NCBI GenBank assembly: GCA_944389925.1
Contig: CALXOD010000037.1
Coordinates: 62,001 to 126,000, forward strand
Source of the DNA: an uncultured Victivallaceae bacterium
GTDB taxonomy: Bacteria; Verrucomicrobiota; Lentisphaeria; Victivallales; Victivallaceae
Length of the DNA: 64,000 bases
Direction of reading: 5' to 3'
This document shows, piece by piece, positions 1-64,000 of the stretch (its first letter is position 1; each line of letters opens with the position of its first letter). A program made the position numbers and the translations under genes. The notes beneath the pieces are model-generated. The model was not told the origin of the DNA and did not search any database. It saw only the letters and a program-made list of their open reading frames with translations.

Positions 1-258
1 TAACAGGATTGTAACATTTCTCTGATCTATCCCCAACAATGGCGGCTTATATTTAAAAAAAATCAGAAAAACAGGGTCGTTCCAGGAGAAGGAGTGACGT
101 GAATCAAAATAAAGAACTTCTTTCATGAAAAGCATCCTGTCTGTTTCATTCAGTCCGGAAAAAACATGTAAAAGTAAAAGTTTGCTCAATTGGCAGCCCC
201 CCGATTCAAGGGCTTTTTGAACGATGAAAAAAATACTGTGGGAAAAAAGGAGATAAAA

Positions 259-1035
<777 letters not shown>

Positions 1036-1062
1036 AAATTTGGCAATTGACAGGAGTTGATT

Positions 1063-1743
1063 ATGTGGAACTGGCCGCTTATCAGTTTGGTTGCGTTTAT
1101 CGGATTTCTTATCAGCTGCAGAAGCTGGACCTGGAGGGGAAAAGTAATGGCCGGCATCTGTTTTGTCGGTCTTCTGGTGACGACGGTATTCGGGATTACA
1201 CGAACTCCGGATCATGATTTTATAGTCAAGGAGTGCGGGTACTACGCTTCGCAGGGGGCCCGGATCGGGGTGGAGCTTAAAAAGTCCAATGCTTCCGGGA
1301 AAGTTGCCCTGATTGTTTTCGATCATTTGAAAGATACGGATGAGTTCAAGGCGTTCCAATCGATTTTAAAGCGGTTCGGGGAGTGTGATGAGATTACGGT
1401 TCATACCGTAACGTTGGCGCATCCCCAGGCGGTCTCCGGAGCCGACCGACTGGACATGGCGGAATTCTGCCGCGTCCTTGACGGAATAGCGGCGGACCGG
1501 TCGGTGGTTTCGCTGGTCGGATTGCCTCGCGATCTCCGGCAGGTGCGCAGTTTGAGGCGCGGCAACGGCTGTGAAAAGCCTTTGATCGCGATTTGTGAAG
1601 ATCCGGTGCCGGTACGGATTTTGAAAGAAAATCTGATTGATGGAGCGGTGGTGCAGAAACGGGATGCTTTTTTCAATACCGAGCCGGTCTCGGATTATCT
1701 GACGGCTTTTAATGAACGCTATCTTTATGTGGAGGCGAATTGA
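1063..1743 (+). CDS. Hypothetical membrane protein
   Basis: I do not recognise this 226-residue protein. Two hydrophobic segments sit near the N-terminus (about residues 5-18 and 28-44) separated by a short basic stretch, and the remaining 180 residues form a soluble domain rich in alternating beta/alpha-like segments with no catalytic motif I can name. The start is ATG 1063 with GGAG six bases upstream; a TTG at 1057 overlaps that ribosome site. It begins 27 bases after the pilin-like gene and ends 3 bases before the next gene, so the three probably share a transcript. Confidence 0.6.
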   Translation: MWNWPLISLVAFIGFLISCRSWTWRGKVMAGICFVGLLVTTVFGITRTPDHDFIVKECGYYASQGARIGVELKKSNASGKVALIVFDHLKDTDEFKAFQSILKRFGECDEITVHTVTLAHPQAVSGADRLDMAEFCRVLDGIAADRSVVSLVGLPRDLRQVRSLRRGNGCEKPLIAICEDPVPVRILKENLIDGAVVQKRDAFFNTEPVSDYLTAFNERYLYVEAN

Positions 1744-1746
1744 GTT

Positions 1747-2562
1747 ATGATGGACGGGAAGCGGAGAAGAATGGGGCTGCTGGTGGCTGTCATGGCGTTT
1801 TTGCCGGTGGCTGTGGCCGCCTCTGCACTGACGGAACTTCCGGTGGGAAGTGTCATTGCCTGTGAAGGTGGTTATAAGGACCATATTCAGGGGATGGCTT
1901 GTGACGGGAAGGCGATTTACTGGTCATTTGCCTCTACTCTGGTAAAAACCGATTTACAGGGAAATTTGTTGAAAAGTATTCCGGTCCCCTATCATTGCGG
2001 CGATCCGTGTTGGGTTGAGGGTAAACTCTATGTGCCGTATGGCGGAGGTGCCTGGAATCGGGAAATAGGCAACGGTGAGTCGCGGAATTTCATTCGGGTT
2101 TACAACGCTGATCTCGAATGGGTGAAGGAGTATCGGATTCCGGAAGTTGTCTATGGGGCCGGGTGTGTGGAATTTCACAACGGCAGATTTTTTGTTGGAG
2201 GAGGACTGCCGGACGGGAAGACGGAAAATTACATTTACGAATATGATGAGAATTTTAAATTTCTGAAGCGCCATGTGATTCCGTTCTCTTCTTCGCTGGG
2301 GATCCAGACAATCAAGTATGCCGCGGGGTCATTCTGGCTTGGCTGTTATGGGAAACCCAATTTCTGCATTCGCACGGACGAACAGTTTCGAATTCAGAAA
2401 CGATACGAATATGCGACAACGGTGGGGGTGATTGACCTGGGAGGAACTCCGGAATGCGTGAAGCTGCTGGTCGCATGGCATATAGCGGATCCCGTCCTCA
2501 AGCAGAACAAAGCCAAAGCGATTGTGGTCGCGGTTGAAAACGGAAAATTCCGGAGAAAATAG
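1747..2562 (+). CDS. Hypothetical secreted protein, beta-propeller-like
   Basis: A 271-residue protein with a Sec signal peptide (basic MMDGKRRRMG, hydrophobic core LLVAVMAFLPVAVAA, cleavage after ASA). The mature part has repeated short strands with Trp/Gly/Asp turns (AIYWSFASTLVKTD, FHNGRFFVGGGL, GSFWLGCYGKP) that suggest a beta-propeller such as an SMP-30/NHL-type fold, but I cannot assign a family. It follows the membrane protein gene by 3 bases. Export to the periplasm or the cell surface is likely; the function is unknown. Confidence 0.6.
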   Translation: MMDGKRRRMGLLVAVMAFLPVAVAASALTELPVGSVIACEGGYKDHIQGMACDGKAIYWSFASTLVKTDLQGNLLKSIPVPYHCGDPCWVEGKLYVPYGGGAWNREIGNGESRNFIRVYNADLEWVKEYRIPEVVYGAGCVEFHNGRFFVGGGLPDGKTENYIYEYDENFKFLKRHVIPFSSSLGIQTIKYAAGSFWLGCYGKPNFCIRTDEQFRIQKRYEYATTVGVIDLGGTPECVKLLVAWHIADPVLKQNKAKAIVVAVENGKFRRK

Positions 2563-2744
2563 GGGTCTGCACTTTTCCATCACCATACCCCTGAACACCG
2601 GCCTCCGGATCGATGATTGATTCCGGGCAGACCGGTTTCGGCGGCGTGATTTTTCGATCCGGGTAGAAAACGCGAGCCGTTGTTTTCTGCGTCGTGTCAT
2701 AGGGTTCTTTCCGGGAAAATATGCCGGTGCCGGATGGCGGGTGG

Positions 2745-2773
2745 TTGAAAATCCGGGATTGCCGCGATATATT
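2745..2773 (+). promoter_or_regulatory. Predicted sigma70 promoter of the dtxR-type gene
   Basis: TTGAAA at 2745-2750 and TATATT at 2768-2773 are separated by 17 bases. This gives a 5' leader of about 24 bases before ATG 2804. No copy of the inverted repeat found at the feo promoter is visible here, so autoregulation is not supported. Confidence 0.5.
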
Positions 2774-2803
2774 GCTTTCCGTGAAAAGGTGATGGAGAAG
2801 ATC

Positions 2804-3490
2804 ATGAAAACCAAACTGACGGAAAGCCTCGAAGATTACATGGAGGCCATCGCGGAGCTGACCGCCGTAAAAGGGCATGCCCATTCCAAGGAGATTGCGG
2901 AGCGGCTCCATGTTACCATGCCCTCCGTCACCGGTGCGCTTCGACAGCTGGCAAAGCTCAATTATATCATTTACAACACCCATTTCCCCGTGGAATTGAC
3001 GCCGGAAGGCCGGAAGGTGGCGGAACAGGTGATCTACCGCCACAAAATTCTGAAGAAATTTTTCGCGGAAATTCTGGGGCTTCCGCTGGAACAAGCTTCG
3101 GAAACCGCCTGTAAACTGGAACATATCATTGATGAAGAGGCCGTCGAGCGGTTCGTCATTTTTTCCGAAGCCATCGAAAATCGTACCGATGCCCGAAATC
3201 TTCAGACTTATCTGACCGAAGCCATGGCCAATCTTACGGCGGGAGACTATCCGGGGTTGTGTGTGCTGAGCGCTCTGGCTCCCGGGGAAACTGCGGTTAT
3301 CGAACGCTGGAGTCGCAATCTCCGGCATCCGGAACGGCTTGGCATTGCTCCCGGCGCCACATTTACGCTCGCCTCGATTTCGCTGGACAAGACCCTGCTG
3401 CGTCTTGCCGTCGGCGACTGCACCGTGGAGATCGCGCAGGAGGATGCGGAAAATATCTGGGTTCGCCGCACCGCGGATCTCATGCCGTAA
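2804..3490 (+). CDS. DtxR/IdeR-family metal-dependent transcriptional regulator
   Basis: A 228-residue regulator with the full DtxR layout: winged helix-turn-helix (about 1-65, TESLEDYMEAIAEL...HSKEIAERLHVTMPSVTGALRQL), dimerisation and metal domain (about 66-140) and a C-terminal SH3-like/FeoA-like domain (about 150-226). Metal ligands are visible: YRHKIL and ACKLEHII, where Cys-x2-Glu-His matches the DtxR/IdeR iron site rather than the Glu-type MntR site, which suggests iron as co-repressor (inference). ATG 2804 was chosen because GGAGAAG lies 4 bases upstream; a GTG at 2741 gives a non-homologous extension. It converges with feoB, and the two stop codons are 24 bases apart. It is the natural candidate regulator for the boxes at 6348 and 8843. 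Confidence 0.92.
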   Translation: MKTKLTESLEDYMEAIAELTAVKGHAHSKEIAERLHVTMPSVTGALRQLAKLNYIIYNTHFPVELTPEGRKVAEQVIYRHKILKKFFAEILGLPLEQASETACKLEHIIDEEAVERFVIFSEAIENRTDARNLQTYLTEAMANLTAGDYPGLCVLSALAPGETAVIERWSRNLRHPERLGIAPGATFTLASISLDKTLLRLAVGDCTVEIAQEDAENIWVRRTADLMP

Positions 3491-3514
3491 CTGATCCGCG
3501 GTACCGGCGTGATT

Positions 3515-5815
3515 TCATCCCACCAGACTGGTGCCGATCCGGAGCAGACTGCCTGTCTGGTAGACGATCAGGGTCAGAATATAGGCCAGGAGAAACAATC
3601 CTGCTGCTTCCAGCGCGACCCATTTCCACGAATTCAACTCCCGCTTGATGATCGCCAACGTTGCCAGGCACGGCACCGACAGCAGACAGAACAGCATGAC
3701 ACAGAATCCCTGCAGGGGCGTGTAATGCCGAAGTAACTGCTGGCGCAGCGGGATTGATTCCTGATCCGTTTCTCCCTCGGCGTAGAGGATACCCAGCTGG
3801 GAGACGAAAACCTCTTTGGCCGCCAGCGCGGCGATGGAGGCAGTCGTCAGCTTCCAGTCAAACCCGATCGGACGGAAGAGCGGCTCCAACGCATGTCCGA
3901 TCCGGCCGGAAATGGTATATTCCATCATCTCCGCCATCTTCTGGTTTTCCAGGGCGGTCACTTCATCATGGCTCCGGCGCACGGCGGTTACCAGTGCGGC
4001 GGCGGGGGCGGAGAGTGGTTCGTTCTCCAGCGCCTCGAGCTGTTCTTCCGGCAGGAATTCTCCGGCCTGGATTCCGTTTAATACGGTGGCATCCAGAGCT
4101 TTTTCCCGGGCCAGGAGCTGGAGGCCGCTTTCGTCGATGTGTCCGGCTTCCCGGGTTCGAGCGATCTGCGTGTCATAATCCTGCGAAAGTTCCTTTTTTT
4201 CCGGGAAGGTGTTGGCGATGTACAAAATCACACTTGCCGCCAGGATCAGGGTCCCCGCTTTGTGCAGATACATCCGGCCCCGGTCCCACATGTGCAGCAG
4301 CAGGCTCCGCAGGGTCGGCATCCGGTACGGCGGCAATTCCATCAGATAGACTTCGCCGTCCCCTTTGAACAGAGTGGATTTGAGCAGGCGCGCGGCGATC
4401 AGGGCCACGACAATGCCGATCACATAGATCAAACACATCATAACCGGGTAGTTATCGGGGAAAAACGCCGGGACGATCAGGGCGTAGATCGGCAGTCGTG
4501 CGCTGCAGCTCATCAGCGGCAGCACCATCACTGTGGTACGGCGGTCGCGATCCGATTCGATGGTGCGGGTTGCCATGATCGCCGGAACGGTGCAGCCGAA
4601 GCCCAGCACCAGCGGTACGAATGAGCGTCCCTGCAGGCCGAAACGGCGCATCAGACCGTCCATGACGAAGGCGGCGCGCGACATGTAGCCGGATTCCTCC
4701 AGAATTGCGATGGCAAAGAACAAAAAGAGAATATTCGGCAAAAACACCAGCACCCCGCCGACCCCGGAAATAACGCCGTCAGTCAGCAGAGAGCGTAGAT
4801 AAGGCAGGCGTTCTTCCGGCCAGCCGGATTTGATCACGTCGGCAAGCCAGGCGAATCCGTCCTCAATGTATCCCATGAACGGGTCGGCGCAGATGAAGGT
4901 GAACCAGAACGTCGCCAGCATGATGAGAATGAACAGCGGCAGTCCGAGAAACTGATTGGTCATGACCGCGTCAATCCGGTCAGAGATTTCCCGCCGCCGC
5001 TCCTGAGTCATGGAGATGGTGTTGCGACAGGCCCCCGCCAGCATGGCGTAACGGCGGTCAGCCAGAAAGGTATCGGCCTCAATGGCATGTTTTTCACGCA
5101 GATGGCGGATCTGCTCCTCGACCTCGTCCAGGACCGGGGCGAATTCCGGCAGGCGTGTGACGGCGGCATCGTGTTCCAGCAGTTTGATGGCGAAGAACCG
5201 GGCGGGAATATGACGGAAATGTTCAATGTTCAACGCGTCGATTTTTTCGGCCACCGCACGGATTGCGTCGTCAATATCCGCACCGTAGGAGAGCATCGGC
5301 ATACCGTGGTCGTCGAGTTCGGTGAGCGCCTTTTCCAGCCGGCGCAGCAGCGGGCGGACGCCGTCTGAGCGGCAGCCGACGGTCTGGACGATCGGGGCGC
5401 CGAAGTAGGTTTCCAGCTTGGGGATGTCGTATTTCAAGCCCTTTTTCCGGGCATCGTCGCTCATGTTGAAATCCAGCAGCATCGGGATATGCAGTTCGGC
5501 CAGCTGCGTGGTCAGATAAAGGCTGCGTCGCGGGATGGTGGAGTCCACTACATTCAGGATCAAGTCAATGCCGGGTCGGGTCAGTTCCCGGAAGGCCACC
5601 TCTTCTTCGGGAGAGCTGGATGAAAGCGAATAGATGCCGGGCAGGTCGATGAGTTCGATTTCCATATCGTTCAGGGTGAAATACCCTGTTTTGCTTTCGA
5701 CCGTCACCCCGGGATAGTTGCCGACATGCTGGCGCGCTCCGGTCAGCGCGTTGAAAATACTGGTTTTTCCGCAATTGGGATTGCCGGCGAGCGCGATTCT
5801 GAAGTGTTTTTTCAT
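3515..5815 (-). CDS. feoB: Ferrous iron transport protein B
   Basis: The 766-residue inner-membrane Fe(II) transporter. The N-terminal G-protein domain shows G1 GNPNCGKTS (residues 12-20), G3 DLPG and the G-domain helical insert, followed by the FeoB_N/Gate/FeoB_C membrane core with the paired Gate segments (SGVGGVLVFLPNILFLF and the later half) and a long helical soluble loop before the last helices. Length is normal for the family. Its ATG is one base after the feoA stop codon, so the two are translationally coupled. No feoC is visible. Regulation is probably through the box upstream of feoA. Confidence 0.97.
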   Translation of the reverse strand: MKKHFRIALAGNPNCGKTSIFNALTGARQHVGNYPGVTVESKTGYFTLNDMEIELIDLPGIYSLSSSSPEEEVAFRELTRPGIDLILNVVDSTIPRRSLYLTTQLAELHIPMLLDFNMSDDARKKGLKYDIPKLETYFGAPIVQTVGCRSDGVRPLLRRLEKALTELDDHGMPMLSYGADIDDAIRAVAEKIDALNIEHFRHIPARFFAIKLLEHDAAVTRLPEFAPVLDEVEEQIRHLREKHAIEADTFLADRRYAMLAGACRNTISMTQERRREISDRIDAVMTNQFLGLPLFILIMLATFWFTFICADPFMGYIEDGFAWLADVIKSGWPEERLPYLRSLLTDGVISGVGGVLVFLPNILFLFFAIAILEESGYMSRAAFVMDGLMRRFGLQGRSFVPLVLGFGCTVPAIMATRTIESDRDRRTTVMVLPLMSCSARLPIYALIVPAFFPDNYPVMMCLIYVIGIVVALIAARLLKSTLFKGDGEVYLMELPPYRMPTLRSLLLHMWDRGRMYLHKAGTLILAASVILYIANTFPEKKELSQDYDTQIARTREAGHIDESGLQLLAREKALDATVLNGIQAGEFLPEEQLEALENEPLSAPAAALVTAVRRSHDEVTALENQKMAEMMEYTISGRIGHALEPLFRPIGFDWKLTTASIAALAAKEVFVSQLGILYAEGETDQESIPLRQQLLRHYTPLQGFCVMLFCLLSVPCLATLAIIKRELNSWKWVALEAAGLFLLAYILTLIVYQTGSLLRIGTSLVG

Positions 5816-5816
5816 A

Positions 5817-6131
5817 TCAGTTGCCTTCCGGTTTCATGATGATCTTGGCTGCGTCGTCTCGGTGCAATGCCATGCTGGTTTCCAGAACCCGGACCCGCAG
5901 CAGGCTGCCGAAAGGCGCATGGGCTTCCATTTGCAGTCTGGCTCCGGCGACCAGGCCGACGTCCGCGAATTTTTTGCGACCGCGCATGCCCGGCATGATT
6001 TTTACGATGACACCTGTTGCGCCGACAGGCAGGTCCGCCAGGGTCAGTTCCTTTTCGGCGGCGGCCCGTTGCGCCGAAGGTTTCGAGGCGGAGCAGCCGC
6101 ATGAACATGAAGTTTTTCCGGCATCCGACAT
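5817..6131 (-). CDS. feoA: Ferrous iron transport protein A, with an N-terminal Cys cluster
   Basis: A 104-residue protein whose C-terminal 75 residues are the SH3-like FeoA domain (LTLADLPVGATGVIVKI ... RVLETSMALHRDDAAKIIM), thought to regulate or stabilise FeoB on the cytoplasmic face. The first 30 residues are unusual: a Cys-Ser-Cys-Gly-Cys stretch (Cys 9, 11 and 13) precedes a charged linker, which could bind metal or an Fe-S species (inference). AGGAGG lies at a good distance before ATG 6131. The predicted mRNA has a leader of about 180 bases from the promoter near 6320. Confidence 0.93.
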   Translation of the reverse strand: MSDAGKTSCSCGCSASKPSAQRAAAEKELTLADLPVGATGVIVKIMPGMRGRKKFADVGLVAGARLQMEAHAPFGSLLRVRVLETSMALHRDDAAKIIMKPEGN

Positions 6132-6318
6132 ATTTCATTCCTCCTGCTTTTCCGGGAGACGGTCGGGGACCGCAGTTCGAAAAAGCTAATTTTAGAGATT
6201 CAAGATCTTCCAGTTTTTCGGCGGCGGAGAGGAATGGCACTATCGTCATTCCGAAACGTCGCTCTTTTTCAGCAAAGAAACAACCGGACCGATCGATATG
6301 ATTTAATATGGGAAACAT

Positions 6319-6361
6319 ACTATAATGGCTTTTGTAAAATTATCAAGTTAGCTTTGCCTAA
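6319..6361 (-). promoter_or_regulatory. feoAB promoter with DtxR-like operator
   Basis: Reading the minus strand: inverted repeat TTAGGCAAAGCTAA (6361-6348), one base, then TTGATA (-35, 6346-6341), a 16-base spacer and TATAGT (-10, 6324-6319). The repeat has the form TTAGS-N4-GCTAA with one mismatch, and resembles the DtxR/IdeR consensus core. Its position against the -35 box fits repression. The same arrangement is seen at 8815-8856. Confidence 0.65.
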
Positions 6362-6375
6362 TATTTTAAAAAAAA

Positions 6376-7509
6376 TCAACGCATAGTTTCCAGTTTGTTG
6401 CTGCCGGTTGCGGGAGCGGCTGCTGCCGGTTTCCGGTTCAGTTCTTCCGCCACGATCCGGCAGATCCGGGCCGGACCGGTTTCCCGGACGGCCAGAAAGG
6501 ATTTGCCGCTCCGACGGCAGATGCCTTTGATGACGTTCAAGGCGTTATGGCTGTTGACGCGGGTGATGAAAACCACCACATCCGCGGCTTCGGCGGCGGC
6601 ACGCAGTTGCTGTACGCCGCCACTTTCGCAGTGACCGGGGTGAAAGAAAACCTGTTCCGCTCCCAGGGAGGCAAAAGCGGATCGGTATTGTCGCTCCAGG
6701 CGGTCCAGGCCGCCGACCAGTGCGACCTTTACATTGTCCAGCGTGCAGTTTCCCGCCTCTTCCCGGTGGCGGCAGGCCTCGCGTTGAAAGGGACATGCGG
6801 GATCTTTTTCCACCAGAGTGGTAGAGGTAACCGGGGAGGGGAGCCCCGATTCCGGCACAGGGGATCGCCGCCCGAGACGCTCCAGCTCGTAACGCAGCAT
6901 CCGCAGTTCCCGGCGACGCGTTTCCGCTTCGGTGAGTGCTTGCTGTAATTGTCGATTTTCCTGTTCCAGTGTCGTTATCCGCTGGTTTTGCTCGGCAAGC
7001 GTGGTGCGTTGCTCCCGCAGCATTTGTTCCTGTGCGGCGCACTGTTCCCGGAGGCGCGATGCACAGAAAAACGCGCCGGTTGCCGGATGGAATGCTTCCA
7101 GCAAGAGCCGATGGGCATGATAGGTCGCCAGGGAACGAAGATTCAGGCGTCCGTCTCCCGCCAGAGCCCAGAGGGTACCGGCGGGGGATTCATTCATCAG
7201 AGTTGTGGTTATGGCAAGTGGTGCCGTGGCGTTGTCATCGTCTGGCAGTCCCCGGATTCTGGCAGTTTCGCGGCGGAATTCCCGGGAAAAACGGCGCAGG
7301 AGGTTTGCGGCGATCGGGCTGTCCGGATCGTGAAATTCGTGATGCAGCCGATACAGGGCAAAAGCTGGGTCGAAGCGCGGGTTTTCCTGTTGGAGGCCGA
7401 ACTTCCGGAAGAGTTTTTTCAGCAGCCGCTCGTCCCAGCTCAAAGTCAGCAGCAAACACACCATCAGGCAGTCGAATTCCGGCGTGGCGTCCAGTTCCGG
7501 CTTGGTCAT
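6376..7509 (-). CDS. DUF2325 domain protein with central coiled coil
   Basis: A 377-residue protein of unknown function. Residues about 1-150 are helical, about 160-210 form a strong coiled coil (repeated Gln/Glu/Arg/Leu heptads), a short segment has cysteines (CPFQREACRHREEAGNC), and about 260-355 is a DUF2325 domain starting VALVGGLDRLERQYRSAF and containing HPGHCESG and VVVFITRVNSHNALNVIKG. DUF2325 proteins are often found beside iron transport genes. It is the third gene of the operon led by the DUF3793 gene; 100 bases separate it from the flavodoxin gene and hold an inverted repeat (7548-7593) without a T-run. The start ATG 7509 has AAAGGGA upstream. Confidence 0.82.
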   Translation of the reverse strand: MTKPELDATPEFDCLMVCLLLTLSWDERLLKKLFRKFGLQQENPRFDPAFALYRLHHEFHDPDSPIAANLLRRFSREFRRETARIRGLPDDDNATAPLAITTTLMNESPAGTLWALAGDGRLNLRSLATYHAHRLLLEAFHPATGAFFCASRLREQCAAQEQMLREQRTTLAEQNQRITTLEQENRQLQQALTEAETRRRELRMLRYELERLGRRSPVPESGLPSPVTSTTLVEKDPACPFQREACRHREEAGNCTLDNVKVALVGGLDRLERQYRSAFASLGAEQVFFHPGHCESGGVQQLRAAAEAADVVVFITRVNSHNALNVIKGICRRSGKSFLAVRETGPARICRIVAEELNRKPAAAAPATGSNKLETMR

Positions 7510-7609
7510 GTTTTTTCCCTTTCATTTTTCTTTTTCGCCGCAATGAAGGGATTTTCCCATTCTGCGGCAGGCCGGAGATGGGAAGAAATCCCGAGGCGAT
7601 CCAATGTTG

Positions 7610-8110
7610 TTATGGCTGGTTCATTTCCTGCTTCAGTTGGGTGACCCAGGCGGCGATGCGGTCGGGGGTGCGTTCCGGCTCGTTGTCATGGTCGAGCGCG
7701 AGTCCGCAGAAAAAGCCGTCTTCTTCCGCGGTGGAAGCGATATGGCGATACCCTTCGGCGGAGGTGCGCCCGATCAAGATGGCACCACGCGAAAGCGCGG
7801 TTTGGGCCAGTTCGCCCATGGCGTCGCAGAAGGAATCGCCGAATCCTTCCTGATCGCCCAGCCCGAAAACCGCCACTTTTCTGCCGGTAAGATTGGTGTT
7901 TGCCAGTCGGGAGATGGCGGCAGTCCAGTCGCCCTGCAATTCTCCCACGCCCCAGGTCGAACTGCCGAGAATCAGCAGCGCTGCATCCAAATCGGCAGGG
8001 GTGGCGTCAGCGATGTTGACGGGTTTGGTGCCGAATGCGTCGGCGATTTGCCGGGCGGCGCTTTCGGTGTTGCCGGTGGTACTGCCGTAAAGAACTTTCA
8101 CTTCATCCAT
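7610..8110 (-). CDS. Flavodoxin
   Basis: A 166-residue short/long-chain flavodoxin, an FMN electron carrier that replaces ferredoxin when iron is scarce. The phosphate loop is YGSTTGNTESAA near the N-terminus, followed by LLILGSSTWGVGELQGDW (the 50s loop with Trp) and VAVFGLGDQEGFGDSFCDAM. I used ATG 8110 (MDEVKVLYGSTTGN); the longer frame to 8386 runs inside the upstream gene. It overlaps the end of the DUF3793 gene by 8 bases, so the two are coupled. Confidence 0.93.
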   Translation of the reverse strand: MDEVKVLYGSTTGNTESAARQIADAFGTKPVNIADATPADLDAALLILGSSTWGVGELQGDWTAAISRLANTNLTGRKVAVFGLGDQEGFGDSFCDAMGELAQTALSRGAILIGRTSAEGYRHIASTAEEDGFFCGLALDHDNEPERTPDRIAAWVTQLKQEMNQP

Positions 8111-8735
8111 GGATATATCTCCTGTGGTTGGGGTTGAACCGGTTGATCCGGTTGAAAAAATCCTGCAGATCCGTGCAGGTGTCCAGCGTCCGGTCGGCGA
8201 ACCGTTCGATCTGTCGGTACAGTTGCATGCGTGAAAGAGATTCTTCGGGGTTGCCGAAGACCAGCCAACCGCCCCGGTGTACGGGTGTCCGAGGGAGTTT
8301 GTCCATAAAGCCGACGACGTCTTTGGCAGGATAACCGATAAAAACGCCGACCTCATGAGGCAGGAATTCGCGGGAAAATCGTTCACGCAGCATGGTCAGC
8401 AGGGTTTCTGTAGTTGCGTTTTCGGGGTAGCCGCAACGGGTGAGGATGGCTCGTTTTTCGGGCAGAGCCAGTTCCTGGCGCAGTCGTTCCGGATGGTAGA
8501 AGAGAGCGAGTGAGCTTTGCGGTTCTGCCCGCAGTTCGAGATAGTCGAGTCGAAGCGTGTGGAAAATGTCCCGGCGATACAGGCAGAACTGAAAGCCTTC
8601 GGCGTTGCGCATCCGGTAACAATGGCGGACGCGGAGCAGTTCCGCGGGTTTGAGGCCGCTGCGAACCGCTGCGGTTTTAACCAGCAGGAAGCGGAGCAGT
8701 TCCTTGCGATGGTCTTCACAAATGGGAGGAAGCAT
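8103..8735 (-). CDS. DUF3793 family protein
   Basis: A 210-residue cytoplasmic protein matching DUF3793 by its layout: an N-terminal TAAVRSGLKPAELLRV segment, a middle region with Tyr/Arg-rich strands, and HEVGVFIGYPAKDVVGFM followed by GGWLVFGNPEESLSRM. The biochemical role is unknown; members are commonly encoded next to flavodoxin genes. AGGAG sits upstream of ATG 8735. This is the first gene of the transcript that starts at the DtxR-type box promoter at 8815-8856, which implies expression when iron is low (inference). Confidence 0.8.
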   Translation of the reverse strand: MLPPICEDHRKELLRFLLVKTAAVRSGLKPAELLRVRHCYRMRNAEGFQFCLYRRDIFHTLRLDYLELRAEPQSSLALFYHPERLRQELALPEKRAILTRCGYPENATTETLLTMLRERFSREFLPHEVGVFIGYPAKDVVGFMDKLPRTPVHRGGWLVFGNPEESLSRMQLYRQIERFADRTLDTCTDLQDFFNRINRFNPNHRRYIHG

Positions 8736-8814
8736 TATTAGTTTCTCCTAATTGCGGATATGTTTTATTTAGTATTTTTCTGTTTCTAACGGATATTGGA
8801 TTGAGTTTTGAAGA

Positions 8815-8856
8815 AATATAGAGGCAGTCTGGAAAAAGTCAATTAGCCTAAGCTAA
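8815..8856 (-). promoter_or_regulatory. Promoter of the DUF3793-flavodoxin-DUF2325 operon with DtxR-like operator
   Basis: Reading the minus strand: a perfect inverted repeat TTAGCTTAGGCTAA (8856-8843) abuts TTGACT (-35, 8842-8837), then 16 bases, then TATATT (-10, 8820-8815). The predicted start is near 8808, about 73 bases before ATG 8735. The arms TTAGC/GCTAA are identical to those at the feoAB promoter except for one base there. Confidence 0.7.
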
Positions 8857-9255
8857 CTTTTTTGAAAAATTTCTTCTTCGAGTCGGGAGCAGCGGCATTG
8901 TGCCGGGTGACAGGGGAAGCCGGGTTGGATAGAAAAAACGGCAGGAGAGGCGAGAAACGAAGCGTGGGAAGTGATGGTAAAAAAACTCCGATCCGGCAGC
9001 GTCGGACAGCGTGAGCGATTGATTGTCACTTGCGTTGAATGTGGCGATCTGTCACTGCTTCTGCTGCTGTCGGAAGCTGATGGAATTTTTAGGAATTTCA
9101 GGAACAGCAGGAGAAAAAGAGGCTTGCCGAGCTGGAAATATGGCTTGACATCCGTTTTTTTCTTGCGCGTCTTTCCGGGTGCTTTACCGGTACCGACGGG
9201 ATGAATTTTCTACTGTCAAAGTTTGCGGAGATGGGAAGCAAGTGGGAGGAGAGAC
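8857..9255 (+). other. Gene-poor stretch, possible gene remnant
   Basis: No convincing gene lies between the operator at 8843 and the terminator at 9256. A stop-to-stop frame at 9093-9323 on the plus strand encodes a charged segment (QQEKKRLAELEIWLDIRFF...) that looks protein-like but has no start codon near its beginning and runs into the terminator and the next gene. It may be a decayed gene; I cannot identify it. Confidence 0.3.
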
Positions 9256-9290
9256 AAAAAACAGCCCGGCGTACTACCGGGCTTGTTTTG
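9256..9290 (-). terminator. Rho-independent terminator of the zinc-ribbon gene
   Basis: Perfect 7-bp stem AGCCCGG/CCGGGCT (9263-9269 and 9277-9283) with a 7-base loop. On the minus strand it is followed by TGTTTTTTG, two bases after the zinc-ribbon gene's stop region; on the plus strand by TGTTTTG, so it may act both ways. Confidence 0.75.
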
Positions 9291-9291
9291 C

Positions 9292-9873
9292 TTACGGGAA
9301 AATCTGCTTGTCGTTTATCGACATAAATACAACTCTATATCCGGCCCCTTCTTTAAATTCTACAAGCGCATAATATGATGCTTCCTCTTCCCTGTTGTCT
9401 GTGTCACAGAATTTCTGTTCAACGATCCAAACATTTTCAACGTTTATCGAGGTTCCTATTTTTTTCTTATTGTTCTGCACGTGCTTTGCAAATTCTGGGG
9501 CAACATCAGAAAATTTTGTAATCTTAGCTGGGCTAGTGAATTTTAATTTTATCGATACAATTGTGTTTAGCTTTTTTTCTAAAAAATCTTGTGCAAATAG
9601 TTCTGCCCCGGAATTGGAGAAGACTTTCACCTGAAATGCATCCGCATTTTCTGGAGAATTAGGATTTTCTTTTTTGGGCGTATCGTTATTAGGCGTTGAT
9701 GGAACATTATTATTGGGGGATGAAATTTTTGCTACTACCAAAATAACAACCATCAGGATAATGATCATCAAGCATCCGTGTGATTGATTGACCTTTCCAC
9801 CGCATTGTGGACACCTTTTTGCATCTCTTGCAACCATGTTGCCACATGATTTACATTTTTTTAGTCTTGCCAT
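9292..9873 (-). CDS. Zinc-ribbon membrane protein of unknown function
   Basis: A 193-residue protein. Residues 8-25 are a zinc ribbon (CKSCGNMVARDAKRCPQC), residues about 34-50 a single transmembrane helix (MIIILMVVILVVAKI), then an Asn/Pro-rich linker and a 120-residue outer domain with no family I recognise. Codon choice and base composition are strikingly AT-rich compared with neighbours, which points to transfer from elsewhere. It stands alone between its terminator and the AT-rich region that runs into the CRISPR array; whether it has any link to CRISPR function is unknown. Confidence 0.65.
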   Translation of the reverse strand: MARLKKCKSCGNMVARDAKRCPQCGGKVNQSHGCLMIIILMVVILVVAKISSPNNNVPSTPNNDTPKKENPNSPENADAFQVKVFSNSGAELFAQDFLEKKLNTIVSIKLKFTSPAKITKFSDVAPEFAKHVQNNKKKIGTSINVENVWIVEQKFCDTDNREEEASYYALVEFKEGAGYRVVFMSINDKQIFP

Positions 9874-10075
9874 TTTTTTTGTCCGTTTATTTGTTAGGTA
9901 TTTGTAATATATATCAGACTTTTATTTTCTTCAAGGGGGACACTCTCTATTTCTGATGAAAACAGGAGGTTTTTATTATATATAATGTTAATAATTCAAT
10001 TGTTATCATGTTCTGTTGTGGTTTGTATGTTTTTTATAATGGTATATAATATATAAAAATTCCAGTAACAGCTAA

Positions 10076-10111
10076 ATTATATGGGATTGTAGTTTTTGGA
10101 AATGCTATATT
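10076..10111 (+). repeat. Degenerate terminal CRISPR repeat retaining only its 3' half
   Basis: Aligned without gaps to the consensus repeat, positions 18-36 match at 17 of 19 bases, including the whole AATGCTATATT end, whereas positions 1-17 match at only 4 of 17. The exact 30-base distance to the next repeat shows that it is a real array unit. Confidence 0.85.
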
Positions 10112-10442
10112 CTTTTGCCTTTTCGATAATGGAAAGTGTCAGCTGGAGCTTGTAGAGTTTTTTGACAATGCTATATTGACGATTTGCTTTTTAAGCCTAT
10201 TTGCAAGGCTGGAGCTTGTAGAGTTTTTTGACAATGCTATATTAGCGTTCCGTAATGCAATCACTGCGCATTAGCTGGAGCTTGTAGAGTTTTTTGACAA
10301 TGCTATATTGTTGACGAAAAATTGGAACCCGAACAATTCGCTGGAGCTTGTAGAGTTTTTTGACAATGCTATATTATAAAGGCAAAAATACTTGGTCTTC
10401 AAACACGCTGGAGCTTGTAGAGTTTTTTGACAATGCTATATT
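10076..10442 (+). CRISPR. Type II-C CRISPR array, five spacers
   Basis: Five identical 36-base repeats at 10142-10177, 10208-10243, 10274-10309, 10340-10375 and 10407-10442, beginning GCTGGAGCTTGTAGAG and ending TTGACAATGCTATATT, plus a degenerate repeat at 10076-10111. Spacers lie at 10112-10141, 10178-10207, 10244-10273, 10310-10339 (30 bases each) and 10376-10406 (31 bases). The plus strand is assigned as the crRNA strand because the first 18 bases pair with the tracrRNA anti-repeat at 14846-14863. Each repeat ends in TGCTATATT, an extended -10 element, comparable to the repeat-embedded promoters known in Neisseria II-C arrays. I see no match of any spacer to the rest of the window by eye. 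Confidence 0.97.
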
Positions 10443-10491
10443 GTATCGGTCATAATTAGTTGAAAGATGATACTTTACAATATGGATTGAT

Positions 10492-10839
10492 TCAAAAAAG
10501 CAGGAGTTGTTCCGGTTTTTTCTCCACCTCCTGCACCGTTTTTCCGTAAAGCGAAACCATGTCGCCGAACTGTTTGTCCGTCACCATCAGCAGCCGCACA
10601 TAGCCGCCGGGCGGTACGATTTCCTCAATGTAACGATAGTATTTGCGCGCATTTTCCCGGCAGGAGGAGTATTTCGCGTAAACCGAATACTGCAACGCCA
10701 TAAAGCCTTCGGACAATAAAAACTTCCGGAAATGCACATACTGCCGCTTCTCTTCCGGCGTGACCACCGGCAGGTCAAACATCACCATCAACCACATGGC
10801 CTTGATCTCCGAAACGGGAGTCCGGTCCGATGTCGCCAT
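10492..10839 (-). CDS. cas2: CRISPR-associated endonuclease Cas2
   Basis: A 115-residue Cas2, the dimeric partner that bridges two Cas1 dimers during spacer capture. The ferredoxin-like fold starts AMWLMVMFDLPVVTPEEKRQY, with the conserved Asp in MFDLP, and continues with ALQYSVYAKYSS and GYVRLLMVTDKQF. The correct start is ATG 10839, which shares its A with the cas1 stop codon (TGATG); the longer open frame to 10929 lies inside cas1. The 3' end is 49 bases from the last repeat of the array. Confidence 0.95.
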   Translation of the reverse strand: MATSDRTPVSEIKAMWLMVMFDLPVVTPEEKRQYVHFRKFLLSEGFMALQYSVYAKYSSCRENARKYYRYIEEIVPPGGYVRLLMVTDKQFGDMVSLYGKTVQEVEKKPEQLLLF

Positions 10840-11720
10840 CACCCGAACTCCAGCAGTTTTTTCTTTTCCGCAAAAGAGGCGGCCAGCTGCCGGGCATGAA
10901 GAGTCAGCAGCTCCGTCAAGCCGTGCCACTCGCCGTATCGGCGAACCGGTTCCAGCAGGCCATTCAGCAGCGCGCGGCGCTGTTCCTGCCCGATGCCGGA
11001 GAGCGGCTGATTCGCCGGATTCAAACCGACCGCCACCCGGTCCACCAGACAGCGGTACGGCTCCATCAGGTCGTCCGCCAGACAGAAGGCATTATAACGG
11101 TTCCGGTGATGAATACCCAGCGTCGGATGCAGCCCCGCCCCGCAGATCGCCCGTGCCGTCATCGCCCGCAATACTGCATATCCGTAATTGAGAAGCATGT
11201 TGTTGTCGGTGGCCTCCCGGTCACGGAGAAACGGTTGGTCGAACAGCATTTTCCAGTAAATCACCGCCGCCCGGCCCTCCAGATTGTCCGGATCCCCGGA
11301 GCGAACCCGGTCTGCCAGCGCCGTCAGTCCTCCGTCATGGCCACGCAATTCCTGTAATAAGCCTCCCTGAGCTTTGATTTTGGCCGTTACCACCGTCTGC
11401 CACAGGCGCTTCCGCAGCGGCAGCGCAGCGGCGGCCTGAAGACGGAAGCGCTCGTTCTGCAGATAGTTCGCCGCCAGCGGCAGCTGCATCGCCGCCGGCA
11501 GCCGGTCCGGTCCGGAAATCACGACCGCCACGCCCGCTTCCGCCAGGGCCGCCAGCAGGGCGCCGGTGATGGAGACCGCCGGCACGCCGAGAATCACGCA
11601 CTCGATCTCGCCCAGCGGCACCCGGTGTTCTTCCCCGTCGGTGGTCCGGAGCACCAGCAGGCGGTTCTCCAGACTCAGCCGGGCCGATCGTTCGGCAACT
11701 TCGATGATGCGCTTAGTCAT
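10839..11720 (-). CDS. cas1: CRISPR-associated endonuclease Cas1 (type II)
   Basis: A 293-residue integrase for new spacers. The N-terminal beta domain is followed by the helical catalytic domain with metal ligands Glu148 (DNLEGRAAV), His204 (TLGIHHRNRYN) and Asp217 (ADDLMEPYR). I chose ATG 11720; GTG 11726 is two codons upstream. It overlaps the end of cas9 by 8 bases and the start of cas2 by one base, so cas9-cas1-cas2 is one operon. No csn2 or cas4 is present, which makes this subtype II-C. Confidence 0.96.
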   Translation of the reverse strand: MTKRIIEVAERSARLSLENRLLVLRTTDGEEHRVPLGEIECVILGVPAVSITGALLAALAEAGVAVVISGPDRLPAAMQLPLAANYLQNERFRLQAAAALPLRKRLWQTVVTAKIKAQGGLLQELRGHDGGLTALADRVRSGDPDNLEGRAAVIYWKMLFDQPFLRDREATDNNMLLNYGYAVLRAMTARAICGAGLHPTLGIHHRNRYNAFCLADDLMEPYRCLVDRVAVGLNPANQPLSGIGQEQRRALLNGLLEPVRRYGEWHGLTELLTLHARQLAASFAEKKKLLEFG

Positions 11721-14700
11721 TGGCACGCCGCAGTTCGCCGAGCGGAGTCGTCCGGAATTTCACCATGCCGCCCTTGAAGGCGGCGGAAAGTGTCGGCCAG
11801 AACCACAATTTTGCGGATATCAACTCCTGTTTCAAGCGCGCTTCATGGATCGGTGTGCAGGAGAACTGCGGCAGTGAGACGCCGCGAATGACGCAGAGAT
11901 ATTCTTGACCGTCCCTGGTCCAGCGGACCAGATCACCTTTGCGCAGGGTGAATTTGAGCGGGTTGCCGTTTTTAACTTTCGGATAAACCGGTTCTCCCCG
12001 CTGGAGACGCAGCCGGGCGTCCAGTACGCTGACGATTTCACCCTCCCAGCCGACTTCCCGGCCTGCGGCATCCCGTTTGGCATAGATGGCCAGCACGTGA
12101 TTGGCGCCGTTCTGCACTTCACGGCGGCGGTCTCCGGTACCGATGGTCCGGGTCGTCACGTTCTGACGGACCCGGACGCAGCGGATGGTGTTGACCGGGC
12201 GGCCGAAACGGTCGCACAGTACCGGCAGATTTTTTTCATCCGTAAACGCTTTCCGGGGATCGGGCTGGCCCAGTTCCGCCAGTTTCTCCGTCACCGCCCG
12301 GCGGATGGCGTCGTCGACGATGTCCGCCACGCCGCCCGCGTCCAGAGCATCCAGCCGGCGCCGGACGTGCCGCAGATTGCCGCCGTGGGATTTGCTGTAA
12401 ATCGTTTCCCGATGCAGCGCGCCGCGGATCTTGTTCACCACGTGGTGCGAAATGCCGACCGTTGCCAGCATTGCCCGGGCCTGCGTATACAGGGGATTGA
12501 TAATCAGAGGCTGCTTTTCCTCTATGGCCTGTTTGCGCACTGCCAGCGGCATTTCCGCCACGGCTTTGACGATGGCCGGCGAGCTGACTGCTATTGTCAG
12601 GGCGTCGATTGCGTGTTGGCGATGGTCGGTACGGACTTTTTCACCTTCACCCAGCAGGTAATTGCCACCCCAGGCGCGCCGGACCACCGCGGTGCAGCCG
12701 CCGGCGCTGCACTGCAATCGCAACGTGCCGTGCCGATCCCAGCGGCCGCCGTACAGAAGCGCCAGATATTCCATGGCCAGCTTGCTGGCATAACGGGTGT
12801 CGTTGAGATTGCGTTCGATGAAATCCTGAATGCTGGTTTCCTCCATCTGGAAGCGTTCCAGTTTGGCGGCGGCAAAGGGCCCCTTGAAGTGCCGGACCCG
12901 TTCCAGAATCTTCTGATACTCTTCCGCGGGAAACGCCTCGAACGGCAGACGGTCGCCTTTGGCCGCGTTGGCGTCGCGCAGGCTCAGGGTTTTATTGGCG
13001 TAGGAGTCGTCCATGGAGCGGGAATACGGCACGATGTGTTCGATATGCACCAGACCGCCGTGCAGCAGCTCGTGCATGGAGAAACGTCTCCCGGTGTAGG
13101 GACAGGTGAAATCGCATTCTTCGGCCAGCATGACTTTGAGAATATCCCGGCGCGAGGGACTGGTAATGCCGGCTTCGCGTGTGATGGCGGCGGCGATTCC
13201 GGCGCGCTTCTTTTCCTGGTCGCGGTTGTTGCGGGTGATCCGCTCCCGTTCCTTGCCGCTGTTTTTGAGGTTGCGGGCCAGCTCCAGCCGGATCAGGTCG
13301 GGCTTGCCGTATTGGCGGATGACGGCGTTGACTACTCGGCGCATTTCCGTCAAGGTCCGGTGGACGATGGGGTTACGCAGTTCGATGTCGGTGTCGTCCA
13401 GCGGCGGCAGCAACTCCAGCACCCGGTCGGTGGCTTGAAACTGTTCCGGATACTCGGCCTTGATCACCGTGTTGAGCGCGAGACCGGACTCCAGGCCCGG
13501 CAGCAGCCGTTCGAGGGCCCGGCGCGAAAAATTGCAGTAGCCTTCGGGCAGGGGCAGGCGGAGGGCTTTTTCCGCGGTTTCTTCGTTCAGTCTCCAGCGT
13601 TCGCGCAGAATCCGGCGCAGGACTTCATCTTTTTCAATGGAAACAAGCTGATGCAGAAAAAGTTCCCGGTCGGCGGCGCTCATCATTGCTGTCGCCGTCC
13701 CGAAGACTTGAAATAAAATCGCATGCAGCGCGTGGCCGTTGATCTGTTTTTCCTCGTCGCCAAGCGTGAATTTTTCGCCCTTGCCGAGACCGGCAAGTTT
13801 TCCCAGCCGGGAGAGCGCAATGGTTCCCTGAACGGTTAGTTCTCCGCTCAATCCATCCAGTACCGTCAGAACTTTCCGGCGTTCCTCTTCCGTCAATGTA
13901 CGCACGATGCCGCCTCTGCCGCTGACCCGCAGATGGTTGACTCCTTGAAGCACCCGGAAGTGCTGGGCGAGAGGATCCAGGAGGGAACAGCGCCGCCGAT
14001 CCGGTTCCAGCTGGCAGGTGCCGATCAGATGCTTGCAGCTTTTCAGTTTTCGTTGAAAGAAGATGGCGTGATGCAGTTCCTTTTCCAACGCTTCGGAAAT
14101 CAGGTCGCGGCGGGCGGCGCAGATTTTGTGCAATTCCTCCTCGAACATGCTGCGCTCGGTGTACCGGGTGCGGATCCGGCGCTGCTCCGGATCAAGTCCG
14201 GCGAAATATTCTCCGAGCGTTCGCGCTCCGGATGCCTGTATGGCCTGCTTCAGTTCCGCAATCTGCGACAGGACCACGCCGGAATCGGTGTCTTTCGCCT
14301 CCTGTTTGCGATTGCTTTTGTATCCTCGTCGCTGACCGAGATGGTAGAGGGCGCGCCCCAGCTGCATGGGGGAAAGCGGTCGATCCAGTGCTGCCGCCCG
14401 CAGCAGGTACGGCAGAACGTGGGCTCCCGTCCTGCGCCGTTCTTCCGGGAGAGTCTGCAGAAATTCTCCGTCGATGCGTGTGAAAAATTCCGGAGTCAGG
14501 TCCGATGGCAGCATGCCCGTCCGGGTCAGGATGGCGGTCAGTTCATCTTTATGCTGCCGACGGCGTTGGTAAGCGATTCGTAACGCCCGTTTCAGGCGGC
14601 GTTCGGCGCAGCGCGACTCGCCTTTCCCGGCAGTGATTTCCTCGTCTGTGGCCGCGAGGCCCGGTTCGAAAATCCGAACGCCCCAGTCCAGCAATGCCAC

Positions 14701-14781
14701 CTGATCGTCCCGGTCGTCGTCTATGATTGCCCACCCTACCGAGCTGATGCCGAGATCAAGGCCGAGGATCCGCTGCTTCAT
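11713..14781 (-). CDS. cas9: Compact type II-C CRISPR-associated endonuclease Cas9
   Basis: A 1022-residue RNA-guided DNA endonuclease. RuvC-I is ILGLDLGISSVGWAI with Asp9; an Arg-rich bridge helix spans about 57-78; RuvC-II is LIRLELARN with Glu500; the HNH motif is HIEHIVPYSRSMDDSYANK with His582 and Asn596; RuvC-III is TDHRQHAIDALTIA with His723 and Asp726. All nuclease residues are therefore intact. Two Cys pairs (556/560 and 691/696) flank the HNH domain and could bind zinc. The remaining 290 residues hold the wedge and PAM-interacting domains, which are too divergent for a PAM prediction. It is the first gene of the cas operon; AAAGGAG precedes ATG 14781. Confidence 0.98.
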   Translation of the reverse strand: MKQRILGLDLGISSVGWAIIDDDRDDQVALLDWGVRIFEPGLAATDEEITAGKGESRCAERRLKRALRIAYQRRRQHKDELTAILTRTGMLPSDLTPEFFTRIDGEFLQTLPEERRRTGAHVLPYLLRAAALDRPLSPMQLGRALYHLGQRRGYKSNRKQEAKDTDSGVVLSQIAELKQAIQASGARTLGEYFAGLDPEQRRIRTRYTERSMFEEELHKICAARRDLISEALEKELHHAIFFQRKLKSCKHLIGTCQLEPDRRRCSLLDPLAQHFRVLQGVNHLRVSGRGGIVRTLTEEERRKVLTVLDGLSGELTVQGTIALSRLGKLAGLGKGEKFTLGDEEKQINGHALHAILFQVFGTATAMMSAADRELFLHQLVSIEKDEVLRRILRERWRLNEETAEKALRLPLPEGYCNFSRRALERLLPGLESGLALNTVIKAEYPEQFQATDRVLELLPPLDDTDIELRNPIVHRTLTEMRRVVNAVIRQYGKPDLIRLELARNLKNSGKERERITRNNRDQEKKRAGIAAAITREAGITSPSRRDILKVMLAEECDFTCPYTGRRFSMHELLHGGLVHIEHIVPYSRSMDDSYANKTLSLRDANAAKGDRLPFEAFPAEEYQKILERVRHFKGPFAAAKLERFQMEETSIQDFIERNLNDTRYASKLAMEYLALLYGGRWDRHGTLRLQCSAGGCTAVVRRAWGGNYLLGEGEKVRTDHRQHAIDALTIAVSSPAIVKAVAEMPLAVRKQAIEEKQPLIINPLYTQARAMLATVGISHHVVNKIRGALHRETIYSKSHGGNLRHVRRRLDALDAGGVADIVDDAIRRAVTEKLAELGQPDPRKAFTDEKNLPVLCDRFGRPVNTIRCVRVRQNVTTRTIGTGDRRREVQNGANHVLAIYAKRDAAGREVGWEGEIVSVLDARLRLQRGEPVYPKVKNGNPLKFTLRKGDLVRWTRDGQEYLCVIRGVSLPQFSCTPIHEARLKQELISAKLWFWPTLSAAFKGGMVKFRTTPLGELRRAND

Positions 14782-14810
14782 GTTTTTCTCCTTTTTTTAT
14801 GTTATGCCAC

Positions 14811-14839
14811 TTGAAAAAAAGATGAGATTGAATTATTAT
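14811..14839 (+). promoter_or_regulatory. Predicted tracrRNA promoter
   Basis: TTGAAA (14811-14816) and TATTAT (14834-14839) are 17 bases apart on the plus strand, divergent from cas9. A start 7 bases after the -10 box falls at 14846, the first base of the anti-repeat. Confidence 0.6.
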
Positions 14840-14845
14840 TTCAAT

Positions 14846-14928
14846 AACTCTACAAGTTCTGGTAAAGAACTTCTGCAGGCGACTTTCCGCGGAAAGTCCT
14901 CCAGGCGGCTTCAATAGCCGCTTTTTTT
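14846..14928 (+). ncRNA. tracrRNA of the type II-C system
   Basis: The 18 bases AACTCTACAAGTTCTGGT (14846-14863) can pair without a break with the first 18 bases of the CRISPR repeat (14 Watson-Crick and 4 G-U pairs). Downstream are a hairpin GACTTTC-CGCG-GAAAGTC (14881-14898) and a terminal hairpin GCGGCT-TCAAT-AGCCGC (14905-14921) followed by seven T. An alternative stem AAGTTC/GAACTT (14854-14859 with 14867-14872) would compete with the wobble-rich end of the duplex. The RNA would be about 83 nt, transcribed opposite to cas9. It pairs with pre-crRNA for RNase III processing or guide assembly and is bound by Cas9 (family knowledge). Confidence 0.9.
14905..14928 (+). terminator. tracrRNA terminator
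   Basis: Six-bp GC-rich stem GCGGCT/AGCCGC with a 5-base loop and T7 directly after it. This also forms the 3' structural hairpin of the tracrRNA. Confidence 0.85.
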
Positions 14929-15149
14929 GTCAAGTCCAGTCGATAAGCTTCGAAATAATAATAGCATGATTTTTCAGGCCTTGCAAGGAATAGAAATCTG
15001 GTTGAAAGAAGATTCTTAACTTTGCAGCAAAAAGAGAAAATCCGAAGAGATTATCGTTTCGAGAAAGCGTCTGATTCACATGCCGGAGCTGAGACCATAG
15101 CAGACAGGCGAAAACAGTTATGGACAACGTCTGTTGTTGGGAAAAAAAT

Positions 15150-15225
15150 TGGAGCGAGTGACCGGAATCGAACCGGCGACAATCACGTTGGCAACGTGAT
15201 GCTCTACCAACTGAGCTACACTCGC
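15150..15225 (-). tRNA. tRNA-Gly (GCC)
   Basis: A 76-base cloverleaf with encoded CCA: acceptor stem GCGAGTG/CACTCGC, D-arm GCTCAGTTGGTAGAGC, anticodon stem TCACG/CGTGA around loop TTGCCAA, T-arm CCGGTTCGATTCCGG. It is the second of two identical copies 25 bases apart and is probably cotranscribed with the first. Confidence 0.97.
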
Positions 15226-15250
15226 TTGTTGCTGCTGACTGAAAAAAAAC

Positions 15251-15326
15251 TGGAGCGAGTGACCGGAATCGAACCGGCGACAATCACGTTGGCAACGTGA
15301 TGCTCTACCAACTGAGCTACACTCGC
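15251..15326 (-). tRNA. tRNA-Gly (GCC), identical second copy
   Basis: Same 76-base sequence as the copy at 15150-15225, including CCA. It is the promoter-proximal copy, with the predicted promoter at 15346-15373. The complete identity suggests a recent tandem duplication or gene conversion. Confidence 0.97.
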
Positions 15327-15345
15327 TTGATCGTTCAGCAAATTT

Positions 15346-15373
15346 ACAATAACGCTCTTTCGTATTTTTGCAA
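15346..15373 (-). promoter_or_regulatory. Predicted promoter of the tRNA-Gly pair
   Basis: On the minus strand TTGCAA (15373-15368), 16 bases, then TATTGT (15351-15346), placing the start about 13-15 bases before the mature 5' end of the first tRNA. Confidence 0.5.
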
Positions 15374-15512
15374 GTTCCGGCATGATAAAAAAACAGGTTT
15401 TTTCTGCAAAATCCGGTGTTTTATCCGGGGTTTTGTGAATCCGGGAGCGTGTTTCCGGGGCCGCCGTCATTTTTACAGGAAGAGAAGCCGCCTGTTTTTA
15501 TGGCATGGAACC

Positions 15513-15540
15513 TTGAAAAAAACATCTCTGGCGCTATTGT
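15513..15540 (+). promoter_or_regulatory. Possible promoter of the SPFH gene pair
   Basis: TTGAAA (15513-15518) and TATTGT (15535-15540) with a 16-base spacer, about 55 bases before ATG 15596. The match is moderate. Confidence 0.35.
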
Positions 15541-15595
15541 TTCATCAATTGTCCCCCGATTGACCCGGAAACCCGGAAAAAACAGGAGCCTGCGC

Positions 15596-17113
15596 ATGGC
15601 TAAAAAAATGACCTCCGCTTTTGCCGCCGCCGCCGGACTGGTGGTGGTTCTGCTGCTGGTGGCAAGTCCACTCTTCCTCTGGTTCTGCTGCCGTATCGAA
15701 CCCCGAAACGGTGAAGTCGCCGTTCTCATTCGCAAAACCGGCCTCGAACTGCCTGAAGGTGAAATCATCGCCCCCGATGCCCGTTACAAGGGGATTCAGC
15801 TGGAAGTGCTCGGCGAAGGCCGTTATTTCCGCAACCCCTACACCTGGACCTGGGAGATCGTCAAAATCACCGATATCCCGGCGGGGAAATTCGGCGTTCT
15901 GGTCCGCAAATTCGGCAAAGATCTCCCTGAAGGTGAAATCATCGCTCCCGGCCCGGAGTATAAAGGCATCGTGCGGGAGGTTCTCGGTACCGGGAAACAT
16001 CGTCTCAACCCCTACGCCTACGAAGTCAAGATCTTCGATGACCTGAAGATCCGGCCGGGACATATCGGCATCGTCACCTCCTTGTGTGGCGGCGACCTTT
16101 TTTCCGGCATCGCCAATGACTTCAGCAATCATCACGGTTTTCTGGTGGCGTCCGGGCGCAAGGGGGTGTTGAGCGAAGTCCTCAAGGAGGGAACGCACCG
16201 GATCAATCCCTTTTTGTACAGCGTCGCCATCGTCAATACCCAGAGTCAGCGCCATGAATTCAGCGGCAATGATGCGATCAGCTTTTTTACCGTGGACGGA
16301 TTTCAGGTGTCCTTGGAAGGTACGGTTGAATTCAATATCGATCCGGCTCAGGCTTCCCGTCTGGCCAATGAGGTCGGTACTTTGGAGGATATCCTGAAAA
16401 AACTGATTCTGCCCAATGTCCACGGCTTTGCCCGGCTCGAAGGCAGTAAGAAAACAGCTACGGAATTCATTGTCGGTGAGAGCCGCCAGATTTTTCAGGA
16501 GCAGCTGGACAGTTACCTGAAACAAAATTGCAGTCGCTGGGGCGTTTCCATCAATTCTGTGCTGATCCGTGATATCATTCCTCCTCAGGAGATCGCGGAA
16601 ATTATCCGGAATCGGGAACTGGCTCAACAGGAGGCGAAAAAGTTCCGCCAGCAGATCGAACAGGCGAAATCCGACGCCGAACTCAAGCGCCAGGAGATGC
16701 TTGCCATCCAGAATCGCAGCAAAGTCGAGGCCGAAACCGCCCGGCTGACCGCCGAGATCGCCGCCCGGCAGGAACAGCTGGAGCGTACCATCGCCGCCCG
16801 CACGGAGCTGGAAGTGGCGGAGACCGCCTACCGGACCACGCAGGCGGAAACCGAGGCCGCCTTGAAACTGGCCGAGGCCGAACGGCAGGTCATTGCCGAG
16901 CGCAACCGCAGCGAAGCCGATGTACTGCGCCGCAATGTTGCCGCCTACGGCAGTGGCAGTGCCTTTGTCCGCGCCCGGTTGTATGAGAAGATTGCTCCGG
17001 GGTTGACTGCCATCATGACGAACTCCGATGGCGGAGGAACCCCGAATTTCGGATTGCCGCTGCAATCCGGTCACACTGCTGAATCCGTCAAACATGGAGG
17101 CGCTGCCCAATGA
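15596..17113 (+). CDS. SPFH/Band 7 (flotillin-like) membrane protein A
   Basis: A 505-residue protein: one N-terminal transmembrane helix (about 9-30), three tandem modules of roughly 55-60 residues (about 39-92, 99-151, 156-212) sharing the pattern G-x-VLVRK-G...LPEGEIIAP...KGI.REVLG.G...NPY, then a Band 7 domain (about 220-350), an Ala/Glu/Arg-rich coiled coil (about 340-450) and a short tail. Band 7 proteins build large membrane-anchored rings or scaffolds. I chose ATG 15596 for its GGAG at 15585-15588; the open frame extends to 15416 without homology. It overlaps the next SPFH gene by 4 bases (ATGA), so the two probably form one hetero-oligomeric complex, as HflK/HflC do (inference). Confidence 0.85.
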   Translation: MAKKMTSAFAAAAGLVVVLLLVASPLFLWFCCRIEPRNGEVAVLIRKTGLELPEGEIIAPDARYKGIQLEVLGEGRYFRNPYTWTWEIVKITDIPAGKFGVLVRKFGKDLPEGEIIAPGPEYKGIVREVLGTGKHRLNPYAYEVKIFDDLKIRPGHIGIVTSLCGGDLFSGIANDFSNHHGFLVASGRKGVLSEVLKEGTHRINPFLYSVAIVNTQSQRHEFSGNDAISFFTVDGFQVSLEGTVEFNIDPAQASRLANEVGTLEDILKKLILPNVHGFARLEGSKKTATEFIVGESRQIFQEQLDSYLKQNCSRWGVSINSVLIRDIIPPQEIAEIIRNRELAQQEAKKFRQQIEQAKSDAELKRQEMLAIQNRSKVEAETARLTAEIAARQEQLERTIAARTELEVAETAYRTTQAETEAALKLAEAERQVIAERNRSEADVLRRNVAAYGSGSAFVRARLYEKIAPGLTAIMTNSDGGGTPNFGLPLQSGHTAESVKHGGAAQ

Positions 17114-18972
17114 ACGAATCATCTGCTGCCACTGTTTCCCGTTTTTCGCGCCTTCTGCCGGCTGTTGCGGCCGTGGTGCTGGTGCTGGTACTCGCCTGGG
17201 GCGGGTATCAGTGGTTTTTCTGCCGTTTTTACGTGCCCCCGGGGCATATGGCGATCGTGACCGCCAAAACGGGTAAAAATCCGTCGCCGGGTGCTATTCT
17301 GGTCGAGGACGGCGAGAAGGGGATCCGTCGGGAAGTGCTGGCGGAAGGACGTCATTTTCTGGATCCGTTTCTTTATGACGTGAAAATTGTGCCCGCCATC
17401 CAGATTCCGCTTGGCAAGGTGGGGCTGGTCACTTCCAAGGTGGGCGCGGAGCTGCCCCCCGGCGAAATCATCGCTCCCGACCACCAGAGCAAAGGGCTCT
17501 GGCGCGATGTACTCGGGCCGGGGACTTATCGATTGAATCCTCAGGGGTATCAGGTGGAGATCGTCGACGCCATCAACATTCCGGTGGGGTACGTCGGCGT
17601 GGTTACTTCCCAGACCGGCAAGGCGCCGCAGCCCGGAACTTTTGCCAAGTTGGGCGAAAAAGGGGTGCTGCGGGATATTCTGCAGCCGGGATTGTACTAC
17701 ATCAATACCCGGGCTTACCTGGTGAATGTCATTGAAATCGGCATGAATCAGGTCAGTATGACCGGTGAGGGCGGCAGCAGTCTCATTGCCGGGCGCAATG
17801 ATTTGAGTTCCTTCGGCAATGCTCTGCAGGAAATGCAGCTCAATACCCTGAGCAAGCAGCGCTCGACCCGGATGAAGGCCGCTCTGGCCGCCAACCCGCA
17901 ACGCGCTGCGGTGCCGCCGTCGCCTTCCGTTGCGAAAAAAGGCGGCGGTCGCGAAATCGTCGCTGACGCCGTACAACTCGAAACGGCGGCCGAAGACCTG
18001 GGCAACGCGGATGCGAACCGCGTCATTTACGGAATCAGCCGTTATGTGGAGTTTCCCTCCCGGGACGGATTCAAGATTCTCATTGACATGACGGTGGAAT
18101 TCGAGCTGATGCCGGAGCACATTTCTCTGCTTTATCTGCTGTACGGCGACCTGCCGCAGGTAGTGGAGAATATCATCCTGCCCCAGGTGCTCTCCGTTTC
18201 CCGGTTGAAAGGTTCTTCTTACAAGGCACAGGATTTTATCATGGGCGAAGGCCGGGAAACGTTCCAGAAAGATTTGCGCAACGATCTGGTCAAGGCTCTG
18301 GCCGAAAAAAACATTATCGTGCATAACGCGATTATCCGCAACGTGGAGATCCCGGTGGACATCCTGACGCCGATCCGCGCCGTCAGTATCGCCCGCGAGC
18401 AGAACCTGACCAATCTCTCGCTGCAGGAGACCGCAAAAGTTCAGGCGGAACTTAATACTGAACAGGCCATGATTCAGCAGCGCAGCAAAGAGGTGGAACA
18501 GGAAACCCGCAAACTGGTGGCGGAAATTATGGCCAATCAGAAAAATTCCGTCGAGAAACTCCGCGCCGAAACCGCTCTGGCTGTAGCCGGTCTGCAGCTG
18601 AAAAAGTCGGAGATTGAGGCCCGGACCGTCAAACTTCGTGGAGAGACCGACGTGAAAGTGAATTTCCTCAAGGAAAACGAATTGGCCAACGGGGCCTTTC
18701 TCAAATCCCAGGTGCTGGGTGATCTCGGCATTCTTGCCGATCTGCGTTTTGTGGAAATGCTCAATCCGGCAGTACAGACCCGGATCATTCATGCCGGGGA
18801 AGGCACCCTCTGGACTGACCTGAAACAGTCTTCCATTGCGTTGCCGTTGCCGACTTCCCGGAGCGTTTCTCCGGCGGCTTCCGGGAGTGGGCCGACATCG
18901 AACCTGTTGCCGGCACCGATTCCGGTGCCCCAGCCGTTGCCCGCGCCTGCGCCGGTAAAGGCCATGCAGTAG
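17110..18972 (+). CDS. SPFH/Band 7 (flotillin-like) membrane protein B
   Basis: A 620-residue paralogue of the preceding protein. One transmembrane helix (about 15-37) is followed by three modules (about 44-96, 101-155, 159-210) with the same GKVGLVTSK...LPPGEIIAP...KGL.RDVLG.G...NP pattern, a low-complexity insert (about 212-300), the Band 7 domain (about 300-420), a coiled coil (about 430-540) and a Pro-rich C-terminus ending near PVPQPLPAPAPVKAMQ. The start codon overlaps the stop of gene A (ATGA). The pair is alone between the tRNA genes and recQ, which gives no functional hint. Confidence 0.85.
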   Translation: MNESSAATVSRFSRLLPAVAAVVLVLVLAWGGYQWFFCRFYVPPGHMAIVTAKTGKNPSPGAILVEDGEKGIRREVLAEGRHFLDPFLYDVKIVPAIQIPLGKVGLVTSKVGAELPPGEIIAPDHQSKGLWRDVLGPGTYRLNPQGYQVEIVDAINIPVGYVGVVTSQTGKAPQPGTFAKLGEKGVLRDILQPGLYYINTRAYLVNVIEIGMNQVSMTGEGGSSLIAGRNDLSSFGNALQEMQLNTLSKQRSTRMKAALAANPQRAAVPPSPSVAKKGGGREIVADAVQLETAAEDLGNADANRVIYGISRYVEFPSRDGFKILIDMTVEFELMPEHISLLYLLYGDLPQVVENIILPQVLSVSRLKGSSYKAQDFIMGEGRETFQKDLRNDLVKALAEKNIIVHNAIIRNVEIPVDILTPIRAVSIAREQNLTNLSLQETAKVQAELNTEQAMIQQRSKEVEQETRKLVAEIMANQKNSVEKLRAETALAVAGLQLKKSEIEARTVKLRGETDVKVNFLKENELANGAFLKSQVLGDLGILADLRFVEMLNPAVQTRIIHAGEGTLWTDLKQSSIALPLPTSRSVSPAASGSGPTSNLLPAPIPVPQPLPAPAPVKAMQ

Positions 18973-18990
18973 AAAACAGCGGCGCAAGAT

Positions 18991-19036
18991 CCGCATTCCG
19001 GCCTGAAGCTTCGGAGTGACCGGAATGCGGAATTTT
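18991..19036 (+). terminator. Terminator after the SPFH pair
   Basis: Perfect 11-bp stem CCGCATTCCGG (18991-19001) with CCGGAATGCGG (19020-19030), followed by AATTTT. It lies between the converging SPFH and recQ genes; the T-run is only on the plus strand side. Confidence 0.7.
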
Positions 19037-19047
19037 GAAAAAAAGAT

Positions 19048-21435
19048 TCAAAACGGGACAGGATCGTCCGACGCAGCCTTCAATGTTTCGCTGCGCCATT
19101 CGGAGATCGCCGCAAGAAAAGCCGAAACCACGTCTTTCGCCTTGGCCGGTCCGATCCCTTTGAGCCGGGCCGCCTCTTCCGGGGTGGCCGGTTGCATCTG
19201 CGCCAGTCCCGTCAGCGCGGCATCGGTGAGAATCCGGTAGGCGGGAACGCCGCGTTCCCGTGCCAGCTGCTGTCGCAGTCGGCGCAGGATTTCAAAAAGG
19301 TCGTTGACTTCCGAGGGGGATTCGTCCTCAGTTGCGGCGGGGGGAGGGAACGCGCGTTTTGCCGGAGTTGTTTTTTTTCCGGCATAAGGTTCCGGATCAA
19401 GCTCCGGCAGCGCCAGCGGCGGGACGTCTTTGCCTGCCAGAACCTCCGCTCCGATGGCAGTCAGGTCCAGACAGGGATATTCCGGCGAACCGCAGCGTCC
19501 GAGCAATCTGCCGTCTTCCAGAACCCGCAGCAGTGCCATGATCTGGTTTTGCCGGAGCGCGGCCAGCCGTCCGAAATAACGGTTTCGGTCCAGTCCCCGT
19601 TCCACGATTTCCGCCCGGCGCGCGCCTGCGAGAATCGCACTGAGTTTGCCGCCGCCCAGCCGTCCGCCGAATGAATCAACCGCCGCCAGAACCAGGCGGA
19701 TTGTCGCCGTCTCCGCTGCGTCCGGTTGCCGGACTGCAGCCGCACGACGCTGATCCATGCTGCAGAAATCACAGCTGCCGCAAGTCCAGTTTCCGGCTTC
19801 TTCCCCGAAGTATTCGATCAGGTATTTCTGACGGCAGGAGCGGCATCGCGCATACCCGAGGACTTCCTCCAGCCGTGACAGTTCGAAATCGTGTTTCCGC
19901 TCCAGTTCCGTAAAGTCGATACCCAGTTGCGTTTCTCCGGGGCGGAGCAGTTCCGTCGTCCGGCCGCTGAACGGCGCGTGCCACTCCAGACAATCGCCAT
20001 CCAGGGCCCGCAGAACCCGCCGCAACTGTTCCGGACGCAGTCCCGCCACCTGCGCCAGCTCTTCGACCGAGCAGTCCATTCGATGCAGCAGCGCTTCGCC
20101 GTAAGCGGCAATGACCCGGTGGATGAAACGCGACCGCTGGTTTTTCTCAGCAGCATGTGCGTTGGACAGTTCTTGCAGACTGCCCCGGAAACACAGGGTG
20201 CCACGGTTTCCGGTCCGATAGGAACGTTCCACATATCCGGCTTTTTCCAGCACGCTCAGGGCGCTTCCGGCGGCGGTGTCGCTGCCCGCTTCCGGCGTCA
20301 GTTCGGCCAGTTCATTCAGAGACAATTCCAGCGACCGGCTGTTGCGTTCCGCCGCCAGCCGGTCCAGCGTCCGGTAGACTCCGTTCACCAGCTCCGGCGA
20401 TGGATTGTTCAGATTGATCAGGAACTCCTGTACAAAACGGTCGCTGTAGGAAAACAGCAGAATGCATTCCGCCGGTTCTCCGTCCCGTCCGGCGCGCCCG
20501 GCCTCCTGATAATAGGCTTCCAGCGAGCCGGTGAGATTGTAATGCACCACGCGCCGCACATCCGGTCGGTCGATCCCCATGCCGAAGGCATTGGTCGCCG
20601 CCAGCACCGGACAGGGATCGTTCATAAAGCGCTCCTGGGCTTCCACGCGGGCGGCATCATCCATGCCGGCATGATAGGCGATACAGCCGAAACGTTCGGA
20701 AATCTCCTCGACGGCCTTGCGGGTGGAAGCGTAGATGATGGTCGGAAGCTTCTGCTTTAAAAGGGAGGCCAGTACCTTCTCCTTATCTTCCCGGCGCGGA
20801 CATTCCCGGACAGAGAACGACAGATTGGGACGCTTGAATCCGGCCACCATAAGCTCCATCTCCGGACGATGCAACTGAGTGCGGATATCGTCACGTACCT
20901 GTCGCGTGGCCGTTGCGGTAAACGCGCAGACCTGCGGTACGGAGAACCGTTCAGCGCATTCCCCGAGCCGCAGGTAGGACGGGCGGAAGTCATGTCCCCA
21001 TTGACTGATACAATGGGCTTCATCGACGACCAGCATGGATGGGGGCGCGTCGTGCAGCAGCCCTTGAAAAGCGCCGGTTTGGAAACGTTCCGGCGCCACG
21101 TAGAGCAGTTTCACCCGTCCCGCGACGGTATCGCGGAAAATCAGCTGCTGTTCGCCGAGATCCACCATGCTGTTGACACACGCTGCGGCGATTCCCCGGG
21201 ACTGAAGGGCATCCACCTGGTCCTTCATCAGCGAGATCAGGGGAGAAACCACGATCGCGTATCCCGGACGCAGCAGGGCCGGGAGCTGGTAGCAGAGAGA
21301 TTTCCCTGCGCCCGTCGGCATGACAACGCAGAGATCGCGTCCGGCCAGCACCCGCTCCACGATTTCACGTTGGTTGTCCAGGAAACGGTCGTAACCGAAA
21401 AAGCGGCTCAGGGCCGTCGCAATTGGATCCGTCAT
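19048..21435 (-). CDS. recQ: ATP-dependent DNA helicase RecQ
   Basis: A 795-residue 3'-5' DNA helicase of recombination and fork repair. Walker A is MPTGAGKS, motif Ia VVSPLISLMKDQV, the DEAH box VVDEAHCISQWGHDFRPSY, motif VI QEAGRAGRDG. The zinc-binding RQC part shows CRSCRQKYL...NWTCGSCDFC, and an HRDC domain closes the C-terminus (LRRLRQQLARERGVPAYRILTDAAL...LKGIGPAKA). It is longer than the Escherichia coli enzyme because of a 60-residue charged linker before HRDC. It stands as a single gene. Confidence 0.96.
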   Translation of the reverse strand: MTDPIATALSRFFGYDRFLDNQREIVERVLAGRDLCVVMPTGAGKSLCYQLPALLRPGYAIVVSPLISLMKDQVDALQSRGIAAACVNSMVDLGEQQLIFRDTVAGRVKLLYVAPERFQTGAFQGLLHDAPPSMLVVDEAHCISQWGHDFRPSYLRLGECAERFSVPQVCAFTATATRQVRDDIRTQLHRPEMELMVAGFKRPNLSFSVRECPRREDKEKVLASLLKQKLPTIIYASTRKAVEEISERFGCIAYHAGMDDAARVEAQERFMNDPCPVLAATNAFGMGIDRPDVRRVVHYNLTGSLEAYYQEAGRAGRDGEPAECILLFSYSDRFVQEFLINLNNPSPELVNGVYRTLDRLAAERNSRSLELSLNELAELTPEAGSDTAAGSALSVLEKAGYVERSYRTGNRGTLCFRGSLQELSNAHAAEKNQRSRFIHRVIAAYGEALLHRMDCSVEELAQVAGLRPEQLRRVLRALDGDCLEWHAPFSGRTTELLRPGETQLGIDFTELERKHDFELSRLEEVLGYARCRSCRQKYLIEYFGEEAGNWTCGSCDFCSMDQRRAAAVRQPDAAETATIRLVLAAVDSFGGRLGGGKLSAILAGARRAEIVERGLDRNRYFGRLAALRQNQIMALLRVLEDGRLLGRCGSPEYPCLDLTAIGAEVLAGKDVPPLALPELDPEPYAGKKTTPAKRAFPPPAATEDESPSEVNDLFEILRRLRQQLARERGVPAYRILTDAALTGLAQMQPATPEEAARLKGIGPAKAKDVVSAFLAAISEWRSETLKAASDDPVPF

Positions 21436-21574
21436 GATGGGTATTGATTCCGCAGGGTCGTGTCATTCTTCATCCGGATAATATAACTCCTCTTCCGGGA
21501 CCGGGCAATCGTGGAATGAAAAAAACACACAGATACGGTCGTGTCGCCTCCTGCCTGCAGGAACGCTTTCCCCA

Positions 21575-23041
21575 TCAATGCATTTTACGGAAAAGACGCA
21601 CGCCATGAGGCGCGACCGAAAAATCTCCGGCAAGCTCCACGTTTTCCCCGTTCCAGAGATCACGTCCGCCGGCTTCGAGATTCAGCCGGCAGACGCGCCT
21701 TTGCTCACTGCGGTTGAAGATCCCTATCGCCTCCGTGTCGTCCGCCAGTGCCTTGCGGTAGACCCAAATTCCGTCCTGCCGTTTTTCGATAACCGGCGCT
21801 GCTGCCAGCGGATCCTGGTTAATCGCGATGACGTCATCGTTGGTCAGCAATTGGAAGGTATCATCATCCATTCCGGCGATGTCGCAGCTCAGCAGCAGCG
21901 GTGCGGAAAGCAGACACCAGAGGGAAAACTGCAATCGCTGTTCTTCCAGCGTGAGTCGACTGGGCGTATAGGTCGGGTTTGGTCGGTTCGGGATGCCGAT
22001 TGCGCCAATTTGCAGCATATCCGGGTCCGGGAAGCGTCCCGGCGCCAATTGCCGATGCCAGGCTGCGGGGTGTTCGAAGCCGTTCCGTTCGATGCTTTCC
22101 CACTCATCCCGGATGTCGGCGGTGATCCGGCAGAGCTGGGCATGCCGGAGGAGTCCGGCAGCATTTTCAACCGGTGCGTTGTTCGAGAGACTCAATACAA
22201 TGTCACGGCCGCAGCTGCGCAGATCGGCGGCGATCCGCTCTGTCGTCGGCAGATCGTTGGGCAGCCAGTCCACCTTGACGAAATCAACGCCCCATTCCGC
22301 CCATTGCCGGACGTCGTCGGAGAAATGCCATTTCGTACCGATCCGATCGACCTTGCGTTCATGCAGACCCGGATATCTGCCGAAGACCTGCTGGGGCTGA
22401 AGTCGTTCTGATTCCGGCAGAAAGCAGGCTTGTTCCATTCCGCCGTCGCTGCTGCTGCCGCGGAATCCGGCATAGGTGGAGATCCAGGGCGTCGAGTAGA
22501 TGCCGAAGCGCAGGCCGAGGCGGTGAACGAAATCCGCCAGGGCTTTCATGTCGGGAAAGCGTTCGTTGCCCTGCAGTGCGTTGTACCGTCCGCCGCGTTT
22601 CCCCTGCCAGCAGTCATCGATATTGACGGTATTCCAGCCGTGGGCGGCGAGTCCGCGTTCGACCAGGGCGGCGGCGGTTTCGCGGATCCGGGTGTCGGAA
22701 ACGCCTTCGGAAAAACAGTACCAGCTGTTCCAGCCCATGGGCGGAGTCAACTGGATGGCGTCGCCGATCAGTAATTTCACGGTAATGGCGGTTTCCCCGG
22801 CGCGATTGGCGGCAACGAACGTGACCGGATAGCACCCCTCCCGGGCGATCACTCCGGAAAGAACGCCGCTGCCCGCATCGAAACGGGTCCCTTCCGGCGG
22901 GTTGACACAACGCAACGATATGGTCTCACCTTCGACCGGCAGCGGCAGAAAGAACTGATTTCCGGGACGGGCACCGAAGACTTTTGCCGTATGAAAGCGC
23001 GGAGCAACGGGTTGTTTCCGGGAAGATGGAATGTTTATCAT
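21575..23041 (-). CDS. Alpha-galactosidase, glycoside hydrolase family 27
   Basis: A 488-residue GH27 enzyme cleaving terminal alpha-galactosides. Residues about 1-93 form an Ig-like putative sugar-binding domain (He_PIG type, FDAGSGVLSGVIAREGCYPVTF), then the barrel starts PPMGWNSWYCFSEGVSD. NTVNIDDCWQ binds substrate; Asp258 in VDFVKVDWL is the expected nucleophile and Asp309 in RITADIRDEW the acid/base. The last 80 residues are the beta-sandwich. No signal peptide is visible, so cytoplasmic action on imported oligosaccharides is likely. Other related genes in the window are galK, galU and the GH-D enzyme at 57355. Confidence 0.93.
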   Translation of the reverse strand: MINIPSSRKQPVAPRFHTAKVFGARPGNQFFLPLPVEGETISLRCVNPPEGTRFDAGSGVLSGVIAREGCYPVTFVAANRAGETAITVKLLIGDAIQLTPPMGWNSWYCFSEGVSDTRIRETAAALVERGLAAHGWNTVNIDDCWQGKRGGRYNALQGNERFPDMKALADFVHRLGLRFGIYSTPWISTYAGFRGSSSDGGMEQACFLPESERLQPQQVFGRYPGLHERKVDRIGTKWHFSDDVRQWAEWGVDFVKVDWLPNDLPTTERIAADLRSCGRDIVLSLSNNAPVENAAGLLRHAQLCRITADIRDEWESIERNGFEHPAAWHRQLAPGRFPDPDMLQIGAIGIPNRPNPTYTPSRLTLEEQRLQFSLWCLLSAPLLLSCDIAGMDDDTFQLLTNDDVIAINQDPLAAAPVIEKRQDGIWVYRKALADDTEAIGIFNRSEQRRVCRLNLEAGGRDLWNGENVELAGDFSVAPHGVRLFRKMH

Positions 23042-23216
23042 GCTGTTGTAATTCCTTGTGTCAATTCACATACTCTTCTATAAGTTAAGATAGAAATACG
23101 AATCATTCAAATCTGAGTATGGGTGAAATGATCAGGATTTTTAAACCGCATTCTCATTCCGGATACGCCGATCCGAGCTGAGGGGGAGTAGGGGAATGGA
23201 AATCCATATCGGCATG

Positions 23217-23244
23217 AAAAAAGCCGGCAACATCCATTGCCGGC
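23217..23244 (-). terminator. Terminator of tRNA-Thr
   Basis: Perfect 8-bp stem GCCGGCAA/TTGCCGGC with a 6-base loop; on the minus strand it is followed by six T, 17 bases after the tRNA 3' end. Confidence 0.85.
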
Positions 23245-23260
23245 CTGCAGAATCAAAAAC

Positions 23261-23336
23261 TGGAGCCAATGATCGGAATCGAACCGATGACCTATTCATT
23301 ACGAGTGAATTGCTCTACCGACTGAGCTACATTGGC
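23261..23336 (-). tRNA. tRNA-Thr (CGT)
   Basis: A 76-base cloverleaf with encoded CCA: acceptor GCCAATG/CATTGGC, D-arm GCTCAGTCGGTAGAGC, anticodon stem ATTCA/TGAAT around loop CTCGTAA, T-arm ATCGGTTCGATTCCGAT. Single gene with its own terminator. Confidence 0.96.
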
Positions 23337-23518
23337 CCGGGCATGTCTATAGTATATCTGAGAATATAACGCCTTTTTTCGAAAAATCCAGCCGGATTTG
23401 ATGAAAAAAGACGCTTCTCTTGGTTTTTTTGTGCGCTTTTCAATGGAGGAGGAGACGACGGAATGGGGTTTTCCGAAAATTGCAGATATCCTGCGATTTC
23501 ATCATGGCCGGGGGGACG

Positions 23519-24739
23519 TCATGCTCCGGCGTGTTCCCGGCGCGCGAATTCCACCAGATTCTCCCCGGTCAACTCGCCCAGCAGCGCCAGACTGATCGGC
23601 GCATTGGTCCAGCCGGTGTAGATGCTGGCCGCACCGCCTTCATGATGGTCGCCGCCGCCCCAGGTTTCATGTTCCGCGTCATACAACCCCCGCCAGCAGC
23701 CGCGCAGCCAGGGGTGATCCGTATGGTCCTGTATTTCCAGCAGCCGCGTGGCAAGACGTTCAAACATTTCCCGGTCCGCCGGTTCTCCGCCAGATGCGGC
23801 AGCGCACTGAAAGGCCGTCAATGCCCAGTTGACCGTGTAGACCAAATCGATCAGTCCTGCCCCCTGCGGGGTTTCATAATGTTCGCTCGGCAGCAGGGAG
23901 CGGGGATGATAAACGCTGCGGAGCCGCGCCGAAAATTCCCGGCGCACCCGGGCAAAGATTTCGTGGGAGAAAACCCCTTCGCAGACCGCGGCTCCCAGCA
24001 GGGCATAGGCACAATCACTGATGGAGAATTTTTCCGGAGCGCGCAGCAGAAACCCCATATAATTCCGCGCCGCTGATTCGTATTCCTCCCGTCGGTCGGC
24101 GTCCGCCGCGGCGAAGGCGAATGCCATACAAACCAGTGCTCCCCAGTGTGGTTCATGGATTTTTCCGTGCCAGCGGCATTCCGGTGCCGGCTGCTGCCGG
24201 TCGAAACTCTGCCGGAAGCCTTCCAGCAGCGCCTGGCCGAGAATGGAGCTCCATTTCCGCAATTCCAGCTCCGCATTCAGCTCCGGCAGCTTGCGGGCGA
24301 AAATCCGGGAAATGACCAGATTCCAGGAGTTGTCGTCGAAATACACCTGCGGCGTCCAGCTGACACTGGCCCAGTTCCAGGCTCCGCGGGCGAAAGGTCC
24401 GCTCCCCCGGTTTAGAAATGCACTGCGGTAGTAGAGATAACGGACAATTCCCGCCGCCTGATCCCGGCGGGTCGGCGTATGAAACCATTCTCCGGCCAGT
24501 AGAAACAGCAGGGCCGTTTGAAAGCAGCAGTCGGGTCGGCGGTGTTCCAGCAGATAATAGCCTTCCTTGGGCGTGTGGGCGTAGAAGCCCGCCAGGGTCC
24601 GCTCCAGTGCGGCGTTATCTCCGGCCAGAAGAATACGTTCGGCAACGCCCCAGCTGCCATCGGGAGGATCGACGACGCCCGAGGCGTCAAACCAGCGGAG
24701 ATTTTCACGTACCGCCTGTTCAATCGCTTGCTGATTCAT
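23519..24739 (-). CDS. Uncharacterised protein, possibly an (alpha/alpha)6-barrel carbohydrate enzyme
   Basis: A 406-residue protein without signal peptide. It is almost wholly helical with recurring Trp/Tyr/His-rich loops (SWGVAERILLAG, SWTPQVYFDDNSWNLVISR, HEPHWGALVCMAF, GAGLIDLVYTVNWALTAFQ, ETWGGGDHHEGGAASIYTGWTNAPI), a pattern typical of six-hairpin glycosidases and polysaccharide lyases. I cannot assign a family or catalytic residues. It is encoded after the GH27 gene and tRNA-Thr on the same strand, which is weak support for sugar metabolism. Confidence 0.6.
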   Translation of the reverse strand: MNQQAIEQAVRENLRWFDASGVVDPPDGSWGVAERILLAGDNAALERTLAGFYAHTPKEGYYLLEHRRPDCCFQTALLFLLAGEWFHTPTRRDQAAGIVRYLYYRSAFLNRGSGPFARGAWNWASVSWTPQVYFDDNSWNLVISRIFARKLPELNAELELRKWSSILGQALLEGFRQSFDRQQPAPECRWHGKIHEPHWGALVCMAFAFAAADADRREEYESAARNYMGFLLRAPEKFSISDCAYALLGAAVCEGVFSHEIFARVRREFSARLRSVYHPRSLLPSEHYETPQGAGLIDLVYTVNWALTAFQCAAASGGEPADREMFERLATRLLEIQDHTDHPWLRGCWRGLYDAEHETWGGGDHHEGGAASIYTGWTNAPISLALLGELTGENLVEFARREHAGA

Positions 24740-24766
24740 CGTTTTCTACCTCATGATTGGGGGGCG

Positions 24767-26305
24767 TCAGCGACGCGGGCGGGATGGGCGTGAATGGCTG
24801 CGACGGGTGTTCTGAGCGCGGGAGCGTTCCGGATGTTCGGGGCGGCGCGCCCCGGGAACCGGTTCCGGAAGCCGCAACATCTCTTCATCCGGCTGGATGC
24901 TGCTGAATGTGACCCCCAGAAGTTCTTCAATGGCCGGCAGATTGTAGGCGCCGTATTCACAGAGGAAACTGATGGCCTTGCCGCGATGGCCGGCGCGTCC
25001 GGTCCGACCGATACGGTGAACATAATCTTCCGCCCGTTCCGGAAGATCGTAGTTAAGCACGATCGACACATCGTCAACATGGATGCCGCGGGCGGCGACG
25101 TCGGTGGCGATGAGCACTTTTTCTTCGCCGCTGCGGAATTTTTCCAGGATCCGGAGTCGTTTATCCTGCGGGATATCGCCGGAAAGGAGCGGTACCTGAA
25201 AACCGTAACGGGCCAGGTCTTCCTGCAGTCGCAGATTCACGTCTTTACGATTGCCGAAAATCAGCATCCGGTCATAAGGCATGGTATGCAGAATATGCAA
25301 TGTCAAAGCCAGTTTCTCATCGCGGAGGACGCTGTAAAAGGTCTGTTCGATATTTTCGCTGACCATCTGTTCCGGTTCGCTTTCCAATGTGACCGGATCG
25401 ACCAGCCAGCCGGAGGAGAGACGCAGGATGCTTTCATCCAGCGTGGCGGAGAACAGCATGGTCTGCCGTTCGCCCTTGCGCGGCAGCTGGGCCACGATCC
25501 GCTTGACATCCGGAATAAACCCCATGTCCAGCATCCGGTCGGCCTCGTCAATGACCAGGATTTCCACCTTGCCGAGATCCAGGGTGCTGCCGCGGGAATA
25601 ATCAATTACCCGTCCCGGTGTGCCGATGAGCAGGTCGATGGGCCGGTTCAGAGAACGCCGCTGCTTTTCGTGATCCATACCGCCGAATACGACGACGCTG
25701 TTCAAACCGGTAAAGATCCCGAGCGCTTCTGCGTCTTTGTGAATCTGAATGGCCAGTTCCCGGGTCGGCGCCAGCACCAGAGCCCGTGGACATCCCGGAC
25801 GGCGCTCCGCTGGAGGCGGACAGTTCAGCAGGTGTGTGAAAACGGAGATCAGGAATGCGGCTGTTTTGCCGGTTCCGGTCTGGGCTTTGCCGGCGATGTC
25901 CTTGCCCGCAAGGGCGTGCGGAAGCGTTATTGCCTGAATCGGCGTACAGTATTCAAAGGAGAGGTGCTGAGTGCCGAACTGTACGCTCTCGTGGATCGGC
26001 AGATCGAGGAAACGGGTTTTGCCTTCTGCCGGTGGTACTTCACGGAGCGCTTCCGGACGCGGCGGCATCGAAGCCGATGCAGCCGGAACCGAGGTGGCTG
26101 CGGAAGAAACAGGCGGCGCTTCGTTGCGTTTGGCACCACCGGCATGTCGTGTAGCGGATTTGGTTCGGCGCGGCCGGGAGGAATCCCGGGTGGCGCTGTC
26201 GCCGGTCCGTCGGTTTGTTTTACGGGACGGGGGGGCAGATGGGGTTGCGTTGGAGGCGGGCAGGCCCAGCCAGCGCAGCAGTGCGATTTGAATTTTTTTC
26301 AGCAT
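24767..26305 (-). CDS. DEAD-box ATP-dependent RNA helicase (RhlE-like)
   Basis: A 512-residue RNA helicase. A basic Ser/Pro/Arg-rich N-terminal region (about 15-85) precedes the helicase core: GKAQTGTGKTAAF (Walker A), PTRELAIQIH, VIDEADRMLDMGF, FSATLD, IATDVAARGIHVD and HRIGRTGRAG. The tail from about residue 480 is strongly basic (RRPEHPERSRAQNTRR), a usual RNA-binding extension in RhlE-type helicases that help ribosome assembly and RNA decay. I chose ATG 26305 because AGGAAAG lies 8 bases before it; the frame stays open to 26371 without homologous sequence. Confidence 0.93.
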   Translation of the reverse strand: MLKKIQIALLRWLGLPASNATPSAPPSRKTNRRTGDSATRDSSRPRRTKSATRHAGGAKRNEAPPVSSAATSVPAASASMPPRPEALREVPPAEGKTRFLDLPIHESVQFGTQHLSFEYCTPIQAITLPHALAGKDIAGKAQTGTGKTAAFLISVFTHLLNCPPPAERRPGCPRALVLAPTRELAIQIHKDAEALGIFTGLNSVVVFGGMDHEKQRRSLNRPIDLLIGTPGRVIDYSRGSTLDLGKVEILVIDEADRMLDMGFIPDVKRIVAQLPRKGERQTMLFSATLDESILRLSSGWLVDPVTLESEPEQMVSENIEQTFYSVLRDEKLALTLHILHTMPYDRMLIFGNRKDVNLRLQEDLARYGFQVPLLSGDIPQDKRLRILEKFRSGEEKVLIATDVAARGIHVDDVSIVLNYDLPERAEDYVHRIGRTGRAGHRGKAISFLCEYGAYNLPAIEELLGVTFSSIQPDEEMLRLPEPVPGARRPEHPERSRAQNTRRSHSRPSRPRR

Positions 26306-26367
26306 GCTTTCTTTCCTGCTAATGGATGCCGGCACTCTGGTTTGAAGAGAATGTCGGCACAGTCGTG

Positions 26368-27243
26368 TCAAGGTTCATGACGAATGATTTCCCGGAGGAA
26401 TGCGGCAAACGCATCATGGAATTCCGGGCGGCGGAGGCCGAACTCCACCGTGCTTTTCAAAAACTCCAGTTTGTTGCCGATATCGTGGCGGCGGCCTTCA
26501 AAACGCAATCCGTACAATGGCCGATGTTCAAGCTGCAGCTTCATGGCGTCAGTCAACTGTATTTCTCCGCCTTTGCCACGTCCGGTCCGGTCCAGTGCGG
26601 CGAAAATTTCCGGAGTAAAAACGTAACGTGAGGCGATCGCAAGATTACCGGGCGCAGTGGCCGGATCCGGTTTCTCCACCAGGGCGCGGATGGAGTACAG
26701 CCGGTCGTCTTGAAGCACGGCATCAGCGATCCCATAGCGATTCACTTTTTCGCGGGGGACTTCTTCCAAAGCAACCACCGCTTCGCCGGTGCGCTCATAG
26801 GCTTCGATCAGCTGACCGATGACCGGTCGGCTGCCGCTCAGAACCGTGTCTCCCAGCAGCAGGGCAAATGGTTCGTTGCCGACAAAGGCACGCGCCCGGG
26901 TCACTGCGTCGCCAAGTCCATTCAACTGGTGTTGATATACATAATGGATGTCGGCCAGGGCGTCGATTGCCGCCAGTTCCGCCAGCAGTTCTTTTTTGCC
27001 GGAGGCATTCAGACGGGCTTCCAGCGCTGAACCGGGATGGAAATGATCCTGAATCGCATTTTTTCCGCTGCTGGTGACGATCAGAATTTCGGTAATTCCG
27101 GCAGCGGCGGCCTCTTCGACGACGTATTGGATGACCGGTTTGTCGACCAGAGGGATCATCTCCTTGGGGACAGCTCGGGTGAAGGGGAGAAACCGGGTGC
27201 CGAATCCGGCTGCGGGAATGACGGCTTTGCGGATGGCCTTCAC
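26368..27243 (-). CDS. galU: UTP-glucose-1-phosphate uridylyltransferase (GalU-type)
   Basis: A 291-residue nucleotidyltransferase making UDP-sugars from UTP and sugar 1-phosphate. The N-terminal KAVIPAAGFGTRFLPFTRAVPKEMIPLVDKPVIQY holds the nucleotide loop; FVGNEPFALLLGDTV and VEKPDP follow as expected. It starts with GTG, overlapping the stop of the GHMP kinase gene by 4 bases (GTGA), so the kinase and this enzyme are coupled in the order of a sugar-activation pathway. Whether it also uses glucuronate 1-phosphate is an open question. Confidence 0.94.
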   Translation of the reverse strand: MKAIRKAVIPAAGFGTRFLPFTRAVPKEMIPLVDKPVIQYVVEEAAAAGITEILIVTSSGKNAIQDHFHPGSALEARLNASGKKELLAELAAIDALADIHYVYQHQLNGLGDAVTRARAFVGNEPFALLLGDTVLSGSRPVIGQLIEAYERTGEAVVALEEVPREKVNRYGIADAVLQDDRLYSIRALVEKPDPATAPGNLAIASRYVFTPEIFAALDRTGRGKGGEIQLTDAMKLQLEHRPLYGLRFEGRRHDIGNKLEFLKSTVEFGLRRPEFHDAFAAFLREIIRHEP

Positions 27244-28268
27244 GGAATCACCGCCATTTCGGGAGTGCGGACGATCTCGGGACGGATGACCTCGATCTGG
27301 TGTTCGGCCAGTCGGGTGCGCAGCGCATGGAACATGGCTTCATCCTCGTAGGTGCCGATGATGGCACCGCCGGAACCGGTGAATTTCGCGGAGGCGCCAA
27401 CCTCGCGGGCCAATTCCACCATGCGGCGGTTTTTGGGACTGATCGCAGTGCCGCAGACTTCGCAGCGGAGGTCGAAATTCCGGTTCAGCAATGCCGGAAG
27501 GCGGTTGAAGGCGCGCTTTTCCAGGGCTTCCCGGACGCGGTCGGTCAGATCGGCCCATTCCCGCATGGCGGCCAATACTTCCGGTTTGCCGGCCTCAAAT
27601 TCGTCACGCAGCCGGCTGTGAAGCACCTCCGACCCTTCGGCCAGATCGGTGCGGTAGGCGATATAGCAATGGAGATCGTCGGGAATGTCCAGTTCTTCAT
27701 AACGCCCGACACCGTACTGCTGCATGTAATCGCGGTCGAAATCCATATAAACCGGCGTATTGTAGGCCTGAGCCACCCGGTCCTGCAAGCCGGCGGGAAT
27801 GCCGAGCTCGTCCCGTTCCACCGACAGAACCAGATTGGCCATATGCGGCGGAGTGATCGGCACGGAATAAAAGCGGGTCAGCGCCTGCACCGCAGCGGTG
27901 ATAATAGCGGAGGAACCCGCCAGACCGAGCCGATTGGGAATGCTGGTCCGATAGCGCAGTGTGAAGTTTCGGTTGTCCAGCCGGATGCCGCGCTCAACGC
28001 AGTAGTCATGAAATTTTCGGATCGCGGCCTTCAGCAGCCGGATACCGCCGTAGTAGCCGTAAAAACTGACGTCGGAACAGAGATGCTCGATACTTTGAAA
28101 GGTGCTGTGATCACGCAGGGACGGCAGCAGGTCGAGTTCCGGGCTTTCGTAGAGGAGGACCTCCGCCTGGTAGTTGCTGAAGACAAAGGCAATGGTTTTG
28201 CCGTGATAGCCGTCCGACGGATTGCCGATCAATGCTGCACGGGGGAATGCTCTGGTTTTAATGATCAT
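27240..28268 (-). CDS. GHMP kinase resembling glucuronokinase
   Basis: A 342-residue sugar kinase. The start AALIGNPSDGYHGKTIAF, the GHMP phosphate loop GLAGSSAIITAAV, ELGIPAGLQDRVAQAYN and ASAKFTGSGGAIIGTYED match, as I remember them, plant glucuronokinase (D-glucuronate to D-glucuronate 1-phosphate) better than galactokinase or mevalonate kinase. The ATG at 28268 is the best-supported start. The gene is followed directly by galU in a 4-base overlap. Alternatives are another sugar 1-kinase, such as one for heptose or fucose. Confidence 0.8.
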   Translation of the reverse strand: MIIKTRAFPRAALIGNPSDGYHGKTIAFVFSNYQAEVLLYESPELDLLPSLRDHSTFQSIEHLCSDVSFYGYYGGIRLLKAAIRKFHDYCVERGIRLDNRNFTLRYRTSIPNRLGLAGSSAIITAAVQALTRFYSVPITPPHMANLVLSVERDELGIPAGLQDRVAQAYNTPVYMDFDRDYMQQYGVGRYEELDIPDDLHCYIAYRTDLAEGSEVLHSRLRDEFEAGKPEVLAAMREWADLTDRVREALEKRAFNRLPALLNRNFDLRCEVCGTAISPKNRRMVELAREVGASAKFTGSGGAIIGTYEDEAMFHALRTRLAEHQIEVIRPEIVRTPEMAVIP

Positions 28269-28284
28269 GGTAGTACCTGAAAAA

Positions 28285-28857
28285 TTACAAAAAGACCGCC
28301 GCCATCGCAATGGCTACAAGAATTGCGGAAAGCAGCATGGCTCCCGCCAGAATCACCGCCGGCAGCAACCACTCCCGTCCCCGGCCGGTTTCTTCTCCGC
28401 GCGGCGCATGTCCGCCGGCACGGCGCATGGCGTTGCGTTTTCCGGCGATCCGGAAGTATTCAAGCCGCAGGTTGTCTACATTTCGAGCGAAATTCGCCCC
28501 GTCTTTTTCCGGAGAGAGTTGTCCGGTTTTTTCCTCCAGAGCCAGCAGCAGATCCCGGAGCGCCCGACTGTCGTGCAAGGTCTGTTCCGCCAGTTCCGCC
28601 TCTCCAGCCAGTTCTGCGGCGTCGTGAGCGATCCGGTTCAGAAGATCGCTCTGTGCCCGCATACCGTCCGCTTCGCGGCGAACGGCGGCCCGGGTTTGCG
28701 GCGGAGCTGCCGTTGACATGCGTTCCGGGGGCGCCGGCGATGCGGTGTTTTCCGGGGCAGCCGGGGTGCCTGTGGTTGAATCCGGCATGGGCCGGGGCTG
28801 CCGCAAGCGGTCCCGAATATTGATCAAATTGTCGCTGATGTAATCCTTACGATTCAC
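28285..28857 (-). CDS. Hypothetical tail-anchored membrane protein
   Basis: A 190-residue protein: a Pro/Thr/Ala-rich disordered segment (about 20-55), a helical coiled-coil-like region (about 55-135) and one hydrophobic helix at the extreme C-terminus (WLLPAVILAGAMLLSAILV), giving a tail-anchored topology. It ends 16 bases before the GHMP kinase start, so it may be the first gene of that operon. No function can be assigned. Confidence 0.6.
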   Translation of the reverse strand: MNRKDYISDNLINIRDRLRQPRPMPDSTTGTPAAPENTASPAPPERMSTAAPPQTRAAVRREADGMRAQSDLLNRIAHDAAELAGEAELAEQTLHDSRALRDLLLALEEKTGQLSPEKDGANFARNVDNLRLEYFRIAGKRNAMRRAGGHAPRGEETGRGREWLLPAVILAGAMLLSAILVAIAMAAVFL

Positions 28858-29067
28858 TGCATGAACTCCGGAATTGGGGGGATGGCAGAAAATTTCTCCG
28901 GATGCTGTTTTATTTCCGTTTCCGCCGATTACCGCCGGGGGATGGGAAAGTGTCGTTCAACAACCTCCTGGCGCCGACAGAACAGCGTATCCCTTGCACC
29001 GGAAACTTTCTGCCGCTGTCTGAAAATATCATACTATATCATTTAAATCCCTTTCCTGCAAGCGGGA

Positions 29068-29096
29068 TTGCAAAAAACCGCGAAAGATGGTATGTT
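29068..29096 (+). promoter_or_regulatory. Predicted mtaB promoter, giving a leaderless mRNA
   Basis: TTGCAA (29068-29073), 17 bases, TATGTT (29091-29096). The expected start point coincides with the ATG at 29103, and there is no Shine-Dalgarno sequence before that ATG. Confidence 0.4.
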
Positions 29097-29102
29097 ATCA
29101 TC

Positions 29103-30389
29103 ATGAAAGAAACGACAAAAACTGCGGTATTATTCTCTCTCGGCTGCCGGCTGAACACGGCGGATTCCGCATTGCTGGTGGATCGTCTGGAGCGAGCTGG
29201 TTACCGGGTGGCGGATATTCATGACCCCGCTGTGGTGCCCGACCTGGTGGTGATCAATTCCTGTACCGTCACTGGAGAGGCCGCCCGTAAAAGTCGCCAG
29301 ACCGCCCGGCAGCTGCGCCGTCGCTGGCCCGGTGCCCGGCTGGTGGCGACCGGCTGCAGTGCCGAGCTGGATCGTGAAGAATGGCTGCGCGACGGCGTGG
29401 CCGATGCGGTCTTGACCAATCCGGCCAAACGGCGGATTGAAGAGTTTACCGGTCCGCAGGAACCGGCACCGCCGGAATTCAGCATGACGCAATCGCGGGA
29501 GCTTTTCCGGGAGAAGGCGTGGGGGCGGTTTCCGTACCGGAGCCGGGCTTTTGTGAAAATCCAGGAGGGGTGCGGGAATTTCTGCAGTTATTGCATTGTT
29601 CCTTATGCGCGTGGGCCGGAACGTTCGCGTGATTTTGAGGAAGTGGTGGCCGATTGTCGTCAGGCACTGGCTGCCGGTATGCCGGAACTGGTTCTGACCG
29701 GAGTCAATACCGCCGCTTATCGGGATGGAGAGCGGGATCTGGGAGACCTGGTGGGGGCATTGAGCCGTCTGCCGGGTGAGTTCCGCATCCGGCTGAGCTC
29801 CACGGAGCCGCATCCGTCCAATCTGCGATTGTTGGAGATCTGGCGGGACAACCCGAAGATCTGTCGTTTCCTGCATTTGTCACTGCAGCATGGTGCGGAC
29901 CGGATTCTGAGCAGGATGAATCGACATTATACGGTGGCGGAATATGCGCGGTTTGTTGCGGCGGCGCGTGTGGCGGTGCCGGATATTTCTCTGGGAACGG
30001 ATGTAATTGTCGGTTTCCCCGGAGAGACGGATGCTGACTTTGAAGCCTCTCGGGCGGTGATTCGGGAACTGGATTTCGCCAATACGCATTTGTTTCGTTA
30101 TTCTCCGCGGCCGGGTACGCCTGCCGCTTCTTTCCCCGACCGGGTTCCGGCGGATGTGGTTAAAAAACGCTACGCGGCGCTGCAGCAGGACGCCGACGAT
30201 GCGAGAAAGCGTTTCATCCGCGGTCGGATCGGGACTGTGGTACCGGTTATTTTTGAAGAGGTCCGGTCTGATGGGTTTGCCTGGGGGTGGACGGATCACT
30301 ATATTCAGGTCCGGCGTCCCGCTGGGGAATTTCCGCTGGACCGGATTGTTGCTCTGGAACTCCGGGAGGAGGATGCCCCGGGGCTGTGA
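29103..30389 (+). CDS. mtaB: tRNA (N6-threonylcarbamoyladenosine-37-C2)-methylthiotransferase
   Basis: A 428-residue radical-SAM enzyme that converts t6A37 to ms2t6A37 in ANN-decoding tRNAs. The UPF0004 domain begins LGCRLNTADS and contains INSCTVTG and ATGCSAEL, supplying the three cysteines of the auxiliary cluster; the radical-SAM motif is CGNFCSYCIVPYARG; a TRAM domain closes the protein. ATG 29103 (MKETTKTAVLFSLGC) was chosen because upstream residues in the frame from 28902 resemble nothing. Length is normal for MtaB. Confidence 0.93.
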   Translation: MKETTKTAVLFSLGCRLNTADSALLVDRLERAGYRVADIHDPAVVPDLVVINSCTVTGEAARKSRQTARQLRRRWPGARLVATGCSAELDREEWLRDGVADAVLTNPAKRRIEEFTGPQEPAPPEFSMTQSRELFREKAWGRFPYRSRAFVKIQEGCGNFCSYCIVPYARGPERSRDFEEVVADCRQALAAGMPELVLTGVNTAAYRDGERDLGDLVGALSRLPGEFRIRLSSTEPHPSNLRLLEIWRDNPKICRFLHLSLQHGADRILSRMNRHYTVAEYARFVAAARVAVPDISLGTDVIVGFPGETDADFEASRAVIRELDFANTHLFRYSPRPGTPAASFPDRVPADVVKKRYAALQQDADDARKRFIRGRIGTVVPVIFEEVRSDGFAWGWTDHYIQVRRPAGEFPLDRIVALELREEDAPGL

Positions 30390-30460
30390 AGCCTTGCATT
30401 CCCCGAAGTGCGGGTGTATTTTAGGAAAGAACGAAAACGGAAAACAGGGGAGCCGGAATC

Positions 30461-31369
30461 ATGGAAGATCAGGAAAAGCTGGGAACGGCGGCGGAACAGA
30501 CTTCTGCTGCGGACGTTGCGCCGGACAACAAGGCCGGGGATAAGAAAACCGGAAAACGGCGGCATGCCCTGCTCTGGCGGATTCTGTTGATCATTCTGAT
30601 TGTGCTGGTTGTGGCGGGGGTGGCGCTGGTGCTTTTCCTCGATCAGATGGTGGCCGGCGCGGTGCGGACGATCGGTCCCCGGGTAACCGGTACTTCAATT
30701 GTGTTGGAGGATGTCAAGATCAACCTGCTGCGGGGGCGGGTGGAACTGGTCGGTTTCAAGGTGGGCAATCCCCCCGGATATCAGAAGCCGGACGCGTTTG
30801 TGCTGGACAGTTTCATCTGCCGGGTGCAGCCCGGTTCGCTGCTGAGCGACAAGATCGTGGTCGAGGAGGTGCTGATCGACGGGATGATCGTGGATTTTGA
30901 GCCGAGCATCACCGACGGCAGCAATCTTGCGGTCATTCAGAAGAATGTGGAAAAATTCGCCGGCGGCGAGAAAACTGAAGAGCCCGCGGCGGAACCGGCG
31001 GCCGACGAACCCGACGCGGGCGGGGAAAAGGCGGCGAAGAAGGTGGTGATCCGGCTGCTGCGGGTGGCCGGAGTCGGGCTTTCCGTGGGCTCCGCCGTCG
31101 GCATTACGCTGCCGGAGATCACGCTGACCGATCTGGGCGAAGGCCGCTCGATGGGCGAAGTGATCGAGGAATTCTACGTGGCGCTGATGCGGAGCGTCAG
31201 CGAAGTGGCGTCGAGCGAACTGCTGAAGGCGACGGGCGAGGGACTGAAGAAGCTCGGGGACGACGTCGGTCAGGCGGGAGCCGATCTGGGTAAATCCCTG
31301 AACAAGACTGGCGACGATCTCGGGAAGGACGTGAACAAGGCGGTGGATAAGCTCAAACAATTGTTCTGA
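30461..31369 (+). CDS. AsmA-like single-pass membrane protein
   Basis: A 302-residue protein: a charged cytoplasmic start (1-38), a transmembrane helix (about 40-63), then an AsmA/DUF748-like segment (TSIVLEDVKINLLRGRVELVGFKVGNPPGY ... LLSDKIVVEEVLIDGMIVDFE), an acidic linker (about 165-190) and a long amphipathic helix with repeated LGKSLNKTGDDLGKDVNKA units at the C-terminus. AsmA-type proteins sit in the periplasm and affect outer-membrane lipid transport. GGGGAG lies upstream of the ATG, and a terminator follows the gene. Confidence 0.65.
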   Translation: MEDQEKLGTAAEQTSAADVAPDNKAGDKKTGKRRHALLWRILLIILIVLVVAGVALVLFLDQMVAGAVRTIGPRVTGTSIVLEDVKINLLRGRVELVGFKVGNPPGYQKPDAFVLDSFICRVQPGSLLSDKIVVEEVLIDGMIVDFEPSITDGSNLAVIQKNVEKFAGGEKTEEPAAEPAADEPDAGGEKAAKKVVIRLLRVAGVGLSVGSAVGITLPEITLTDLGEGRSMGEVIEEFYVALMRSVSEVASSELLKATGEGLKKLGDDVGQAGADLGKSLNKTGDDLGKDVNKAVDKLKQLF

Positions 31370-31387
31370 GCTATTCCGTTTCCGCGG

Positions 31388-31419
31388 ATGCGGCCGGGGG
31401 GAACCGGCCGCATGTTTTT
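31388..31419 (+). terminator. Terminator between the AsmA-like gene and leuS
   Basis: Perfect 10-bp stem ATGCGGCCGG/CCGGCCGCAT followed by GTTTTTA on the plus strand. Confidence 0.8.
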
Positions 31420-31473
31420 ATGGGCCGATATTGGGAATTTTATTCGTAATTATTATAAAAGCAGGGATTTTTT

Positions 31474-34032
31474 ATGGCATCGGAATATGATTTTTCCGCG
31501 ATAGAGAAGAAATGGCAGGATTTCTGGGAACGCAACCGGACATTCCGGGCCGAGGACCGGTTTGACCGGCCGAAATATTATGTGCTGGATATGTTTCCGT
31601 ACCCCAGTGGAGCGGGATTGCACGTCGGCCATCCGGAGGGATATACCGCGACGGATATCATTGCCCGCTACAAGCGTATGTGCGGCTTTAATGTGCTGCA
31701 TCCGATGGGCTGGGACGCTTTCGGGCTGCCGGCAGAACAGTATGCGGTGGAGACCGGCACGCATCCGGCAATTACGACGGAGAAGAACATCAACAAATTC
31801 CGCCAGCAGATCAAGGCGCTCGGTTTCAGTTATGACTGGGATCGGGAAATCAACACCACCGATCCGGCTTATTTCAAATGGACGCAATGGATTTTTGCAC
31901 AGCTTCACCGCAAGGGACTGGCCTATTTGGATGAAGTTGCGGTGAACTGGTGTCCCGCGCTCGGAACGGTGCTCGCCAATGAAGAGGTGATCGATGGCCG
32001 CAGCGAACGCGGCAATCATCCGGTGTACCGCAAACCGATGAAGCAGTGGATGCTGAAGATCACGGAATATGCTGAACGACTGCTGAATGATCTGGACGAA
32101 CTCGACTGGCCGGAAGGCATCAAGGAGATGCAGCGCAACTGGATCGGGAAATCCACCGGTGCCGAAGTGATTTTTGAAACCGATTGCGGCCAGTCGGTTA
32201 CCGTCTATACCACCCGGCCGGACACTCTGTTCGGTGCGACCTATATGGTGCTGGCTCCCGAACACCCGCTGGTTGATGCGTTGACCCGACCGGAACGCCG
32301 TGCCGCGGTGAACGCATACCGGGAAGCCGCCGCCCGCAAAAACGATTTGGATCGGACCGAGCTTGCCACCGAAAAAACCGGCGAATTCACCGGTGCTTAT
32401 GCGGTCAATCCGGTCAATGGGGAAAAGATTCCGATCTGGATTGCCGATTATGTGTTGATCAGTTACGGTACCGGTGCGATCATGGCGGTGCCGGCGCACG
32501 ATACGCGGGACTTCGAATTCGCTCAGAAATTCGGACTGCCGGTGCGCTGCATCATCGAACCGGATCCGGAACAGGCCGCTGCGGAAAAGGTGGACGTTGC
32601 CGCCGTGCTGGCCGGCAAGGCCTGCTGGACCGGCGAAGGCCGTCTGATCAATTCCGCCAATGAGGACGGGCTGAACCTCAACGGCATGTCCGTGGCCCAG
32701 TCCAAACCGGCCGCAACGGAATACCTGGCCGCCCGTGGCCGCGGACGGGCCTCGGTCAAGTATAAATTGCGTGACTGGCTGTTCAGCCGGCAGCGTTACT
32801 GGGGGGAACCGTTCCCGATCATTCATTATGAGGATGGTTCGATCGAGTTGGTCGATGACTCGGAATTGCCGGTGCTGCCGCCGGAAATGGACGACTACAA
32901 GCCTGCCGGTACCGGGGAATCCCCGCTGGCCAGAGCGGAAGAGTGGCTGAATTACACCGACCCGAAGACCGGTCGCAAAGGACGGCGGGAAACCAATACC
33001 ATGCCGCAGTGGGCAGGTTCATGCTGGTACTATCTGCGTTATATTGATCCTCACAACCCGGACGCGGCCTGGGATCCGGCCAAAGAAAAATACTGGATGC
33101 CGGTGGATTTGTATGTCGGCGGGGCGGAGCATGCGGTGTTGCATTTGCTCTATGCGCGGTTCTGGCACAAGGTTCTGTTCGATCTCGGTCTGGTATCGAC
33201 CAAGGAGCCGTTCCGAAAGCTGGTCAACCAGGGGATGATTCTGGGTACTTCCTACAAGGATGCCCGCGGAGTACTGGTGCCGGTTGACCGGGTTGAGCAG
33301 ACTCCTGCCGGTCCGGTCAGCAAGGACACTGGAGAACCGTTGACGGAATTTCCTGCGAAAATGTCGAAATCCCTGCGCAATGTCGTCAATCCTGACGATG
33401 TGATCCGTGAATACGGCGCCGACAGTATGCGCTTGTACGAGATGTTTATGGGACCGCTGGAGGCCACAAAACCCTGGAATACTCAAGGGGTGGAGGGGGT
33501 GCATCGGTTCTTGAAGCGTTCGTTCCGATTGATTGCCGATGCCCGGATTGTGGACCGGCCCTGTGATGCCGATGAGGCGCGCGTCATGCACGGTGCGATC
33601 AAAAAGGTGACCGGGGATTTGGAACAGTTCGGCTTCAATACGGCGATCAGTGCTCTGATGATTTATGTGAATGAGTTCTCCGCGCGGGCGGAAATGCCGC
33701 GGGAAGCAGCAGAGCAGTTTGTCAAACTCTTGTCGGTATTTGCGCCGCATCTGGGCGAGGAACTCTGGCAGATGCTCGGTCATACGGATACCATCGCCTA
33801 TGAGCCCTGGCCGCGCTGGGATGAAAATGCATTGAAAGTCAGTGAAGTGGAAATCCTTGTGCAGATTCTGGGCAAACCACGGGCCCGGCTGATGATGCCG
33901 GTGGGGGCGGATCGGGCTCAAATGGAACAGCTGGCGCTGGCCGATGCCGGGGTACAGGCGGCGCTCGACGGCAGGACGGTGCGCAAGGTGATCTGTGTAC
34001 CTGGCCGGTTGGTGAACATCGTTGTCGGCTGA
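31474..34032 (+). CDS. leuS: Leucyl-tRNA synthetase
   Basis: The 852-residue class I synthetase charging tRNA-Leu. The HIGH motif appears as [12 protein letters not shown] after [10 protein letters not shown], the CP1 editing domain spans about 220-410 ([21 protein letters not shown] ... [19 protein letters not shown]), and [14 protein letters not shown] is the KMSKS loop. Anticodon-binding and C-terminal domains are present and length is normal. Its own terminator-separated unit suggests a separate promoter around 31430-31460. Confidence 0.98.
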
Positions 34033-34090
34033 CGGCTGCCGGTCATCCCGGAGAAGAGGATCACGGAGGGGAGGAAAGGAACCGTTTTCT

Positions 34091-34783
34091 ATGGTATATT
34101 TTGTGACTGGGATTGATACCGGGATCGGAAAAACATTCGCTACCGGGGTGATGGCCCGTTACCTGCATGAACGCGGGTTCCGGGTGATCACCCAGAAGCT
34201 GGTGCAGACCGGGAATGTCGGTTATTCCGAGGATCTGGATATGCACCGGCGGTTGATGGGAACCGGGCCGTTGCCGGAGGATGAGGCCGGCTGGACCCGG
34301 CCGGCGATTTTTTCATTTCCGGCTTCGCCGCATCTGGCGGCGGAACTGGACGGACGCACGGTGGACCTGGAGGCAATTGCCGCGGCAACCCGGCATCTGG
34401 CGGAACGGTATGAATATGTGCTGGTCGAGGGTGCCGGCGGTCCTGCTGTGCCGCTGACACGGGATCTGCTCACGATTGATTATGTGGCTGAGAAGGCATA
34501 TCCGGTGATCCTGGTGACATCCGGCCGTCTGGGGTCGATCAATCATACGCTGCTGGCGCTGGAGGCGTTCGCCCGGCGAGGAATCCGGGTTTGCGGGCTG
34601 GTTTACAATCATTCGGCCAAAGAGGATCCGGTGATTGCGGCAGATACCCGCAAGGTTATGCTGGAGGCCCTGGCTGATTTCGGGTATCCGGAGGTGCTGG
34701 TGGAAATTCCGGAGATCCGGGATCCTGACTGCTGTCCGGTGCCGGACTGCGGTGCTCTGTTCATGCCGGAGAAGCAACGATGA
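34091..34783 (+). CDS. bioD: Dethiobiotin synthetase
   Basis: A 230-residue ATP-dependent carboxylase that closes the ureido ring of biotin. The P-loop is VTGIDTGIGKTFATG, followed by QKLVQTGN and LVEGAGGPAVPL as in the family. ATG 34091 is preceded by GGAGGGGAGGAAAGG. It overlaps bioA by 4 bases (ATGA). bioB and bioF are not in the window. Confidence 0.94.
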   Translation: MVYFVTGIDTGIGKTFATGVMARYLHERGFRVITQKLVQTGNVGYSEDLDMHRRLMGTGPLPEDEAGWTRPAIFSFPASPHLAAELDGRTVDLEAIAAATRHLAERYEYVLVEGAGGPAVPLTRDLLTIDYVAEKAYPVILVTSGRLGSINHTLLALEAFARRGIRVCGLVYNHSAKEDPVIAADTRKVMLEALADFGYPEVLVEIPEIRDPDCCPVPDCGALFMPEKQR

Positions 34784-36072
34784 AAGTTGACGAACTCTCT
34801 TCTCTGCTGGAGTTTGATCGTCGGCATGTATGGCATCCTTACGCTTCGGCGACGGAGCCGCCGCCGGTCAACTGTGCGGTCAAGGCTGCCGGATCGGTTA
34901 TCACGCTGGCTGACGGAACGGAATTGATCGACGGGCTCTCCTCCTGGTGGTGCGTGGCTCACGGACACAACCATCCGCGGTTGACGGCGGCGATTCAGGA
35001 ACAGCTGCAGGAATTCTGCCAGATCATGTTCGCGGGATTCACGCATGCACCTGCGGTAGAGTTGTCCCGACGGCTGCTGGCGGTGGTGCCGGAGGGGATG
35101 TCCCGGGTGTTTTATGCTGATTCCGGATCGATTGCGGTGGAGGTCGCGGTCAAAATGGCACTGCAATACCAGTTCTCCACCGGACACGGTTCCCGGACCC
35201 GGATGCTGACCGTGCGCGGCGGTTATCACGGGGATACGGTGGGGACGATGGCGTTGAGCGATCCGGACGGCATGCACGGCTGTTTTGCGCATGTGCTGCC
35301 CCGGCATATTTTTGCACCGATACCGCCGGTGGCTTTCGGGGCGGAATGGGACGATGCGGCGCTGGCCCCGGTGGCGGAGTTGCTGGAACGGCACGGGGAG
35401 GAGGTCGCAGGAGTGATTCTCGAGCCGGTTCTTCAGGGAGCGGGGGGCATGCGGTTTTATCATCCCGCCTATCTGCGCGGTCTGCGGGAATTGTGCGACC
35501 GGCACGGCGTGTTGCTGGTGCTGGACGAGGTAGCGACCGGTTTCGGGCGGACCGGGAAATTCTTTGCCGCGGAATATGCGGGGATTTCGCCGGATATCAT
35601 GTGTGTCGGCAAGGCGTTGACGGGAGGAACGGTGACCCTGGCGGCGACGTTGTGCAATGAACGGGTGGCGACAGGGATTTCTAAAGGTGCTCCGGGACGG
35701 TTGATGCACGGCCCCACGTTCATGGCCAATCCGCTGGCCTGCGCTGCCGGATGCGCATCTCTGGCCCTGTTCGAGGAATACGACTGGTCGGAGAAGGTAC
35801 GGGGTATAGAAGGACAGCTCCGCCGGGAACTGGCACCGGCCGCCTCTCTGCCGGGAGCGACAGACGTTCGAGTGCTGGGGGCGGTTGGTGTTATTGAGTT
35901 GGAGCAGTCGTTGTCTCCAGGTGCGCTGATGCCGTTTCTGCTCCGGGAAGGAGTCTGGCTGCGTCCGATCGGTCGTTATTTGTATACCATGCCGCCTTTT
36001 GTGATCAGCGCGTCGGAATTGAGCCGGATTACCGGTGTCATGGTCCGGATCGCCGCTGGAGAAGGGTTGTAA
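34780..36072 (+). CDS. bioA: Adenosylmethionine-8-amino-7-oxononanoate aminotransferase
   Basis: A 430-residue PLP enzyme of the class III aminotransferases that makes 7,8-diaminopelargonate from KAPA with SAM as amino donor. HVWHPYASATEPPPVNC and GLSSWWCVAHGHNHP are BioA signatures; MCVGKALTGGTVTLAATLC holds the PLP lysine; VLDEVATGFGRTGKFFA holds the PLP-binding Asp. It is translationally coupled to bioD and supplies the biotin used by the nearby BirA and OadA. Confidence 0.96.
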   Translation: MKVDELSSLLEFDRRHVWHPYASATEPPPVNCAVKAAGSVITLADGTELIDGLSSWWCVAHGHNHPRLTAAIQEQLQEFCQIMFAGFTHAPAVELSRRLLAVVPEGMSRVFYADSGSIAVEVAVKMALQYQFSTGHGSRTRMLTVRGGYHGDTVGTMALSDPDGMHGCFAHVLPRHIFAPIPPVAFGAEWDDAALAPVAELLERHGEEVAGVILEPVLQGAGGMRFYHPAYLRGLRELCDRHGVLLVLDEVATGFGRTGKFFAAEYAGISPDIMCVGKALTGGTVTLAATLCNERVATGISKGAPGRLMHGPTFMANPLACAAGCASLALFEEYDWSEKVRGIEGQLRRELAPAASLPGATDVRVLGAVGVIELEQSLSPGALMPFLLREGVWLRPIGRYLYTMPPFVISASELSRITGVMVRIAAGEGL

Positions 36073-36137
36073 AACGGGATTGTACATGTATATTTTCACG
36101 AAACCCGCACAAGGTCGGGTTCAGGCAGGTGATGAAA

Positions 36138-37328
36138 ATGGAACAGGTTATTTATTTTGACAATAATGCCACGACCCGGGTGGATCCCGAGGTGTTCGAG
36201 GCGATGCGACCGTATTTCTGCGAACGCTACGGCAATGCATCGAGCATTCATCATTTCGGTGGCAGTGTCGCCGCTGAGGTGGAAGAGGCCCGGCGCCGGG
36301 TGGCGCGGCTGCTGGGCGCTTCATTCCGGGACAAGGATGATCACGCTACGGAAATCATATTCACCAGCGGCGGTACCGAAGGGGACAATGCCGCGCTGGC
36401 GGCAGCGACCGCGGCACGGTCGGATCGGCGGCGGATTGTGACGACGCAGGTGGAGCACCCGGCGATTCTGACCACAGTGCGGGAATATGAACGACGCGGA
36501 TACGAAGTCGTGTTAATTCCGGTGGACGGACGCGGGCGGCTCGATATGGAGTTTGCGGAACGGGCGGTCAACGACGATACCGCAGTGCTGTCGGTCATGT
36601 GGGCGAATAATGAGATTGGGAACCTTTATGATGTGGCTGCGTTCGCGAAACTGGCCCATCAGCATGGGGCGCTGTTTCACACGGACGCGGTGCAGGCGGC
36701 GGGCAAGGTGCCGATCGATCTGGAAAGTAACGAGATCGACATGTTGTCGATTTCCGGACATAAATTGCATGCCGCCAAAGGGATTGGTGCCATGTTCGTG
36801 CGGCGTGGTGTCCGGTTCCGGCCGTTGATTACGGGGGGACATCAGGAGCGCGGACGGCGTGGGGGCACGGAGAATGTGCCCGGGATTATCGGTTTGGGGT
36901 GTGCCTGCGAACTGGCCCGGGCGGGGTTGGAATCGGAACGGCGGCAGCTGACGTTCCTCCGGGATCGGCTGGAAGCCGGGATCGCGGAGCGGGTACCGGC
37001 GGTCCGGTTGAACGGCGACCATGAATCGCGTCTGCCGAACACGGCGTCGATCAGTTTTGACTGTATCGAAGGAGAGGCGATTCTGTCATTGCTGGATCGG
37101 TACGGGATTTGCGCGTCTTCCGGCAGTGCGTGTACGACGGGGAGTCTGGAGCCGTCTCATGTCCTGCGGGCAATGGGCGTGCCGTATATTGCGGCACATG
37201 GGACGATTCGTTTCAGCCTTTCAAAATTCAATACGGTGGAAGAGGTGGATCGGACGATCGAGGTGCTTCCTCCGATTATTGCCACTTTGCGTGCCATGTC
37301 GCCCTTCTGGAAAGGGACAGGGCGATGA
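36138..37328 (+). CDS. Cysteine desulfurase, NifS/IscS family
   Basis: A PLP enzyme of about 396 residues that takes sulfur from cysteine for Fe-S clusters or thio-modified tRNA. FDNNATTRVDPEVFEAM starts the domain, SISGHKLHAAKGIGAMFV holds the PLP lysine, and CASSGSACTTGSLEPSHVL the catalytic cysteine loop. ATG 36138 has the best-spaced AGG; ATG 36132 and GTG 36129 are possible. It overlaps the DUF493 gene by 4 bases. No IscU or SufBCD is nearby, so the acceptor is unknown; MtaB, which needs Fe-S and sulfur, lies 6 kb upstream. Confidence 0.92.
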   Translation: MEQVIYFDNNATTRVDPEVFEAMRPYFCERYGNASSIHHFGGSVAAEVEEARRRVARLLGASFRDKDDHATEIIFTSGGTEGDNAALAAATAARSDRRRIVTTQVEHPAILTTVREYERRGYEVVLIPVDGRGRLDMEFAERAVNDDTAVLSVMWANNEIGNLYDVAAFAKLAHQHGALFHTDAVQAAGKVPIDLESNEIDMLSISGHKLHAAKGIGAMFVRRGVRFRPLITGGHQERGRRGGTENVPGIIGLGCACELARAGLESERRQLTFLRDRLEAGIAERVPAVRLNGDHESRLPNTASISFDCIEGEAILSLLDRYGICASSGSACTTGSLEPSHVLRAMGVPYIAAHGTIRFSLSKFNTVEEVDRTIEVLPPIIATLRAMSPFWKGTGR

Positions 37329-37597
37329 TCGGTAAAGACGGTAAAGAGGTGGAACTGGAATTTCCGGTAAGCTGGACGTTCCGGATCATTGCGGAGAGCA
37401 ATGCCGAGAAGTGTCGCGAGGCGCTGACGGAGGTGTTTCGTCGGTTTGACATGACACCGCAGATAAAGGACGGCGCCGAGTCAGCCGGAGGTCGTTATCG
37501 GACTTATGTAGCGGCAGTGGAGATCCCTTCCCGTTCTATATTCGAGGAGTTGCCTCGTGCTTTGGGAGAGGTTCCGGGGGTGAGAATGGTGTTGTAA
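37325..37597 (+). CDS. DUF493 (YbeD-like) family protein
   Basis: A 90-residue alpha/beta protein: FPVSWTFRIIAESNAEKCREALTEVF and a following YRTYVAAVEIPSRSIFEELPRAL segment match the small ACT-like DUF493/YbeD fold. The function is unknown; a regulatory role is assumed for the family. Its ATG overlaps the cysteine desulfurase stop (ATGA), so both should be made together. Confidence 0.75.
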   Translation: MIGKDGKEVELEFPVSWTFRIIAESNAEKCREALTEVFRRFDMTPQIKDGAESAGGRYRTYVAAVEIPSRSIFEELPRALGEVPGVRMVL

Positions 37598-37664
37598 ATC
37601 CCGGGAGAATCCCATTTTTTCGGGAAAAATATGAAAAATTCATCGCAATCATGATTTTTCGGGG

Positions 37665-37693
37665 TTGACAATCATTCCGGCAGATGCTAATGT
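37665..37693 (+). promoter_or_regulatory. Predicted strong promoter of the coiled-coil envelope gene cluster
   Basis: TTGACA (37665-37670), a 17-base spacer and TAATGT (37688-37693), about 58 bases before ATG 37758. Confidence 0.55.
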
Positions 37694-37757
37694 TCCAACG
37701 TTAATCTCTGGATTTTTTGTTTTTGTATATTAAACCAGTAGTTGGGAGAGTTCCTAG

Positions 37758-39011
37758 ATGAAAGTCCTCAATGTAATCCTGAGCATCCTGATCCTTCTGC
37801 TTGCAGCCGTCAGCGCAGTGTCTTCGTACATGCTGTTCGTGAAACGCGGACAGATGGTGAAGGGATGGGAAAAAATGGCAACCGCCATCAACCAGGCCGC
37901 GACCGAGATGGATCGCGGCAGTGGCACCAAGGTGGGCGCCGAGTTGACTGCCGCTTCATTGGGGCACAAGGAATATGAGTCATTGGATGGTCGGCTTGCC
38001 AAATTGAAACAGCAGGCCACCCAGCTGGTGGCTGAGCGTGATGCGCTGGCAGCCGCAGTGCGGCGGGCTGGCGAAATTATCGGGATGGGGAACCTGCCGG
38101 CTGAGGCCTCTTTCCGGGAAATGGTATCCTACAATACCAGTAAAGACGAAGTTTTGAACGGTCTGGTGGATTTCAAGAATCGCCGTGACCGTATGATCCG
38201 TGATCTGTGTGCGTCCGCTGCTAAGATCGGTGTGCAGCTGAAGCCGGAAGATTTCCAGGGAGCTGATGCGGAGGCTGCTCTGCGTAAGTTTGATGCCAAA
38301 GTGGATGCGATCCGGGTGCAGTTCTCCGCCTACCAGAGCAACGTGAAGGCTATTGCGTCGATCGCCGGAGCTCCGGTTCCCAATCTGGATGAAAGCGCCT
38401 ATGCCGCTTCTCTCAATAACGTTGCCGCGGCGGTCCGTGACTTGAAGACCAAGCTGGATAATGCGCTGGCGCTGGTGGAACAGGTTAAGTCGCAGCTCAA
38501 TAACAGTCAGAATGTCGTGAAACAGCGCGACAGCCAGATTGGAACGCTGAAAACCACCATCGACGGTAAAGACGGTGAAATTGCGCAGTTGCGCAAGGCA
38601 CTCGGCCTCGATCCCGCTGTTGAATTCAAACCGTGGCAGCCGGGTTCTATGGAATGTCGTCGTGCTGTGCGTGGCAAAGTGATCGAAGTTAACGAAAAGT
38701 TTGGATTCATTGCCATCGATCTGGGCAAGAATACTGTAGTGCAGCAGACGGTCGGCAACAAGAAACTGGATGTCAATCCTGAAATCACCACCGGTATGGA
38801 AATGGTCGTTGCCCGGAATATGGATACCAAGGAAGTCGAATTCATCGGCAAGATCAAGTTGACCACCGTCGACGGGGATTGCTCCATCGGTGAAACCATT
38901 GAACAGGCGCCCGATTGCAAGGTGCAGGTGGGTGACCAGGTTTATTTCCAGGATCCCACGTCGGAGAAGAAAGAAGCTGCTCCGGCTGAGCCCGCGGCGG
39001 AAAAGAAATAA
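37758..39011 (+). CDS. Membrane-anchored coiled-coil protein with C-terminal beta domain
   Basis: A 417-residue protein. One N-terminal hydrophobic helix (about 4-26) is followed by coiled coil (about 70-95 and 210-285) and a C-terminal region (about 300-400) of short strands, RGKVIEVNEKFGFIAIDLGKN, TGMEMVVARNMDTKEVEFIGKIKL and KVQVGDQVYF, that resembles the small beta-barrel at the end of FlgT-like proteins (tentative). The tail is Ala/Glu/Pro-rich. It probably sits in the periplasm. The same transcript continues into two very small membrane genes and birA. Confidence 0.65.
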   Translation: MKVLNVILSILILLLAAVSAVSSYMLFVKRGQMVKGWEKMATAINQAATEMDRGSGTKVGAELTAASLGHKEYESLDGRLAKLKQQATQLVAERDALAAAVRRAGEIIGMGNLPAEASFREMVSYNTSKDEVLNGLVDFKNRRDRMIRDLCASAAKIGVQLKPEDFQGADAEAALRKFDAKVDAIRVQFSAYQSNVKAIASIAGAPVPNLDESAYAASLNNVAAAVRDLKTKLDNALALVEQVKSQLNNSQNVVKQRDSQIGTLKTTIDGKDGEIAQLRKALGLDPAVEFKPWQPGSMECRRAVRGKVIEVNEKFGFIAIDLGKNTVVQQTVGNKKLDVNPEITTGMEMVVARNMDTKEVEFIGKIKLTTVDGDCSIGETIEQAPDCKVQVGDQVYFQDPTSEKKEAAPAEPAAEKK

Positions 39012-39041
39012 GGTAATTCTGGAAAGAAGAGGATTCGCGTC

Positions 39042-39170
39042 ATGTTCAATTCAAAGTTCTATACCGTGATGATTGTCCTCACTTTCGTGATGGTCAGTGC
39101 TGCAGTCGCGTTCCAGATCATGGAAATGCAGGAATATGACCTGATCAGTGCGATCATGGGTGGCAAATGA
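39042..39170 (+). CDS. Small single-pass membrane protein (42 residues)
   Basis: A 42-residue open frame, MFNSKFYTVMIVLTFVMV..., with one hydrophobic helix (about 8-24) and a polar tail ending IMGGK. GAAGAGG is upstream and the stop overlaps the start of the next small gene in ATGA, both signs of true translation. I know no family. Similar tiny membrane proteins often bind larger envelope partners, here perhaps the coiled-coil protein encoded upstream (inference). Confidence 0.55.
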   Translation: MFNSKFYTVMIVLTFVMVSAAVAFQIMEMQEYDLISAIMGGK

Positions 39171-39331
39171 AATTCCCCCGATTCGGTATGATTGCCGCCG
39201 CCGTTCTGGCGGCGGCTTTTTTGTATCTGCTTGCCGGTTGTTCCGAGCAGGAGCGGCGGGGACTGAGTCCATTACCTCAGAATCGTCCCGCAGCTTGGGA
39301 GACTCAGCCTTACGGGCCGATGCGTAACTGA
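39167..39331 (+). CDS. Small lipoprotein (54 residues)
   Basis: A 54-residue protein with a signal peptide (MKFPRFGMIAAAVLAAAFLY) and a clear lipobox LLAG-Cys at residue 25, followed by a short Pro-rich tail (SPLPQNRPAAWETQPYG). Its ATG overlaps the stop of the 42-residue gene. It is probably anchored in the outer or inner membrane; the function is unknown. Confidence 0.6.
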   Translation: MKFPRFGMIAAAVLAAAFLYLLAGCSEQERRGLSPLPQNRPAAWETQPYGPMRN

Positions 39332-39425
39332 TCGTTCCTTCGGATATCCGGTAAAGATGCGGTGCATGATCCCGGGGTGTGAACAAGATTCATTTTTTTT
39401 GAGAAGAGAAGGATACTGCGCTGCT

Positions 39426-40211
39426 ATGGAAATTGTGGAACTGGAAGTGGTGGATTCCACCAATCGCTATGCACGCGATCACTTTGATGAACTTGCTGAC
39501 GGAGCGCTGGTGGTTAGTGCAGCTCAGACTGCAGGGCGGGGGCGTCGCGGCCGGGTCTGGCATTCGCCGGCCGGTGTGAATGTCTATCTTTCCTTTGTAA
39601 TGAAGCAGACGAATCAGGCTTTTCTGGCCGGCGCTGCTGCGGGACTGGCGGTTCTGGATTGTCTGAGTACACTGGCCCCCGAAGTCAAGGCCTACATCAA
39701 ATGGCCGAATGATGTTTATGTGGGCGACCGTAAGCTGGCAGGGATGTTATGCGAAGGCGCCGGGGTGAAGAATGGTCGGTTGCTCGGTGTGATTGCTGGA
39801 ATTGGCGTCAATGTGAATCTGGATGCAGCATTCCTTTCCGGAATTGATCAGCCTGCCACTTCGCTTGCAGTGGAAGCCGGCATGGAATTCGATGTAAAAA
39901 AAGTGGTTCAGGGATTGGCGAAATCACTGCTTCGGTATTATATTATCTATTCAAAATATCCCGATCGGATTTTTCGTGGATGGAAAAACGCCAATCGGCT
40001 GCTGGGGGAGGAAATTGAACTGGCGGCTGGAACAGGAGAGTTGCTCCGCGGCGTTTTTGCAGATATAGCGGAAGATGGGGAGCTGATTCTGATTTCCGCA
40101 GACGGGACGCGGCGACACCTTAATTGCGGGGATGTCCGCATCCGCCGGGAGTCGGTGAACTGGAAAAAAGTGGCGAGTTTCAACTATAGCAGAGAGGTGA
40201 GAAATGAGTGA
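39426..40211 (+). CDS. birA: Biotin-[acetyl-CoA-carboxylase] ligase
   Basis: A 261-residue monofunctional (no DNA-binding domain) biotin protein ligase. VVDSTNRYARDHF, AAQTAGRGRRGRVWHSP (the biotinyl-AMP loop), IKWPNDVYVGDRKLAGML and VIAGIGVNVN are the conserved segments, and a short SH3-like C-terminal domain follows. ATG 39426 begins the conserved part. It overlaps oadG by 8 bases, which ties the ligase to its probable substrate, the biotin domain of OadA. Confidence 0.93.
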   Translation: MEIVELEVVDSTNRYARDHFDELADGALVVSAAQTAGRGRRGRVWHSPAGVNVYLSFVMKQTNQAFLAGAAAGLAVLDCLSTLAPEVKAYIKWPNDVYVGDRKLAGMLCEGAGVKNGRLLGVIAGIGVNVNLDAAFLSGIDQPATSLAVEAGMEFDVKKVVQGLAKSLLRYYIIYSKYPDRIFRGWKNANRLLGEEIELAAGTGELLRGVFADIAEDGELILISADGTRRHLNCGDVRIRRESVNWKKVASFNYSREVRNE

Positions 40212-40452
40212 CGGAGAGCTGCTTCTCAATGGAGTGAAGTTGATGGTTCTGGGCATGGGAGTGGTGTTTGCCTTTCTCGTGCTGATGGTGTTCTGTATGA
40301 ACATCGTTGCAAAATTGATCAAGCCCTTTGCCGGCCGTTTTGAGCCTCCGGCCAAGGCGGCTCCGGCTCCGGCCCGTTCCGCTTCCGGCAATGATGCTGA
40401 CCTGGCGGCCGTGGCGGTTGCGGCAGTGGAACTTTTCCGCAAACAGAAATGA
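40204..40452 (+). CDS. oadG: Decarboxylase gamma subunit (OadG-like)
   Basis: An 82-residue protein with one N-terminal membrane helix (about 11-37, LMVLGMGVVFAFLVLMVF), an Ala/Pro linker and a short C-terminal helix (DLAAVAVAAVELFRKQ), the normal layout of OadG, which joins the carboxyltransferase to the membrane subunit. Position between birA and oadA and the GAGAGGTGAG ribosome site support it. Confidence 0.88.
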   Translation: MSDGELLLNGVKLMVLGMGVVFAFLVLMVFCMNIVAKLIKPFAGRFEPPAKAAPAPARSASGNDADLAAVAVAAVELFRKQK

Positions 40453-40501
40453 AATGAGAATTCATATCAACAGGATATCGGAGTAATAACAGGAGCCAAG
40501 A

Positions 40502-42325
40502 ATGAAAAAAATCGCTTTCATGGACACTTCGTTCCGGGACGGATTTCAGTCCTGCATCGGCGCTCGCGCCAAGACCGACGACTTTCTGCCTGCGCTGGTG
40601 GCAGCCCGGGAAGCCGGAATCGATAATTTTGAAATTGGCGGCGGCGCCCGTTTCCAGAGCTTGTATTTCTACTGCCAGGAAGATGCTTTTGATATGATGG
40701 ATCGCTGCCGTGCCGCAGTGGGGCCGGATGTGAATTTGCAGACTCTGGCCCGGGGAGCCAATGTGGTGGGACTGGTGTCACAGTCTACTGATATTATTGA
40801 TCTGCATGCAAAATTGTTCAAGAAGCATGGGATTTCCACTATCCGTAACTTTGATGCGTTGAACGATGTGCGCAACCTGGCTGTTTCCGGGCGCTGCATT
40901 GCGGCTGCGGGTTTGAAGCATCAGGTGACCGTCACCATGATGGGGCTGCCTCCGGGAATTAATGAAAAATATGCCCATACGCCGGAATTTTATATTGATC
41001 GCTTGAAGGCGATCCTGGATGATGGCGTACCGTTCGACAGCGTGGCGTTCAAGGATGCTTCCGGGACTTCCACCCCGCACACAGTGTACGAAACCATCAA
41101 GGCCGCCCGCAAGCTTCTCGGCGAAAACGTCAAGATTCAGTTCCACACGCATGACACCGCCGGTCAGGCCGTGGCCTGCAATATCGCGGCAATCGAAGGC
41201 GGTGCGGATATCATCGATCTGGCGATGGAACCGATGTCCGGTGGTACCTGTCAGGCGGATATCCTGGTGATGTGGCATCGCCTCCGGGGGACGGAATATA
41301 CACTGGATATCGATCCGGAAAAGATTCGCAAGGCGGAAAAGGTTTTCGAACAGCAGATGAGCAAATATTTCATTCCGCCGGAATCGAAGGAAGTTACCCC
41401 GAAGATTATTTTCTCGCCCATGCCTGGTGGCGCGTTGACCGCCAACACCCAGATGATGCGCGACAACAACTGCCTTGATAAATATGACGATGCCATTGCC
41501 GCCATGCAGGAAGTGGTCGCCAAGGGCGGCTTTGGGACGTCGGTGACGCCGGTCTCTCAGTTCTATTTCCAGCAGGCGTTCAGCAACGCGATGCAGGGCA
41601 ACTGGAAGAAGATCACCGATGGATACGGCAAAATGGTTCTGGGGTATTTCGGACGCGCGCCTGCCGCGCCGGATCCGGAAATCGTAAAACTTGCCTCCGA
41701 ACAGCTTGGCCTGGAACCCACGACGGAAGACGTCCATGCCATTAACGATCGCAATCCGAAGCTCGGCATTGCGGCACAGAAGGCGAAGCTTGAGGCTGCC
41801 GGCCTGCCGGTGACGGATGAGAACATCTTTATTGCCGCCACCTGTGATGAAAAAGGTATCGAATTTCTGAAAGGGAACAAGCCGAACGGCATTCGTTACA
41901 AGGAAACCGCGAAACCCGCAGCGCCCAAGGCTGCTGCCGCAGGCGGTGCCTTTACGGCCAACGTTGACGGCAAGAACGTCACGGTGGAACTCAATGCCGC
42001 CGGAGATGCCTACACTGCCAAGGTTAATGGCAAGAGCTTTACCGTCAAGGTTTCCGAAGGGGCTGCCAAGGCATCTGCCGGTGCCGCCAAGGCTGGTTCC
42101 GGTGCGGCGGTGGATGTGACCTCTCCGCTGCCTGGGACGGTTCTCAAAGTGCTCGTTGCCGCGGATGCGGAAGTCGCGGCTGGTGAAACATTGCTGATTT
42201 TGGAAGCCATGAAGATGGAAACCGAAATCAAGGCTGAAAAAGCCGGACGGGTTGCGGAATTGCTGGCAACGACCGGGCAGGTGGTTGCCGCCGGGGACGT
42301 ACTGGTCCGCATCGAGGAGGACTGA
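40502..42325 (+). CDS. oadA: Biotin-dependent decarboxylase alpha subunit (oxaloacetate/pyruvate carboxyltransferase plus biotin carrier)
   Basis: A 607-residue protein: HMGL-like carboxyltransferase barrel (about 1-280) starting FMDTSFRDGFQS, with metal ligands in FHTHDTAGQ and catalytic-lysine segment VAFKDASGTST; PYC_OADA domain (about 290-455); an Ala/Lys linker; and a biotinyl domain whose LEAMKMETEI carries the biotinylated lysine. It transfers CO2 from the substrate to biotin for decarboxylation by OadB with Na+ export. Oxaloacetate is the commonest substrate but a related acid cannot be excluded. Confidence 0.94.
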   Translation: MKKIAFMDTSFRDGFQSCIGARAKTDDFLPALVAAREAGIDNFEIGGGARFQSLYFYCQEDAFDMMDRCRAAVGPDVNLQTLARGANVVGLVSQSTDIIDLHAKLFKKHGISTIRNFDALNDVRNLAVSGRCIAAAGLKHQVTVTMMGLPPGINEKYAHTPEFYIDRLKAILDDGVPFDSVAFKDASGTSTPHTVYETIKAARKLLGENVKIQFHTHDTAGQAVACNIAAIEGGADIIDLAMEPMSGGTCQADILVMWHRLRGTEYTLDIDPEKIRKAEKVFEQQMSKYFIPPESKEVTPKIIFSPMPGGALTANTQMMRDNNCLDKYDDAIAAMQEVVAKGGFGTSVTPVSQFYFQQAFSNAMQGNWKKITDGYGKMVLGYFGRAPAAPDPEIVKLASEQLGLEPTTEDVHAINDRNPKLGIAAQKAKLEAAGLPVTDENIFIAATCDEKGIEFLKGNKPNGIRYKETAKPAAPKAAAAGGAFTANVDGKNVTVELNAAGDAYTAKVNGKSFTVKVSEGAAKASAGAAKAGSGAAVDVTSPLPGTVLKVLVAADAEVAAGETLLILEAMKMETEIKAEKAGRVAELLATTGQVVAAGDVLVRIEED

Positions 42326-42328
42326 GTC

Positions 42329-44050
42329 ATGCGTTTGCTGAAAAAAGTATTTCTGATCGCGCTCCTTGCGGTTGGCGGGACATTCCTGGCGACCGCTGAG
42401 GATCAGGTCGGAGCGGCGGCGGCCGAAGTGATTGCGGCTGCCGCGCCCCGGCAGGCGGAAAAGGTTCCGACGCCGAACAGTGATGATGTGTTTTACTGGC
42501 GGCAGAAGGAAAACGGCAACTGGGAGCTGTATTATATCTGGCCCAAGCCGGCGGTGATCTATTCGGTCTCCATGGCCAAGGGGCAGCATCTGCTGCCCGG
42601 TCGGGAAGTCCTGGTGGTCAATCCTGAAGGACGCAGCAAAGGCAAGGTGAAAATGACGGTTGCCATGCGGCCGGTTCGGTTGAGCAGCATCGTTCGTCCG
42701 GCGGAAACGCTGACAGTGGATCCGGTCAACAGCACGCTGCTGGCTGAAAACAATCCGCTGACCGGGACCGGTGAACTGCGCGGGACGCTGATCGGTGAAT
42801 TTCTGGCGGAAGTGTTGGCCCATGATTCGGTCAATGCCGCCGAAGCGGGAAAACTCACGCTGCCCGGCTGGGGCGAATCGCTCCGGGGATTGTGGGAAAG
42901 TACCGGCCTTTATGACATCATCCGTCAGAGCGGTTCTGATTTCCGGAACACCTGGTTGCTGGGAGTGGGCCGGGTGCTGATGATTCTGGTGGGGATAGTA
43001 TTGCTCTATCTGGCGATTGTCAAGGAGTTTGAACCTCTGCTGCTGCTGCCGATCGGGTTCGGGGCGATTCTGGCCAATATTCCGGTGGCCGCTATTTCCG
43101 GGCCGGATGGTCTGCAGGGCATGATTTACAACGTCGGGATCGAATCCGGGGTTTTCCCGTTGCTGATCTTCATGGGGGTCGGTGCGATGACCGACTTCGG
43201 GCCATTGCTGGCGAACCCGCGGACGTCTCTGCTGGGCGGTGCCGCACAGTTCGGGATCTTCACTGCGTTGCTGGGGGCCCTGGGGTTGTCGATGTTGGGG
43301 ATCGGGATTGATTTCGACCTCAAGGATGCGGCAAGCATCGGGATCATCGGCGGGGCGGACGGCCCGACGTCGATCTATCTGACCAGCAAACTTTCTCCGC
43401 ATCTGCTGGGTGCGGTGGCGGTGGCGGCCTATTCCTACATGGCGCTGGTGCCGATCATTCAGCCGCCGATCATGCGCTTCCTGACGACTCAGGAAGAACG
43501 CAAGATCAAGATGAAACAGTTGCGGCCGGTTTCCAAGCTGGAAAAGATCTGTTTCCCGCTGCTGATTACGCTGCTGTGTGCCTTCCTGCTTCCGGATGCA
43601 GCGCCGTTGATCGGGATGCTGATGTTCGGGAACCTGATGCGCGAAAGCGGGGTGGTGGAGCGGCTTAATCAGACTGCTCAGAATGAATTGATCAATATCG
43701 TCACGATTTTCCTCGGACTGGCGGTGGGGTCGAAACTTTCCGCTGATCAGTTTCTCAGCATGCAGACGCTGGGAATCCTGGTGCTGGGTGCGGTGGCGTT
43801 CGCCATCGGGACCGGTGCGGGGGTGATTTTCGGGAAATGGATGAATAAACTCTCGAAGGATCCGATCAATCCGCTGATCGGTGCGGCCGGGGTTTCCGCG
43901 GTACCGATGGCGGCGCGGGTAGTCAACAAGGTCGGTCTGGAGGCGGATTCTCACAACTTCCTGCTGATGCACGCGATGGGACCGAACGTTTCCGGCGTGA
44001 TCGGATCGGCGGTTGCCGCAGGTGTGCTGCTGAAGATGCTCGGCAGCTGA
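42329..44050 (+). CDS. oadB: Sodium ion-translocating decarboxylase beta subunit with N-terminal periplasmic extension
   Basis: A 573-residue protein; the usual OadB has about 375-435 residues. Residues 1-22 are a signal peptide or anchor, about 23-185 an extra domain ([42 protein letters not shown]...), and from about 187 ([10 protein letters not shown]) the typical Na+ pump begins: [40 protein letters not shown] with the conserved Asp, and [28 protein letters not shown]. It starts 3 bases after oadA and is the last gene before a strong terminator. Confidence 0.93.
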
Positions 44051-44083
44051 TGGTGGCTGTCGCACCTCTTCAGAACGACGAAA

Positions 44084-44131
44084 AAACCGCAGACCGACTG
44101 TTGAAAGGGTCGGTTTGCGGTTTGATTTTTT
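44084..44131 (+). terminator. Terminator of the birA-oadGAB operon
   Basis: Long stem AAACCGCAGACCGAC (44084-44098) with GTCGGTTTGCGGTTT (44109-44123), one mismatch, followed by GATTTTTTC. The rest of the 44051-44323 gap holds no other feature I can support. Confidence 0.9.
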
Positions 44132-44323
44132 CTCTGGCAGCTTTATATTTGCAACCTGGGGAAAAACCTCCGGATCGGGACGGGATCCTGAGAGAATGGG
44201 GGGATATTGCATGAGATGCCGGCAGGGAGGGAAGACGGGGGCACGAGCGATGGCAGGGGGCCGGTTCAAATAATATATGCGCTCTCTTTTAGCATTTGAG
44301 CGTGAAGGAATGATGCAGGCAAG

Positions 44324-44980
44324 ATGGGATTTCTGAAGAAAAAGTTTCGCAGTATTAAGAAATTTCCTTCGTGGATTTTCTGGTTGCCCGCGCGTTTGCT
44401 GCAATTGATGTTGCGGACGCTTTACCGGGTGGAGATTGAGGATCCGTGGGATCATGTACATCAGGCACGGGGGTGTGTCGGCGTGGCCTGGCACAACCGC
44501 CTGTGTTTTTTTGCCGCGATTTTTCCCAAGGTTGCCCGGCACCGCACGATGGCGGTGGTCAGCGCCTCCCGGGACGGGCAGTATATTGCCGATCTGATCG
44601 CTCAGCTCGGGTTGAAGAGTTTGCGAGGCTCCTCTTCCCGCAAGGGGGCTCATGCGCTGCGCGAAGCAATCCGCGCCGTGGAAGACGGTTTTAATGTCGC
44701 CTTTACACCGGATGGGCCGCGGGGGCCGAAGTACCGGATGAAAACCGGACCGGTGCTGCTGGCCAGCCTGACCGGAGGGAAAATTCTGCCGATCAGTGTC
44801 AATGCCTCGCGTTACTGGCAGCTGCGGAGCTGGGACAATTTTCAGATTCCGAAGCCGGGAGCGACGTTGCGACTGGTCATGGGAGAAGGCATTGCAGTGC
44901 CGCCGAATCTGACCGAGGAGCAACTGGAGGAGTGGCGGCTTCGAGTGGAAACGGCATTGATGGCGGTTACCCGGGACTGA
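44324..44980 (+). CDS. DUF374 lysophospholipid acyltransferase-like protein
   Basis: A 218-residue membrane-associated acyltransferase-like protein. VAWHNRLCFFAA holds the HN(R) variant of the catalytic motif, VVSASRDGQYIADLI and RKGAHALREAI follow, and FTPDGPRGPKYRMKTGPVLLA is the DUF374 hallmark. Members are thought to add an acyl chain to lipid A precursors or to phospholipids. The location just upstream of lpxK supports a role in lipid A assembly. Confidence 0.85.
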   Translation: MGFLKKKFRSIKKFPSWIFWLPARLLQLMLRTLYRVEIEDPWDHVHQARGCVGVAWHNRLCFFAAIFPKVARHRTMAVVSASRDGQYIADLIAQLGLKSLRGSSSRKGAHALREAIRAVEDGFNVAFTPDGPRGPKYRMKTGPVLLASLTGGKILPISVNASRYWQLRSWDNFQIPKPGATLRLVMGEGIAVPPNLTEEQLEEWRLRVETALMAVTRD

Positions 44981-45070
44981 GGGAAGAATGCGCTTTTCGG
45001 CCTTACCGGGTTGCGAGGATGCTTTTCCGGCGGTATCTTAATAAGATATGACACGGCACGGGAATCTTTT

Positions 45071-46243
45071 ATGAAATTTGCCTTCAAGTTTGAAAACTTC
45101 GAACAGTATTTTCTGGAGCTATTGAAGGGACGTCGCCGGTCCTGGACCGACCGGGCGTTTCTGGTACTGCTGTTTATCGGCTCCCGGTTTTACCGGACGG
45201 CGGTGCAGTTCCGTATCTGGCTGTATGACAAACGGGTGATCCGCAATCATGCACTGGGGTGTCTGGTGGTCAGCATCGGCAATCTCAGCTGCGGGGGAAC
45301 GGGAAAGACGCCGGTGGTGGAAGTTTTCGCGAAGACGCTCAGCAGCAAGGGGCGTCGGGTGGCGATTTTGAGTCGGGGATACCGCAGCAAAAAGCGTACT
45401 TTGTGGGACAAGCTCAAGCACATGTTCGACGCTCAAAAGATTGAAGTCCCGCCGAAAATCGTCTCTGACGGCAACAACTTGCTGATGGACTCTGCTTATG
45501 CCGGGGACGAACCGTATATGCTGGCTTCCAACCTCAAGGATGTGGCGGTGCTGGTCGATAAAGATCGGGTGAAATCAGGATTGTATGCCATTGACCGGTT
45601 CGGTACCGACGTGCTGATTCTGGATGACGGCTTTCAATATCTGATGCTGAAGCAGCACATCAATATCATACTGGTGGATTCCACGGATCCGTTCGGGAAT
45701 GGCCATGTTCTGCCGCGGGGGATTTTGCGGGAACCGATCAAGAATATCCGCCGGGCCGATTACATTTTTCTGTCCAAATCCGACGGGAGTCCTCGGTTGC
45801 GGCATCTCAAAAATTTTCTCCGGCGCCATAACCGCCGGGCGGAAATCATCGAATGTACCCATCGGCCCCAGTATCTGGAAATGGTCTACTACCGTGGCCA
45901 GCGAGAGCCGCTGGAAAAATTGCGGGGAGCCCGGGTCGCGACCCTTTCGGCAATTGCCTGTCCTGCCGGATTTGAGGGATTTCTGGAGTCGCTGGGGGCG
46001 ACGCTGGTGGTGCGGGAACAGTATGCGGACCACCACCGTTATACGCAGCAGGAGATTATCGACTTCATTAATCAGGCGAAGGCGGCGGGAGCGGATTTCA
46101 TTGTGACAACCGAGAAGGATGCGGTGCGGATCCCGAAGCTGGATCGGCGGGATGTGCCGATGTATTTTCTGAGAATTGAGATCGATATTCTGAGCGGGCA
46201 GGAGAGTTTCGACCAGTGCATTTCCCGCATTTGCTTTCTGTAA
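45071..46243 (+). CDS. lpxK: Tetraacyldisaccharide 4'-kinase
   Basis: A 390-residue inner-membrane kinase that phosphorylates the 4' position of the lipid A disaccharide. An N-terminal membrane-associated helix is followed by the P-loop [36 protein letters not shown] and [15 protein letters not shown] (the Asp-Asp-Gly-Phe-Gln signature). ATG 45071 was preferred to the longer frame from 45011 because [14 protein letters not shown] begins the conserved part. It shows that the organism makes LPS. Confidence 0.93.
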
Positions 46244-46269
46244 ACCAACACGTCAGGGAGAAGAGAGGA

Positions 46270-47424
46270 ATGAGCCAGTTGGAGGAACGTTTTGCCGCGC
46301 ATTTCGGCCGGGCGGCTGAAGTGGTGGCCCGGGCGCCGGGACGTTTGGAGATTCTCGGCAATCATACGGATTATAATCAGGGATTTGTGCTGAGCTGCGC
46401 CGTGGAACAGCACATCGCGGTGGCAATGGCGGCGACGCCGGGGCGGGTCTGCCGCCTCAAGGATTTTCGGGACGGCAGCGAACGGACGTTTCAGTTGGAT
46501 GAAATCGGGCCGGTGGCGCGGCGCGACTGGAGCAACTACATCAAAGGGGTGATTGTCGAATTGCGCAAGCGCGGCCGGGATATCGGAGGATTTGATGCCG
46601 GTATTCTGTCGACGGTGCCGCTTTCCGCGGGAATGTCGAGTTCGGCGGCGCTGGAAGTGGCGTTTTCCTTTGCGTTCTCCCGTTTGTTCGACATTGAGAT
46701 GGCGCCGGCGGAATGGGCGCGCGTCGGGCAGGGGGTGGAAAATTATTATCTCGGTTTGAAAAGCGGGTTGCTGGACCAGTTCAGTTCGATTTTCGGCCGG
46801 AAGAATGCCTTGATTTTGTCGGATTTCCGTTCCGTGGAGGTGCGCCGTACCGTGGCCCTGCCGGTCGGCTATGAGGTGGTGGTGGTCAATTCCATGGTCA
46901 AGCATAATCTGGTTGATTCCGAGTATAACGTCCGGCGTCAGGATTGTGAGAGCGCCACGGCCAAGCTGGCAGAGATTTATCCCGGTGTGCAGGCGCTGCG
47001 GGATGTCAGCGTGGAGCAGCTGGAGGCGGCGAAAGATCGCTTGGAATTGCGGGAGTACCGGCGCGCGGCTCATGTCGTCGGTGAAAATGACCGGGTATTG
47101 CGGGGCGTGGAGGCGCTGGATCGCGGAGATGTGGCGGCCTTCGGGGCATTGTTATTTGCCTCTCACGAGTCCAGCCGGGTCAATTTTGAAAACAGCACGC
47201 CGGAATTGGATTATCTGGTCGAGCTGGCGCATACGATTCCCGGTTGCCTGGGGGCGCGGCTTTCCGGAGGCGGTTTCGGCGGGATCACCATTCATCTGGT
47301 GGAAGAATCTCGGGCTGGGGAATATGCGGAACGCATCAGCGCTGCATACCGGCTTCAAACCGGGCGGACGCCGGAGGTGATTCATTGCGCCATCGGCAAC
47401 GGGGCGACGGTTCAGGAATTGTAA
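46270..47424 (+). CDS. galK: Galactokinase-family GHMP kinase
   Basis: A 384-residue kinase making galactose 1-phosphate in the Leloir pathway. ARAPGRLEILGNHTDYNQGFVLSCAVEQ is the galactokinase signature (with Asn where many have Glu in GEHTDY), PLSAGMSSSAALEVAF the ATP loop, and LSGGGFGGITIHLV the C-terminal motif. GGGAG lies upstream of ATG 46270. No galT or galE is adjacent. A close relative acting on another hexose is possible because of the GNHTDY variant. Confidence 0.87.
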   Translation: MSQLEERFAAHFGRAAEVVARAPGRLEILGNHTDYNQGFVLSCAVEQHIAVAMAATPGRVCRLKDFRDGSERTFQLDEIGPVARRDWSNYIKGVIVELRKRGRDIGGFDAGILSTVPLSAGMSSSAALEVAFSFAFSRLFDIEMAPAEWARVGQGVENYYLGLKSGLLDQFSSIFGRKNALILSDFRSVEVRRTVALPVGYEVVVVNSMVKHNLVDSEYNVRRQDCESATAKLAEIYPGVQALRDVSVEQLEAAKDRLELREYRRAAHVVGENDRVLRGVEALDRGDVAAFGALLFASHESSRVNFENSTPELDYLVELAHTIPGCLGARLSGGGFGGITIHLVEESRAGEYAERISAAYRLQTGRTPEVIHCAIGNGATVQEL

Positions 47425-47452
47425 CCAATATTTTCAGGGAGTGTATAAAAAG

Positions 47453-48415
47453 ATGAGAATTTTATCCGGAATTCAACCTTCCGGCACGCCGCATATCGGC
47501 AATTATTTCGGGATGATGCGTCAGGCGGTGGAGCTGCAGGAACGCGGCGAGACGTTTTTATTTATTGCGGATTATCATGCGCTGACGACGTCGCCGGATC
47601 CGCAGGTATTGCGGGAAAACGTATTCAATCTGGCGCTGGATTTTCTGGCCTGCGGGCTGGATGTATCGAAGACGGTGTTCTTCCGGCAGTCGGATGTTCC
47701 CCAGGTGACGGAACTGATGTGGATTCTCAACAATATCACGACCGTCGGTTTCCTGGAACGGGCGCACAGCTACAAGGATAAGATTGCCAAGGGGTTCGTG
47801 CCGAATGCGGGGTTGTTTACCTACCCGGTGCTGATGGCGGCGGACATTCTGTTGTATCAGAGTGATCTGGTGCCGGTCGGCAAGGATCAGAAGCAGCACC
47901 TGGAAATTACCCGGGATCTGGCCATCCGCTTCAACAACGATTTCGGTGAAACATTCCGGATTCCGGACGGCATCATTCCGGAAAAGGTGGCGGTGGTGCC
48001 GGGTATCGACGGTCAGAAAATGAGCAAAAGTTATCATAACACCATTCCCATTTTCGGAACAGAAAAAGCCATCCGGAAAATCGTCATGAGTGTAGTTACC
48101 GATTCCACGCCAATGGAGGCCCCGAAGGATCCGGAAAAATGCAACGTGGTGGCGCTTTATAAGCTGGTCGCTTCCGAGGAAGAAGTGGAGGAAATGAAAC
48201 GGCGCTATCGTGCCGGAAATTACGGCTACGGACACGCCAAGCAGGCGTTGTTCGAAAAGCTGTGGACGTATTTTGCGCCGATGCGCGAACGTCGTGCCGC
48301 GCTGGCCGCCGACCCGGATTATGTCTGGGACGTGTTGCGGGATGGAGCGAAGCGTGCTTCCGAAGAGGCGGAGAAAACCATGGATCGGGTGCGTCGGGCA
48401 GTTGGATTGCGCTGA
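47453..48415 (+). CDS. trpS: Tryptophanyl-tRNA synthetase
   Basis: A 320-residue class Ic synthetase. RILSGIQPSGTPHIGNYFG includes the HIGH-like HIGN; PVGKDQKQHLEITRDLA binds tRNA/ATP; DGQKMSKSYHNTI is the KMSKS loop. ATG 47453 starts the conserved sequence. Length is normal for bacterial TrpRS. Confidence 0.96.
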   Translation: MRILSGIQPSGTPHIGNYFGMMRQAVELQERGETFLFIADYHALTTSPDPQVLRENVFNLALDFLACGLDVSKTVFFRQSDVPQVTELMWILNNITTVGFLERAHSYKDKIAKGFVPNAGLFTYPVLMAADILLYQSDLVPVGKDQKQHLEITRDLAIRFNNDFGETFRIPDGIIPEKVAVVPGIDGQKMSKSYHNTIPIFGTEKAIRKIVMSVVTDSTPMEAPKDPEKCNVVALYKLVASEEEVEEMKRRYRAGNYGYGHAKQALFEKLWTYFAPMRERRAALAADPDYVWDVLRDGAKRASEEAEKTMDRVRRAVGLR

Positions 48416-48452
48416 GACGGAAAAAGGTAATAAGACAAAGGGAGCAGGCAAT

Positions 48453-49805
48453 ATGGCAAAGCAGACGGATATCCGGGTGGTGGATGCCGCGGTTACATTT
48501 ATTCCGGCGGAGATGCGGCTTCCGCTTAAGTTCGGTTCTCAGGTGATTTCTTCGATCAGCTGTGCCCGGGCACGGTTGACGGTGGAAACCGCCGACGGGC
48601 GCCGGGGAGAAGGCTGGGGGGAAACGCCGCTCAGCGTGGGCTGGGCCTGGCCTGCTCCGATTGACTTTCTGGAACGGGAACGGGCCATGCAGGATTTCTG
48701 CCGCAAGTTGGAGTCTGCCTGGCGGGAGTTTCCGGAAAGCGGCCATCCGATGGAGATCGGGTACGCCTTTCTGGAACAGCGGCTGGAAGCGCTTCGGGCG
48801 GAATTCAACGCGGGGCGGGAACATCCGATGCCGCATCTGGCGGCGCTGATTTGCGATTCGCTTTTCGACCTGGCCCTGCATGATGCCTACGGCAAGGCCA
48901 ACGGGGTGCCGACTTATGATACCTATAACGGGCAGTATATGAATTTTGATCTGGCCCATTATCTGACCCCGGCGGCGGATGCGGCAGTGGAGTTTGCCGG
49001 AAAATACCCGCAGGATTTCTTTGTTTCCGAAGTGCCGGACCGGTTGCCGGTGTGGCATCTGGTCGGCGGTAAGGATCTGCTGACCGACGCGGAGCGAACC
49101 GGGGCGGAGCCGCAGGACGGCATCCCCGTCACGCTGACCGAATGGATCCGGCGGGACGGCCTCAAATGCCTGAAAATCAAACTTGTCGGCAATGATGCTG
49201 AATGGGATTACCGCCGTCTGGTCGACGTCGGCCGGATTGCTGTGGAGTACGATGTGGACTGGCTGTCGCCGGATTTCAACTGCATGGTGACGGATCCGGC
49301 ATATGTTTGCGGCGTGCTGGACCGTCTGATGCGGTCTGAACCGACGATTTACGGCAAGATCCTTTATGTGGAACAGCCGTTCCCCTACGATCTGGAGGCA
49401 AACCGGATCGATGTGCACGCGGTATCCGCCCGTAAGCCTTTGTTCATGGACGAGAGCGCCCACGACTGGCGATTCGTTCGGCTGGGGCGTTCACTCGGCT
49501 GGACCGGCGTGGCGCTCAAGGTGTGCAAAACGCAGACCGGCGCCCTGCTGTCACTGTGCTGGGCCAGGGCACACGGGATGACGCTGATGGTGCAGGACCT
49601 GACCAATCCGATGTATGCCATGGTGCCGCATGTGCTGCTGGCCGCGCATGGCGGAACGATCATGGGGGTGGAGTGCAATGCCGCCCAGTTTTATCCGGCT
49701 GCCTCCGCCGCGGAAGAGAAAATCCATCCCGGCCTGTACCGGCGGCGGAACGGCGTGGTTGATTTGTCCACCCTGGGCGGTCCCGGGTTCGGCTATCGCT
49801 TCTGA
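48453..49805 (+). CDS. Enolase-superfamily enzyme (mandelate racemase/muconate lactonizing type)
   Basis: A 450-residue enzyme with a capping domain (about 1-160) and a (beta/alpha)7-barrel. KCLKIKLVG supplies the Lys-x-Lys base pair, DWLSPDFNCMV, LYVEQPFPYD and LFMDESAHDW the three metal carboxylates, and ALKVCKTQTG the second-side Lys. These residues indicate abstraction of an alpha proton from a carboxylate, but the substrate cannot be deduced; sugar-acid dehydratase and dipeptide epimerase are options. It starts 37 bases after trpS with GGAGCAGG upstream. Confidence 0.82.
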   Translation: MAKQTDIRVVDAAVTFIPAEMRLPLKFGSQVISSISCARARLTVETADGRRGEGWGETPLSVGWAWPAPIDFLERERAMQDFCRKLESAWREFPESGHPMEIGYAFLEQRLEALRAEFNAGREHPMPHLAALICDSLFDLALHDAYGKANGVPTYDTYNGQYMNFDLAHYLTPAADAAVEFAGKYPQDFFVSEVPDRLPVWHLVGGKDLLTDAERTGAEPQDGIPVTLTEWIRRDGLKCLKIKLVGNDAEWDYRRLVDVGRIAVEYDVDWLSPDFNCMVTDPAYVCGVLDRLMRSEPTIYGKILYVEQPFPYDLEANRIDVHAVSARKPLFMDESAHDWRFVRLGRSLGWTGVALKVCKTQTGALLSLCWARAHGMTLMVQDLTNPMYAMVPHVLLAAHGGTIMGVECNAAQFYPAASAAEEKIHPGLYRRRNGVVDLSTLGGPGFGYRF

Positions 49806-49827
49806 CCGCGTTGTTGCCGCAGCAGGT

Positions 49828-50790
49828 TCAGGCGTGGAAACAGGCGACCTGTCGCTCCGACAGGTCGGGCCGAGGTTGCAACTCCGGACAGTGGCGGCGG
49901 CATTCTTCCGTGGCCAGCGGGCAGCGAGGATGGAACGGGCATCCCGTCGGCGGTGCCAGCGGAGACGGGACGTCGCCTTCCAGAACGATTCGATTGTTCC
50001 GGTGGCGTCCCTCCAGGGTCGGAACTGCCGAGAGGAGGGCGCGGGTATAGGGGTGCTTCGGATCGGCGCATAAACTCTGCGATTCTCCCGATTCGACGAT
50101 GTGACCGAGATACATGACCAGAATCCGGCGGCTGATATGTTCCACTACCGCCAGATCGTGAGCAATGAATAGAAACGCGGTTCCCGTGTCGCGTTGAATA
50201 TCCTGGAGCAGATTGATGATCTGAGCCTGTACGCTGACGTCCAGCGCCGATACCGGTTCGTCCGCGACGATCAGTTTCGGCTCCGTGGCCAGGGCCCGGG
50301 CAATGCCGATACGTTGCCGCTGGCCGCCGCTGAATTGATGGGGGTAGCGCTCCAGCTGGGAGGGATTCAACCCTACCAGCGACAATAATTCCGCCGCCCG
50401 TTTTCTTCTTCCCGTCGCGTCCAGCGTCGTATGCAGGCGCAGAACTTCATTCAATGCCGAGAAGATGGTCAGCCGCGGATTGAGTGACCCGTAGGGATCC
50501 TGAAAAATCATCTGAAAATCCCGCCGCGCCCGCCGCAGGGCGGCTCCGGAAAGCGTGGAAAGATCCACCCCGTTTAGCCGGATGGAACCCGCTGTCGGCT
50601 CCTCCAGCCGGACGATGGCGCGCCCGAGGGTGCTTTTTCCACAGCCGGATTCTCCGACCAGTCCCAGCGTTTCTCCCGCTTCCAGCTGAAAACTGACTCC
50701 ATCCACGGCGCGGACACTGCGGCGCGGTTGCCAGAAGGGGCCGCGAATCGGATAATGCACTTTCAGGTTGGAGACTTCCAGCAGGGCCAT
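49828..50790 (-). CDS. Oligopeptide/dipeptide ABC transporter ATP-binding protein (OppF/DppF type)
   Basis: A 320-residue ATPase. Walker [18 protein letters not shown]-loop [11 protein letters not shown], signature [15 protein letters not shown] and Walker [13 protein letters not shown] are all intact, and the C-terminal oligo_HPY extension has the [14 protein letters not shown] cysteine motif that binds an Fe-S cluster in this family. It starts 4 bases after the glycosyltransferase stop. No permease, binding protein or OppD lies in the window on this side, so the partner subunits must be elsewhere. Confidence 0.92.
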
Positions 50791-50794
50791 GGGG

Positions 50795-51760
50795 TCACCG
50801 CGGTTCGTTTCCGGTGGAATCGTCCCGGTCGAAATTCAAGGTTTCCTCGACTATGACCAGCGGCCGGTCCTTGACCTGTGTCCAGACCGCCCCGAGGTAT
50901 TCACCGATGATGCCGATGAAGATCAGCTGCACCGCGGAGAAGAAGAACAACCCAATCACCAGGGGCGCAAGACCGAGGGAAAAGGTATCCCAGTAGAGCA
51001 ACTTGTATGTAAAATACCCCACCGCCACCAGAAGACTCAGGACGGCCAGTACGAATCCACAGAAGACTGCCAGCCGCAGCGGCATTTTGGTGTGGTTGAC
51101 GAAGCCGGTCATGGCCATGTCGTACAGAGTAAACCAGTTGTTCTTGGTTTTACCGTGTTTGCGCACGTCCTGCACAAACGGCAGTTCAATGCGGCGGAAG
51201 CCGATTTCCCCGATCAGCCCGCGGAAATACGGATAGGGGTCGTGATATAACTTCAATGCGTCCAGGAATTTGCGTCCGTAGAGGCCGAATCCGTAGAAAT
51301 TCTGCACCTGTTCCGTTTCAGAAAAACGGCTGAGCAGTCGGTAATAGCAGCGGCGGATGAAGAACATCAGCGGATTTTCCCGGCTGACCGGCTTGACCGC
51401 ACATACTACTTCGTTTCCGTCTTCCCAGGCGGCGATCAGTTCCGGCAGCATTTCCGGTGGATCCTGCAGGTCGGAGCACATGGCGATCGCCGCGTCGCCG
51501 TGTGCCTGCTGCAGCACGTAAAACGGCGAACGGATGTGGCCGAAGTTATTGGCATTAAAAATGACTTTGAACGTCGGATCTTCCGCCGCGATGCGCCGGA
51601 GGATTTCCCGGCTGCCGTCAGTCGAATGATTGTCACCGATGATGATTTCAAAATCATATTGCGGCAACGCGGCAAAAACCGCCTTCAACCGCTGATAAAG
51701 TTCCGGCAGATTTTCAGCTTCATTGTAGCAATTGGTGACGACGCTGATTTTTTTCTTCAT
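50795..51760 (-). CDS. Family 2 glycosyltransferase, polyprenyl-phosphate type
   Basis: A 321-residue membrane glycosyltransferase like DPM1/ArnC/GtrB. The GT-A domain (about 1-215) starts [21 protein letters not shown], with [12 protein letters not shown] carrying the metal-binding Asp; two transmembrane helices follow (about 232-256 and 267-292). Such enzymes load a sugar on undecaprenyl phosphate for glycan assembly. It is coupled to the OppF-type gene downstream but this pairing has no obvious functional sense. Confidence 0.9.
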
Positions 51761-51840
51761 GGCAGGGGCGTACTTTTTCTGGATGCATGTTGCCGCGTTC
51801 CGGCGAAGTGGTGCGCAAACCGCCGGAACGCGGGAATCCT

Positions 51841-52872
51841 TCAGATCAGTCCGGCGGCTTCAGGCAGACCGAAACGGATGTTCAGGCACTGCACCGCCTG
51901 GCCGGCCGCACCCTTGGTCAGGTTGTCGATAGCCGACGAAAGAATAATCCGACCGGTATGCGGATCCAGCACGTAGCCGATTTCGCAGCAGTTGGTCATA
52001 AACACATACTTGGTGTCCGCCAGCCGCCCCTGCGGCAGCACCCGGACAAATTGTTCATTTCCGTAAGCCGCTTCATAGGCCGCCGCGATTTTTTCCAGCG
52101 TGCATCCGGGCTGGGCATGCAACAGAATGGTCGAATGAATACCACGATTCATCGGCACCAGATGCGGAATGAAGTTGATCGCCATTTCGGGGACGCCGGC
52201 GGCAAAGGCCATTTCCTGTTCAATTTCAGGAAGATGACGATGCCCGGCCGGACTGTAGGGCCGCACACTTTCATTGCATTCCGGGAAGATGTAGGCCAGA
52301 TCCACCTTGCGTCCCGCTCCGGTTACACCGGAACAGCTGGAAACCACCACGCCTTCCGGGCTGGCCAGTTTCGCCGCCAGCAGCGGAGCGGTCGGCAGAA
52401 TGGAACTGGTCGGATAGCATCCGGCGCAGGCTACCAGGTCAGCGGTCCGCAACTGTTCGCGGTACCGTTCCGGCAGGCCGTATACCGCCTGTTTGAGCAG
52501 TTCCGGTGCCGGGTGGTCGGCTTTATAATATTCCTTGTATTTGGCCGGGCTTTTCAGCCGGAAGTCGGCACTGATGTCGAACACCTTGATGCCCGAGCGC
52601 AGCAGCGGAATCGCGAATTCCGTCGCCGTTCCGTGCGGCAGCGCCAGAATGGCGGCATCGCATTTTCCCGCGATTTCCGCCGCATCCGGTTCACAAAAAT
52701 GAAGATTCAGACCCGTATAACGGGGAAAGACCGTGGACACCGGCTGTCCGGCATTTTTGCGGGAAGTGACCGCAACGATTTCGCAGTCGGGATGCCGCAG
52801 CAGAATCCGCAGCAATTCCTCCCCCGCGTATCCGGAGGCACCGAAGACCGCGACTCTTACTTTCTTATTCAT
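51841..52872 (-). CDS. argC: N-acetyl-gamma-glutamyl-phosphate reductase
   Basis: A 343-residue NADPH-dependent enzyme of arginine synthesis. The Rossmann start is VAVFGASGYAGEELLRIL; the catalytic cysteine is in VACAGCYPTSSILP; GVTGAGRKVDLAYIFPE and HRHLPEIEQ complete the active site. It lies 23 bases after purQ in the queF-argJ-purQ-argC run. Confidence 0.96.
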   Translation of the reverse strand: MNKKVRVAVFGASGYAGEELLRILLRHPDCEIVAVTSRKNAGQPVSTVFPRYTGLNLHFCEPDAAEIAGKCDAAILALPHGTATEFAIPLLRSGIKVFDISADFRLKSPAKYKEYYKADHPAPELLKQAVYGLPERYREQLRTADLVACAGCYPTSSILPTAPLLAAKLASPEGVVVSSCSGVTGAGRKVDLAYIFPECNESVRPYSPAGHRHLPEIEQEMAFAAGVPEMAINFIPHLVPMNRGIHSTILLHAQPGCTLEKIAAAYEAAYGNEQFVRVLPQGRLADTKYVFMTNCCEIGYVLDPHTGRIILSSAIDNLTKGAAGQAVQCLNIRFGLPEAAGLI

Positions 52873-52895
52873 GGCAATATCTCCTGAAAAATATC

Positions 52896-53702
52896 TTAGA
52901 AATGTTTTTCCACATAGTCAACCGCATTGCGGAAGATCCGTACCCCGTCTCCTTCTTCCGGCAGCGTTCCGGCGACTTTATCCGCCGTCCAGCTCGGAGA
53001 ATTGTAGGGCGAAAGGAACGCTTCCGGGTGCGGCATCAGGCCGAATACCCGTCCGGTCGGATCGCAGATACCGGCGATTGCGTTGAGCGAACCGTTCGGA
53101 TTATCCGGAAAATCAGTAGCGGGACGGCCTTCGGCATCAGCGTAACGGAACGCGACCAGCTGGGCCGCTTCCAGTTGCGCGAGCGTTTCCGGATCCGCCA
53201 CGAACTTGCCTTCACCGTGTCGCAGCGGCAGGCGAATCTGATCGATTCCAGCGGTAAAGACGCAGGGGGAGGCCGGATTGGCTTTGAGTCGGCACCAGTC
53301 ATCCCGGAACGTACCGGAATCGTTATGCGCCAGCGCGACGTGCTGGGTGAAATAGTCCCCGTCAAGCGCCGGTACCATGCCGAGTCGGGTCAGCGTCTGA
53401 AACCCGTTGCAGATACCGATTACCAGTTTCCCATCCGCCACGAACTGCTCCAGCTGTTCCCGCAGTCGGAATTTGACGCGGTTGGCGAAAACCGTGCCGG
53501 ACCCCAGATGGTCCCCGAAGGCAAAGCCGCCGATGAAGGCCAGAATATGAAATTCCTTCAGCGTCCGCTTTCCGGCGATAAGATCGTTGAGGTGCACCTG
53601 TTCCGGCGTGGCGCCGACCAGGCGGAAGGCCGCCGCAGTCTCCTTTTCGCAGTTCAGGCCGAAGCCGGTGATCACCAGTACCTTTATATCACTTCTGTTC
53701 AT
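52896..53702 (-). CDS. purQ: Phosphoribosylformylglycinamidine synthase, glutaminase subunit
   Basis: A 268-residue class I glutamine amidotransferase that feeds ammonia to PurL in purine synthesis. KVLVITGFGLNCEKETAAAF starts it, AFIGGFAFGDHLGSG binds substrate, IGICNGFQTLTRLGMVP holds the catalytic Cys, and GLMPHPEAF the His-Glu pair. The size fits the slightly longer PurQ forms that work with separate PurL. It lies 17 bases after argJ. Confidence 0.92.
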   Translation of the reverse strand: MNRSDIKVLVITGFGLNCEKETAAAFRLVGATPEQVHLNDLIAGKRTLKEFHILAFIGGFAFGDHLGSGTVFANRVKFRLREQLEQFVADGKLVIGICNGFQTLTRLGMVPALDGDYFTQHVALAHNDSGTFRDDWCRLKANPASPCVFTAGIDQIRLPLRHGEGKFVADPETLAQLEAAQLVAFRYADAEGRPATDFPDNPNGSLNAIAGICDPTGRVFGLMPHPEAFLSPYNSPSWTADKVAGTLPEEGDGVRIFRNAVDYVEKHF

Positions 53703-53719
53703 TTTCGGTATTGCATTCC

Positions 53720-54952
53720 TCAGGTATGATAGTCCGCATTGATTTTCACATAGTCATAGGAAACATCGCAGGTCCAGACCCAGTATTCTTCTTCGCCGGC
53801 ATGGAGGTCGATCAGCACGGTGAATTCCCGTTTGCGGATGATATCCGCCAGTTCTTCCTCCCGGGTCCCTGCGTCGCCGCCCTGGCGCACGACCGGCATG
53901 TCATCGTAAAAGATGTCCGTCCGATTCGGATCAAAAGTCGCACCGGAATATCCCAGGGCCGCCACCACCCGCCCCCAGTTGGGATCATTACCGAACCAGG
54001 CGGTTTTGCACAGCAGCGAATTGGCGACTGCTTCCGCGCAGAGTTTTGCATCTTCACGGGTGGGGGCGTTTACGACCTTCACCTCCACGAATTTGGTGGC
54101 GCCTTCGCCGTCGGCGACCATCCGTCGGGCCAGTTCCCGCATGACCGTATCCAGCGCGGATTTAAACAATTTTGCCTCCGGCGTGCCTTTCCGGATGGTG
54201 ACACCGGAATGCCCGTTGGCCAGGATGAGCACAGTGTCGTTGGTGCTCATATCCCCGTCGACCGTGATACGGTTGAAGGAATCCGCCACACCGGTACCCA
54301 ACATTTCCGCCAGCAGTTCATTGTCGGCGTCGGCGTCGGTGGTGATGAAGCAGAGCATGGTGGCATGAGGCACCTGCAGATGGGGATCGATCATTCCCGC
54401 GCCCTTGGTCATGGCCCCGATGGAAACGGTCCGGTCGCCGATCTGGAACTGGACTGCGACGGATTTCGGCACGGTGTCGGTGGTCATGATCGCCCGCGCG
54501 GCGGCGTTGCCGCCTGTGGTGGAAAGTTCCGCCGCGGCCAGCCGGATTCCCCGGGCAATGATGTCCATCGGGAGCTGAACTCCGATCCGTCCGGTGGAGG
54601 CGACTGCGATGGTTTCCGGCGCAAGGTTCAGCGCTTCGGCAGCCAGACGGCAGGTTTCCTCGGCATTGGCCAGGCCGGGGGCGCCGGTGCAGGCATTGGC
54701 GTTGCCGCTGTTGATGACGGCGGCACTGAGACGGGGGGATTCCAGCACCCGCTTCCGACAGAGTTGGACGGGGGCGGCGGCGAAGGTGCAGCTGGTGAAG
54801 GCTCCGGCAAAATGCGCCGGGGTTTCGGACAGCAGCATGGCGAAATCCGGTGCGCCGGTACGTTTGAATCCGGCGGTGACACCGGCGGCGCGGAATCCGG
54901 CGGGCGTGGTGACCGAACCGTTTCCCACGAAATGAAAAAGCTGTTCACTCAT
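53720..54952 (-). CDS. argJ: Bifunctional glutamate N-acetyltransferase/ornithine acetyltransferase
   Basis: A 410-residue Ntn-type enzyme that recycles the acetyl group in arginine synthesis. VTTPAGFRAAGVTAGFKRTG begins the family domain; GAMTKGAGMIDP followed by VPHATMLCFITTDA contains the Ala-Thr autocleavage site, the Thr becoming the nucleophile; CKTAWFGNDPNWGRVVAALGYSG is conserved. I chose ATG 54952 with GGAGG upstream; an open frame to 54997 adds 15 residues unlike the family. It overlaps the end of queF by 8 bases. Confidence 0.95.
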   Translation of the reverse strand: MSEQLFHFVGNGSVTTPAGFRAAGVTAGFKRTGAPDFAMLLSETPAHFAGAFTSCTFAAAPVQLCRKRVLESPRLSAAVINSGNANACTGAPGLANAEETCRLAAEALNLAPETIAVASTGRIGVQLPMDIIARGIRLAAAELSTTGGNAAARAIMTTDTVPKSVAVQFQIGDRTVSIGAMTKGAGMIDPHLQVPHATMLCFITTDADADNELLAEMLGTGVADSFNRITVDGDMSTNDTVLILANGHSGVTIRKGTPEAKLFKSALDTVMRELARRMVADGEGATKFVEVKVVNAPTREDAKLCAEAVANSLLCKTAWFGNDPNWGRVVAALGYSGATFDPNRTDIFYDDMPVVRQGGDAGTREEELADIIRKREFTVLIDLHAGEEEYWVWTCDVSYDYVKINADYHT

Positions 54953-55373
54953 CGATTTTTCCTCCATAACGGGCGATGACGTTGATGGCGATTCCACCGC
55001 GGGGCCGGAACCGGCCGATTACCTCGGCACGACGTGGCGCACAGGCGGCGACCACGGCGTTGAGAATGGTATTGACCGATTCTTCATGAAAGGTGTTGCT
55101 GTTGCGGAACGAATACAAATACAGCTTGAGCGATTTGCTTTCGATACAGGTTTTGTCCGGCACATAACGCACCGTGATGTGGCCGAAATCCGGCTGACCG
55201 GTTACCGGACACAGAGAAGTGTACTCCGGGCAGTCGAATTCGATGATGTAATCGCGATCGGCGTACAGGTTTTGAAAGGTTTCCAGCCGGGCCTCTTCCG
55301 GGCGGGTCGGATAGTTTCGTTCGGACGATTTGAGCAGGGTCAAACCGGCGAAGCGTTCTTTGCTTTTGTCCAC
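54945..55373 (-). CDS. queF: 7-cyano-7-deazaguanine reductase (NADPH), short form
   Basis: A queuosine-pathway enzyme reducing preQ0 to preQ1. CPEYTSLCPVTGQPDFG holds the catalytic Cys and CIESKSLKLYLYSFRN the QueF motif; HEE follows. I prefer GTG 55373, 142 residues, because GGAG stands 8 bases before it and the family normally begins close to the GLTLL segment; ATG 55439 and ATG 55499 (184 residues) are alternatives with poor ribosome sites. It is the first gene of the run with argJ, purQ and argC. Confidence 0.9.
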   Translation of the reverse strand: MDKSKERFAGLTLLKSSERNYPTRPEEARLETFQNLYADRDYIIEFDCPEYTSLCPVTGQPDFGHITVRYVPDKTCIESKSLKLYLYSFRNSNTFHEESVNTILNAVVAACAPRRAEVIGRFRPRGGIAINVIARYGGKIDE

Positions 55374-55558
55374 GATGTCTACTCCAGAACCATGCTGAAT
55401 CAAAAAAACGGAAAAATATTGAACGGTGCGCATTTGCATCGTTTCTTCCGATGCGGCTCCCGCGGGGAGAATTTCTGTCTGCCGCGCGGATTGCTTCATA
55501 AAATAGCACGTTTTTGCCGATATTTCGCCATTAAAGAGAAAAATGCTTGATTTTTTTC

Positions 55559-55587
55559 TTGATTTTTCCGTGCAGGAAAACTATATT
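55559..55587 (+). promoter_or_regulatory. Predicted promoter of the TIGR04073 gene
   Basis: TTGATT (55559-55564), 17 bases, TATATT (55582-55587), about 113 bases before ATG 55701. Confidence 0.5.
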
Positions 55588-55700
55588 GCATACGAACCCC
55601 GGATTTTTGCCTCAAAATGGAGCGTGGGAACCGGGTGGCAGGGATGTGTTTTTTTTTGCAACAGGATAGTGAGTCCAGTCTAACAGAAGGGTGCATTCGG

Positions 55701-56111
55701 ATGAAATTCGGAAAGCAGATGGTTTTGGCGGGAGTTCTGATGGTTGCGTTGTTCGGCGCCAATGTCGCAACGGCCGGAGATCCGATCGAAAAACTCGGGC
55801 GTGGTGTGGCCAATGTGGCTTTCGGCCCGCTGGAACTGTTGATGAAACCGTATGATGTGGCTCATGAAAAGGGCAATGTCGCAGGTTTGACCTATGGGGT
55901 GCTTAAGGGAGTGGCTTACACCATCGCCCGTGAAGTGGTCGGTGTGGTGGACATTGTAACGTTCCCGATGCCGTTGCCCGGCTGCACCGATGACCCGATG
56001 GATGCCGGATGGGGATATGGACCGATCATGCGTCCGGCGTGGGTGGTGGATGTGGAACACAACGCCTTCAACTTCTTCTATAACGACCAGGCGATTGTTG
56101 ATGCCCAGTAA
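55701..56111 (+). CDS. Exosortase-associated protein, TIGR04073 family
   Basis: A 136-residue secreted protein: signal peptide to about residue 25 (VLAGVLMVALFGANVATA), then KLGRGVANVAFGPLELLMKPYDVAHEKG, AGLTYGVLKGVAYTIAREVVGVVDIVTFPMPLPG, the pattern I associate with TIGR04073. The family is found in genomes that have exosortase/PEP-CTERM protein sorting; its role is unknown. No exosortase gene is in this window. Confidence 0.8.
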   Translation: MKFGKQMVLAGVLMVALFGANVATAGDPIEKLGRGVANVAFGPLELLMKPYDVAHEKGNVAGLTYGVLKGVAYTIAREVVGVVDIVTFPMPLPGCTDDPMDAGWGYGPIMRPAWVVDVEHNAFNFFYNDQAIVDAQ

Positions 56112-56223
56112 TGGGTGAGGCGTTTTTCTGAGCCTGACCGAGTGCCCGTGCCCGGTATGAATCCGGAGCGCGGGCTTTTTATTAGTCAGAACAGCGATAT
56201 TTTTTTCCGAATATGGTGGAAAG

Positions 56224-57324
56224 ATGAGTTTTTCCTGTGGTTTTGTCGGGTTGCCGAATGTCGGCAAGTCCACGTTGTTCAATGCACTTTGCAAGGGAGG
56301 GGCGGAGGCTGCCAATTTCCCTTTCTGTACCATTGAGCCGAATACCGGGGTGGTGCCGGTGCCGGATGATCGGCTTCAGGTGTTGTCCGATCTGGAACAT
56401 TCCGGGCGGATTGTGCCTTCTACTCTGAAGTTCATAGACATTGCCGGTCTGGTCAAGGGGGCCAGCCAGGGACAGGGGCTGGGCAACCAGTTCCTGGGAC
56501 ATATTCGCAACGTGGATGCCGTGGCGCATGTCGTGCGGCTTTTTGAAGATCCTGACGTGGTGCATGTAGACGGGCGGTGCGATCCGGTCAGTGACCTGGA
56601 GGTGATCATCACTGAATTAATGCTGGCGGACCTGGAAATGCTGGAAAAGCGTCGTGACAAAGCCCACAAGCTGGCTCGTTCCAACGATGCCGACGCGAAG
56701 CTCGAGTTTGCTTTGATCAAGGATCTGGCGGCACAGCTTTCCGAGGGGCGCCTGCCGTCCTATGACCGCGACGACCCCAGAACCGTTGAGCTGGTCCGTT
56801 CTTTCGGGCTGTTGACGATTCTGCCGGCTTTCATCTGCGCGAATACCGACGAGAAAACCTTTCGCGATTTCGGTTCGTCGGACGCCGCCAGGCGGTTGGA
56901 GGAATACGCCGCCGGGCACGGATTGGAGGTCGTGTCGGTCTGCGCCAAACTCGAGGAGGAACTCAGGCAGCTGGAGCCGGAAGAGGCGGCGCTTTTCATG
57001 GCGGATCTCGGCGTGGCCGAACCGGGATTGAACCGGGTGATCCGGACCGGCTACCGGCTGCTGGATTATCTGACGTTTTTCACCGCCGGGCCGATGGAAG
57101 CCCGGGCCTGGACGGTAACGCGTGGAACCCCCGCACCGCAGGCGGCAGGGAAAATCCATACCGATCTCTGCCGGGGGTTTATCCGCATGGAGACCGTCTC
57201 CTATGAGGATATGGTGGCCTGTGGCGGCTGGAATAAGGCAAAAGAAGCCGGGAAGTTGCGAATTGAAGGAAAAGATTACCTGATTCAGGACGGGGATGTG
57301 ATACACGTCCGTTTTTCCGTCTGA
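56224..57324 (+). CDS. ychF: Redox-regulated ATPase YchF (Obg-like ATPase 1)
   Basis: A 366-residue Obg-family P-loop ATPase that binds ribosomes. GFVGLPNVGKSTLFNALC is the G1 loop, IDIAGLVKGASQGQGLGNQFLGHIRNVDA the G3 region, and the C-terminal TGS-like domain shows RAWTVTRGTPAPQAAGKIHTDLCRGFIRMETVSYEDM. The NxxE ATP-specificity element is in FICANTDEK. Full length. Confidence 0.97.
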   Translation: MSFSCGFVGLPNVGKSTLFNALCKGGAEAANFPFCTIEPNTGVVPVPDDRLQVLSDLEHSGRIVPSTLKFIDIAGLVKGASQGQGLGNQFLGHIRNVDAVAHVVRLFEDPDVVHVDGRCDPVSDLEVIITELMLADLEMLEKRRDKAHKLARSNDADAKLEFALIKDLAAQLSEGRLPSYDRDDPRTVELVRSFGLLTILPAFICANTDEKTFRDFGSSDAARRLEEYAAGHGLEVVSVCAKLEEELRQLEPEEAALFMADLGVAEPGLNRVIRTGYRLLDYLTFFTAGPMEARAWTVTRGTPAPQAAGKIHTDLCRGFIRMETVSYEDMVACGGWNKAKEAGKLRIEGKDYLIQDGDVIHVRFSV

Positions 57325-57354
57325 CGAAATCAGCGGTTGGGAGGCTGGAGCGCA

Positions 57355-59358
57355 ATGGAGAGTTTCCGCTATAAAGACGTGCTGGTGGAGTGGGATGAGA
57401 CTCAGCTGGTACTTGGTAACAGCCGGTTTCGGCGGACGATGCTTCTGACAGACGGGTTCCCACGGACGATTTCACTTCGAGATGCGCAGGGGCGTGAATT
57501 TGCTGATGCGGAAAAGATCGGGGCGGATTGTCATTTCATCGGCATCAACCGGCCGGGGTATAAAGAGGCACGGTATGAATGGCGCTCCATTACCGTCCGG
57601 GCGGAGGAGGATCCCGCGTTCGATTCTCCTCATGTCCTGGTGGAAATGATCTTTGCCGAACCGGTACAGGATGTGGTGTTCCGGCGGGAATTCTTTGTTT
57701 ATCCCGATCTGGCGGCTCATGCGGTGCGCAACCATCTGACCAGCGCGGTGATGCCGAATTGTTACTGGACATTTCGTTCAGAGTTGCGAGGAGAGGGCAA
57801 TCGTTCCCGTTTCCCGGCGGAACACCTGGAGAGCTGTGTAGACAGTTTGCGACCGGCTTCCGGGTTGCGTCCGGTGGAAAGCGTGGAATTTGCCGGAAGA
57901 ACGGATTATACCGATGATCTGGTGCTGCCGCATGCGCTGTCCGAAGGGGACGGCTGCTGCCGGGGGAATCTGTTGCGGGTGGAGGACGAAGGGGGCGCCG
58001 GTTTGCTCTGGGTGCAGGAGGCGCCGCCGTCTGCGGAGCGGCGCGATCTGGAGGAGTATGATTTCCGGTTTGCCGCCGGGGAGGTTTTTTCCTGCTGCTG
58101 GGGGGTGCCGCCCGGGGAGATCCGGGCGGGACGGGAATTCTCCGGATATCGTAATGCCGTGTTGCTTTATCATAATGCGGCGGAGAGAGCCGCCGGATTG
58201 AGAGATTATCTGCAACGGCGCTTCCCCATGCGGGAGGAAGAGCAGACGGTCATGGTCAATCCGTGGGGATGCGGTCGCTTCCCCACGCTGACCGGTGAGG
58301 CGTTTCTGCTGCGTGAGATGACGGCCGCCGCCGAATGTGGTGCGGACCACTATCAGGTGGACGATTCCTGGCAGGAGGGTGGTTCTCTGGGCGAACTGTT
58401 GCAGCGGAACCGGCATATCAAACGGGATTTCTGGGGGGTGTCGCAGGAGCGGCTCGGAGGAACTTTTGCGCGGTTGACTGCGGCGGCAGAAGCGGCGGGT
58501 ATTCAGCTGGCCCTCTGGGTTGCACCGAACGGCAATCAGGAATACCGGGATTGGCGGGAATTTGCAGATCTGTTGCTGGAATACCATCGGCGGGATGGCT
58601 TTTCGATGTTCAAGATCGACGGTGTAATGATTCGGACACTGGAGGCGGAGGAGAATCTAGAAGCGCTGTTGCGCTCGGTACGCCGGGAGTCCGGCGGAGC
58701 GGTTTATTTTAATCTGGATACGACGAACGGACAGCGCCCGGGGTATTTCCGTTTGCTGGAATACGGCAATATTTTTCTGGAGAATCGTTATGCCGGGGTG
58801 GTGCCGTTGATCGGGTATCACCCGGAAAAGACATTGCGCAGTTTCTGGCAGCTGGCCCACTATCTGCGGGCCCAGTCCCTGCAGATTGAAATCCCTGCAC
58901 CGGAAGATATCAATCCGGAGCTTTACAAGCGAATCGGCTATGACCGCGCGGATGTCTATCCTTTTGAATATTGGGCGGCTATTGCGCTATTCGGATGTCC
59001 GCTGGTGTGGATGGCGCCTTCGGAGGTGCATCCCGAGACCCGGTCGGTTCTGCGACGGATGTTTCAATTACGGCGTCAGCATCGGAAAGGATTGTTTCAC
59101 TCCCGGATTTTTCCGGTGGGGACATTGCCGGACGGCAGTGCGATTGCCGGCTTCTATGCGGATTCCGGTTATCTGGTGGCGTTCCGGGAGGCAGGATGTG
59201 TGACGGCCACGGCGGAACTTTCCGGTGATTTCGTTGTTCCAGCATGGAAGCGAGCAAAACTGCTGGCCGGATCCGGATCGGTATCAAGCGATGCGACCGG
59301 ATTCCAGGTGGAGCTGCCACAGGCAGCCTCCTATGCGTTTTTCCAGCTGTTGCCTTGA
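57355..59358 (+). CDS. Clan GH-D glycosidase, GH36-like alpha-galactosidase
   Basis: A 667-residue protein: an N-terminal beta-sandwich (about 1-285) and a (beta/alpha)8 barrel (about 290-580) with VNPWGCGRFPTLTGEAFLLREM, ADHYQVDDSWQEGG and GFSMFKIDGVMI, where Asp422 is the likely nucleophile. A C-terminal beta domain follows. No signal peptide is seen, so it should act in the cytoplasm. The acid/base residue is not clear by eye, and the specificity (alpha-galactoside or another alpha-glycoside) is uncertain. ATG 57355 has GGAG upstream. Confidence 0.8.
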   Translation: MESFRYKDVLVEWDETQLVLGNSRFRRTMLLTDGFPRTISLRDAQGREFADAEKIGADCHFIGINRPGYKEARYEWRSITVRAEEDPAFDSPHVLVEMIFAEPVQDVVFRREFFVYPDLAAHAVRNHLTSAVMPNCYWTFRSELRGEGNRSRFPAEHLESCVDSLRPASGLRPVESVEFAGRTDYTDDLVLPHALSEGDGCCRGNLLRVEDEGGAGLLWVQEAPPSAERRDLEEYDFRFAAGEVFSCCWGVPPGEIRAGREFSGYRNAVLLYHNAAERAAGLRDYLQRRFPMREEEQTVMVNPWGCGRFPTLTGEAFLLREMTAAAECGADHYQVDDSWQEGGSLGELLQRNRHIKRDFWGVSQERLGGTFARLTAAAEAAGIQLALWVAPNGNQEYRDWREFADLLLEYHRRDGFSMFKIDGVMIRTLEAEENLEALLRSVRRESGGAVYFNLDTTNGQRPGYFRLLEYGNIFLENRYAGVVPLIGYHPEKTLRSFWQLAHYLRAQSLQIEIPAPEDINPELYKRIGYDRADVYPFEYWAAIALFGCPLVWMAPSEVHPETRSVLRRMFQLRRQHRKGLFHSRIFPVGTLPDGSAIAGFYADSGYLVAFREAGCVTATAELSGDFVVPAWKRAKLLAGSGSVSSDATGFQVELPQAASYAFFQLLP

Positions 59359-59369
59359 AGGGAAGAAAA

Positions 59370-59404
59370 GCGGCATCCCGCTCTGGAAAGCAGCGGGACG
59401 CCGC
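59370..59404 (-). terminator. Probable terminator between converging GH-D and oxidoreductase genes
   Basis: Stem GCGGCATCCCGCT with AGCGGGACGCCGC, 12 of 13 pairs, 9-base loop. On the minus strand it is followed by TTTTCTTCC, so it suits the oxidoreductase gene best. Confidence 0.5.
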
Positions 59405-59435
59405 GGATTGAAAAGCCGAACGGGAGATGGCTGGT

Positions 59436-60494
59436 TCAGCGGCCGGCCGCACGCTGGCGGATCATTTCCGTTACCCGTACCACTTCCAGCGCTTCTTCCA
59501 TTTTGACCGGGAATGGGACTCCGTCCCGGATGGCGGCATAAAGATAACGGTAAATATCCTGCTGGGTGCAGTTTTCCTTGGGTTCAACCATGATCGTTTC
59601 CCGCCGCCAGCGCAAACGGGAGGCCTGGCCGAAGTCCCAGCCGAATCCGGGATTGCCGGGGCGGGCTTCCGCCTCCGGGAATTCCTGCCCGGGCGTAAGG
59701 TATTTCAACTTGATGTCCTGCTCATCAGGACAGACCAGCGCGCCACGGGTACCATATACTTCGTAACAGTTGCCGGGCATCACAGCGCCTCCGGAAACCT
59801 CCAGATCGACCAGACGGCCGTTTTCCCCCCGGAAGAGGACTTTGAACGTATCTTCCGCATCGCCTACGGCGGCCACCCGGCGCAGATCGCACCAGAGATC
59901 CCGCAAGGGAGCGCCCAGCAGCTGCAGTGCGTGGTCGATGAGATGCGGTCCCCAGTTGTTCAACATGCCGCCGCCACAGCTGGTCAGTGCCTGCCAGTCA
60001 TCGCGCCGCTGATAGAATTGCCGGTTCAGTTTGATTTCGTAGATTTCTCCGAGCAGACCGGAGTCGATGATCTCCCGGACGTGTTGGAATGCCGCTTCAA
60101 AACGGCGATTGTGGCGGAAGTAAAGTTTACCGGGATGTTCTGCTTCCAGTTCCTTGAGCCGGAGGGCGTCGGCGTAGGTGAGGGCGATGGGTTTTTCGAG
60201 AAAAACTGTTTTTCCGGCCCGCAGCGCCAGCTCCGCATGGGCGACATGGTCACCGCTCCGGGTGGCGACGGAAACCAGTTCTACTGCTTCATCCCGTAGA
60301 AAATCTTCCGGATCCGTATAGACCCGGGCACCGTATTTTTCAGCCAGAGAGCGGGTACGTTCGACTTCCAGGTCGCAGCCGGCAACGATTTCAAACAACT
60401 TTGGAAAACGGTCCAGTTCCGGACAATGCATGCCCCATCCGGCGCGCCCGAGTCCCCAGATACCTACCTTGATGCGTTCATCTTGCGGTTTCAT
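59436..60494 (-). CDS. Gfo/Idh/MocA-family oxidoreductase
   Basis: A 352-residue NAD(P)-dependent sugar or inositol dehydrogenase. The Rossmann start is KVGIWGLGRAGWGMH, the dinucleotide-linked Glu-Lys-Pro is FLEKPIALT, and CGGGMLNNWGPHLIDHALQLLG contains the His of the catalytic site. Substrate unknown. ATG 60494 has GGAG upstream and lies 19 bases after ybeY on the same strand, so it may be the last gene of that operon. Confidence 0.9.
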   Translation of the reverse strand: MKPQDERIKVGIWGLGRAGWGMHCPELDRFPKLFEIVAGCDLEVERTRSLAEKYGARVYTDPEDFLRDEAVELVSVATRSGDHVAHAELALRAGKTVFLEKPIALTYADALRLKELEAEHPGKLYFRHNRRFEAAFQHVREIIDSGLLGEIYEIKLNRQFYQRRDDWQALTSCGGGMLNNWGPHLIDHALQLLGAPLRDLWCDLRRVAAVGDAEDTFKVLFRGENGRLVDLEVSGGAVMPGNCYEVYGTRGALVCPDEQDIKLKYLTPGQEFPEAEARPGNPGFGWDFGQASRLRWRRETIMVEPKENCTQQDIYRYLYAAIRDGVPFPVKMEEALEVVRVTEMIRQRAAGR

Positions 60495-60513
60495 TTTGCT
60501 CAGCTCCTTGTTT

Positions 60514-61014
60514 TCAGGGAGAAACAATCCCAAAGACCTGGTTTAAATCAAATTCCTGGCGCAGAGCCGCCATGACTTCCCGTTCCCGTCGCCGCATTTT
60601 CCGGCGCGCGCCCGGCGTCAGATCGTCCTCGCCTGCCGCGTGCAGAAAGCCATGGGCGATGTAAAGCGTCAGCTCGCCGGCGAAATCGGAGTCTTTGCGC
60701 TTTCTGCCTTCCCGGAGTGCCACGTCCGCACAAATCAGCAGTTCCACCGCCACGTCTCCCGGAAAGAGCGATTCCGGATCGTCAAAATAACTGAACGTGA
60801 TCACGTCTGTGGTTCCTTCATGTCCCACATATTCCGCATTGGCCCGGGCCATGGTGCGATCCCCGACAAACCGGACTGTGGCGCACCAGTCCTTCTCCAC
60901 CGGCAACCCGGCAAGTTCCGCCGCTCGCCGCAATAGACGATTCATCGCTTTACGATCAATGCTTGCCGCCGCTGCCGTCGCTGCGCCCGGCTGCCATGAA
61001 TAGGTCGTCTTCAT
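60514..61014 (-). CDS. ybeY: Endoribonuclease YbeY, rRNA maturation factor
   Basis: A 166-residue metalloprotein for 16S rRNA 3' maturation and ribosome quality control. ANAEYVGHEGTTDVITFSYFD and IAHGFLHAAGEDD are the family signatures. The usual zinc motif His-x3-His-x5-His appears with Asp as third ligand, a variant also common in Bacteroidota. The start at 61014 lies within the end of pgpH (59-base overlap); ATG 60945 would avoid it but removes a conserved N-terminal strand. Confidence 0.92.
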   Translation of the reverse strand: MKTTYSWQPGAATAAAASIDRKAMNRLLRRAAELAGLPVEKDWCATVRFVGDRTMARANAEYVGHEGTTDVITFSYFDDPESLFPGDVAVELLICADVALREGRKRKDSDFAGELTLYIAHGFLHAAGEDDLTPGARRKMRRREREVMAALRQEFDLNQVFGIVSP

Positions 61015-63346
61015 CCTGTTCTTTTTCCTTCTGATAGGCGACTCTGCCGTGTTTCATGCTGAGCAGGGTATTGATGAAACTTTCCCGGACCTTTTCCAGC
61101 TCTTCCAGGGTCATATCGGCATGGATCAGCTGTCCGTCGCGGAAGCGTTTTTGGAAAATTTCGTCCACCAGCGCTTCGATCCGGGATGCGGACGGTTTGT
61201 CCAGAGAACGGCTGGCCGCCTCGCAGGCATCGGCCAGACTGATGATGGCGGTCTCTTTGCTGTGCGGCGGGCGTCCCTGATAGCGGAACTGTGATTCGGA
61301 AACGGTTTCTCCGGTCCGGCGGCTGTTGTCCATGGCGCGCCGATAGAAGTAATGCACCAGGTCGTTGCCGTGATGTTGTTCAATCGCTTCCCGGACGATC
61401 CGGCTGAGTTTATACTGCCGGGCCAGCTCCAAACCTTCCTTGACGTGATCCCGGATAATCATACTGCTCATCTGGGGGGTGAGCTCCGTGTGTTGATTGC
61501 CCATGTCCTGGTTGTTTTCCGTGAAATACTGCGGTTTGGAAAGTTTTCCGATGTCGTGGAAAAGCGCTCCTGCCTTGGCCCGCAGATAATTGGCACCGAT
61601 TTCCCTTGCCGCGTCCTCCGCCAGCGTCGCCACCATGAGACTGTGAAAAAACGTTCCGGGTGCTTCCCGCTTCATCCGCTCCAGCAGCGGATGGTTATAA
61701 TCGCAAAGCACCATCAGAGACATGTTGGTCGTCACATTGAAAAGCAGTTCATAGGCGAAAATCAGCAGCAGTGCCAGAATAGCGGTGGCCAGAGCGTTTC
61801 CCATGGCCAGCGATCCTGACTGCAGAGCCAGACGGCTGACTTCCTGCCAGTTGCGGGCGGCACCGAAAATATTGATATTCAGCAGCCAGACCAGCGGAAA
61901 AACGGAAAAGATCGTTCGCAGAAAAAACGATCGGTAGTTGGTTGCCGACCGTACCGCCAGAGCTGTCAGCGAACAGATGACGATTCCTTTGAGTGCGAAT
62001 TCAAAGGACAAATCCAGCATCAGCGCAGTAATGGACGCCACAAAAAAGCCGGTACACATGGCTACCCGGAATCCCAGAAACGCTGCCATGAGAACAGCCA
62101 CCAGCGCCAGTGGCACGGCATCGATCACCAGGGCGGGCGGCAATGTACGGCTTTCGCTGGAGAGCATCTTAAATATTTCAATGCCGATATAGTTGCAGAT
62201 CAGTGCGATGATGACGACCGAACCGACGATGCTGATGCGTCGGTTGCTGCCGACTACTTCCGGATGGATGTGGTACAGATAAAAGCCAGCCAGCACTACC
62301 AGGGTCAGGCTCCAGAACATATTGCGCATCGGCCGATGCCAGTCGCCGCGTTCATCTGCGCGGGCGGTACAGCTGCGTTCATAGAGAGTCAGACGTTCCA
62401 GGGCCGCGTCATCGACCAGCTCTCCTTTGCGGATGATCGGGTGATGTTTAGGGATCTCCGCAGTAACCGGTTCCACTTTTGCGGCGGCGGCCAGCCGGGC
62501 GTTTTCCGTGCGGCGGGGATCGAATGTCAAATTCCCGGAGACACCGAGCAACACCCGGAATGCCGTACTGTAACTTTCCTGAAGTCTTTTGCGTTCCTGA
62601 TCTGGCGGGAAAAATTTCAGGACGGCATCCGCCAACTGGTTGGCTCCATCCCATTCACTGGGTTGTTCGGCGACGGTACGAGCCAGACGTTCGCGCTGTT
62701 GAGGGTCGACGACGCGGATTTTCTGTCCGATCTGAAGAGCGGCTTTGTCGGTGGCACCGAGGAAACCGCCTACGAGCAGGGCATTCAATTCATTCTCAAA
62801 ATATCGGTAGGCGGCCGGATTGTGGATACATTGATAAAGCACCTTCAACGCCGCCGGATCCAGCCCCGCGGCAAGATTGGCTGCCGGCTGTCCATCCTCC
62901 GGGGTCCGGATGTCCGGCGCATTGGGATTCATGCGGAAGGTGACTGCTTCGAAAAATTCTTTAAATATCCGCTGTATCCGGGCGTTTTCCACTTCGGAAA
63001 TATGATAAAACCGCGGTTCATTCTGAGCGGCTTCCTGCCGAGCCTGTTCCGTGGCGTTCCGGTCTTCGTATGTGAAGTCGAATTCTGCATTGATGGTCTG
63101 CGGCGCCCGCTGCCCCAACACCAATTTTTCCATCGTCTGCTGGTTGGAACTGGACAAGGTCAGCAGCAGCGAACAGACCCCCCAGATCAAAATCAGCATG
63201 AACGTTCCGAGTACTACCGAACGGTCAGCGGAATTGGTAGAATCCGACTCTTCGTGATGTCGCCGGCGTCCGCCGATCAGGCCGCGCCGTTCCATCAGCC
63301 GGCGTGCCTGGCGATGTTTCAGAAAATCGATGATTCCGTCAAACAT
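60956..63346 (-). CDS. 7TM-HD family phosphohydrolase (PgpH-like cyclic-di-AMP phosphodiesterase)
   Basis: A 796-residue membrane protein: one N-terminal helix (about 45-65), a 230-residue extracytoplasmic 7TMR-HDED domain, seven transmembrane helices (about 330-540) and a cytoplasmic HD domain with [31 protein letters not shown] and IEQHHGND. Members such as Listeria PgpH hydrolyse cyclic di-AMP (family knowledge). It is flanked by phoH and ybeY, the usual conserved order, and overlaps phoH by 8 bases. Confidence 0.93.
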
Positions 63347-64000
63347 GGTCTTCTCGTGAATAAGCGTTGATGATTTTTTCGAGCAGTGCGTGTCTCACCA
63401 CATCTCCGGTGTCAAATCGGCAAAAGGCGATACCGTCGATCTCGCCCAGAGTACGTTCTGCCTGCAGCAGGCCTGATTTCTCATGACGGGAAAGGTCTGT
63501 CTGAGTCGGGTCGCCCGTTACGACGCACTTGGAGTGAAAGCCCATCCGGGTCAGAAACATAAGCATCTGTTCCGGCGTGGTGTTCTGGGCTTCGTCCAGA
63601 ATGATGAATGCCCCGCTGAGGGTGCGACCGCGCATGAAGGCCAGCGGAGCGACTTCGATGGCGCCCCGTTCAATCAGGGCGGTGGCTTCCTCAAGAGAGA
63701 GCATGTCGTACAGCGCGTCATAAAGCGGGCGCAGATACGGCATGATCTTTTCCTCCAGATTGCCCGGCAGATAACCGAGATTTTCTCCGGATTCCCGGGC
63801 CGGACGAGTCAGGATGATACGGCTGCATTCTCCTTTCAAAAAGGAGGATACGGCCAGTGCCATGGCCAGATACGTTTTGCCCGTCCCGGCCGGGCCGATG
63901 CCGAAAACAACATCGTTTTCCCGAATGGCCCGGACGTATTCCAGCTGTCTCCGTGATCGTGGCAGTACTTCCCGTTTCTTCGGACTGACGGTAATTCGTT
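63339..64000 (-). CDS. phoH: PhoH family ATPase, 5' end outside the window
   Basis: The C-terminal 219 residues of a PhoH-like P-loop NTPase. Walker A is [21 protein letters not shown], Walker [25 protein letters not shown], and [11 protein letters not shown] follows. The frame is open to the window edge, where a segment [23 protein letters not shown] precedes the ATPase, so the true start lies beyond 64000. First of the phoH-pgpH-ybeY genes here; it acts in RNA processing or translation quality control. Confidence 0.95.

Follow-up and report, generated by a model that had tools for sequence, protein, structure and literature searches.

The CRISPR array in the window, a stretch of 64,000 nucleotides from an uncultured Victivallaceae bacterium (contig CALXOD010000037.1), is bounded on its left by a worn repeat that has lost its predicted pairing with the tracrRNA and retains an intact extended -10 element. 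This end of the array is probably the trailer, and the worn repeat, which no longer has a pairing role, appears to keep the promoter needed for the adjacent spacer 1. In related arrays that are read in the same direction, decay of the terminal repeat is likewise biased to the 5' half, and arrays of the opposite polarity show the mirror image. The relevant features are as follows.

10015..10048, + strand: second, older degenerate repeat, changed in both halves (score 28 at the expected period)
10049..10079, + strand: putative fossil spacer of 31 nt separating the degenerate repeats (from the spacing of the copies)
10080..10111, + strand: degenerate repeat, placed at 10076-10111 in an earlier, sequence-only reading of this DNA (gapped alignment and duplex energy)
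10103..10111, + strand: extended -10 element TGCTATATT, unaltered, putative promoter of spacer 1 (sequence)
10112..10141, + strand: spacer 1, 30 nt, the oldest with a usable pairing repeat beside it (sequence)
10142..10442, + strand: 36-nt repeat in five identical copies, with four spacers (30, 30, 30 and 31 nt)
10443..10491, no strand assigned: probable leader side, from the newest repeat to cas2, with GTATCGGTCATAA adjoining the repeat in common with the related locus L031 (sequence comparison)
10492..10842, - strand: cas2 (TIGR01573, 4e-16)
10839..11726, - strand: cas1, type II (TIGR03639, 6e-72)
11713..14781, - strand: cas9, 1022 aa (TIGR01865, 2e-178)
14847..14928, + strand: tracrRNA, with anti-repeat at 14847-14862, hairpins and a T-run (anti-repeat search and fold)

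A type II-C locus with two degenerate repeats

The sequence-only reading recognized the array, the tracrRNA and the degenerate first repeat, all of which are present, together with cas9, cas1 and cas2. These parts make up a complete type II locus. Since neither csn2 nor cas4 was seen between the array and the start of cas9, its gene content is that of type II-C. Uncultured Lentisphaeria supply the closest relatives, with Cas9 proteins 94% and 92% identical to that of the window. As had been proposed, the first 18 or so bases of the repeat pair with the tracrRNA: the predicted energy of the duplex between the anti-repeat and this part of the + strand consensus repeat is -28.7 kcal/mol, so that the crRNA sense is rightward, in the direction of the cas genes. 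A search of Rfam left the tracrRNA unmatched. Farther along the window, two tandem tRNA genes on the - strand (15153-15225 and 15254-15326) have equal scores and similar flanks; a match to YrlA that spans both of them (15153-15326) is below threshold (43 bits, with a cut-off of 69) and is probably an artefact.

A single copy of the array is present in the genome. Its intact repeats start at 10142, 10208, 10274, 10340 and 10407, and the extended -10 element is present in all five, where it could serve as the crRNA promoter for the spacer that follows. New spacers probably enter at 10442, next to cas2; this acquisition end is suggested by the decay at the opposite end together with the short conserved flank beside cas2. 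The -10 element of the newest repeat faces out of the array (10407-10491), into the leader and toward cas2, to which it is antisense. A comparison of the five spacers with a viral contig collection produced no exact protospacer match. A scan of the region for consensus promoters was uninformative (6 matches, with 3.0 expected, sd 1.9). A candidate -35 box within the repeat (TTG, positions 9-11) was dropped as evidence, given that several repeats without a -10 element, in arrays of the opposite polarity, share the TTG. Upstream of the array, a hairpin or terminator that might act against extraneous crRNA was sought and the fold was no better than that of shuffled sequences (z 0.38); the one terminator-like site, at 9934, is weak and near chance.

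The degenerate copy next to the intact repeats has its last base at 10111, with the 30-nt spacer 1 directly after it. Comparison to the consensus without gaps finds matches at 4 of its 17 leading bases and at 17 of its 19 final ones (p 1e-4 for the bias), as the sequence-only reading had counted. That arithmetic is right for an ungapped comparison, but the loss in the 5' half is inflated when indels are ignored: in the gapped alignment of 10080-10111, 12 of 18 bases survive in the 5' half, compared to 16 of 18 in the 3' half, a bias that for this copy alone is not significant (p 0.23). Six of its eight changed positions fall within positions 1-14. Predicted pairing with the tracrRNA drops to -10.7 kcal/mol, within the range of shuffled sequences (mean -8.2 kcal/mol; 17% of the shuffles pair as well as the degenerate repeat), and TGCTATATT is intact. 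Thus, the proposal that the pairing half was lost and the promoter half kept holds up, and, on predicted energies and motif identity, a dead pairing half beside an intact -10 element is a sound functional description of this copy.

Contrary to the earlier assumption, this repeat is not the outermost one, given that an older degenerate copy lies one period outward, at 10015-10048, with 6 and 4 changes in its two halves; the 31 nt between the two copies correspond to a normal spacer length. The 10080-10111 copy is likely to be the outermost repeat still in use. The likely history, as these remains suggest, is stepwise: the 10080 copy would have lost its pairing half, the spacer to its left would thereby have been silenced, and the outer repeat left without a function.

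Terminal repeats in arrays of the two polarities

About 70 loci from the same order and phylum were collected via Cas9 or type II Cas1, their arrays were detected by script and oriented by the usual start of the repeat, plus the anti-repeat where one was detectable, and both ends of the arrays were searched for degenerate copies. Under these sequence-based orientation rules, which are specific to this analysis, the arrays fall into two polarity classes: class P, with the crRNA sense toward the cas genes (the window, L031-L049 and L096-L139), and class A, with the crRNA sense away from the cas genes (L081-L095, L117-L119 and L134). Orientation is doubtful for the sister loci L106 and L107 and for L125. 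The counts of half bias given below leave out L093, L106 and L125, as well as L046 and L048, which have the same patterns as L043 and L035, respectively, and L107, where the trailer end is cut.

A hexamer resembling a -10 element is found at the end of the repeat in 41 of 50 distinct class P repeats and in 1 of 14 from class A (Fisher 4e-7). In both classes, the terminal repeat with changes lies, with few exceptions, at the cas-distal end; the leader-side repeat is unchanged in nearly all arrays, and non-terminal repeats are almost never changed. Among 37 usable non-redundant class P arrays, the terminal repeat is changed in 19; of these, 14 are biased to the 5' side and 3 to the 3' side, and 2 are tied. 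The changed terminal repeats of class A are biased to the 3' side in 7 cases, to the 5' side in none, and tied in 1 (Fisher 3.5e-4 for class P versus class A). Thus, the biased conservation of terminal repeats in related arrays that the sequence-only reading called for is found, with a mirror image in the opposite polarity, and even decay along homologous copies, which would speak against that reading, is not the pattern in most arrays. Judged from these sequence counts, the mirror-image bias fits retention of the half that is still used.

On the Cas1 tree, the polarity label requires about five changes, and four independent pairs lie on well-supported branches; these numbers do not suffice for a phylogeny-corrected test. 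Beyond short matches at the level of chance, a search within the family yielded no homologous flank, and the contigs of the closest relatives end inside the array or next to it.

Several further observations concern individual loci. Cas9 is about 1,020-1,115 aa in the class P loci checked and about 1,270-1,480 aa in most of the class A loci checked, and in several class A loci an anti-repeat is located between cas2 and the array. In the class P loci L034, L038, L043 and L046, the repeats end in TACACTTGATT, with no -10 element in the last six bases, and those of close relatives end in TGCTATATT; in these four loci the promoter may sit elsewhere or may be lost. The intact repeats of L036 end in TACATT, and two degenerate repeats at its trailer end (at 8665 and 8731 in the reverse complement of the locus) have CATATT and TATATT, as in sister arrays; the fossil copies may hold the ancestral letter.

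Explanations for the biased decay

The explanation that best accommodates these results places the left end of the window array at the trailer, where the array, which is of type II-C and most likely gains spacers at its other end, is oldest. The -10 element of each repeat would start the crRNA of the following spacer, and the 5' half of the next repeat would pair with the tracrRNA. The 10080-10111 repeat would then be the oldest copy still used; with no spacer on its left to serve, its pairing half would be free to decay, and its promoter would be retained on account of the continuing need of spacer 1. The outer unit, 10015-10079, would be dead, and its repeat accordingly worn over its whole length.

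A first alternative, which is rather unlikely, involves no selection on the promoter. Exchange between neighbors could homogenize the repeats and fail where the last copy faces outward, and changes would spread inward from there. The distribution of changes along class P terminal repeats, counted in 6-nt blocks from the outer edge inward (34, 13, 6, 5, 4 and 4), falls off in just this manner, and most of the class A changes are also near the outer edge. Under a uniform spread, more changes would be expected in the last six bases than are observed (p 0.007), yet these bases are not less changed than the middle of the repeat. Given that conservation of the -10 block does not exceed that of the middle blocks, an edge effect accounts for these observations as well; purifying selection on the promoter, as opposed to decay graded from the outer edge, is not demonstrated by these sequences. 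The sequence-only reading had taken the selective decay to be what such selection would leave, and this part of it does not stand: the two processes cannot be separated here, and in L049 the -10 element itself is changed (CATACC for TATATT) beside an intact series of spacers and repeats. Edge decay, however, demands fast exchange or recent copying to account for the near-absence of changes in other repeats, and, with repeat promoters of the Campylobacter jejuni type being functional (PMC3656092), the inner half should be under some selection.

A second possibility, which we consider rather improbable, is active selection to disable extraneous crRNA: a crRNA without a guide would occupy Cas9, so that loss of pairing would be favored. 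This idea was put forward by Feussner et al., in whose data the extra repeats pair more weakly (PMC12080349), as does the worn repeat of the window, but, according to its own authors, positive selection cannot be shown (PMC12080349). Moreover, the terminal repeat is unchanged in 18 of the 37 class P arrays, and neutral decay yields an identical pattern.

Finally, the flank is about 70-80% A+T and the -10 motif is common, but it is highly improbable that the copies at 10015 and 10080 are mere AT-rich sequence, an explanation largely refuted by their alignment scores (28 and 35, respectively), which exceed the maximum of 26 among 4,089 composition-matched, AT-rich non-array windows (the score of 35 is reached by none of these), and by the position of both copies at the array period.

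A broader scheme for type II-C in this phylum can be proposed tentatively, at somewhat less than an even chance of being correct. It comprises two polarities, both seemingly growing next to the cas genes, one with crRNAs directed toward cas, -10-containing repeats and decay on the 5' side, and the other with crRNAs directed away from cas, repeats lacking the -10 element and decay on the 3' side. A ratchet would bring arrays with the first polarity to their end, in which loss of a pairing half silences the upstream spacer and the next repeat out then decays evenly, as at 10015-10111.

Relation to known arrays

Repeat-embedded crRNA promoters are known from Neisseria, and in arrays transcribed from the leader end, such as type II-A, the half expected to be lost is the 3' one. 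The class A loci analyzed here show this loss of the 3' half. In C. jejuni, each crRNA starts from the -10 element of the upstream repeat, at position five of the spacer (Dugar et al. 2013, PMC3656092). Unlike the C. jejuni and Neisseria promoters, the window element belongs to a member of the Lentisphaeria and is known from sequence alone.

The closest precedent is the analysis of 357 type II-C systems by Feussner et al. (2025, PMC12080349), in which mutations affect 60% of the extra repeats, compared to 5% of other repeats, fall mostly in the first 15 nt and go with weaker tracr pairing; these authors also suggested that the promoter of the extra repeat must be retained. The worn repeat of the window is similar in that it would be the first transcribed and the oldest, is changed at the 5' side and has weakened pairing. 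It differs in that the decay is heavier and involves indels, a second fossil unit lies outside, and the 10080 copy is therefore not the outermost repeat. The positional analysis of Feussner et al. dropped repeats that differed by at least 2 nt in length (PMC12080349), so that heavily decayed copies like that of the window fall outside it. Decayed trailer repeats are also described for type II-A and other arrays (works cited in PMC12080349), with changes gathering in the oldest repeat. The two polarities are relevant to the suggestion that type II-C may comprise subgroups with different acquisition ends (PMC12638026), except that growth beside the cas genes seems to hold for both classes described here.

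Thus, the preserved half-repeat as a promoter, which the sequence-only reading singled out as the notable point, was already published (PMC12080349). The core of the finding is known biology, of which the window is a clear but ordinary example; the second fossil unit corrects the earlier reading, and the mirror-image decay extends the comparison slightly. Retention of the still-used half at the worn end of such arrays is confirmed for a phylum that is distant from those of Neisseria and Campylobacter, and the mirror-image comparison provides a simple sequence test of array polarity, an acknowledged problem for type II-C (PMC12638026).
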